Shown in pieces: positions 1-34,609 of a stretch of 34,609 bases of DNA. The translations under genes were made by a program, and so were the position numbers. Source of the DNA: Candidatus Cloacimonadota bacterium (GTDB lineage: Bacteria > Cloacimonadota > Cloacimonadia > Cloacimonadales > TCS61); NCBI GenBank assembly GCA_030600585.1, contig JAUVLU010000028.1, positions 1-34,609 on the forward strand, written 5' to 3'. Within the stretch, counting starts at the first letter, position 1. Each line of letters begins with the position of its first letter. The notes under the pieces are model-generated. The model searched no databases, had not been told where the DNA came from, and worked only from the letters and a program-made list of their open reading frames with translations.

Positions 1-630
1 GCTTTTGTTTTGTTCGCATTCTTACCATATCAGATCGCTGAATGGATGAATCTTGGTAAGGGAAATATCTATTTCAATCTCTTTGCAGGTTCTATCCGCA
101 TCGTTTTTTTTGTGCTTTATGTTTGGATAATTGGTAAAATGAAAGATGTGAATCGTATCTTTGAATATCACGGTGCCGAGCATAAATCGGTATTTGCATA
201 TGAGGCTGATAGTGATCTGGATGCAGACAGCGTACAGAAATTCACAACGTTTCACCCACGATGCGGAACCAGTTTTATTTTCTTTGTTCTGCTTATCTCA
301 ATATTGATATTCTCAATTATTGATACAATATTTACCTATTTCTTTGGTGCTCCGCATGTAATTCTACGTTTGGCATATCACTTATTATTTATGCCGTTTA
401 TTTCAGGAATTTCTTATGAAGTGCTCAAAATTTCCAGTAAGAATATCAACCACCCGCTGGTAAAGATGATGACCGCACCGGGACTTGCCCTGCAAAGAAT
501 TACAACTCAGCAGCCGGATAATGAACAAATAGAAATTGCAGTTATCGCTATGAAATGCGCATTGGATATGGATCTTTCAGAATACAAAAACATTAAATTC
601 ATTGATGAAGAATCACAAAAGGGAAATTAA
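1..630 (+). CDS. DUF1385 family membrane protein (YqhQ-like), 5' truncated
   Basis: The reading frame is open to the first base of the window, so the N-terminus is cut off by the window edge; the TTG at base 10 is not a convincing start. The visible 209 residues hold two hallmarks of DUF1385: the EYHGAEHKS stretch and, about 40 residues later, HPRCGTSF. These are followed by hydrophobic segments that look like membrane helices (roughly residues 90-145). The His and Cys residues of these motifs suggest a metal site, but the biochemical role of the family is not established. The stop lies 6 bases before prfA. The two are likely co-transcribed, an arrangement I recall from other bacteria. Family assignment is secure; function is not. 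Confidence 0.85.
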   Translation, partial: AFVLFAFLPYQIAEWMNLGKGNIYFNLFAGSIRIVFFVLYVWIIGKMKDVNRIFEYHGAEHKSVFAYEADSDLDADSVQKFTTFHPRCGTSFIFFVLLISILIFSIIDTIFTYFFGAPHVILRLAYHLLFMPFISGISYEVLKISSKNINHPLVKMMTAPGLALQRITTQQPDNEQIEIAVIAMKCALDMDLSEYKNIKFIDEESQKGN

Positions 631-636
631 TTAATT

Positions 637-1704
637 ATGATACCTGAAGAAAAGATTTTAATCCTTAAAAAAGAATATAACGAGTTGAAAAAAGATATTT
701 ATGATCCTGTAAAAATGTCTGATCGGCGTTACTACAGCAAAATATCAAAAAGATTTAAAGAACTGCAGGAAATTTTAGATTTGTATAACGCAATAAAAGA
801 TCATGAAACAACTATAGTAGAAAATAAAGAACTGATAAAATCTACTAATGATAAAGAACTCATAGCTTTGGCAGAAGAAGAAACAACGGAAGCTCAGGAA
901 TATCTTGAAAAGAAAATAGCACAATTAAGAGAGCTTCTGATTCCAAAAGATCCCAATGATGAAAAAGATGCGATCATTGAGATCCGTGCCGGAACCGGCG
1001 GTGAAGAAGCTGCACTATTTGTTGCGGATCTATACAGAATGTACACTTATTTTGCTGATAAAAAAAATTGGAAATTGTCCATTTTATCCTCCAATCCAAC
1101 TGGTGTAGGTGGTTTAAAAGAGGTAATATTCTCACTTTCAGGAGAGAATGTTTACGGAACCATGAGATTTGAAAGCGGTGTTCATCGTGTACAAAGAGTT
1201 CCCGAAACCGAATCTCAAGGAAGAGTTCATACTTCCGCAATTTCGGTAGCTGTTCTGCCGGAAGCTGATGAGATCGATATAGAAATAAATCCGGAAGATC
1301 TAAAAATTACTACTTGTAAAGCATCGGGGCATGGCGGACAAAGTGTGAATACAACCGACTCTGCTGTTCGTATCACGCATGAGCCAACCGGACTTGTTGT
1401 AACCTGTCAGGATGAGAAATCACAGCTTAAAAACAAGAACAAAGCCTTTAAAGTACTTCGCTCAAGATTGTATGATATGGAACTGGCTAAACATGAAGCC
1501 GAGATATCCGCTAAACGTAAGTCACAAGTTGGTTCGGGTGATAGAAGTGCAAAAATACGAACATACAACTTTCCGCAATCCCGAGTTACTGATCATAGAA
1601 TAAGTTTGACATCATTCAGATTAAATGACATTTTGCTCGGTGAATTAGATGAATTTATTGATGCTCTAAAATTAGCTTATAGGAATGAAAAAGTAGAAAA
1701 TTGA
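637..1704 (+). CDS. prfA: Peptide chain release factor 1
   Basis: Class I release factor that reads UAA and UAG in the ribosomal A site and triggers hydrolysis of peptidyl-tRNA. The protein has 355 residues, normal for RF1. The catalytic GGQ is at residues 233-235 within GHGGQSVNTT, and the stop-codon-reading tripeptide is PET at about 189-191 within RVPETESQGR. PxT there identifies RF1, as RF2 has SPF. The N-terminal coiled-coil domain 1 covers about residues 1-100. The glutamine methyltransferase gene prmC, which often follows prfA, is not next to it here. The gene probably shares a transcript with the DUF1385 gene upstream. Confidence 0.97.
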   Translation: MIPEEKILILKKEYNELKKDIYDPVKMSDRRYYSKISKRFKELQEILDLYNAIKDHETTIVENKELIKSTNDKELIALAEEETTEAQEYLEKKIAQLRELLIPKDPNDEKDAIIEIRAGTGGEEAALFVADLYRMYTYFADKKNWKLSILSSNPTGVGGLKEVIFSLSGENVYGTMRFESGVHRVQRVPETESQGRVHTSAISVAVLPEADEIDIEINPEDLKITTCKASGHGGQSVNTTDSAVRITHEPTGLVVTCQDEKSQLKNKNKAFKVLRSRLYDMELAKHEAEISAKRKSQVGSGDRSAKIRTYNFPQSRVTDHRISLTSFRLNDILLGELDEFIDALKLAYRNEKVEN

Positions 1705-1769
1705 ATGGAAAATTTAATTATTATCTCACCTCAATTTTTTCTCATATCAATCAGTTAATCGGAGTAAAA

Positions 1770-1814
1770 ATGTATAATCAAAAAGCAATGAAAGAACTGA
1801 AAAATTTAATATGA
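1770..1814 (+). CDS. Possible 14-residue upstream ORF coupled to the permease
   Basis: A short frame (MYNQKAMKELKNLI) begins 5 bases after GGAG (1761-1764). Its TGA overlaps the ATG of the permease gene as ATGA. The permease itself has no Shine-Dalgarno sequence close to its ATG, so translation may reach it by coupling from this frame. This may be a leader peptide or simply a chance frame; nothing in the peptide resembles a known attenuator, and no run of regulatory codons is present. Confidence 0.3.
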   Translation: MYNQKAMKELKNLI

Positions 1815-3649
1815 AACTAAAAAAAGGACTGAATTTCTTCGATGTCTTCAGCATCGCCACTGGTGCGATGATAAGTTCAGGAATTTTTATATTACCTGGG
1901 CTGGCTTTTGCTCGCACCGGACCGGCAGTAATTATTTCATATTTTCTGGCAGGGATTCTTGCTCTGATTGGGATTTTCAGTATTATCGAACTTTCCACAG
2001 CTATGCCCAAAGCTGGAGGTGATTATTATTTTATCAATAGAAGTTTAGGTCCGTTTATAGGAACTGTATCAGGTTTTTTAAGCTGGTTTGCATTATCATT
2101 GAAAAGTGCTTTTGCCATATTTGGAATATCGGAGATAATTTTTATTTTTACCGGATTTCCTGTAATGATATCTTCACTTATAGTTTGTATTTTTTTCATT
2201 TTGTTAAATATGATTGGAATAAAAGAAGCTGCTAAATTCCAAGTATCACTCGTATCCGGTTTATTAGTTTTAATGGTTTTATATATAATCCTTGGATTTT
2301 CAAAAATTAATATGTCTCATTTCTATCCTTTTGCTCCTCAAGGGATTAATCCGATTTTTGCTACAGCAGGTTTTATTTTCATATCTTTTGGTGGATTATT
2401 GAAGGTAGCAAGTGTTTCCGAAGAAATTAAAAATCCTAAAAAGAATATTCCTCTTGGAATGATCGTTTCAGTAATCACCGTGACCATAATCTATACTTTA
2501 CTTCTTATTGTGACAGTTGGAATTTTGCCTGCATCTAAATTCTCCGGTTCACTTACGCCGATTGCGGATGCAGCCAGAAACATTGCCGGAACACCTGGAT
2601 TCATCATCATTTCGATTGCAGCTTTATTAGCTTTTATCACAACTGCAAATGCCGGAATAATGTCAGCATCTCGCTATCCGTTAGCTTTAAGCAGAGATAA
2701 TCTTCTGCCAAATGCCATCAGCAAGATTAACAAAAGATTTAAAACACCTGTTCCCTCGATTTTAGTAACCGGTTTATTTATCGTTCTGGCATTACAGTTA
2801 CCTTTGGAAATGTTAGTAAAAGTAGCTTCCGTTGTTATTTTAACTGCTTATGTTTTAACTAATCTTGCTGTAATTATTTTAAGAGAAAGTAAGCTGAAAA
2901 ATTACAGACCGAGTTTTAAAGCACCTTTATATCCCTGGCTGCAAATTTTTGGAATTCTTATTTTCTCATTTTTTATTATCGATCTCGGACTCGAAGCGGT
3001 CGATATCAGTCTTGCTTTTCTTTTGATAAGTGTAAGTTTTTATCTGTTTTACGGTAAAAAGAAATATGCAGGAGAATATGCACTTCTGCATTTGCTGAAA
3101 AGAATAACGGATAACAGGTTAACAGATCATATTTTGGAATCCGAATTCAGAGATATTTTATGTAATCGAGATAATATTGAACCTGATAAATTTGATAAGT
3201 TGGTTAATACTGCAAAGATTTTAGATTTAGATGGTCCTCTTGAAATAGATCAGTTTTTTGAAATAATTTCTGAAAATATTTCTAATGAAATTGAAATAGA
3301 TAAAGAAAAAATTGTTAGTCTTTTAAAAAGCAGGCAGGAAGATTGCAATACTGCCATATCATCTTTTATTGCCATTCCTCATATAATAATCGAAGGCAGT
3401 GATCACTTTTACTTAATGCTTGTTCGATGTAAAAAAGGCATCAAATTCACTTCTGAAGAAAACTCCGTAAAAGCTGTATTCGTTTTTGTAGGAACAAAAG
3501 AAGATAGAGCATTTCATCTGAAAACTTTAGCTTCTATTGCTACCCTTGTTCAACAAGATGATTTCGAAAAAAAATGGCTAAATGCCGAAAATATTAATTA
3601 TTTGAGAGATATGGTTTTACTTAGCAAAAGAAAGAGATTTATTAAATGA
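1811..3649 (+). CDS. APC-family amino acid permease fused to a PTS EIIA (type 2) domain
   Basis: Residues 1 to about 420 form an APC-superfamily transporter with about 12 hydrophobic helices. Near the N-terminus is the glycine-rich IATGAMISSGIFILPGLA stretch typical of helix 1 in this family, so cation-coupled amino acid uptake is likely. The last 130-150 residues look like a PTS EIIA domain of the fructose/nitrogen (PtsN) type: a DCNTAI..IAIPH motif places the candidate phospho-acceptor at His524, and the later VFVFVGTKEDRAFHLKTLA segment fits the same fold. If phosphorylated, the domain could gate transport according to PTS or nitrogen status. No PTS gene lies nearby. The start follows a short coupled frame. 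Substrate is unknown. Confidence 0.85.
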   Translation: MKLKKGLNFFDVFSIATGAMISSGIFILPGLAFARTGPAVIISYFLAGILALIGIFSIIELSTAMPKAGGDYYFINRSLGPFIGTVSGFLSWFALSLKSAFAIFGISEIIFIFTGFPVMISSLIVCIFFILLNMIGIKEAAKFQVSLVSGLLVLMVLYIILGFSKINMSHFYPFAPQGINPIFATAGFIFISFGGLLKVASVSEEIKNPKKNIPLGMIVSVITVTIIYTLLLIVTVGILPASKFSGSLTPIADAARNIAGTPGFIIISIAALLAFITTANAGIMSASRYPLALSRDNLLPNAISKINKRFKTPVPSILVTGLFIVLALQLPLEMLVKVASVVILTAYVLTNLAVIILRESKLKNYRPSFKAPLYPWLQIFGILIFSFFIIDLGLEAVDISLAFLLISVSFYLFYGKKKYAGEYALLHLLKRITDNRLTDHILESEFRDILCNRDNIEPDKFDKLVNTAKILDLDGPLEIDQFFEIISENISNEIEIDKEKIVSLLKSRQEDCNTAISSFIAIPHIIIEGSDHFYLMLVRCKKGIKFTSEENSVKAVFVFVGTKEDRAFHLKTLASIATLVQQDDFEKKWLNAENINYLRDMVLLSKRKRFIK

Positions 3650-3692
3650 GATTTGAGATTCATTTGTTTTTTATAATTAAAAGGATGCAATT

Positions 3693-4958
3693 ATGTGGTT
3701 ATTAATTTTTTTATTGATCATTGTTTTTTTTATTTTATCTGCCTTTTTTTCAGGAATAGAAACGGGACTCATCTCTCTTGATAGATTAAAACTGGAACAG
3801 GAAGCAAAAAGTAATAAAAAAAAGAAACAGATCCTCACTTTTTTGGAAAAACCAGATCGCATATTTGGTGCAACACTGTTTGGAAATAACATTTCACTTG
3901 TTATTGTATCTTCTCTTTCAATATTCCTTATCAATATTTTGAATAAAGAATCAAAGATAAATATTTCCGAACATACTGCAACGCTTATTATTGCAGGATT
4001 GATACTCATATTTGCTGAAATAATACCAAAAGCACTTTATAGAGATTTCCCTAATAGGCTTGTTAGCAGAGGATTCCCTTTGCTCAGATTCTTCAGTGTT
4101 ATTTTTACTCCTTTCGTTAAATTCGTTTCTACTTTAAATAATGTACTCGCAAAACTTTTTAAACTTCCACAACAATCAAGATACAATTTTGTTTCCCGAG
4201 AAGATCTTTCATTTATGCTTTCTGAAGCAAAAGATGACGGTGTACTGCATGAAGATCAAATGGACATGTTGGAAGATGTTTTAGAGTTTTCTGAATTGGA
4301 CGCCGAGAATGTAATGATACACCGTACCGATATTGTCGCATTCCCATTAGATACGTCTGTCGATGAGATTATTTCTATCGCAAATGAAAAGGGATTTACC
4401 AGATTTCCGGTTTATGAAAATGATCTGGATGATATCAAGGGAATACTAATAATATATGATCTATTAAAACAAAAAAACCATGATGATCTTACTGCCGCAG
4501 ATTTTATTCGAGATGCTTTCTTTGCACCGGAAACCATGGATGTAAATAAACTTCTTACCAAAATGCAAAAAGAAAAAGTGAGCATGGCAATTATCATGGA
4601 TTCTTATGGCGGTACTGCCGGCGTTGTTACAATTGAAGATATTCTGGAAGAGATCGTCGGTGAAATTGAAGATGAATATGATAACACAACACAGGAAATA
4701 AGCAAATTATCAAGCGGATTATTCAGAGTGCAAAGTTATGCTGAAATTGATTTTCTTAACGACGAATACGATATGGACTTGCCATTAGGAGATTATGAAA
4801 CTATTGCCGGCATGATCATCGATAAACTCGAAAGGATCCCAAAAAGAGATACTAAACTTACAATTGGAAATTGGGATGTAACAATTATTCAGGCTACAGA
4901 TAATAGAATAATAACTGTAGAAATGAAGAAACTTAGTAATCCAGGAAATAAAGAATAG
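3693..4958 (+). CDS. CNNM/HlyC/CorC family membrane protein with CBS pair
   Basis: The 421-residue protein has the three-part layout of the family. An N-terminal DUF21 membrane region with three or four hydrophobic helices covers about residues 1-140. A tandem CBS pair covers about 190-325 and contains the signature DSYGGTAGVVTIEDILEEIVGEI. A C-terminal CorC_HlyC domain covers about 340-415. Members are linked to magnesium or cobalt efflux and to ion homeostasis, with the CBS pair sensing adenine nucleotides. The old name hemolysin C is misleading. An AAGGA ribosome binding site stands 8 bases before the ATG. Nothing in the neighbourhood narrows the ion. Confidence 0.9.
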   Translation: MWLLIFLLIIVFFILSAFFSGIETGLISLDRLKLEQEAKSNKKKKQILTFLEKPDRIFGATLFGNNISLVIVSSLSIFLINILNKESKINISEHTATLIIAGLILIFAEIIPKALYRDFPNRLVSRGFPLLRFFSVIFTPFVKFVSTLNNVLAKLFKLPQQSRYNFVSREDLSFMLSEAKDDGVLHEDQMDMLEDVLEFSELDAENVMIHRTDIVAFPLDTSVDEIISIANEKGFTRFPVYENDLDDIKGILIIYDLLKQKNHDDLTAADFIRDAFFAPETMDVNKLLTKMQKEKVSMAIIMDSYGGTAGVVTIEDILEEIVGEIEDEYDNTTQEISKLSSGLFRVQSYAEIDFLNDEYDMDLPLGDYETIAGMIIDKLERIPKRDTKLTIGNWDVTIIQATDNRIITVEMKKLSNPGNKE

Positions 4959-4976
4959 AATATTATGGAGTAAATT

Positions 4977-6641
4977 ATGCAATTAGTAGAATGTGTTCCA
5001 AATTTCAGTGAAGGGAAAGACATGAAGATTTTAGATGCCATTGCTGCTTCAATCAAAGCGGTAAAAGGTGTAACTCTTTTGGATGTTGATCCCGGAGAAA
5101 GCACGAACCGCACTGTTTTTACAATGGTCGGCGAGCCGGATAATGTTGTTGAAGCTGCTTTTCTGGCTATTAAAAAAGCCGGCGAGATAATAGATATGAC
5201 AAAACATAAAGGTGCTCACGCTAGGATGGGTGCAACCGATGTATGCCCATTTATTCCTGTTTCCAATATGACCATGGATGATTGTGTAAAACTTGCTCAT
5301 AAGCTTGGAAAAAGAGTTGGTGAAGAACTCGATATTCCAGTTTATTTATATGAATATGCAGCCACAAAACCGGAATGGAGCAATTTAGCCGAAGTAAGAA
5401 AAGGTGAATATGAAGCCCTTCCTCAAAAAATGAAAGATCCGAACTGGAAACCCGATTATGGTCCTCAAAAATTTAATGCAAAATCTGGAGCAACAGCAAT
5501 TTCAGCTCGAGAATTCTTAATTGCATACAATATTAACTTAAATACAAGAGATAAGAAAAAAGCTCACGATATTGCCCTTGATATCCGTGAACGTGGACGT
5601 TTTGCCAGAGACGAAAACAATAAACTTATTAAAGATGAAAATGGTAAAAAAGTTCAAAACCCCGGTCTCTTTACAAATTGCAAAGCAGTTGGTTGGTATA
5701 TCGATGGTTTTAATCGAGCACAGATCAGTATAAATTTAACAAATTACAATGTTACTCCTGCTCATATTGTGCTTGATAAAGTTCGTGAGCTGGCATTAAC
5801 AAAAGGATTACAGGTAACAGGAAGCGAGTTGGTAGGACTTCTTCCCAAAGCTGCAATTTTAGAATCCGGTAAATATTATCTGGAAAAGATTGGCGAAAGT
5901 GCAGGTATCCCGGAACGAATGATCATTGAAACTGCAATTCAAAGTATGGGATTGGAAGACGTAGCAGAATTTAATATCGATAAAAAAGTAATAGAATATG
6001 CGATTGCAAATGAAAACGATCTAATTAATAAAACATTAACAAGTTTCTGTGATGAGCTTTCAACAGATTCACCCGCTCCCGGTGGCGGAAGTGTTGCAGC
6101 ATTTTGTTCAGCAATATCTGGTGCACTCAGCGCCATGGTTTCCAACCTTACTTTTGGAAAAAAACAATATAAAAAAGTTTGGGGTGAAGCTAAAAAACTT
6201 GCAGAGATCGGGCAGAATATTAAAGAACTTTCACTAACTGCAATCGATAAAGATACTCAGGCATTCTATGATATGATGGATGCTGCTCGCTTGCCTAAAA
6301 AAACCGATGAAGATAAAAAAATAAGAAATACTGCTATTCAGGAAGCTACCAAGAAAGCTATTCTGGTACCTTTGGAAACTATGGAAATTGCTTTGGAAGC
6401 GGTTGAGTTGGCAGCAAAACTTGCAGAGATCGGGAATGCTAATGCCCTGTCTGATGCTGGAGTTGCAGCAATTACAGCTAATGCGGCTGCAAAAAGTGCT
6501 TATCTAAATGTGAAGATAAATATGGGCAGCATCGAAGATGAGAAATTTAAGATCGATATTATGACAAAAGCAGATGAACTGCTGGAAAAAACTAATAATA
6601 TCACACTTCAAGTAGAAAAAGATATTAAAGGGAAGATATAA
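4977..6641 (+). CDS. ftcD: Glutamate formimidoyltransferase / formimidoyl-THF cyclodeaminase fusion
   Basis: This bifunctional enzyme of histidine breakdown moves the formimino group from formiminoglutamate to tetrahydrofolate, then releases ammonia to give methenyl-THF. The N-terminal transferase domain (about 1-330) opens with LVECVPNFSEGKD and carries HKGAHARMGATDVCPF, which includes the conserved active-site histidine. The cyclodeaminase domain (about 340-554) holds DSPAPGGGSVAA. The total of 554 residues matches fused FtcD of animals and some bacteria; many bacteria keep the two as separate genes. GGAG lies 6 bases before the ATG. No hutH, hutU or hutI is in the window, so the pathway is completed elsewhere. 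It suits an amino-acid fermenter. Confidence 0.95.
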   Translation: MQLVECVPNFSEGKDMKILDAIAASIKAVKGVTLLDVDPGESTNRTVFTMVGEPDNVVEAAFLAIKKAGEIIDMTKHKGAHARMGATDVCPFIPVSNMTMDDCVKLAHKLGKRVGEELDIPVYLYEYAATKPEWSNLAEVRKGEYEALPQKMKDPNWKPDYGPQKFNAKSGATAISAREFLIAYNINLNTRDKKKAHDIALDIRERGRFARDENNKLIKDENGKKVQNPGLFTNCKAVGWYIDGFNRAQISINLTNYNVTPAHIVLDKVRELALTKGLQVTGSELVGLLPKAAILESGKYYLEKIGESAGIPERMIIETAIQSMGLEDVAEFNIDKKVIEYAIANENDLINKTLTSFCDELSTDSPAPGGGSVAAFCSAISGALSAMVSNLTFGKKQYKKVWGEAKKLAEIGQNIKELSLTAIDKDTQAFYDMMDAARLPKKTDEDKKIRNTAIQEATKKAILVPLETMEIALEAVELAAKLAEIGNANALSDAGVAAITANAAAKSAYLNVKINMGSIEDEKFKIDIMTKADELLEKTNNITLQVEKDIKGKI

Positions 6642-6655
6642 ACCTTGCGAACGGT

Positions 6656-6800
6656 GCATCGGTTTGAGTAGCAAACGATGCTGGAATTCTCTTGCATGTC
6701 TAACGGTCGAAGACCTTCGCAACGGTTGGAAATGAGTTTTCGTCTTCACCGTTCCGAAGGTCTGAAAGATAAAATGAAAGAAACTGACCGTTCGGAAGGT
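6656..6800 (+). repeat. Two hairpins and a third repeat half in the ftcD-radical SAM gap
   Basis: The gap from 6642 to 6817 contains a hairpin at 6656-6681 (GCATCGGTTTG paired with CAAACGATGC, one base bulged). A second inverted repeat follows, with arms at 6711-6726 and 6748-6763 (15 of 16 paired). A third half, ACCGTTCGGAAGGT at 6787-6800, repeats the right arm with one change. The DNA lacks a T-run, so this is more likely a palindromic repeat unit than a simple terminator. Confidence 0.6.
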
Positions 6801-6817
6801 GAAATAAAAGGTAATTT

Positions 6818-7753
6818 ATGAAATACAAACATCTATTCGGTCCTGTTCCATCTCGCAGACTGGGAATATCTCTCGGTGTGGATCTGGTTCCGCATAAAGT
6901 ATGCAGTTTAAATTGCATTTATTGTGAAGTTGGCAGAACAACCAATCTCACAATTGAAAGAAAAGAGTACATTCCACTAAATGATATTTTAACTGAATTG
7001 AAAGACTATCTTAATAATAAACCGGAACTTGATTACATCACTTTCTCAGGGGCAGGTGAACCACTTTTACATAATGGCATCGGAAAAATAATTACATTTA
7101 TTAAAGAAAATTATCCGCAATATACACTGGCGCTTCTCACTAATTCCACATTGCTTTATGATGAAAATGTGAGAAAAGAAATTCTCGGAATAGACCTGCT
7201 TCTACCCTCTCTCGACGCAGTCAGCAAGAAAGTTTTCAAAAAATTGAACCGCCCAAATTCAAAATTAGATAATGAAAAGATCATTGAAGGATTAATAAAA
7301 TTCAGCAAAGACTTTTCGGGAAAAATATGGTTGGAAGTTTTCATTATTCCCGGGTTGAACGATACAAAAGAAGAACTTGAACTTCTTAAAAATGCTATCA
7401 AAAAGATCGCTCCCGATCAGGTTCAATTGAATACTTTAGACAGACCGGGAACTGAAAGCTGGATCGAACCGGTTTCCAAAAATAGAATGGAAGAAATTGC
7501 AGAATTATTAAAACCATTACCTGTTGAAATAATTGCAAAATTCCAATCCAGAAATAAAATTAGAAGTTATCACAAAGATGTTGAGCAGCAAATAATTGAA
7601 ACAATAAAGCGGCGTCCCTGCACAGATAAAGACCTTTCTGAAATGTTGGGAATTCACATAAACGAGATCAATAAATATCTCAGTGAACTATTGCACGAGG
7701 GATCCGTAACTTCTCAACAACAAGAAAGAGGAACCTTTTTCTGTGCAAAATAA
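6818..7753 (+). CDS. Radical SAM Fe-S oxidoreductase (COG0731-like)
   Basis: The 311-residue protein carries the radical SAM cluster motif CxxxCxxC at Cys29, Cys33 and Cys36 (VCSLNCIYC), which holds a 4Fe-4S cluster that cleaves S-adenosylmethionine. The start FGPVPSRRLG is typical of the COG0731 group, relatives of the TYW1 wyosine enzyme. TFSGAGEP near residue 70 is the GGEP-like SAM-contact motif. The last 60 or so residues (TIKRRPCTDKDLSEMLGIHINEINKYLSEL) look like a winged-helix domain, which suggests nucleic-acid contact or a regulatory tail. Substrate is unknown. An AAAGG lies 5 bases upstream of the ATG. Confidence 0.88.
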   Translation: MKYKHLFGPVPSRRLGISLGVDLVPHKVCSLNCIYCEVGRTTNLTIERKEYIPLNDILTELKDYLNNKPELDYITFSGAGEPLLHNGIGKIITFIKENYPQYTLALLTNSTLLYDENVRKEILGIDLLLPSLDAVSKKVFKKLNRPNSKLDNEKIIEGLIKFSKDFSGKIWLEVFIIPGLNDTKEELELLKNAIKKIAPDQVQLNTLDRPGTESWIEPVSKNRMEEIAELLKPLPVEIIAKFQSRNKIRSYHKDVEQQIIETIKRRPCTDKDLSEMLGIHINEINKYLSELLHEGSVTSQQQERGTFFCAK

Positions 7754-7918
7754 AAGTAAAGCAAGATTCCGGTCTTGCTCTATTCTCGAAATCGGAGTTT
7801 CGAGTTACTTAATATGAAAGTAGATAAAATCACAGAGTTAGTCAAAAATGAAAGTAAAACAAGATTCCGATCTTGCACTATTCTCGAAATCGGAATTTCG
7901 AGTTACTTAATATGAAAG
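7753..7918 (+). repeat. Two direct copies of a 68-bp palindromic element at a gene start
   Basis: Copies at 7753-7820 and 7851-7918 agree at 64 of 68 bases. Each holds two hairpins: GCAAGA-TTCCGG-TCTTGC in the first copy, and CTCGAAA-6 nt-TTTCGAG. Each ends in CTTAATATGAAAG, and the ATG of the second copy is the start codon used by the gene at 7912. The first copy also ends in an ATG that opens a 33-residue frame ending in an ATGA overlap with the real start. Copy 2 is bounded on both sides by ATGAAAG, as expected of a 7-bp target-site duplication. Confidence 0.8.
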
Positions 7919-8448
7919 AATTATTAATATCTGAATTCAAATTTCATCCCAAAGCTCAATTAATAGATTATTACAAATTATTTTATCAAGATGCTTTTGG
8001 TCCGGGACACGCCATAAAAGACAAAGCTTCTGCCGAGAGTTATTTGAGAGCCGAATTAGCAGAAGCTTCCAAATATGAAGAGATCGATTTCCAAAATATC
8101 AGCTATTTAAACAATTTTTATCGTGTGAATATTAATATCATTAATAAAGGAATTATTTCCTTTGATAATTTTCTAAATGCATTTCTGAAAAGTGCAGAAA
8201 TGAAAAATAATATCAGCTATAATGAATGGATAGAGCATTGGAAAAATATTGAAAAACAAATTTTAATAATGAAAATTCCAATCGAAAATATTAAACAACA
8301 ATCTGCAGATTTATTGAATCTCATCAACAGAAAACAACTCGTAAGTCACAGCAAGATATATAAAGAAAATTATAATCCTCACTATCGCTTAATAAATTCT
8401 GACTTATTAAAGAATAATAAATCCTTCAATTCTATCACGATAAAATGA
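7912..8448 (+). CDS. Conserved protein of unknown function, first gene of permease trio
   Basis: I chose the ATG at 7912 (MKELLISEFKFHPKAQ, 178 residues). An upstream ATG at 7873 in the same frame would translate the repeat element and is unlikely. The protein is soluble with no signal peptide or membrane helix. A recognisable stretch, DYYKLFYQDAFGPGHAI near the N-terminus, looks conserved in character (aromatic, then GPGH), and a His residue there could be catalytic or metal-binding. I do not recognise the family by name. The stop overlaps the next gene as ATGA, so it is co-translated with the two half-permeases and may act with them. Confidence 0.75.
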   Translation: MKELLISEFKFHPKAQLIDYYKLFYQDAFGPGHAIKDKASAESYLRAELAEASKYEEIDFQNISYLNNFYRVNINIINKGIISFDNFLNAFLKSAEMKNNISYNEWIEHWKNIEKQILIMKIPIENIKQQSADLLNLINRKQLVSHSKIYKENYNPHYRLINSDLLKNNKSFNSITIK

Positions 8449-8927
8449 TAATTCTTTATATAGTCGCTGGAATTTTACTTACAATTTCATTTATTGCAGA
8501 TAAACGTAAGACAACAAAAGCTTTGAAAATAGCATTAAAAAAATTCCGTAAAATTTTACCTGCATTTCTCACAATGCTCATTTTCGTTTCTGTTTTGTTA
8601 TACCTATTTCCGGATGATTTAATTGTGAAATATTTGGGAAGCGGTACTAAATATATCAGTACTCTGCTTGCTTCAATTATTGGTTCAATTACCTTAATGC
8701 CGGGCTTTATAGCATTTCCACTTGCCGGTATCCTCAGGCAGCAAGGCGTTTCTTATATGGTACTTTCAGCTTTTACCACAACTTTGATGTTAGTGGGAAT
8801 AATCACTTTTCCAATTGAAAAAGAATATTTCGGAGTCAACGTTACGCTCATCAGGAATATTTTCAGTTATATAATTGCCTTGATAGTTGCCTTAATAACT
8901 GGTTTTGTTTTCGGAGAGATTTTATGA
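8445..8927 (+). CDS. Half-size permease, ArsP/COG0701-like repeat 1
   Basis: The 160-residue hydrophobic protein has about four or five membrane helices. The pattern LPAFLTMLIFVSVLLYLFP, then YLGSG, then LMPGFIAFPLAGIL resembles one repeat of the two-repeat permeases of COG0701 (ArsP_1, formerly DUF318), which normally run to 300 or more residues in one chain. The product of the next gene has the same pattern, so this is probably one half of a heterodimer. It overlaps both neighbours as ATGA, which would keep synthesis equimolar. Substrate is unknown; relatives export organoarsenicals, but no arsenic gene is near. Confidence 0.75.
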   Translation: MIILYIVAGILLTISFIADKRKTTKALKIALKKFRKILPAFLTMLIFVSVLLYLFPDDLIVKYLGSGTKYISTLLASIIGSITLMPGFIAFPLAGILRQQGVSYMVLSAFTTTLMLVGIITFPIEKEYFGVNVTLIRNIFSYIIALIVALITGFVFGEIL

Positions 8928-9430
8928 TAAAGAAGGTACTTTTTTTGATCTATTTTCTTTTCATAATTGCTTCTCTCTTTTTTCATTTCAATGCCGGCAA
9001 GATGATCGGAGAAAACTTTCTCTCATTTGCCTTTTCAATGCTCAAAATCGTTCCCGTAGCATTTATTTTGATTGGTCTATTTGAAGTTTGGATAAAACGA
9101 GAAACAATCGAGAAGCATTTGGGAGAAGAATCAAATTGGAGAGGATTTTTCTGGGCTATCCTTCTTTCCAGCACAATGCTTGGCGGCTTGTATGTTGCTT
9201 TTCCTATCGCTGCTGTATTGCATAGAAAGGGTGCCAAATTAAGCGTGATCTTTACCTATATTGGAGCTGTTTCGGTTTGTCGTGTACCAATGGCAATTTT
9301 TGAAGCTTCATTTTTGGGAATAAAATTTACCTTAGTAAGACTTTTGGTATCACTTCCCTTGATAATATCGTTTTCAATAGTTTTGGGTAATCATTTAAAA
9401 AAGAAGAATTTTGAAATTATCGGAAAATAA
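8924..9430 (+). CDS. Half-size permease, ArsP/COG0701-like repeat 2
   Basis: The 168-residue protein has about five membrane helices. It repeats the layout of the preceding product: an N-terminal helix, VPVAFILIGLFEVWI, then HLGEES, then LGGLYVAFPIAAVLHRKG and a late VCRVPMAIFEASFLG segment. The AFP(L/I)A..L motif is shared between both halves, evidence that they arose by duplication. Together they would equal one full COG0701 permease. Translation starts inside the stop of the upstream gene. The following gap of 93 bases has no clear terminator. Confidence 0.75.
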   Translation: MIKKVLFLIYFLFIIASLFFHFNAGKMIGENFLSFAFSMLKIVPVAFILIGLFEVWIKRETIEKHLGEESNWRGFFWAILLSSTMLGGLYVAFPIAAVLHRKGAKLSVIFTYIGAVSVCRVPMAIFEASFLGIKFTLVRLLVSLPLIISFSIVLGNHLKKKNFEIIGK

Positions 9431-9523
9431 TTAAGTTATATATGCTTCGGCTTGGCAAGCAGGAAGACAAAAATATAATCTATTATACAGAATTCTTTGT
9501 AAATAGTAATTAGGAGAAAAATA

Positions 9524-10663
9524 ATGTTTGAATATCAACAGCATGACAAGTTTTTTGCACAAGTAGCCGGTTCAATGGAAGATCTCGGAGCTGCCGAACT
9601 AAAGGAATTCGGTGCAAAACAAATAACTCCGGTTTATCGGGGAGTTCATTTCAAAACTGATCTTTCTCATATTTATCGAATCAATTATCAGAGTAAGTTT
9701 ATCAGCAGAATTTTGGCTCCGTTGATCACATTCGATTGCCACAGCACAAAATATCTCTATAGTACAGCCTCAAAGATCGAGTGGAATAAACTTCTTAATA
9801 ACAATAAAACTTTTGCGATCTACTCGAATGTTTCCAACAGCAAAATTACCCATTCCAGATATGCAACTCTCGTGTTAAAAGATGCAATTGCCGATTTCTT
9901 TACAGAAAAATATAATGAACGTCCTAATATTGACACAGATTCTCCGGATGTTGTATTCAATCTTTTCATTCATAAAAACAGAGCGACTATCAGTTTGGAT
10001 ACTTCCGGGAAACCGCTTCATAAACGCGGTTACCGACAAAGCAAAGGTTCAGCTCCAATGCAGGAAACTCTGGCAGCAGCCATAGTTTACCTTTCCGGTT
10101 GGAAAGGGAATAAACCGCTTTATGACCCGATGTGCGGCAGTGGAACTTTTCTTTGCGAAGCTTTAATGAATTACTGCCGGATACCATCAGGATTTAAAAG
10201 AAAAAAGTTTGGATTTGAAAATCTGCCTGAATTTGATGATAGTGAATGGAAGAAAATTAAAGAGAATAGCACTAAACATATTCGAGAACTTCCTCCAGAT
10301 CTTATTTTTGGAAGTGATATGAGTTACTTTGCTATAGAGGATTCCAAACTAAATTTCAAAACCATCCCATCGGGACAAAACATTAATTTGAAACAAACTG
10401 ATTTCCGATCTCTCCCTGAAATTCATGATTCAATAATTATCTGCAATCCGCCTTACGGAATAAGATTAGGAACGAAAGAATCTGTAACTGAATTATACAA
10501 AAATCTGGGTGATTTTCTTAAACAAAAATGTAAAGGCTGCACAGCTTATATTTATGTTGGTGATAAAGAGCTGATTCCGGCTATTGGCTTAAAACCATCT
10601 TTCAAACGACCTCTAAAAAATGGGAATTTAGATGGAAGATTATTGAAAATAGAAATATATTAA
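9524..10663 (+). CDS. THUMP-domain class I RNA methyltransferase (RlmL/YpsC-like)
   Basis: The 379-residue protein has an N-terminal ferredoxin-like plus THUMP region (about 1-165) that binds RNA, then a Rossmann methyltransferase. HKRGYR near residue 165 and PLYDPMCGSGTFLCEA (SAM-binding motif I) lead to NPPYG, the motif IV of N2-guanine methyltransferases. This fits the RlmL N-terminal half and the YpsC/TrmN group; the length matches single-domain members that act on 23S rRNA or tRNA guanine. Exact target cannot be told from sequence alone. AGGAGAA stands 6 bases before the ATG. Confidence 0.9.
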   Translation: MFEYQQHDKFFAQVAGSMEDLGAAELKEFGAKQITPVYRGVHFKTDLSHIYRINYQSKFISRILAPLITFDCHSTKYLYSTASKIEWNKLLNNNKTFAIYSNVSNSKITHSRYATLVLKDAIADFFTEKYNERPNIDTDSPDVVFNLFIHKNRATISLDTSGKPLHKRGYRQSKGSAPMQETLAAAIVYLSGWKGNKPLYDPMCGSGTFLCEALMNYCRIPSGFKRKKFGFENLPEFDDSEWKKIKENSTKHIRELPPDLIFGSDMSYFAIEDSKLNFKTIPSGQNINLKQTDFRSLPEIHDSIIICNPPYGIRLGTKESVTELYKNLGDFLKQKCKGCTAYIYVGDKELIPAIGLKPSFKRPLKNGNLDGRLLKIEIY

Positions 10664-10762
10664 TAGAAATTAATATGCAAAAATCTTGACGTATGTTCAT
10701 TTTAAACAAATTTAAACTCATTATGGATAAGGGTTCTGAATAATAGAGTTAATTTCTCTATT

Positions 10763-10832
10763 TGTCATTCCCGTGAAAACGGGAATCCAATTAAATAAAG
10801 AATTTAGATTCCGCATCAAGTACGGAATGACA
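10763..10832 (+). repeat. Dispersed palindromic repeat (TGTCATTCC... type)
   Basis: A 70-base unit whose ends are inverted copies: TGTCATTCCCG at the left, CGGAATGACA at the right. It contains two inner hairpins (ATTCCCG-TGAAAA-CGGGAAT and ATTCCG-9 nt-CGGAAT). Units built like this are known as intergenic repeats in many unrelated bacteria. It lies 50 bases before the phosphatase start and has no coding content. Confidence 0.8.
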
Positions 10833-10881
10833 ATTAGGAATCATGCAGAACTTATCATTAAAGATTATATTGGAGAATAAT

Positions 10882-12009
10882 ATGCAAAAAAGAAAATTTA
10901 TTGTTTTCATTTTATTTATAGTTGTTTTTCTTTCCTGTTTTGCTCAGGAGATTCAATTCAACAAAGCTGATTCGACAGCAAAATTAACTGAAGGACCTTA
11001 TGTGTTTTGGGGAAACGAAAAAGCAACTATTAAATACATACTGAATGGTAATTATGTTTCACAAGATATTACTGTTAAAGGAGAAGGAATTTTCTCTTTT
11101 AATCTTGAAGGATTCGATGGAGATTTTGAAATATCATCATATCCACCAAAAATAAGTCCAAGCACCTATTCCGATATTTCTAAAATTTTTGTTATAAGCG
11201 ATATTCACGGTCAGTATGACCGAATGGTAGAAATTCTAAAAACCAACAGAATAATCGATGCAAATCTTGATTGGGCTTGGGGAGAAGGTCATCTTGTTAT
11301 TTTGGGAGATGTTTTTGACCGCGGAGATAAAGTGACAGAATGCCTTTGGCTTATTCACAAATTGGAAATGCAAGCCGAAAATTGGAGAGGTAAAGTACAT
11401 TATCTTCTTGGAAATCATGAGATAATGGTTTTGCAAAATGATGATCGTTATGTTCATGACAAATATAAAAAAACCGCTGAACTCATGCAGACAAAAGTTA
11501 GCGATCTTTATTCAGCCGATTCCGAATTTGGACGCTGGCTCCGCACCAAACATACAATCATCAAATTGAATGATGTCCTCTTTGTTCATGCCGGTATTCA
11601 CCCGAGATTTTCGTATTACAACTACAACTTTCAAGCTATCAATAACAGTATCCGCAGCAATATCGACGCTGCAAAAGACAAAATAAAATATAATGAATTA
11701 CTCAATTTCCTATTTGGAAGTGACGGTCCTTTGTGGTATCGTGGATATTTTCAAGATACGAAAACATCTGCCCAGATCAAACAGGATAAATTAATAGAAT
11801 TATTAAGTGATATGGGAGTAAATAAAATAGTGGTTGGACACACTACACAAGATTTTATTAACCCATTTTTTAAGGATAGCGTGATTCCGGTAGATACAGG
11901 TATAAAAACCGGCAGTAAAGGAGAAGCCTTGCTTTATGAAAACGGAATTTATTACCGGGTGAAAGCTGATTCCTACAAAGAACAATTGATCTTTCCAATA
12001 GAAAAATGA
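10882..12009 (+). CDS. Secreted Shewanella-like metallophosphatase
   Basis: A calcineurin-like phosphoesterase with all the metal-site blocks in order: SDIHGQYDRM, LGDVFDRGDK, LLGNHEIMVL, VHAGIHPRF and VVGHTTQD. The order and the long spacing after GDxxDRG match the Shewanella-like protein phosphatases (SLP), and protein or phosphoester hydrolysis with two metal ions is expected. I chose the ATG at 10882 because GGAGAATA lies just before it; this gives 375 residues with a signal peptide (basic MQKRK, then a hydrophobic stretch ending LSCFAQE). Cleavage could be at a degenerate lipobox before Cys or after the FA. It would act in the periplasm or envelope. The earlier ATG at 10843 adds 13 residues and spoils the signal sequence. 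Confidence 0.85.
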   Translation: MQKRKFIVFILFIVVFLSCFAQEIQFNKADSTAKLTEGPYVFWGNEKATIKYILNGNYVSQDITVKGEGIFSFNLEGFDGDFEISSYPPKISPSTYSDISKIFVISDIHGQYDRMVEILKTNRIIDANLDWAWGEGHLVILGDVFDRGDKVTECLWLIHKLEMQAENWRGKVHYLLGNHEIMVLQNDDRYVHDKYKKTAELMQTKVSDLYSADSEFGRWLRTKHTIIKLNDVLFVHAGIHPRFSYYNYNFQAINNSIRSNIDAAKDKIKYNELLNFLFGSDGPLWYRGYFQDTKTSAQIKQDKLIELLSDMGVNKIVVGHTTQDFINPFFKDSVIPVDTGIKTGSKGEALLYENGIYYRVKADSYKEQLIFPIEK

Positions 12010-12033
12010 TAAGTTCTGTAGAATTATGTGTTT

Positions 12034-12144
12034 ACCTCACCTTGATCCTCTCCTATGAGGAGAGGAGACTAAGTATCTGTCCAGTCCTAACATAGAGTGG
12101 ATACATTGATTCCTTCTCCTTGCAGGAGAAGGTTGGGATGAGGT
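12034..12144 (+). repeat. Palindromic repeat with ACCTCA(C/T) ends
   Basis: The 111-base unit starts ACCTCACC and ends GGGATGAGGT, imperfect inverted copies. Within it are CCTCTCC-TATGA-GGAGAGG on the left, CCTTCTCC-TTG-CAGGAGAAGG on the right, and a GTATC/GATAC pair in the middle. It fills the gap between the phosphatase and the lipoprotein gene and has no T-run. It looks like a mobile or dispersed intergenic repeat, not a gene. Confidence 0.75.
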
Positions 12145-12181
12145 TGGTTAAGAAAAATAAATAAATAAGGAGGACATAAAA

Positions 12182-12802
12182 ATGAAAAAGATTATCATTC
12201 TAATTATGTTTACAACATTACTTTTAGCAGGATGTGGAAAGCTTGACGATGCTAAAAAGGCTATGAACGCTGTGAAACAAGCCGCAGAAATCGTAGAAGA
12301 TACGGCTGATTCTTTCAAGGATCTGGATGAAAATGAGATCAAAAAGATCAAATTAAAAGAAAAAGAAGTCAGATCTTTTTTTGACAATGTTACAAAAATA
12401 AAAGAGAAATATCCTGACATCCATTTTCAAATAGTTCAAGTTGCATTAATGGAAGCAATAGGTGCTGGAAAAAATTTAAAGGATATTGTAAACAAGGAAA
12501 TGAATATCTCTTTTGATGAATACACCAAACTTTCTACTGTGATAACTTTTGCAGAGGCAACCGGTGTGGGTCTTCAATTATCTAAAGCTATGTATGAACA
12601 AATGGTTACTGGAAAAGAAGCTTTGGAATCTCAACTAAGTGGAGATATCACTACAGAGCAAAAAGAGGAAATAGAAAAAGCTCTTGCAGAAATTGAGCAG
12701 GAGATAAAAGAATTTGAAGAAGAAATGAATAGCGACGAATATGCTAACATTAAACATAATTATGAACTGATACTTAAGATCAGAGAAGAATTGGATATAT
12801 AA
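12182..12802 (+). CDS. Lipoprotein with charged coiled-coil C-terminus
   Basis: The 206-residue protein starts MKKIIILIMFTTLLLAGC, a type II signal peptide with lipobox LAGC, so Cys18 should be lipidated after cleavage and the protein anchored in the inner or outer membrane. Residues 20-70 and 150-206 are rich in Lys and Glu with a heptad-like character, which suggests long helices or coiled coils; a middle segment is more hydrophobic. I recognise no catalytic motif and no named family. A strong AAGGAGG site lies 9 bases upstream and a clear terminator follows, so it is a single-gene unit. Confidence 0.8.
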   Translation: MKKIIILIMFTTLLLAGCGKLDDAKKAMNAVKQAAEIVEDTADSFKDLDENEIKKIKLKEKEVRSFFDNVTKIKEKYPDIHFQIVQVALMEAIGAGKNLKDIVNKEMNISFDEYTKLSTVITFAEATGVGLQLSKAMYEQMVTGKEALESQLSGDITTEQKEEIEKALAEIEQEIKEFEEEMNSDEYANIKHNYELILKIREELDI

Positions 12803-12828
12803 ATTAACGGCAATAATCGTTTCTTATA

Positions 12829-12860
12829 AGGATGGGCTTATTGCTCATCCTTTTTATTTT
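12829..12860 (+). terminator. Rho-independent terminator after lipoprotein gene
   Basis: AGGATGGGC and GCTCATCCT pair over 9 bases (one G-T) around a TTATT loop and are followed by TTTTATTTT. It ends the lipoprotein transcript 26 bases after its stop codon. Confidence 0.85.
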
Positions 12861-12867
12861 CAAAGTC

Positions 12868-12904
12868 AACTTATCACAAGACGATAAACCGCTTGTGACA
12901 AGTT
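12868..12904 (+). repeat. 13-bp inverted repeat upstream of small gene
   Basis: AACTTATCACAAG (12868-12880) pairs with CTTGTGACAAGTT (12892-12904) with one mismatch and an 11-base loop. It has no T-run and sits about 58 bases before the next ATG, so it could be an operator or a hairpin in the leader. A TTGACC at 12933-12938 is a candidate -35, but a good -10 at the right spacing is absent. Confidence 0.45.
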
Positions 12905-12962
12905 TCAAATAATTTATGTTACACTTTTTTTATTGACCTTTAGTTAATAAGATGAGGTTATA

Positions 12963-13361
12963 ATGAAATCAAATAATATTCCTGAGCAAAAGCATGATCC
13001 ATATATGCTTAGAATTAATAAAGGTGAAAAGCTTTATAAAATCTTCATTTTCAAACCAAATGCAGGGAAAGTAAACAGTTTTGAATATCGGATTCTGACC
13101 AAAGAGATGAAAAATGGATTGCTGGAACTTGTCAGTTATAATTTCAAAATAGTTGATAATATTCCGCAAAAATATTCTATCATGCGTGCTACCGATGTTG
13201 GTAAAGAAAAGATCAAAAGTATAATCAACAATGTAAAGCAAACGACAAATACATCAGAAGAAGAATTTGAAGAGATAGACCTTTCAATTTTTGATACAAT
13301 CGAAGAGCAGATCAAGTTTCTGGAAAAAAGAGAGAGAATAAATAAAGAATATATTATGTGA
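12963..13361 (+). CDS. Small protein of unknown function (132 residues)
   Basis: A plausible soluble protein with no signal peptide and no membrane helix. It has mixed charge, an apparent beta-rich first half (KLYKIFIFKPNAG, FEYRILTKEM) and an acidic, helical last third (SEEEFEEIDLSIFDTIEEQIKFLEKRERI). A GAGG stands 6 bases before the ATG. It has its own upstream hairpin and is followed by a large inverted repeat, so it appears transcribed alone. I do not recognise any family and offer no function. Confidence 0.6.
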   Translation: MKSNNIPEQKHDPYMLRINKGEKLYKIFIFKPNAGKVNSFEYRILTKEMKNGLLELVSYNFKIVDNIPQKYSIMRATDVGKEKIKSIINNVKQTTNTSEEEFEEIDLSIFDTIEEQIKFLEKRERINKEYIM

Positions 13362-13378
13362 TCTTGTTTTATTCGTAA

Positions 13379-13538
13379 TTAATTAGAGTTCATCCGTAAA
13401 GTCCATTTTTCAAACAAAACTGAAACTTGACTTAAGACGGAGTCTTGAATTAAGTTGACTTATAACAACAGATTAGAAAACTTAAGTCAAGTCAGCTAAA
13501 GCGAACTTAACTCAAGTTTACGGATGAACTCTAATTAA
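13379..13538 (+). mobile_element. 160-bp inverted-repeat element with 22-bp perfect ends (MITE-like)
   Basis: The first 22 bases (13379-13400) and the last 22 (13517-13538) are exact reverse complements. Inside, ACTTGACTTAAG (13425-13436) and CTTAAGTCAAGT (13481-13492) form another perfect pair, and AACTTAAGTCAAGT is repeated as AACTTAACTCAAGT at 13504-13517. The centre has AAGAC-GGA-GTCTT. No frame of useful length is present. The ends carry TTAA, which could be part of a TA-type target duplication. It may be a non-autonomous transposable element or a highly structured RNA; no matching transposase is in the window. Confidence 0.6.
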
Positions 13539-13566
13539 GCTCCGATATTTTTCGGAGCTTTTTTTA
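13538..13566 (+). terminator. Rho-independent terminator at edge of inverted-repeat element
   Basis: AGCTCCGA and TCGGAGCT pair perfectly around a 6-base loop and run into a stretch of seven T and then ATTTTTT. It overlaps the last base of the 160-bp element and insulates the following cluster from upstream transcription. Confidence 0.85.
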
Positions 13567-13639
13567 TTTTTTAAAATAAAACTTGCGTTATGCACATATG
13601 TTCATTATGTTGTCTTGTGTGTTTGGGAAAGGAGAATAT

Positions 13640-14092
13640 ATGCCAAGAAGAAAAATGCAGAGAATGGTTCACCGACCGCCGCTTTACACAGAATTTAAAC
13701 CTGTGGGAGTACGAAGGTTATCTTTGGATTCAATTGAACTCTCGATCGATGAATATGAAGCTATTCGGCTTGCAGACAATGTCGGCATGAATCATAATGA
13801 TGCTGCTGAGGAGATGGAAATATCCCGTTCCACTTTTTCACGACTGATTGAAAATGCCCGTAAAAAAATTTCTGATTTCATTATTGAAGGCAAACATCTT
13901 CAAATAAATGGTGGAAATATTCATTTTCGCGGGAATATTATAAAATGCAATTCTTGTGGTCATATGTTCAATACAAATTTTGAAAACGATATTTTAATAT
14001 GTCCGTCCTGCGGTTCAGATAATTTAATAGATCTTGCCGGAGGATTCGGGCATGGAAGATGTTGTAGAAATAGAAATAATAGAAGGAGGTAA
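13640..14092 (+). CDS. DUF134 family DNA-binding protein with C-terminal zinc ribbon
   Basis: I chose the ATG at 13640, just after GGGAAAGGAGAATAT; an ATG-less extension upstream lacks a ribosome site. The 150-residue protein starts MPRRKMQRMVHRPP and has the DUF134 features TEFKPVGV..LSLDSIELSIDEYEAIRLAD followed by a helix-turn-helix (about 48-76, DAAEEMEISRSTFSRLI) like that of sigma region 4. After it, a zinc ribbon is formed by Cys103, Cys106, Cys121 and Cys124, and a basic RCCRNRNNRRR tail. DUF134 genes often sit beside NifX-like and MinD-type ATPase genes in anaerobes, as here, so it is the likely regulator of this cluster. The metal site could sense redox or metal state (inference). 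Confidence 0.88.
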   Translation: MPRRKMQRMVHRPPLYTEFKPVGVRRLSLDSIELSIDEYEAIRLADNVGMNHNDAAEEMEISRSTFSRLIENARKKISDFIIEGKHLQINGGNIHFRGNIIKCNSCGHMFNTNFENDILICPSCGSDNLIDLAGGFGHGRCCRNRNNRRR

Positions 14093-14094
14093 TT

Positions 14095-14274
14095 ATGCCA
14101 GGTGGAGATAGAACAGGTCCGGACGGAAAAGGACCAAGAACAGGACGCGGATTAGGAAAATCTGCAAGAAACAACACGGAACGTGGTAGAAGTCAAGGTA
14201 AGGGTCAAGGACGTAATACTGGAAATTCACGCAACCAGGGAACTGGTCGTGGAATAAACAGAAGAAGTAATTAA
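14095..14274 (+). CDS. Small glycine/arginine-rich protein, DUF5320-like
   Basis: A 59-residue frame starts MPGGDRTGPDGKGPRTGRGLG right after an AGGAGG that overlaps the stop of the DUF134 gene; spacing to the stop is 2 bases. The opening matches the MP(G/R)GDR.GP.G.GP.TGRGLG pattern of DUF5320 proteins, and the rest is low-complexity Gly, Arg, Asn and Gln. No cysteine is present. Its partner is the next gene, which has the same opening. Function of the family is unknown; a role as a small chaperone or cluster-protein companion is only a guess. Confidence 0.7.
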   Translation: MPGGDRTGPDGKGPRTGRGLGKSARNNTERGRSQGKGQGRNTGNSRNQGTGRGINRRSN

Positions 14275-14303
14275 TTTGGTTTAACCAAAATAAGGAGGTT
14301 ATT

Positions 14304-14624
14304 ATGCCAAGAGGTGATAGAATGGGTCCTAACGGGATGGGGCCAATAACAGGTAGGGGTTTAGGATATTGCAACGGCTATGAAAGTCCGGGATTTACCA
14401 GAGGTGCACCACGAGGTGGAGCAGGTTTTGGAAGAGGTTATGGACAAGGATTCGGTTACGGACGCGGATATGGAAATCAGGGATTTTCTAACTATCCGAA
14501 TTATCCAGTTCCAGAGTATTCAGCAAAAGATGAAGAAAAATATCTTGCATCAGAAATGGAAGCACTGAAAAATGAACTCAAAGCAATGGAAGAACGTCTT
14601 TCCGAATTGAAAAAGGACAAATAA
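14304..14624 (+). CDS. DUF5320 family glycine-rich protein with C-terminal coiled coil
   Basis: The 106-residue protein begins MPRGDRMGPNGMGPITGRGLG, the DUF5320 signature. Residues 30-60 repeat G(F/Y)G(R/Q)GYG units, and residues 75-106 form a charged helix (ALKNELKAMEERLSELKKDK) that should make a coiled coil. AAGGAGG stands 6 bases before the ATG. The family is typically found next to NifX-like proteins and MinD-type ATPases in anaerobes. It probably belongs to the same complex; no activity is known. Confidence 0.85.
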   Translation: MPRGDRMGPNGMGPITGRGLGYCNGYESPGFTRGAPRGGAGFGRGYGQGFGYGRGYGNQGFSNYPNYPVPEYSAKDEEKYLASEMEALKNELKAMEERLSELKKDK

Positions 14625-14689
14625 TGTGGAATGCGGCAGGGGTTGTATCTTTCTTCTTCTGTCGCTATTTTTTTATGAGGTGAATGAAT

Positions 14690-14974
14690 ATGGCAGATGG
14701 AAAACATTACGGTGGATATAAATACAGGAATAAACGAAATAAAAGTCATCTCGGAAGAAATTCTTTTTGGGGAACTGTAATTACTGCCGTTGCAGGAACA
14801 GTGGTAAAAGACCTAACCAACGAAAACAGTAAAATTAAAAAACTGTTCAATAAGGTAGTTCATCCCAAACAAATTGAAGATAAACAGAGTGAAAAAAAAG
14901 TTATCGATGCTGAATATTCGGTTGTAGATAATGAAAAAAATAGCTCGCAGATAAACACAGATAAACACGGATAA
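14690..14974 (+). CDS. Small basic protein of unknown function
   Basis: The 94-residue product starts MADGKHYGGYKYRN; ATG 14690 is better spaced from GAGG (14677-14680) than the ATG at 14684. It is basic at the N-terminus, has one mildly hydrophobic stretch (FWGTVITAVAGTVV) that might be a membrane or amphipathic helix, and ends in charged residues. The last residues (QINTDKHG) and the stop are encoded by the left arm of a dispersed repeat, so the C-terminus may be an acquired tail. I do not recognise the family. It lies inside the NifX/MinD cluster on the same strand. Confidence 0.6.
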   Translation: MADGKHYGGYKYRNKRNKSHLGRNSFWGTVITAVAGTVVKDLTNENSKIKKLFNKVVHPKQIEDKQSEKKVIDAEYSVVDNEKNSSQINTDKHG

Positions 14975-15168
14975 AGGAATGTTAAAAAGGAACTTGTCTC
15001 CTGTTCGGACACATTAAAATGAATTTCTTGTATCCAAGCCCCAGCTTGGATACAAGAAATAATTATATGTTAAGGTTACTAAGCCAGTCTCCGTAAACTA
15101 CGCCCCGACAGGCTGGGGCTTAGTAACCAGAAAATATAAATCCGTTGAATCTGTGAAGATCCGTGAGC
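14943..15168 (+). repeat. Composite palindrome enclosing two CCCCAGC hairpins
   Basis: The outer arms at 14943-14972 and 15140-15168 are imperfect inverted copies (GCTC.C.GAT...CGGAT against ATCCG...GTGAGC). Between them are a near-perfect hairpin with 17-bp arms (15023-15039 and 15044-15060, loop CCCA) and a second with 12-bp arms (15074-15085 and 15117-15128). Both inner hairpins share the CCCCAGC / GGCTGGGG core but have different stems. The 259-base gap thus holds nested repeats only. A CGATAAATCGGAG hairpin-like motif (15191-15203) follows before the next gene. Confidence 0.75.
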
Positions 15169-15233
15169 AAAAAAAAATTGGGCTTCGTCCCGATAAATCG
15201 GAGCTTCGCCCGAACAAGAGGGAGAAAAAAAAT

Positions 15234-15572
15234 ATGAACAAAAAAATTGCGATACCAACAACAAATGGAACTTTAAGCGCACATTTTGGACATTGCGAAA
15301 AATTTGCAATTTATGAAGTTGCAAACGACAAGGTCATTAAGGAAGAATTTGTATCACCACCACCACACGAACCTGGTTCATTTCCGGCTTTCCTCAGAAA
15401 TCTGGGTTGTGATTCTATCATAGCAGGCGGAATGGGAAGCAGGGCACAAAATTTATTTGCACAAAACAATATCAAAGTGATCATCGGATTGCGTTCCGAT
15501 AACCTCAAAGAACTCGTGGAAACATATATTTCGGAAGGATTAGCTTCCGGAGACAATCTCTGCGATCACTAA
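15234..15572 (+). CDS. NifX/NifB-like metal-cluster protein (dinitrogenase FeMo-cofactor family)
   Basis: The 112-residue protein belongs to the family represented by NifX, NifY, the C-terminus of NifB and MTH1175. It shows KIAIPTTNGTLSAHFGHCEKFAIYEV, where the HFGHC motif is a likely cluster-binding site, then PPPHEPGSFPAFLRNLGCD and the GGMGSRAQNLF loop. The ATG at 15234 was chosen because GAGGGAG precedes it and the family starts there; the open frame extends further upstream into repeat DNA. No nitrogenase gene is nearby, so a role with another metal-sulfur cluster is likely. The partners are the two MinD-type ATPases downstream. Confidence 0.88.
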   Translation: MNKKIAIPTTNGTLSAHFGHCEKFAIYEVANDKVIKEEFVSPPPHEPGSFPAFLRNLGCDSIIAGGMGSRAQNLFAQNNIKVIIGLRSDNLKELVETYISEGLASGDNLCDH

Positions 15573-15580
15573 TTAAAACA

Positions 15581-15816
15581 GCTCACTGATGAACACGGAA
15601 AAACACGGATAGAACAAAAATCATCAGCCACGAAGTTCACTAAAGAGCAAGAAGAAAAAATACTTAGTGTAACTTAGCGTTCTTAGTGGCTAAAAAGCAA
15701 GTTGCAGGTTCTCCGATTTATCGGAGTAGATTGAATCGTAACGTTTCAAAGGCATCAAAATGATATGTCTTGAAATTGGCTTTTTAAATCCGTTGAATCC
15801 GTGAATATCCGTGAGC
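15581..15816 (+). repeat. Nested palindromic repeat in the NifX-ATPase gap
   Basis: The gap of 288 bases carries outer arms 15581-15610 and 15788-15816, of the same type as those around 14943-15168. Inside are an inner palindrome at 15626-15691 (AGCCACGAAGTTCACTAA against TTAGCGTTCTTAGTGGCT, 14 of 18 paired) and a CTCCGAT-TT-ATCGGAG hairpin at 15711-15726. No frame in it is convincing. Confidence 0.75.
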
Positions 15817-15860
15817 AAAATCCGGCTTCGATAGACTATGCCGGGATAATAAAGGAAAAT

Positions 15861-16727
15861 ATGAAAATAGCAATTGCCAGTGGAAAAGGTGGAACCGGTA
15901 AAACTACTGTTTCCACAAATTTGACTTCTCTGTTATCAGAGAAAAGTGCTGTCGTTCTTACAGATCTCGATGTGGAAGAACCAAATTCAGGTTTATTCAT
16001 TTCCGGTGAAAAAATCTGCGAAGTAGATAAATATAAGATGATCCCTGAGTGGGAAAAAGACGAATGCATTCTTTGCGGAAATTGTCAAAAAGTATGTAAT
16101 TTCAATGCCGTGATGAAACTAAGTAAAATAATAATGGTTTTCCCTGAATTGTGCCACGGTTGTTATGCTTGCAGCGAATTGTGTCCGACAAATTCACTTC
16201 CTATGAAACCCAAAAAGATGGGAGAATTGAAACATTTCAAATCGGGAAATCTGGATTTTATCGAGAGTAAACTTATCATCGGCGAAGAACAGGCAGTTCC
16301 GCTTATCAAACAAACCCTGGATTATGTAGATGAAAATTTTCCTGATAAAACAATTAAAATTTTCGATGCACCTCCCGGAACTTCCTGTCCGGTTATCGAA
16401 GCTACCAAAGATGCAGATTTGATCTTGCTTGTAACCGAACCGACACCCTTCGGATTACACGATTTAAAACTCGCTGTGGAAACAATGAAAGCATTGAAAA
16501 AGGATATCGGGGTGATCATCAACAGATTCGGGATCGGTGATGCAAATGTGGAAGAATACTGTGAAGAAAATAATATTCCAATAATAGCCAAAATTCCCAA
16601 TATGAGAAAGATAGCAGAAATATATTCTAACGGAGAGCTTCTATATCACAAAATTCCGGAAGTAAAAGCACAACTTGAAAACATAATTACATTCATTTCC
16701 GAATATCAGCAGGAGAATACATTATGA
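15861..16727 (+). CDS. MinD-type P-loop ATPase with two 4Fe-4S ferredoxin motifs (first)
   Basis: The 288-residue protein has a deviant Walker A (SGKGGTGKTT, residues 7-16), DLDVEEPN as switch region and DAPPGTSCPV as a later switch, all typical of the Mrp/MinD/ParA group. A ferredoxin insert at about 62-110 has two CxxCxxCxxxC sets: Cys69, 72, 75, 79 and Cys98, 101, 104, 108. This is the COG1149 class, which includes the ATPases of the Desulfovibrio orange protein (ORP) complex. ATP-driven delivery or assembly of metal clusters is the probable role. I chose ATG 15861, after AAAGGA. Its stop overlaps an ATG at 16724 that no longer leads into the second ATPase. Confidence 0.92.
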   Translation: MKIAIASGKGGTGKTTVSTNLTSLLSEKSAVVLTDLDVEEPNSGLFISGEKICEVDKYKMIPEWEKDECILCGNCQKVCNFNAVMKLSKIIMVFPELCHGCYACSELCPTNSLPMKPKKMGELKHFKSGNLDFIESKLIIGEEQAVPLIKQTLDYVDENFPDKTIKIFDAPPGTSCPVIEATKDADLILLVTEPTPFGLHDLKLAVETMKALKKDIGVIINRFGIGDANVEEYCEENNIPIIAKIPNMRKIAEIYSNGELLYHKIPEVKAQLENIITFISEYQQENTL

Positions 16728-16827
16728 AAGAAATAATACTTCAACACAGTGGCACAGAGAACACAGGAAAAACGGAACTCTTATTCTTAGTGTTTTCGTG
16801 TTTTTGTGGTAAATAGAAGATTAAAAA
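16724..16827 (+). repeat. 104-bp palindromic insertion that splits ATPase 2 from its original start
   Basis: The ATG at 16724 overlaps the stop of ATPase 1 as ATGA, follows AGGAG (16711-16715), and reads ATGAAAGAAAT. The same 11 bases begin the real ATPase 2 at 16828. Between them lies a palindromic repeat of the CACGAA / TTCGTG type (about 16742-16811). The old start now gives only a 30-residue frame ending TAG at 16814-16816. The new start has no clear Shine-Dalgarno sequence. The 11-bp direct repeat looks like a target-site duplication. Confidence 0.75.
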
Positions 16828-17697
16828 ATGAAAGAAATCGTAATAATTTCAGGAAAAGGCGGAACCGGTAAAACATCGATCACAGCTTCTTTTGCCTGTC
16901 TTGGCGGAAAAGATGTAATCGTAGCGGATTGTGATGTAGATGCAGCAGATATGCATCTTTTGATGCAACCGGATTGGAAAAAATCAGAAGATTTTTACAG
17001 TGGAGTACTCGCAGAAATCGATCAGGAAAAATGTATAAAATGTGGAAAATGTGCAGATGTTTGTCGTTGGGATGCAATTCCTGTTATTGATAACGAATAT
17101 ATCGTTCAACCTCTTGATTGTGAAGGTTGCGGATATTGTGCGCTTGTTTGTCCTGCCGATGCGATAAGTATGGATGAGCAGAATGTGGGAAAATGGTTTT
17201 TATCTAACGTTAAGACCGGAACAAAAATGGTGCACGCAAAATTGGGGATCGGTGCCGAGAATTCCGGCAAACTGGTAGCTAAAGTAAAAAGCGAAGCAAA
17301 AGCACTGGCAGAAAAAAATAATAAGCAGATCATTCTGGTGGACGGTTCCCCCGGAATCGGATGTCCGGTAGTATCTTCACTTTCCGGTGCAAGTTATGTT
17401 GTGCTGGTTACGGAACCTTCTGTCGCCGGTATTCACGATCTGAAACGAGTTTACGAGCTTGTGAAGAAATTTGGTATCAAAGCAGGATGCATCATTAATA
17501 AAGCTGATATTAACCTGGAAAAAACCAAAGATATCCACGCATTTCTGAAAACAGAAAATATCGATCTGATCAGTGAAATTCCCTATGATGAGAATTTTAC
17601 AAAAGCTATGACTCAAGGTAAGACGATCGTAGAATTTGATAATGGAAAGATTAAACAGATTTTAGAAGATAGTTGGAAAAAAATAAAATATCTATAG
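16828..17697 (+). CDS. MinD-type P-loop ATPase with two 4Fe-4S ferredoxin motifs (second)
   Basis: The 289-residue paralogue of the preceding ATPase has SGKGGTGKTS (8-17) as Walker A, DCDVDAADMH as switch and DGSPGIGCPVV later. Its ferredoxin insert has the same spacing: Cys69, 72, 75, 79 and Cys98, 101, 104, 108. The two proteins are similar in length and layout but clearly diverged, so a heterodimer is likely, as proposed for ORP-complex ATPases. The start at 16828 is supported by family alignment, not by its ribosome site. The stop TAG abuts a dispersed repeat. Confidence 0.92.
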   Translation: MKEIVIISGKGGTGKTSITASFACLGGKDVIVADCDVDAADMHLLMQPDWKKSEDFYSGVLAEIDQEKCIKCGKCADVCRWDAIPVIDNEYIVQPLDCEGCGYCALVCPADAISMDEQNVGKWFLSNVKTGTKMVHAKLGIGAENSGKLVAKVKSEAKALAEKNNKQIILVDGSPGIGCPVVSSLSGASYVVLVTEPSVAGIHDLKRVYELVKKFGIKAGCIINKADINLEKTKDIHAFLKTENIDLISEIPYDENFTKAMTQGKTIVEFDNGKIKQILEDSWKKIKYL

Positions 17698-17807
17698 CTC
17701 ACGGATGAACACGGAAAAACACGGATGAAACAAAAAATAAACAGCCGCGAAGTTCACTAAGATGCACGAAGAAAAAAACTTAGTGTTACTTAGCGTTCTT
17801 AGTGGCT
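17697..17807 (+). repeat. Dispersed palindromic repeat after ATPase 2
   Basis: Starts GCTCACGGATGAACACGG directly at the stop codon and includes the inner palindrome 17743-17807 (AGCCGCGAAGTTCACTAA against TTAGCGTTCTTAGTGGCT). It is a second copy of the unit at 15581-15691, but the right outer arm is missing. AAAGGAG for the next gene follows immediately. Confidence 0.75.
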
Positions 17808-17823
17808 AAAAAAGGAGTATTTA

Positions 17824-18156
17824 ATGAAAATCTTACTAACAGCAAAAGGAACAGAATGGGATTCTAAGATGGATCCGAGATTCGGCAGAACTGAGTTTTT
17901 CTTTATCTATGATGAAGAAACCAAAAAAGTAGATACTTATGATAACCGTGCAATTGCAAATGAAGCACACGGCGCCGGACCGAAGACAGCTCAAAAAATG
18001 TCTGAATATAATGTTGATATTCTCATCACAGGAAACGGACCCGGTGGAAATGCAGCTTCCGTTGTGAAACAAACAGGTATAAAAGTATTTGTCGGTGCAG
18101 GTGAAATGACTGTGAAAGAAGCTTATGAAGCTTACAAATCAGGAGAATTGAAGTAA
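17824..18156 (+). CDS. NifX/NifB-like metal-cluster protein (second)
   Basis: The 110-residue protein has the same family fold as the product at 15234: KILLTAKGTEWDSKMDPRFGRTEFFFIYD, then a GNGPGG loop and VFVGAGEMTVKEAYEAY near the end. The metal-binding His and Cys of HFGHC are replaced by RFGRT, so any cluster would be bound differently. This form matches the small orange-protein-like members that accompany MinD-type ATPases in anaerobes. AAAGGAG stands 8 bases upstream. A strong terminator follows, ending the transcript. Confidence 0.88.
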   Translation: MKILLTAKGTEWDSKMDPRFGRTEFFFIYDEETKKVDTYDNRAIANEAHGAGPKTAQKMSEYNVDILITGNGPGGNAASVVKQTGIKVFVGAGEMTVKEAYEAYKSGELK

Positions 18157-18170
18157 CATCAAAATACTGT

Positions 18171-18208
18171 AAACTTCAGAAGTTTCCAAAAACTTCGGAA
18201 GTTTTTTT
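18171..18208 (+). terminator. Rho-independent terminator
   Basis: Arms AAACTTCAGAAGTTT (18171-18185) and AAACTTCGGAAGTTT (18190-18204) pair at 14 of 15 positions around a 4-base loop and run into seven T. It separates the second NifX-like gene from the third. A further hairpin-like repeat (AAGATTAGACTT...AAGTCCGGTCTT, about 18209-18244) follows it. Confidence 0.9.
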
Positions 18209-18260
18209 TAAGATTAGACTTGCTCCGCAACGAAGTCCGGTCTTAGGTTAGGAAGAAAAG

Positions 18261-18653
18261 ATGGAAAAACTAAAAGTAGCTTTTGCCACAGATGATGGCA
18301 AAACATTTATGAGTCGTCATTTTGGTGATGCAGAATATTATTATATTTATGAAATTGATAATGAAAATACTGAATTCATAAAAAAGATTAGCAATACTAC
18401 AGAAGAAGAGGAAGATGTTCACGCTGACCCCAAAAAAGCTAAAAGTATAGCTAAATTATTGAGACAAGAACAAGTACAAACATTAGTTTCCAAAATATTC
18501 GGACCTAATATTGTTCGGATAAAGAAGAAATTTGTTTGTATTTTAATAAAAGAAAATTCGATAGAAAATAGTATTGAAATTATTAAAAATAATCTTCCGA
18601 TAATTGCCAAAGAATGGGAAATGGGTGAAGAAAGAAATTTCCTTAGATTGTAG
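18261..18653 (+). CDS. NifX/NifB-like protein (third, divergent)
   Basis: The 130-residue protein opens MEKLKVAFATDDGKTFMSRHFGDAEYYYIYEI, the NifX-like start with an HFGDA motif, and continues through VQTLVSKIFGPNIVRIKKKF, which matches the middle loop of the family. Compared with the other two it has a longer acidic segment (TTEEEEDVHADPKKAKS) and an extra C-terminal tail (EWEMGEERNFLRL). It lies 6 bases before the MBL gene, so the two are co-transcribed, after a terminator that sets them apart from the first part of the cluster. Confidence 0.82.
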   Translation: MEKLKVAFATDDGKTFMSRHFGDAEYYYIYEIDNENTEFIKKISNTTEEEEDVHADPKKAKSIAKLLRQEQVQTLVSKIFGPNIVRIKKKFVCILIKENSIENSIEIIKNNLPIIAKEWEMGEERNFLRL

Positions 18654-18659
18654 GTTAAT

Positions 18660-19298
18660 ATGAAAATAACAATAGTTTACGATAATACAACAAACAAACC
18701 CGGTTTGATCGCAGATTGGGGCTGGTCTTGCTTAATTGAAACAAAAGAAAAAAATATTCTATTTGATACCGGTGGAAACGGAAAGATATTGTTGGAAAAT
18801 CTGATAAATTTGAATATCGATCCTAAGTCAATTGACGATGTTGTGATCTCTCATCCTGATTTCGATCATATCGGAGGACTTTCGACGTTTTTTAATCTGA
18901 ACCAAAATGCAATTATTCATATTCCTATTTCTTTTCGCGGAATTCGATATTCAAACAAAGTGAAATACTATGACAAACCTGTTGAAATTTATGAGAATAT
19001 TTTCCTTACAGGTGAACTTGATAAAAGAGAACAATCTTTAGCAATCAAGACAGAGAAAGGTCTTGTCCTGATTATCGGCTGCGGACATCCGGGAGTGAGC
19101 AACATTATGGATTCGGTCTCACAATTCGGAAATATTTATGCGATTATCGGAGGCTTACACGGATTTAAGGAATTTGAAGTTCTTGGAAACATTGATAAAA
19201 TATGTCCTGCACATTGCACGAAACACAAAGAGAAAATCAAGATGTTATACCCTGAAAAATACATTGAAGGTGGAGTTGGAGAGATATTTGAATTTTAA
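18660..19298 (+). CDS. Metallo-beta-lactamase-fold hydrolase, COG1237-like
   Basis: The 212-residue protein has an MBL fold with LFDTGGNG, SHPDFDHIGGL, GCGHPGVSN, IGGLHGF and PAHCTKHK blocks in the order of COG1237. Some COG1237 members are annotated as dihydropterin-related enzymes; no specific reaction can be inferred. The first metal motif is HPDFDH (His65-Asp69-His70), with Asp67 where HxHxDH has its second His. Other metal ligands seem present. It is 6 bases after the third NifX-like gene and 1 base before the glycosylase gene. Confidence 0.82.
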   Translation: MKITIVYDNTTNKPGLIADWGWSCLIETKEKNILFDTGGNGKILLENLINLNIDPKSIDDVVISHPDFDHIGGLSTFFNLNQNAIIHIPISFRGIRYSNKVKYYDKPVEIYENIFLTGELDKREQSLAIKTEKGLVLIIGCGHPGVSNIMDSVSQFGNIYAIIGGLHGFKEFEVLGNIDKICPAHCTKHKEKIKMLYPEKYIEGGVGEIFEF

Positions 19299-19299
19299 A

Positions 19300-19851
19300 A
19301 TGTATTCAAAAAAAGAACTTCAAAATTGTAAACTCTGCGAATTATATAAAACTCGCTTAAATGCTTTGGCGGGAGAAGGTGATATTAATGCAGACATAAT
19401 GTTGATAGCTCAGGCTCCGGGAGAATTGGAAAATAAAGAAAATAGAATGTTCATTGGACCTTCCGGTAAAATGCTTGATAAATTGTTACAACACGCCAAT
19501 ATTTCCCGAAATGAGATTTATATAACAAATTTGATAAAATGTAATTTACCGCAAAATAGAAGGCCAAAACAAAGAGAGATAAAAGCCTGTTCAAAATATT
19601 TAGATATTGAAATTGCAGAAATTGATCCGAAAATATTAGTTCCTCTTGGTTATTATGCAACAAAATATCTTTTTGAAAAATATTCACTGAGTGAATTTAC
19701 AAAAAAAGAATTTCCGAAATTGATTGGAAATATTTTCTTTGTAGAAAAGCGGAAAATATACCCGTTATCTCATCCTGCTTCTTTGCTTTATCATAATGAA
19801 TTTATTGATAGATCTATTGAAAATTTAAAAATATTAAAGAGTTTGCTATAA
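19300..19851 (+). CDS. Family 4 uracil-DNA glycosylase
   Basis: The 183-residue protein removes uracil from DNA. It has MLIAQAPGELENKENRMFIGPSGKMLDKLL (the GEAPG-type motif A followed by F.G.SG..LD), ILVPLGYYATKYL and YPLSHPASLLYHN (the HPA motif). Four cysteines (Cys10, Cys13, one in KCNLPQNRRP and one in ACSKYL) fit the family's 4Fe-4S cluster. I chose the ATG at 19300, 1 base after the MBL stop; the frame stays open upstream but overlaps that gene. Motif A has AQAPG rather than GEAPG. The coupling to the MBL gene suggests co-transcription. Confidence 0.88.
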   Translation: MYSKKELQNCKLCELYKTRLNALAGEGDINADIMLIAQAPGELENKENRMFIGPSGKMLDKLLQHANISRNEIYITNLIKCNLPQNRRPKQREIKACSKYLDIEIAEIDPKILVPLGYYATKYLFEKYSLSEFTKKEFPKLIGNIFFVEKRKIYPLSHPASLLYHNEFIDRSIENLKILKSLL

Positions 19852-19873
19852 AAAATTTATGGAGGAAAATTGA

Positions 19874-21031
19874 ATGAATGTGTCTAAACGGGTTACTCAA
19901 ATCAAGAAATCTGCTATTCACGAAATGACCAGATTATCCAAGCAGTACAATGATGTTGCATTTTTATCGTGGGCAAAACCTACTTCCGGAACTCCTGAAC
20001 ATATCAATGCTGCTGCAATTTCTGCTATAGAAAATGGATTAGTAGGTGGATATTCTCAAAACGATGGTTTACCGGAATTAAGAGAAGAAATCGTAAAAAA
20101 ACTTAAAAGAGACAATAATATCAAAGCCAGTATTTCTGAATTACTGGTAACTGTGGGAGCAATAGAAGGATTAGCTGCAGCCATTATGGCAACTATCGAT
20201 CCCGGAGACGAAGTGATTCTGCCTACTCCCACCTATTCAACTCATATTCGTCAAGTTGAGTTAGCTTCCGGAAAACCTGTACTCGTTCCATTGCTTGAAG
20301 ATAGAAATTTTGATTTGGATATTCAAGCTATAAAAAAAGCTATAACTCCCAAAACAAAAGCAATTGTGTATTGCAGCCCGAATAATCCAACCGGAACTGT
20401 TTTTTCTGAAAAGCAACTTCGGAAGTTAGCAAAAATAGCTTTGGAAAATAACTTAACAGTAATTACAGATGAAGCTTATGAATATTTTACCTTTGATGAT
20501 CATAAACATTTCAGCATCGCTTCCATTCCTGAAATGAAGAAAAATGTTATCAGTGTTTTTACTTTTACCAAAAGTTATGCAATGACCGGCTGGAGGATAG
20601 GATATTTACACGCAGACAAAGAATTGATTCTACAAATAAAAAAGGCACACATCCCGTTTGCAATTTGCGCTCCCGTTGTTTCTCAATATGCTGCAATTGC
20701 TGCTTTGAAAGGTTCTCAAAATTGTATAAGTGAATATAGAGAACATTATCTTCAAACAAGAAATTTAATGTGTGAACGACTCGATAATCTCAGTTCTGTC
20801 TTTGAATATATAAAACCGGGCGGATCGTATTTAATGTTACCAAAGATTTTGGGAGATCGGGGAAAAGATTCAATTGAATTCAGTAAAAGATTGCTGAAAG
20901 ATATCCAGATTTCCACAACTCCGGGAATTGCTTTCGGACCAACTGGAGAAAGTCATATCAGACTTTCATTTTGCGTTTCTAAAAATATGATCAACAAAGC
21001 TTTTGATAGAATGGATAACTATTTTAAATGA
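19874..21031 (+). CDS. Class I/II PLP-dependent aminotransferase
   Basis: The 385-residue enzyme shows the fold-type I pattern: SPNNPTGTV near residue 168, TDEAYEYF at 198, and FTFTKSYAMTGWRIGYL, with Lys233 as the Schiff-base lysine and R as the phosphate ligand. RLSFC near the C-terminus carries the carboxylate-binding arginine. It resembles aspartate- and aromatic-type aminotransferases of subgroup I; substrate cannot be fixed from sequence. GGAGG stands 7 bases before the ATG. It is followed closely by the small four-cysteine protein. Confidence 0.92.
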   Translation: MNVSKRVTQIKKSAIHEMTRLSKQYNDVAFLSWAKPTSGTPEHINAAAISAIENGLVGGYSQNDGLPELREEIVKKLKRDNNIKASISELLVTVGAIEGLAAAIMATIDPGDEVILPTPTYSTHIRQVELASGKPVLVPLLEDRNFDLDIQAIKKAITPKTKAIVYCSPNNPTGTVFSEKQLRKLAKIALENNLTVITDEAYEYFTFDDHKHFSIASIPEMKKNVISVFTFTKSYAMTGWRIGYLHADKELILQIKKAHIPFAICAPVVSQYAAIAALKGSQNCISEYREHYLQTRNLMCERLDNLSSVFEYIKPGGSYLMLPKILGDRGKDSIEFSKRLLKDIQISTTPGIAFGPTGESHIRLSFCVSKNMINKAFDRMDNYFK

Positions 21032-21040
21032 GAAAACGTT

Positions 21041-21241
21041 TTGGATAAAAAAGAGTGTAAATGGTATTTTATTTGTCCGATGAAATATTTTTTTGAGCAA
21101 GGAAAATTAGACAAAAAATGGGTAGAAAAATATTGTCACGGCAATTGGAAAAAATGTATTCGTTTCCAAAAAGAAGAAAATGGGATATATCATCCCGATA
21201 ATATGTTGCCGGATGGAGAAATAGATGAAAACTTATCTTGA
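21041..21241 (+). CDS. Small four-cysteine protein (66 residues)
   Basis: The frame starts with TTG at 21041, with GAGAA nearby, and encodes MDKKECKWYFICPMKYFFEQ. Four cysteines at 6, 12, 32 and 39 suggest a zinc or Fe-S site, and the tail HPDNMLPDGEIDENL is acidic. I recall short proteins of this look in anaerobes and archaea but cannot name a family. It overlaps the DUF89 gene by 17 bases, so the two are translationally coupled. Its proximity to the glycosylase and DUF89 genes is suggestive of a repair role, which is unproven. Confidence 0.65.
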   Translation: MDKKECKWYFICPMKYFFEQGKLDKKWVEKYCHGNWKKCIRFQKEENGIYHPDNMLPDGEIDENLS

Positions 21242-22085
21242 TTGTTTGCCTTGTTTTATGAATCAAGCCTTGCGGGCAGGACGAATTGCCACAGATGATG
21301 AGCATAAAATAAAGAAATTATTGGATGAAGTTGGAAAACTGATCCAGCAAATTCCAATGGAAAATACACCGCCCGAAACCGGAGCTTTAATCTATAAAAA
21401 GGTCAGTGAGATCACCGGAAATGATGATCCTTATAAAGAGATCAAAGAAAAAAATATCGAACACGCAATGCATTTGTATTCCGAACTAAAGCAAAAAGTT
21501 TTGGAATCTGACGACAGACTTTTGACAACTATTCGGCTTGCCGTTGCAGGAAATGTGATCGATCTGGGAGTTGATAAAGAATTCAATATTGTAGAAGATG
21601 TAGAAATAATTTTGCATCAGGAATTTGCCGTTTTTGATTACGAATTATTTAAGCAGGAACTTAAAGCAGCAAAAGAAATCCTCTATATCGGAGACAATTC
21701 CGGTGAAGCCGTTTTTGATAAAATTCTCATTGAAGAACTCGGAAAACCGGTTATTTTTGTTGTTCGAGAAATTCCTGTAATTAACGATATTACCTTCAAA
21801 GAAGCTGAACAGATCGGAATCGATAAAATCGCAAAAGTCATTTCTTCCGGCACAACTGCTCCCGGCACAATCCTAAAAAGATGTAACGATGATTTTCTTG
21901 AAAAATTCAAGAATGCAGATATGATAATCAGTAAAGGTCAGGGAAATTATGAAGGATTATCCGGCGTGAACAGATCCATCTTCTTCCTTCTAAAAGCAAA
22001 ATGTCCGGTTATTGCCGGAAATATCGGCGTTAAAGAAAATGATATAATTTTGAAAGGAAAAAGTAACTCAAAGCTCCCGCTTTGA
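21225..22085 (+). CDS. DUF89 (ARMT1-like) damage-control phosphatase
   Basis: The 286-residue protein starts MKTYLDCLPCFMNQALRAGR, the CxxC opening of archaeal- and bacterial-type DUF89 proteins, and has the metal-site blocks LYIGDNSGEAVFDKIL, PVINDIT and SKGQGNYEGL. DUF89 members are metal-dependent phosphatases thought to remove damaged or toxic phosphometabolites. The length agrees with the single-domain CxxC subgroup. The start lies inside the preceding small gene (17-base overlap), so the two form one translation unit. Substrate is unknown. Confidence 0.9.
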   Translation: MKTYLDCLPCFMNQALRAGRIATDDEHKIKKLLDEVGKLIQQIPMENTPPETGALIYKKVSEITGNDDPYKEIKEKNIEHAMHLYSELKQKVLESDDRLLTTIRLAVAGNVIDLGVDKEFNIVEDVEIILHQEFAVFDYELFKQELKAAKEILYIGDNSGEAVFDKILIEELGKPVIFVVREIPVINDITFKEAEQIGIDKIAKVISSGTTAPGTILKRCNDDFLEKFKNADMIISKGQGNYEGLSGVNRSIFFLLKAKCPVIAGNIGVKENDIILKGKSNSKLPL

Positions 22086-22116
22086 GAACCACTCACAAAC
22101 GGGAATGATTGTGATC

Positions 22117-22191
22117 TTACATCTCATAATAAAGTGCTCGATAGTCCTTGACGACAATACACGAGAGGACTCGTGTATCATGGAGATGTAA
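22117..22191 (+). repeat. Nested palindrome upstream of VOC gene
   Basis: Outer arms TTACATCTC (22117-22125) and GAGATGTAA (22183-22191) enclose an inner hairpin with arms ATACACGAG (22157-22165) and CTCGTGTAT (22170-22178), loop AGGA. An AGTCCT/AGGACT pair offers an alternative fold. A TTGACG at 22148-22153 lies inside. The element could be a repeat, a structured leader or an operator; it is 57 bases from the next start. Confidence 0.65.
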
Positions 22192-22247
22192 TATAAGAAA
22201 AAATGAAAGAAAGCTTCGGAAAGTGAATTTTAAAAAGGAATGAAAAA

Positions 22248-22616
22248 ATGTTAAATCATATTGGAATTACAATTAATAATGTTTCCGAAATTAAGAATTT
22301 TTATCAGGATGTTTTGGGATTGGAAATCGTGAAACAATTTACAATAAATGAAGATCTATCAAATCAGGTTTTTCATATTAATAAAGAAACTGAAGTTTAT
22401 ATAATGCAGAAAGATGATCTGATTCTCGAATTGTTTATTAACGAAAATCCAGATTTTAAAAGTTATAACCATATTTGTATAAACGTTCATTCTCGAAGCA
22501 ATTTGATCAAGCAGGCGAAAAACAATAATTACACTTGCATAATAATTCCAAGAGAAACTTTTGGTTTAGTTTTTGTTAAAGATAGTGTAGGAAATATTTT
22601 TGAAATCAAAGAATAA
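22248..22616 (+). CDS. VOC-family (glyoxalase-like) protein
   Basis: The 122-residue protein has the vicinal-oxygen-chelate layout: MLNHIGITINNVSEIKNFYQDVLGLE at the start, then a middle beta strand (DDLILELFINE) and the C-terminal FVKDSVGNIFEIKE motif. His4 and Glu121 or Glu62-like positions are candidate metal ligands. The subfamily cannot be told apart (isomerase, dioxygenase, resistance protein). AAGGA is 8 bases upstream, and a terminator follows. Confidence 0.85.
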   Translation: MLNHIGITINNVSEIKNFYQDVLGLEIVKQFTINEDLSNQVFHINKETEVYIMQKDDLILELFINENPDFKSYNHICINVHSRSNLIKQAKNNNYTCIIIPRETFGLVFVKDSVGNIFEIKE

Positions 22617-22626
22617 AGAATTTTTC

Positions 22627-22669
22627 AGCAACGAACGATTTATTATGTTTGATTCGTTGCTAATTTTTT
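22627..22669 (+). terminator. Rho-independent terminator after VOC gene
   Basis: AGCAACGAA (22627-22635) and TTCGTTGCT (22653-22661) pair over 9 bases with a 17-base loop, followed by AATTTTTT. It ends 17 bases before the GTG of the next gene. Confidence 0.75.
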
Positions 22670-22685
22670 AAAAGGTTAAGGAAAA

Positions 22686-23714
22686 GTGGAAATATTAATC
22701 GAAGTTATAAAGCACGCATTAATGATCACAGGATTTGTATTCGTAATGATGCTTATAATCGAGTATATCAATGTTCAGACAAAAGGATTGTGGCAGCATA
22801 ATCTTGCTAAATCCAAATGGAAACAATATTTTTTGGCAGCATTTTTGGGTGCAATTCCGGGATGTCTGGGAGCTTTTACAGCAGTTACATTATTTTCTCA
22901 TCGAATTATTTCCTTCGGTGCGGTAGTAACTGCTATGATCGCAACCAGCGGAGACGAAGCCTTTGTAATGCTGGCTATGTTCCCGCAAAAAGCAATTCTT
23001 CTCACAGCTATCATTTTTGTAATTGGAATTATTGCCGGATTCATCACAGACAAATTTGTCTCGCAGAAATATTTTGAAATAAAATTTTCCAACAATAAAT
23101 TTCCCTTACACGAAGAAGAAAAATGTGACTGTTTTCCGCATAAAAACCTTTTTTCTAATTTCAAAAAAACATCGATTCCACGAATATTAATGCTCATCAT
23201 TATTAGTTTTTTTCTATTGGGAACAATTTCCGGTGAGATCGGACCGGAAAAATGGAACTGGATAAGAATAACAATAATGCTTACTTCACTTGTGGCATTA
23301 CTTATCGTTATCACCGTTCCAGAGCATTTTTTGAAAGAACACCTCTGGGAACATATTGTCAAAGTTCATATTTACAAAATTTTCCTCTGGACTTTTGGAA
23401 CATTACTCGCAGTTAATATTCTGCTTCAGTTCATTGATATTAACAGTTGGATAGCGAATAATATATTTGTTGTTTTGGCTATTGCACTTATGATCGGCAT
23501 AATTCCCGAATCAGGACCGCACTTTGTTTTTGTTACTTTATTTGCATCAGGAACAATTCCATTCAGCATCTTGCTGGCAAGCTCGATCGTGCAGGATGGA
23601 CACGGTATGCTTCCGATGCTGGCAGAATCCAAACGAGGATTTATTACAGTGAAAGCGGTTAATATTATTTTTGGTGCGATAGTAGGGATAATTGGTTTAT
23701 TGACAGGGTTTTAA
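22686..23714 (+). CDS. Putative 10-TM heavy-metal exporter / manganese transporter (ArsP_2-like)
   Basis: The 342-residue polytopic protein starts with GTG, with AAGG upstream. It has about ten hydrophobic helices split by a cytoplasmic loop (about 120-160, which includes EEEKCDCFPHKN, a possible metal-binding patch). The motif LGAIPGCLGAF and, in the second half, GIIPESGPHFVFVTLFA with IVQDGHG are characteristic of the family known as putative manganese transporter or heavy-metal exporter (PF11449). The inverted GxIPGCxGAF and GIIPESGPH halves suggest internal duplication. Substrate is not proven. It is followed by repeats. Confidence 0.85.
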   Translation: MEILIEVIKHALMITGFVFVMMLIIEYINVQTKGLWQHNLAKSKWKQYFLAAFLGAIPGCLGAFTAVTLFSHRIISFGAVVTAMIATSGDEAFVMLAMFPQKAILLTAIIFVIGIIAGFITDKFVSQKYFEIKFSNNKFPLHEEEKCDCFPHKNLFSNFKKTSIPRILMLIIISFFLLGTISGEIGPEKWNWIRITIMLTSLVALLIVITVPEHFLKEHLWEHIVKVHIYKIFLWTFGTLLAVNILLQFIDINSWIANNIFVVLAIALMIGIIPESGPHFVFVTLFASGTIPFSILLASSIVQDGHGMLPMLAESKRGFITVKAVNIIFGAIVGIIGLLTGF

Positions 23715-23718
23715 CAAA

Positions 23719-23959
23719 AACCCACGAAAGGCACTAAAAACACGAAAAAGAATAAGTTTAACTTTTGCGCTATTTCGTGTACACTAAAGGTTTACCAGCC
23801 TTTGGCTGGCGCATAAATGTTTAGCGGGTATCACTGGTTGCCAAGCCCCAGCCTGGCAACCCATTTATGTATCCAAGCTGGGGCTTGGATACAAGAATAT
23901 GAACCACAGATAAAAGATAATTAAAAATATCATTATCAATCTGTGCAGATCTGTGAGCT
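23719..23959 (+). repeat. Cluster of dispersed palindromic repeats
   Basis: The 263-base gap 23715-23977 is filled by repeats. A CCCACGAAAG...TTTCGTG palindrome covers about 23719-23792, followed by a CCAGCC-TTT-GGCTGG hairpin (23795-23809). A GGTTGCCA...TGGCAACC hairpin (arms 23836-23843 and 23854-23861, AGCCCCAGCC in the loop) and a TGTATCCAAGC-TGGG-GCTTGGATACA hairpin (23868-23893) come next. An ACCACAGAT...ATCTGTG palindrome covers 23901-23959. No gene is seen in it. Confidence 0.8.
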
Positions 23960-23977
23960 ATAAAAAAGGAGAAAATT

Positions 23978-24412
23978 ATGGAATTTAAGAAGTATGCGGA
24001 AAGAGAATTGTCACACGACATCTCTATTCCGTTTATATGGGGAATGTTTATCTTTTTTGTTATTTTTGATATTGCTCTGGAAATTTATCATCAGATTTGT
24101 TTCAGATTGTATAAATTACCGCTTGTAGATAGGAGTAATTATATCAAGATCGATAGGCATAAACTGAACTATTTATCTTTCATGGATAAGATCAGATGTA
24201 TGTATTGCGGTTATGCAAATGGAGTATTGGCGTATGCGGTAAAAATTACGGGTGATACCGAAAAATATTGGTGTGCAATAAAACACGAGAGAGATGATAA
24301 TTTTGCAGAACCTGCTCATCAAAAAGATTTTGTGGAATTTGGAGATGAAGCAGAATTTGTAAATAGATTTCAAAGTGATAACGAAAAGTCATTAACCACA
24401 GATAAAAAATAA
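23978..24412 (+). CDS. Conserved protein of unknown function with C-x2-C motif
   Basis: The 144-residue protein has one hydrophobic stretch (IPFIWGMFIFFVIFDIALEI, about 17-36) that is likely a membrane anchor. It then carries a conserved-looking core with RSNYIKIDRHKLNYL, CMYCGYANGVLAYAVKITGDTEKYWCAIKH and EFGDEAEF. The CMYCGY and YWCAIKH segments suggest a metal site. I recognise this as a widespread uncharacterised family but cannot name it. AAAGGAG precedes the ATG. The last residues (LTTDKK) and the TAA come from a dispersed repeat. Confidence 0.8.
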   Translation: MEFKKYAERELSHDISIPFIWGMFIFFVIFDIALEIYHQICFRLYKLPLVDRSNYIKIDRHKLNYLSFMDKIRCMYCGYANGVLAYAVKITGDTEKYWCAIKHERDDNFAEPAHQKDFVEFGDEAEFVNRFQSDNEKSLTTDKK

Positions 24413-24446
24413 CTAAAAATATCTGTGTCAATCTGTAAATATTTGT
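24394..24446 (+). repeat. ACCACAGAT-type repeat overlapping a gene end
   Basis: AACCACAGATAAAAAATAAC and ATCTGTGTCAATCTG form the left and right halves of an imperfect palindrome similar to 23901-23959. It overlaps the last codons and stop of the preceding gene. Confidence 0.65.
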
Positions 24447-24491
24447 TCCTCCCAAAAGTTTTCGGGATCTTGGGAACATCGATGCAATAGC

Positions 24492-24535
24492 GTTACGAAG
24501 ACAATCTGCAAAAGAGACAGATAAAACTTCGTAAC
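24492..24535 (+). repeat. Hairpin upstream of MFS gene
   Basis: GTTACGAAG (24492-24500) pairs with CTTCGTAAC (24527-24535), with an inner ATCTG/CAGAT pair. The distal end is 18 bases before the MFS ATG, so it may be an RNA hairpin in the leader or another repeat unit. Confidence 0.5.
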
Positions 24536-24553
24536 AAGGTAAATAAAAAAAAT

Positions 24554-25723
24554 ATGAAAAACAAGAAAAAATTTCAGTTTGGGAATGTGATTACAGTTTC
24601 ATTAGCACATCTATCTCACGATATTTATCCTGCCTTTTTAGCTCCGCTTCTTCCTCTTCTCATCTCAAAGTTGGGCATTACGCTTTCTATGGCAGGATTA
24701 TTGGATGTTACCAGAAAACTACCTTCACTTCTCAATCCATTTATAGGTTTGATTGCAGATCGTATTTGTGTGCGATATTTTATTATTCTCACTCCGGCTA
24801 TCACCGGAATCGCTATGAGTCTATTGGGAACAGCTCCCAGTTATCCTATTCTGCTGATTTTATTATTTGTTGCGGGGATCAGCAGCACACTTTTTCATGT
24901 TCCCTCACCTGTTATGATAAAACATGTTTCAGCAGATCAAACAGGCAAAGGCATGAGTTATTATATGCTGGGCGGAGAAATTGCCAGAACTTTGGGACCA
25001 CTTCTAATTACCGCCGCAATTTCATGGTGGGGCTTGGAGGGTTCATGGCGAGTGATGCCATTGGGAATTGCCGCATCCATCATTCTTTACATAAAGCTAA
25101 AAAACATCAGTATTAATAAAGATTTCCATAAAAAGAAAAAAGAGACCGGTGCTAAAGAAACATTTAAAAAATTAATTCCCTTTCTTGTGATAGTTTCGGG
25201 GATCACCATTTTTCGGGCAGCTATGAAATTATCACTCACACTCTATCTTCCCACATTTTTAACAAACCAGGGAAGCAGTTTATGGCTGGCGGGAATATCA
25301 CTTGCAATTCTTCAATTCTCGGGAGCTATCGGAACATTTTTTGCCGGTCCTATTTCAGATAAATTCGGCAGGAAAAACATACTGCTTATCACTTCGATTA
25401 TCAATCCGATCTTAATGTGGATATTTATCTCTGCAAATGGAAGTTTCATGATCCCGCTTCTCATTGTGATGGGATTCTTCCTTTTTGCTTCCGGTCCGGT
25501 ATTGCTGGCACTCGTATTAGATACCGATTCAGAACATCCCGCTTTTATTAATGGAATTTTTATGACGATGAGTTTTGGCATTAGTTCGCTAATGGTTTTA
25601 TTGATAGGATTTTTGGGAGATCGCTTTGGATTGGTAATAACTTATCGGTTTTGCGCCATCATCTCGATTGCTTCGATCCCATTTATTTTAATGCTTCCAA
25701 AAACAGATAAGTCAATTGAATAG
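24554..25723 (+). CDS. MFS transporter, fosmidomycin-resistance (Fsr)-like
   Basis: The 389-residue protein has about 12 hydrophobic helices. The opening VSLAHLSHDIYPAFLAPLLPLL and the LPSLLNPFIGLIADR motif between helices 2 and 3 fit the Fsr group of the major facilitator superfamily, and GPISDKFGRKNILL marks the second-half loop motif. Such proteins export drugs or small acids by proton exchange. The start lies 3 bases after an A-rich run with no clear ribosome site. Substrate is unknown. An AAATCAG/CTGATTT hairpin at 25749-25775 may end the transcript weakly. Confidence 0.85.
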   Translation: MKNKKKFQFGNVITVSLAHLSHDIYPAFLAPLLPLLISKLGITLSMAGLLDVTRKLPSLLNPFIGLIADRICVRYFIILTPAITGIAMSLLGTAPSYPILLILLFVAGISSTLFHVPSPVMIKHVSADQTGKGMSYYMLGGEIARTLGPLLITAAISWWGLEGSWRVMPLGIAASIILYIKLKNISINKDFHKKKKETGAKETFKKLIPFLVIVSGITIFRAAMKLSLTLYLPTFLTNQGSSLWLAGISLAILQFSGAIGTFFAGPISDKFGRKNILLITSIINPILMWIFISANGSFMIPLLIVMGFFLFASGPVLLALVLDTDSEHPAFINGIFMTMSFGISSLMVLLIGFLGDRFGLVITYRFCAIISIASIPFILMLPKTDKSIE

Positions 25724-25800
25724 AAAATTGAAGAATCTTGATGTCTTTAAATCAGAAAAAAAACTTGCTGATTTTACCAATATATAATTTAGAGGTTATC

Positions 25801-25851
25801 ATGAAAAATTTAATGATTAGCCACAGTTATCTTAACGCTACCAAAAAATAA
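25801..25851 (+). CDS. Possible 16-residue leader ORF before NADH-oxidase-like gene
   Basis: MKNLMISHSYLNATKK with AGAGG 6 bases upstream, ending TAA 14 bases before the next ATG. TATAAT is present at 25783-25788 but lacks a spaced -35. This could be a leader peptide or chance; no family resemblance. Confidence 0.25.
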   Translation: MKNLMISHSYLNATKK

Positions 25852-25865
25852 TAAAGGAGTTCAAA

Positions 25866-27221
25866 ATGAATAATTATGATGTAATCATTATCGGTGGAGG
25901 TCCCTCAGGAATCATCACCGGAATAACAGGTAAAAAACAAAATCCCGAAAAACGTTTTTTGCTGATCAAAAAAGAAGAAAAAGGATTAGTCCCATGTGGA
26001 ATCCCTTATATTTTCTACGATCTAAAAGATATTTCTCAGAATGCAATGGGTGCTAAGCCGTTCATTGATGTCGGAGGAGATGTACTAATTGATGAAGTTA
26101 CGGATATCAATATTACCGAGAAGATTTTAGAAACCAAAAATGGGAATAAGCTCCAATATGGAAAACTGGTCTTTGCAACCGGTTCAACACCTATAATTCC
26201 AACCTTCATAAAAGGATACGACTTGGAGGGAGTAGAGTACATTAACAAAGATTATTGGTACATCGATAAGCTAAAAAAGAAAACTGATGAAGCCAAGAAT
26301 ATTGTAGTAATCGGTGGTGGTTTTATTGGTGTGGAAGTTGCTGAACAGCTTGCAAAATTTAAGGATAAAAATGTATCTCTTGTGGAAATGGAAGAGTTCT
26401 GTCTTTATCACGCTTTTTCTAAAGAAGTCGTTGAAAAGGCTGATGAGATCATCCGGAATGCCAATATAAATCTCTACACAAACAACAAAGTTAACGAGAT
26501 AATCGGTGAAAACGGAAAAGTAAAAAGCGTAAAACTTGTGAATGGAAAAGAGCTAAAAGCCGATATCGTGATTGCTGCCGTTGGCTATAAACCAAACACG
26601 AAATTAGCCCAAAAAGCAGGATTAGAGATTAACAGCAATGGAGCAATCAGGTGTGATAATTATTTGCGTACACTAGAAAAAGATGTTTTTGCAGTAGGAG
26701 ATTGTTCGCAAACAATTGGATTTATAACAGGTAGAACAGATAATATTATGCTTGCCTCTACTGCCACTGCTGAAGCAAGAATATTAGGCTATAATCTTTT
26801 TGGGATCAAACTCCTCAGAAATTTTATAGGAACACTTTCTGTTTTTTCTACAGAAATTGGTGGAATGGTTTTCGCTTCAGCAGGTACAATTGAGCAAAGT
26901 GCAAAATACTCAAACATTGAATATGTAACCGGAAAATTTACAGATGTTGATAGACATCCGGGTACATTACAAGGTGCAAAACAATTGATGGTAAAATTGA
27001 TAGTATCTCCCCATACAGGAACAATTATCGGTGGAGAAATGTATGGTGGAAAATCTGTGGGAGAACTTATTAACGTAGTTGGTCTGGCTATTCAAAAAGA
27101 GGTTACTGTTTACGAACTGATCTCTTACCAAATCGGTACGCATCCACTTCTTACTACAGCTCCAACAAAATATGTTCTTATTAAAGCTGCAGAGATGACT
27201 ATAGCACAAATGAATAAATAG
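25866..27221 (+). CDS. NADH-oxidase/CoA-disulfide-reductase-like FAD protein
   Basis: The 451-residue flavoprotein has an N-terminal FAD-binding GxGxxG (VIIIGGGPSGI), a second NAD-binding site (VVIGGGFIGVEVAEQL, about 145-160), the ATGSTPIIP segment, and VFAVGDCSQT (about 276-285) as the second FAD contact. Cys44 in VPCGIPY matches the single redox cysteine of NADH oxidase, NADH peroxidase and CoA-disulfide reductase. Oxygen or disulfide reduction in an anaerobe's oxidative-stress defence is plausible; the substrate cannot be told. AAAGGAG precedes the ATG by 6 bases. Confidence 0.9.
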   Translation: MNNYDVIIIGGGPSGIITGITGKKQNPEKRFLLIKKEEKGLVPCGIPYIFYDLKDISQNAMGAKPFIDVGGDVLIDEVTDINITEKILETKNGNKLQYGKLVFATGSTPIIPTFIKGYDLEGVEYINKDYWYIDKLKKKTDEAKNIVVIGGGFIGVEVAEQLAKFKDKNVSLVEMEEFCLYHAFSKEVVEKADEIIRNANINLYTNNKVNEIIGENGKVKSVKLVNGKELKADIVIAAVGYKPNTKLAQKAGLEINSNGAIRCDNYLRTLEKDVFAVGDCSQTIGFITGRTDNIMLASTATAEARILGYNLFGIKLLRNFIGTLSVFSTEIGGMVFASAGTIEQSAKYSNIEYVTGKFTDVDRHPGTLQGAKQLMVKLIVSPHTGTIIGGEMYGGKSVGELINVVGLAIQKEVTVYELISYQIGTHPLLTTAPTKYVLIKAAEMTIAQMNK

Positions 27222-27232
27222 TACAGGTAGAA

Positions 27233-27325
27233 TCTTGTATCCAAGTCCCAGCTTGAATATGTTCTTAGAATTAACCTTGAAAAGGCTAAACAAGAAGAAA
27301 ATCTGAAAAAAGCCTTTTCAAGGTT
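27233..27325 (+). terminator. Degenerate repeat followed by 15-bp hairpin terminator
   Basis: CTTGTATCCAAG-TCCCAG-CTTGAATAT (27234-27260) is a decayed copy of the CCCCAGC hairpin family. A perfect hairpin follows: AACCTTGAAAAGGCT (27273-27287) and AGCCTTTTCAAGGTT (27311-27325), 15 bp with a 23-base loop, then TTGTATTTG. It likely ends the flavoprotein transcript. Confidence 0.6.
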
Positions 27326-27390
27326 TTGTATTTGCTTACTTTTTTATTGACCTGCATATTTGAACTTATTCTCTGGTCATTGGAGATAAT

Positions 27391-28077
27391 ATGAAAATCA
27401 TTGCAATAATCACCGCCGGTGGTAGCGGGGAAAGAATAAAGAGTGAAAAGAAGAAGCAGTTCATTGAAATAATGAACCGTCCTCTTCTATTCTGGACTAT
27501 AGATAAATTTGCTGATCATCCTGATATTAACCGAATCATTATCACTTTACCTCAAGATGAAATTGAAATTTATAAAACTATTATTGAGAGAGAATACAAT
27601 GGATTTCCCATCTCTATTATTGCCGGCGGGAAGATGCGTCAAGACTCAGTTTATAATGCACTTGCCCTCTGCCCTGAAGATACTGACCTCGTTCTAATTC
27701 ATGACGGTGTACGACCCTTTATTTCGCAAAACAGTATTTCCGGATTGATAAAAAAAGCACAGCAGAAAAAAGCTGTAATCCCTGTAAGCAAAGTAAAAAA
27801 TACAATAAAAAAAATCGAACAAGATAAAGTAATAACAACCGTAACGAGAGAAGATATAATCAATGCATTTACTCCACAGGTTTTTCAATATAAATTAATA
27901 AAACAGTGTCATGACGAAGCAAAAAAAATAGATTTATATTGCACTGATGATGCAGCTTTACTTGAACATTTTGGACACACAGTTTATACTTTGGAATGTT
28001 CTTCACATAATATCAAGATCACAGATCAATTCGATCTGGAAATTGCTAAATTTATAATAAAGAATAACCTTTTATGA
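27391..28077 (+). CDS. ispD: 2-C-methyl-D-erythritol 4-phosphate cytidylyltransferase
   Basis: This enzyme makes CDP-methylerythritol in the MEP route to isoprenoids. The 228-residue protein has the nucleotide-binding start AGGSGERIKSEKKKQFIEI, then LIHDGVRPF, VSKVKNTIKKIE, and TPQVFQYKLI, all in IspD order. The length is normal. GGAG lies 9 bases before the ATG. A candidate TTGCTT...CATATT promoter (27332-27360) is weak. ispF, its usual neighbour, is 2.9 kb downstream with glmS between. Confidence 0.95.
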   Translation: MKIIAIITAGGSGERIKSEKKKQFIEIMNRPLLFWTIDKFADHPDINRIIITLPQDEIEIYKTIIEREYNGFPISIIAGGKMRQDSVYNALALCPEDTDLVLIHDGVRPFISQNSISGLIKKAQQKKAVIPVSKVKNTIKKIEQDKVITTVTREDIINAFTPQVFQYKLIKQCHDEAKKIDLYCTDDAALLEHFGHTVYTLECSSHNIKITDQFDLEIAKFIIKNNLL

Positions 28078-28093
28078 AAAGGTAAATAAAATT

Positions 28094-28234
28094 GGACAGG
28101 ATGAAAATTGAAAAAATAGAGTGAGAGAAAAAAATATGATCTTGTTTATCATGTTGATCCCGTCAGAAAAAATTTAGACAGGATTTACCGGATGGACAGG
28201 ATAAAAAACTGAAAAATAGAGTGAGAGAAAAAAT
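28094..28234 (+). repeat. Direct 40-bp repeat flanking a 26-bp-arm palindrome
   Basis: GGACAGGAT(n7)TGAAAAA...TAGAGTGAGAGAAAAAA occurs at 28094-28134 and again at 28194-28234, exactly 100 bases apart. Between and overlapping the second copy is an imperfect palindrome with arms 28139-28164 and 28177-28202 (ATCTTG.TTATC.... against ...GGATGGACAGGAT). The unit sits 13 bases before the glmS start and precedes its AGGAG site. Confidence 0.65.
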
Positions 28235-28247
28235 TAGGAGAAAATAA

Positions 28248-30965
28248 ATGAGAATGAACAGATTGAAAAATCTGAAAATAACAATATCAATTCCTTTATT
28301 TGGAATTGGTTGTGGAGTACTGGGGTTGAGTATGTTCAAAACAACATTGAAGCTTGGTGAATATGCATCAACTCTATTGAAAGCACTTGAATATCGTGGT
28401 TATGATTCAACCGGAGCAGTGTTCCAAAAAGATAAAATGGAAGTAACCCTGCTCAAAGATGTAGGTGCACCAAGCACTTTGGTAAAAACTTTGGGGATCG
28501 AAAAGGAAGCCGGAAAAATATTTTGCGGACAGGTACGTTGGGCAACTTTTGGAAGTGTAACCAAAAAAAATGCTCAACCACACATTGTTAAATGTAAAAA
28601 TTTTATTTACGGAGCTCATAATGGAAATATCACAAATACCCGCGAACTCAAAAATTTCCTGCTTTCGGAAGGACATAATGTTATTTCTGACAATGATGGA
28701 GAAATGCTTGTTCATATTATTGAGCATTATTTTGAAAATGAACTTAGCAAAATAGAAAGTTCGGAACGTACAAATGAGAAGATCAGAAAGCAATGTATGA
28801 GAAAGGCAATAATCCGCGGAGCCAAAAAAATAGTAGGTTCTTATGCAGCAGTTATTGTAGATCCGGTTACCAAAACAAGTTATGCAATAAAAGCAGGGAG
28901 TAGTTTATATTTTGGCATTGGTTCAATTGATGGGAATCGCTTCGGTCTTGCTTCCTCCGATCTTACTGCAGTCCTCAAATTCACAAAAAAACTTATCAAC
29001 CTTCATGAAGGAGAATGTGTTGAATTCCAAAATGATAATTTCAATGTTTTTGCATTCAGGCACCTTAAAATCAAACGAGCCGGACAAGATGATCTCAATT
29101 ATAAACCGGGAGATACGATCTCAAAAATAGCTGTCCGTTCCAAATTAAGAGCAGAAGACACAGAGCTTTTACCACCTTTTGAGTATTTCATGGAACAGGA
29201 AATCTACGCAGAAACCGAGTCTTCGGGTAAACTTATCAAGCTCTTTAAAGGTGGTTCCAATACCGGTAGAAGAATGCTTGAACTTCTTAAGAAAGAAAAA
29301 ATTCTAATTGTGAAAGAAAAACTGCATAAAGAGATTACAGAAATCGATGATTTCAAAAAACAGCAGAAAATATTCTCAGATTTTGCAAAATCTAAAATTG
29401 CTGAAGAATTTTATGAAAAAGTTAAACAAAATTATACAGCAATTTATAATGAACTTGTAAAAGAAAATTTTAAAAAGAAATACTTTTTCTCCAGTAATAT
29501 GAATTTATTTTTAGAATTAATGAATTCTGAATTTAATAAAAAGCGTCTTCTTCTTGCAAAAGCACTGGATTCAATTTCTGAAATGATAGATGTGAAAGAA
29601 TTTGATGAAAGCGTCATGCATTTTCTATCCATTGCTGAAAACACATTTAAAAAAAATCGTAATATTTATACAATTGCCTGTGGAACTTCTTACCATGCTA
29701 CATTGGTTGCAGCACTATTCTTTAATGAGATAGCCAACATCGAAGTTATTCCCATTTTACCTGGGAATTTCAGAGGTCAATATTCTAAAAGTTTACAAAA
29801 TGATGATGTGATAATTGGTGTTTCACAAAGTGGCGAAACTAAAGATCTTATTGATATCTTTAACGATATCGAGCGTTCTGATCTGGATATTAAGAAAGTT
29901 GTATTAGTGAATAACATGAATTCAACTCTGGGTCAGGAGAAAAGTGATGTTTCTATTCCTATTTCATGTGGTCCCGAAATTGCAGTTCCGGCAACAAAAA
30001 GCTTCATTAATCAAATTACCCTGTTCTATTATTTAGCGGTTAAAATAGCTGAAATGAAGTTAAATAATATCGAGGATAAGAATTCTCCTGAATATTTGAA
30101 ATTGAAGAAAAAAGTTGATTTCCGCCGAAATTCAATAGTGAAGATACCACAATTAATTCAGGAAACTATCCAAACAACAAAAGAGCAGATTGAATTTGTA
30201 GCCGGAAAAATATATATGGAACCTTCAATGCACATTTTGGCAACCAAGATAACCGGAGTAGCCAAAGAAGGCGCACTTAAAATTCGTGAAACTGTATTGA
30301 ATCACACAGAAGGCGGAGAAGCTTCCGAGTTTAAACACGGTCCCAATACTATTTTAGGAAAGAATACCGTTTTTGGAATAAAAAATATCAAAACAATAAT
30401 AAAACATTATAACAAGATCATAGAAGAAATGGAGGCACACTCTGAAGAAAAAAATATCTCCTATAATGAACGAAGAAAGATCACTCTTGCGATAAGTAAT
30501 TATGTTTTTTCAAGATCTTATCCTTTCAATCTTTCACAAAAAGCATTAACACTTTTTAAGGAGATCATTGAAGATTATGACTTCTTTGAAAATGCTTACA
30601 GAAACTATCCGCTTATTTATGTTACGGGACCTGATGAAAGAGATATTAATTTAACAATTTCCCAGATCAATACACATAAGATCCGTGGCGGTGACACATT
30701 CATTATTGCGGAAGAAAATGATAAATTATTAGAAAATGCTCATCTGAATCCGCATGATAAAGGATATTACGGGTGGGGATATATCACCTTGCCCCGAACT
30801 GGTGATTCATTAATGACAACTTTTTCTTCTACTATTGTTCTTCAGTTGTTAGCACTTAAAATGAGTATAAAAAAAATGGAATATCTGGATAGATTAAGCA
30901 TCAAAGACCATGGTGTTCATCCCGATGTGCCGAAAAATGTTTCAAAATCAATTACGGTAGATTAA
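28248..30965 (+). CDS. glmS: Glutamine-fructose-6-phosphate aminotransferase, oversized
   Basis: GlmS makes glucosamine-6-phosphate from fructose-6-phosphate and glutamine, the entry to peptidoglycan and LPS sugars. The 905-residue protein is about 300 longer than usual (about 610). The glutaminase domain has Cys22 in GIGCGVLG (candidate nucleophile), RWATFG, HNGNITN and DNDGEML. The SIS domains show ACGTSYHATL, SQSGETKDL, SFINQ and EFKHGPN, with KSITVD at the end. Insertions of about 120 residues (between EIYAETE and ACGTSY) and about 90 (after EFKHGPNT) explain the length. The start is supported by AGGAGA 6 bases upstream, so the 21 residues before Cys22 are real and must be removed for a normal N-terminal nucleophile. 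Confidence 0.9.
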   Translation: MRMNRLKNLKITISIPLFGIGCGVLGLSMFKTTLKLGEYASTLLKALEYRGYDSTGAVFQKDKMEVTLLKDVGAPSTLVKTLGIEKEAGKIFCGQVRWATFGSVTKKNAQPHIVKCKNFIYGAHNGNITNTRELKNFLLSEGHNVISDNDGEMLVHIIEHYFENELSKIESSERTNEKIRKQCMRKAIIRGAKKIVGSYAAVIVDPVTKTSYAIKAGSSLYFGIGSIDGNRFGLASSDLTAVLKFTKKLINLHEGECVEFQNDNFNVFAFRHLKIKRAGQDDLNYKPGDTISKIAVRSKLRAEDTELLPPFEYFMEQEIYAETESSGKLIKLFKGGSNTGRRMLELLKKEKILIVKEKLHKEITEIDDFKKQQKIFSDFAKSKIAEEFYEKVKQNYTAIYNELVKENFKKKYFFSSNMNLFLELMNSEFNKKRLLLAKALDSISEMIDVKEFDESVMHFLSIAENTFKKNRNIYTIACGTSYHATLVAALFFNEIANIEVIPILPGNFRGQYSKSLQNDDVIIGVSQSGETKDLIDIFNDIERSDLDIKKVVLVNNMNSTLGQEKSDVSIPISCGPEIAVPATKSFINQITLFYYLAVKIAEMKLNNIEDKNSPEYLKLKKKVDFRRNSIVKIPQLIQETIQTTKEQIEFVAGKIYMEPSMHILATKITGVAKEGALKIRETVLNHTEGGEASEFKHGPNTILGKNTVFGIKNIKTIIKHYNKIIEEMEAHSEEKNISYNERRKITLAISNYVFSRSYPFNLSQKALTLFKEIIEDYDFFENAYRNYPLIYVTGPDERDINLTISQINTHKIRGGDTFIIAEENDKLLENAHLNPHDKGYYGWGYITLPRTGDSLMTTFSSTIVLQLLALKMSIKKMEYLDRLSIKDHGVHPDVPKNVSKSITVD

Positions 30966-30995
30966 ACTAATTAATTAAATATGGAGTGTTATAAA

Positions 30996-31469
30996 ATGCG
31001 AATTGGATATGGATATGACGTTCATAAATTAGTAGAAAATCGGAAGCTTATATTGGGTGGAATAGATATCCCTTTTGAAAAAGGATTGCTTGGACATTCC
31101 GATGCAGATGTTCTTGTTCATGCTGTTATTGATGCCACCTTAGGCGCAGTTGCAAAAGGTGATATCGGGCTGCTGTTCCCGGATGCAGATAACAATTACA
31201 AAGATATCGATAGTAGAATATTACTTAGAAAAACTTATGAGATAATGCAAGATTCAGGCTATAAAATTGGAAATATAGATGCAACGATTTGTGCTCAACA
31301 ACCAAAACTGCAAAGCTATATTCCGCAGATGCTTGAGAATCTGGCTTCCGATCTGCAAACCGATATTTACAATATTTCCATTAAAGCAACAACCGAAGAA
31401 GGAATGGGTTTCACCGGCGAAGGGAAAGGTATATCTGCAACTGTTGTTATTCTTTTAGAATCATTATGA
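30996..31469 (+). CDS. ispF: 2-C-methyl-D-erythritol 2,4-cyclodiphosphate synthase
   Basis: This MEP-pathway enzyme cyclises CDP-ME-2-phosphate with loss of CMP. The 157-residue protein has the metal-binding DVH (Asp8, His10 in GYGYDVHKL), [18 protein letters not shown] with the third ligand His, and a late [16 protein letters not shown], normal for IspF. I chose ATG 30996, 9 bases after GGAG, over the ATG at 30981 that carries the ribosome site itself. It follows glmS by 30 bases, so it is likely co-transcribed with it. Confidence 0.95.
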
Positions 31470-31494
31470 ATTTGGCTTGACATCGATATGACAA

Positions 31495-31530
31495 TGTATT
31501 CTTTTGTATTCGTATAGAATACAAAGGGGG
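31495..31530 (+). promoter_or_regulatory. Palindromic operator and RBS of toxin-antitoxin operon
   Basis: Arms TTTGTATTC (31503-31511) and GAATACAAA (31517-31525) form a 9-bp palindrome with a 5-base centre. A further half-site, TGTATTC, is at 31495-31501, 10 bases (one helix turn) before the same word at 31505. TTGACA (31477-31482) upstream is a candidate -35. The right arm runs into the AAGGGGG ribosome site of the antitoxin, so a bound repressor would block both transcription and, if on RNA, initiation. The typical source would be the antitoxin itself. Confidence 0.6.
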
Positions 31531-31535
31531 TTAAT

Positions 31536-31766
31536 ATGAATGTGCTGACATTACGTTTACCGGAAGAAATAGAAAAAAAATTGAAACTTAAAGCACAAAT
31601 TGAACATCGTTCTGTATCTGAACAAATAAAGAAGTATTTATCTGATGCTATTCTCATGGAAGAAAATCCTGATTTACCTCTTTCATTTATCAAACAGACG
31701 CTGGAAGCAAAAGCTGAAATCAAAGCAGGTTTGGGACAAGAATATCAATTTGGACATATATCGTGA
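31536..31766 (+). CDS. Ribbon-helix-helix antitoxin
   Basis: The 76-residue protein opens MNVLTLRLPEEIEKKLKLKAQIEHRSVSEQIKKYL, a ribbon-helix-helix DNA-binding domain of the ParD/RelB kind, followed by an acidic and hydrophobic tail (LPLSFIKQTLEAKAEI) that should wrap the toxin. AAGGGGG is 6 bases upstream. It overlaps the toxin gene as GTGA. It is expected to bind the palindrome at 31503-31525 and to repress its own operon. Confidence 0.85.
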   Translation: MNVLTLRLPEEIEKKLKLKAQIEHRSVSEQIKKYLSDAILMEENPDLPLSFIKQTLEAKAEIKAGLGQEYQFGHIS

Positions 31767-32041
31767 CAAAAATATTTACCTCAAATCTATTTCTTAGATT
31801 CAAAAAAAAATCTTCAAAAAAATTACAATTAGAAATTGATAAACAGGTAAAAATCATATGCAATAATCCTAAAATTGGAGAGCTAAAAAAGGGTGATTTG
31901 AAAAATATTAGAGTCCTTAAATTTACATTTGCAAAACAATTATTGTTGCTTTCTTATGAGACTAAAAACAAAACACTCTTTTTATATTCCATTGGAAGTC
32001 ATGAGAATTATTATAAAAAACTTAAAACATATTTGAGGTAA
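31763..32041 (+). CDS. RelE/ParE-superfamily toxin
   Basis: The 92-residue protein starts with GTG inside the antitoxin stop. Its fold pattern (IFTSNLFLRFKKKSSKKLQLEIDKQVKII, IGELKKGDLKNIRVLKF, QLLLLSYE, TLFLYSIGSHENYYKKLKTYL) is that of the RelE/ParE superfamily. The C-terminal SHENYYKKLK with the His and Lys fits mRNA-cleaving (RelE/HigB-like) members more than gyrase-poisoning ParE. The exact target is not proven. The next gene begins 6 bases after its stop, so the toxin-antitoxin pair appears inserted between ispF and the U32 gene. Confidence 0.82.
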   Translation: MTKIFTSNLFLRFKKKSSKKLQLEIDKQVKIICNNPKIGELKKGDLKNIRVLKFTFAKQLLLLSYETKNKTLFLYSIGSHENYYKKLKTYLR

Positions 32042-32047
32042 TTTTTC

Positions 32048-34048
32048 ATGAAACCTGAACTACTCCTGCCGGTTGGAAATACTGAAGCATTTTATGCTGC
32101 TGTAGAAGGCGGTGCTGATGCAGTATATTTAGGACTCAGACATTTCAATGCACGAAACAGAGCAAAAAATTTTATGCTTAATCAATTGCAATCCATCTTA
32201 ACCGAATCAAAGAAAAATGGGATTAAAGTATATTTAACACTTAATACATTAATAAAGAATTCAGAACTTCCAGTTTTACTCGATGTCCTTTATCAGGTTT
32301 CCCAAACTTCTCTTTCATCAATAATAATTCAAGATTGGGGTGTTTATTATCTCGTGCGTAAATTCTTCCCCGATATCATACTTCACGCCAGCACGCAGAT
32401 GGCTTTTCATAATTCAATTGGAACCGAGTTTGCTAAACGTAAAAACTTTGAACGTGTGATCATGGCAAGAGAACTAACACTGGAAGAATTGAAAATAATC
32501 AGCCGAAAAAGTAAGATCGAGTTAGAAATATTTACGCATGGAGCATTGTGTTATTCATTTTCCGGATTATGCCTTTTCAGTAGTTTTCTGGGTGGAATGA
32601 GTGCAAATAGAGGTCAATGCAGACAGCCCTGTAGAAGGAAATTTAACTCTGGCGGGAAAGAGGATTATTTTTTTAGTTTAAAGGATAATCAACAGATCGA
32701 TATCGTGCCAGAGCTAATGAAGCTGGGAATATCATCATTAAAGGTTGAAGGAAGAATGAAGTCTGCCGAATATGTTAATCGAGTTGCAAAGGCATATCGC
32801 ATGGTTATTGATGATCCCAACAAAATGGAGCAAGCTAAACTGCTTCTCACTTACGATATGGGAAGAGAAAAGACTTCATATTTCTTAGGTGGAAATGTAT
32901 CAAATGCCATTACTGAAAATCCATTCATCGGAATTCATATTGGAGAAGTAACTAAAACCAAAGGAACAGAGTTTTCTTTCATAACTTCCGAGAAACTCAA
33001 ACAAAACTACCGAATTCGTGTTCAACCAAAGAATGGAATGGATAGCAAAGCGATAAAGCTGAAAATTGAGTATGGTTTTACTGATGTAGAAAAAGGTGGA
33101 ATTGCTAATTTGAATTTTCCGCAGGAAAGCTTTCAGAAAGGAGATAAAGTATTTCTTATTGGAGCACCTAATAAAAAATTCCGCACAAAATTCCAGTTAG
33201 ATGGAAAAAAGCTAAAGCTTTCTCTGCCAACAAAGAAAAAACAAAATATCCTTAATAGAATTGGATCAGAGAAACGACTACACCGAGATGAATTATTTAT
33301 TCGGATCAATTCTTTGCGCTGGTTACGAAAATTGTATCTGGATAAATTCGATCTACTCATCTTGAATTTAACAAAAAGTGAATGGCGTCAATTTGATCTA
33401 AGATCATCTTTCATGAAAAAGAATATTCACAAATTCATTATTGAACTTCCAAAGTTCATACCTGAAGATGATGTAACCTACTATCGTGATCTCTGTTTGA
33501 ATTTTTCAAGGCAGGGAATTAAGAATTTCATGATCAGTCATATATCACAAAAATTATTATTACCAATTGGAATTAGGTCATCGGTTAATGAAAATGTTTA
33601 TACACTCAATGATGCTGCAATTCAATTTTTAAAAGAAGATAATGTAGCTTTATATATTTACCCATATGAATTTGATTATCAAAATCTTGTAATTGGTAAA
33701 GACAGAAATGGAATTGTCCCTTTGTATTTTTATCCTGAACTTTTTCACTCAAGAATGCCGGTTAATATTGGTAATCCTGATTCTGATGGTTATTCACATT
33801 TCAAAGATAGAGATCATTTTTTTAGGAAGATTGTTCGTGATGGTGTTACAATTGTTATTCCCGAATTACCTGTTTCCTTTTTCCAATATAAAGATGATGT
33901 TCACAAACAAGGTTTCCGTCGTTTTCTTATAGATCTTTCTTATGAGAAACCTTCACAGAACACATTTAATAGATTACAGAAAAAATATAAATATTCTGAA
34001 GCAGAGCAACCGGGATATGGATTTAATTTTAAGTTAGGACTGAGTTGA
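32048..34048 (+). CDS. U32 peptidase-family protein (RlhA/TrhP-like)
   Basis: The 666-residue protein starts ELLLPVGNTEAFYAAVEGGADAVYLGL, the U32 TIM-barrel opening, and has HGALCYSFSGLCLFSS followed by NRGQCRQPCRR. Cys168, Cys175, Cys191 and Cys195 may hold an Fe-S cluster, as in TrhP and RlhA, which hydroxylate tRNA or 23S rRNA. LKVEGRMKSAEYV follows, as is usual. The C-terminal half (about 300-666) is an extra region as in the longer YhbU-type members. Despite the name, protease activity is doubtful for this family. The start is 6 bases after the toxin stop, with GAGGTAA in front. A palindromic terminator follows. Confidence 0.88.
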   Translation: MKPELLLPVGNTEAFYAAVEGGADAVYLGLRHFNARNRAKNFMLNQLQSILTESKKNGIKVYLTLNTLIKNSELPVLLDVLYQVSQTSLSSIIIQDWGVYYLVRKFFPDIILHASTQMAFHNSIGTEFAKRKNFERVIMARELTLEELKIISRKSKIELEIFTHGALCYSFSGLCLFSSFLGGMSANRGQCRQPCRRKFNSGGKEDYFFSLKDNQQIDIVPELMKLGISSLKVEGRMKSAEYVNRVAKAYRMVIDDPNKMEQAKLLLTYDMGREKTSYFLGGNVSNAITENPFIGIHIGEVTKTKGTEFSFITSEKLKQNYRIRVQPKNGMDSKAIKLKIEYGFTDVEKGGIANLNFPQESFQKGDKVFLIGAPNKKFRTKFQLDGKKLKLSLPTKKKQNILNRIGSEKRLHRDELFIRINSLRWLRKLYLDKFDLLILNLTKSEWRQFDLRSSFMKKNIHKFIIELPKFIPEDDVTYYRDLCLNFSRQGIKNFMISHISQKLLLPIGIRSSVNENVYTLNDAAIQFLKEDNVALYIYPYEFDYQNLVIGKDRNGIVPLYFYPELFHSRMPVNIGNPDSDGYSHFKDRDHFFRKIVRDGVTIVIPELPVSFFQYKDDVHKQGFRRFLIDLSYEKPSQNTFNRLQKKYKYSEAEQPGYGFNFKLGLS

Positions 34049-34057
34049 GCAAAAAAA

Positions 34058-34083
34058 AAGCTCGATCAATTGATCGAGCTTTT
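34058..34083. terminator. Bidirectional terminator between convergent genes
   Basis: A 26-base perfect palindrome (AAAGCTCGATCAA and its mirror) with an A-run to the left and a T-run to the right serves both the U32 gene and the cold-shock gene transcribed from the other strand. Confidence 0.9.
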
Positions 34084-34099
34084 ACTGATTTTTTTTGAG

Positions 34100-34300
34100 T
34101 TAAACTCTCGTAACGTTTATGGCTCTTGGACCTTTATCGCTTTCTTCAACGTCAAAAGTTACTTTTTCGCCTTCGTTAAGTGTTTTGAATCCATCACCAC
34201 TAATGTTTGAATGATGACAGAAATAATCGTTACCATCTTCACATGATAAGAAACCAAAACCTTTCTTCTCGTTAAACCATTTTACTGTGCCGTTTTTCAT
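34100..34300 (-). CDS. Cold-shock domain protein (CspA family)
   Basis: The 66-residue single-domain protein has the RNP1 motif KGFGFLS and an RNP2 motif DYFCHHS (the usual form is DVFVHFS), so it should bind single-stranded RNA and DNA and melt structures. [13 protein letters not shown] is the family opening and GPRAINV the C-terminal block. The Cys-His variants in RNP2 are unusual but frequent enough in the family. GGAGAG stands 7-8 bases before the start (minus strand). It is the only clearly minus-strand gene apart from the partial frame that follows. Confidence 0.95.
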
Positions 34301-34325
34301 TTTTCTCTCCTACTAATTTTGCGGG

Positions 34326-34388
34326 TTTTATCCCAAGTGAAATCATCTCAATACTTCATAATTAATTCCATAAAACTATGGGATAAAA
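34326..34388 (-). promoter_or_regulatory. Cold-shock gene leader with 10-bp inverted repeat
   Basis: TTTTATCCCA (34326-34335) and TGGGATAAAA (34379-34388) pair perfectly and enclose 43 bases in the region upstream of the cold-shock start on the minus strand. A CCATA/TATGG hairpin lies next to the upstream arm. TTGACA at 34446-34451 (minus) is a candidate -35; no good -10 is seen. Cold-shock genes often have long structured leaders, so this may be one. About 150 bases separate the start from the next frame. Confidence 0.5.
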
Positions 34389-34453
34389 TTTACACGTATA
34401 AAAATGCTTAATCACATGGAACCAAAAGATAAACACTAACTAATTTGTCAACA

Positions 34454-34609
34454 TCAATTTATAAAAAAATTGACCGGTAAACAGTAAAAGTATCCACCCG
34501 TTTTTATTTTTTCAATATCTTTAATATAATCATCAACTATGATAGGTTTAAAATTCCAATTATTTTGCCAAGTTTTTTTCTTTTCATTCTTGAAAATATC
34601 TTTAGGAGT
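34454..34609 (-). CDS. C-terminal fragment of a gene cut by the window edge
   Basis: A minus-strand frame is open from the last base of the window to a TGA at 34454-34456. It encodes 51 residues with a lawful protein look (KDIFKNEKKKTWQNNWNF, then PIIVDDYIKDIEKIKTGGYF and CLPVNFFIN). I do not recognise the family. The codon usage is A- and T-rich as in the neighbours. Since only the 3' end is present, no function can be given; that it is a real gene is likely but not certain. Confidence 0.5.
   Translation of the reverse strand, partial: TPKDIFKNEKKKTWQNNWNFKPIIVDDYIKDIEKIKTGGYFYCLPVNFFIN

Follow-up and report, generated by a model that had tools for sequence, protein, structure and literature searches.

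A 34,609-nucleotide stretch of Cloacimonadota DNA (the window) encodes a 905-residue homologue of GlmS, hereafter the giant. We consider it likely to be an active, glutamine-dependent GlmS that belongs to a divergent clade of enlarged enzymes and is synthesised as a precursor, its leader being cut off at a Gly/Cys junction, probably by the enzyme itself. The route of amino sugars into the cell wall starts with GlmS, which makes glucosamine-6-phosphate (GlcN6P); class II amidotransferases require a free α-amine on their catalytic Cys. To our knowledge, described GlmS enzymes start with Met-Cys, so that their nucleophile is freed by removal of the Met. In the giant, the corresponding Cys is residue 22. 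The features of the locus are as follows:

27391 to 28077, forward strand: ispD, conserved upstream neighbour (named from sequence).
28236 to 28241, forward strand: Shine-Dalgarno-like AGGAGA, ending 6 bases 5' of the ATG.
28248 to 28310, forward strand: leader, or predicted propeptide, residues 1-21 (MRMNRLKNLKITISIPLFGIG), whose last residue is the invariant Gly(-1).
28311 to 28313, forward strand: codon of Cys22, the class II amidotransferase nucleophile and predicted mature N-terminus.
28311 to 29147, forward strand: class II glutamine amidotransferase (Ntn) domain, residues 22-300 (Pfam, match to 1xff).
29253 to 29624, forward strand: insertion 1, residues 336-459, helical, between the glutaminase and the first SIS domain (alignment, AlphaFold).
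29649 to 30041, forward strand: first SIS (sugar isomerase) domain, with the sugar-phosphate motifs CGTS and SQSGET.
30369 to 30608, forward strand: insertion 2, residues 708-787, helical, in the second SIS domain after EFKHGP.
30930 to 30962, forward strand: C-terminal tail PKNVSKSITVD with catalytic Lys900 (E. coli GlmS Lys603).
30981 to 31469, forward strand: ispF, conserved downstream neighbour (named from sequence).

A sequence-only reading of this DNA had proposed a giant GlmS translated from the ATG at 28248, preceded by AGGAGA, with its nucleophile within a CGVLG motif. All three points were borne out: the open reading frame runs from that ATG to a stop at 30965, the AGGAGA lies where listed, and Cys22 aligns with Cys1 of both PurF and canonical GlmS. 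Pfam matches comprise SIS and class II amidotransferase domains, and the domain order, a class II glutaminase followed by tandem SIS domains, is that of GlmS. Searches of the PDB by sequence and by fold alike lead to E. coli GlmS and human GFAT, and the glutaminase domain (mean AlphaFold pLDDT 83) matches that of E. coli GlmS (1xff) with a target-normalised TM score of 0.91. The nearest NCBIfam model is the GlmS model TIGR01135, matched at 287 bits, below its equivalog cut-off of 418 bits; the giant is a divergent subfamily and not the TIGR01135 equivalog itself. Since giants score under the cut-off of the standard GlmS model, genomes that encode only a giant may be called GlmS-less. Of note, the intergenic region between ispD and the giant holds a 47-base element twice (28093-28139 and 28193-28239, copies 85% identical), just 5' of the giant's Shine-Dalgarno; the 19-base core of this element has no other copy in the genome with at most one mismatch allowed.

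We read the N-termini of 95 giants, 89 with the leader and 6 without it (Met-Cys). In the translated giant the leader stands ahead of the catalytic Cys, a trait of the self-processing precursors of MEROPS C44, and the canonical GlmS trait, a nucleophile Cys right after the initiator Met, is absent in all 89 extended giants. The residue preceding the Cys is Gly in every one of the 89 (codons GGT, GGC and GGA), so no start codon can place the Cys at position 2; none occurs directly before it in any of them, and a wrong start codon was rejected on these grounds. Both observations that had been expected to count against an internal Cys, a start shift yielding Cys2 and relatives devoid of the Cys, thus failed to appear, the former in all 89 extended giants and the latter among the relatives. 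Translation from an internal start, with the Cys at position 2 and the leader untranslated, is accordingly very improbable: some relatives do carry a TTG or ATG at -2, yet GGN occupies -1 throughout and the upstream frame is under protein-level selection. Moreover, an ATG located 10 or more codons 5' of the Cys is accompanied by a Shine-Dalgarno-like motif in 74 of the 89, compared with 4 of the 89 for a start at -9 to -1.

The leader itself is conserved. Gly(-3) is found in 82 and Pro(-6) in 80 of the 89 extended giants, and a hydrophobic residue occupies -5, -7 and -9 in 100% and -11 in 97% of them, while -6, -8, -10 and -12 are mostly not hydrophobic; judged from these sequences, the alternation is a β-strand pattern. 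Nonsynonymous change is least beside the Cys and increases with distance upstream, with a pN/pS of 0.23 at -1 to -5, 0.36 at -6 to -11 and 0.49 at -12 to -16, values in which only the trend counts, as synonymous sites are near saturation. Residues 1-21 remained unplaced in AlphaFold models of both the whole protein and the glutaminase domain (block pLDDT 29-49). Hydrophobic residues before a Cys, with Lys or Arg further upstream, might also call to mind a lipoprotein or targeting signal, with Cys22 lipidated. We give this reading a negligible chance, as the lipobox [LVI][ASTVIG][GAS]C is found in 0 of the 89 extended giants (on which count a bacterial lipoprotein was rejected), -3 is Gly in 82, the hydrophobic residues alternate with polar residues or Pro, and the fold in which Cys22 is the catalytic residue is that of a cytosolic enzyme.

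We examined the active sites by alignment with the canonical GlmS of the same phylum, using the residue numbers and roles of E. coli GlmS. The glutaminase residues C22, D53, R97, W98, T100, N125, G126 and D150, equivalent to GlmS Cys1, Asp29, Arg73, Trp74, Thr76, Asn98, Gly99 and Asp123, are invariant in the aligned giants. On the isomerase side nine of ten residues are kept, the equivalents of Ser303, Ser347, Gln348, Ser349, Thr352, Lys485, Glu488, His504 and Lys603 being invariant and Ser401 (Ala582) the exception. Two differences from canonical GlmS are common to the giants, His77 to Phe101 and Ser401 to Ala582, and these make the assignment of its exact substrate tentative.

This invariance of both sets of residues makes decay of the glutaminase unlikely, and it was rejected as an explanation. 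The sequence-only reading had offered, as one of two options, an enzyme that had lost its glutaminase and uses ammonia, the leader being kept and the α-amine of the Cys blocked. In favour of this option, Cys22 is internal in the translated reading frame and its release is predicted from sequence; however, glutaminase residues invariant across the clade are unexpected after such a loss, and so is selection on the leader itself, strongest at the Gly-Cys junction. Together with the genomes in which the giant is the only GlmS (below), these observations leave ammonia dependence improbable.

The other option, a 21-residue propeptide that is cut off, has fared well: it draws support from the invariant Gly(-1), the strand-like conserved leader, the leaderless Met-Cys relatives, the invariant glutaminase residues and the giant-only genomes. 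Precedents exist for either way of exposing the Cys. In GFAT and E. coli GlmS its α-amine is freed by Met removal (PMC7948480), whereas autocatalytic cleavage of PurF propeptides leaves an N-terminal Cys (PMC7056826); MEROPS C44 includes self-processing precursors of both PurF and glutamate synthase (PMC5753285). In the proteasome, self-cleavage hits the bond after Gly(-1), with the prosegment in antiparallel β-structure (PMC4792962). The giant's leader bears both of these proteasome marks, Gly(-1) and a strand-like prosegment, and by analogy we infer self-cleavage between Gly21 and Cys22. The leader would dock as a β-strand close to the glutaminase active site, and the invariant Gly(-1) would let the Gly21-Cys22 peptide bond take the turn required for attack by the Cys22 thiol. 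An N-to-S acyl shift and hydrolysis would follow, releasing the α-amine of Cys22. The mature enzyme would then begin at Cys22 and hydrolyse glutamine, with the ammonia channelled to the SIS half and fructose-6-phosphate aminated.

A separate protease or peptidase could instead remove the leader, and conservation of the leader fits a recognition site equally well. We nevertheless regard this as unlikely, given that in both its invariant Gly(-1) and its Ntn fold, whose catalytic residues are all present, the giant resembles the self-processing relatives. Conservation of the leader extends further upstream than would be required of a peptide that is simply discarded; the leader may therefore help folding, or could stay bound or even attached. 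It is conceivable, although the chance is small, that the giant is a zymogen under control of its leader: cleavage of the leader, or release of a cleaved but strand-bound leader, would depend on assembly or on a metabolite that is sensed through the extra helical regions. If so, maturation would act as a switch for a GlmS that shares its operon with isoprenoid (lipid-carrier) genes.

The extra length of the giant resides largely in two insertions, which had been put at about 120 and 90 residues, both in the SIS half. These sizes were roughly right. Compared with the canonical GlmS of the same phylum, insertion 1 comprises 111 extra residues (336-373 and 387-459) and insertion 2 comprises 80 (708-787), besides smaller insertions of 21, 16, 12, 12 and 10 residues. 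The second does lie within the second SIS domain; the first belongs to the SIS half only loosely, as it falls outside the SIS fold, in the linker that connects the glutaminase to the first SIS domain. AlphaFold predicts residues 336-459 and 708-787 to be all-helical, which is compatible with the suggestion that they are domains, but attempts to name them by Pfam and by PDB profile (sequence) search returned nothing significant. The Met-Cys relatives resemble the giant in length and have at least part of these insertions, which therefore look to have arisen before the leader and independently of it.

The giant is a conserved second GlmS paralogue in Cloacimonadota, present in 95 of 125 genomes of the phylum, and among relatives from named genomes all but one of 23 are Cloacimonadota. 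No relatives were found in viral contigs, and none of 369 plasmid records reached 80% coverage of the query. The gene order is ispD-giant-ispF: of the 21 Cloacimonadota loci inspected, all 21 have ispD upstream, and all have ispF downstream except L006 and L020, the latter of which is cut by the contig end. In Cloacimonadota L018 the giant's reading frame is split, a pseudogene or an assembly error. Elsewhere in the window, 13583-19298 holds a cluster of a DUF134-like regulator, NifX-like proteins, two MinD-type ferredoxin ATPases and a metallo-beta-lactamase-fold protein, names that were mostly judged from the open reading frame list.

The host genome (2.58 Mb) also encodes an ordinary 612-residue GlmS starting MCGIVGYIG. 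Among 75 genomes at least 90% complete, 45 hold both enzymes, 14 only the giant, 16 only the canonical enzyme and none neither, such that the canonical GlmS is absent from 14 of 59 giant-bearing genomes. The complementarity is modest (Fisher p 0.03, calculated on metagenome-assembled genomes with kinship ignored). With 14 giant-only genomes and none devoid of both, the giant seems able to serve as a cell's only GlmS, which points, indirectly, to synthesis of GlcN6P from fructose-6-phosphate and glutamine.

Our survey of giants spans two phyla, Cloacimonadota and a second one. The six giants that begin Met-Cys come from the second phylum, to which the genome of L019 (filed by NCBI under Pseudomonadota) also belongs, and Met-Cys is likewise the start of those canonical GlmS and PurF sequences that were checked in Cloacimonadota. 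Given these Met-Cys relatives, the leader was probably gained rather than ancestral, most simply once. It also occurs in two members of the second phylum. In a tree of the mature parts one change suffices for the leader trait, and the leader-bearing L074 (G183, second phylum) is nested inside Cloacimonadota, which together suggest a single gain followed by transfer or mis-binning; L075 sits on a long branch and its placement is unsure. Two further observations concern the second phylum. L073 (G189) has a giant gene with one in-frame TAG, a pseudogene or an assembly error, and G125 and G187, genomes whose completeness is not established, encode a giant Met-Cys GlmS with no canonical GlmS above the cut-off.

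Leader processing is known in related enzyme families. A search limited to open-access literature found no relevant paper on a GlmS propeptide, and within that literature the giant's leader is the first probable propeptide found for a GlmS. Most of one phylum seems to have acquired a cleavable leader while relatives still begin Met-Cys, and the two kinds of giant form a natural before-and-after pair for the evolution of Ntn hydrolase self-processing, one that also bears on whether an invariant Gly(-1) suffices for it.

Of the known systems, canonical GlmS and GFAT (TIGR01135, PRK00331; E. coli GlmS 4amv and 2j6h; human GFAT-1) are the best matches of the giant by sequence and fold, sharing its domain order, catalytic residues and C-terminal KS[IV]TV tail; the giant differs in being ~300 residues longer, in its internal Cys22 in place of Met-Cys, and in having Phe for His77 and Ala for Ser401. 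PurF leaders are ~11 residues long and end in Glu, whereas the giant's has an invariant Gly as its last residue and follows a conserved strand pattern. B. subtilis-type PurF is, like the giant, a class II Ntn amidotransferase with a leader before its Cys, but its synthase half differs, and its leader is cleaved autocatalytically (PMC7056826) where cleavage in the giant is predicted. The β subunits of the 20S proteasome, also Ntn hydrolases, share Gly(-1) before the nucleophile, and their prosegment forms antiparallel β-structure (PMC4792962), as the predicted strand of the giant's leader may; these subunits are proteases with a Thr nucleophile, and the parallel is one of mechanism only.
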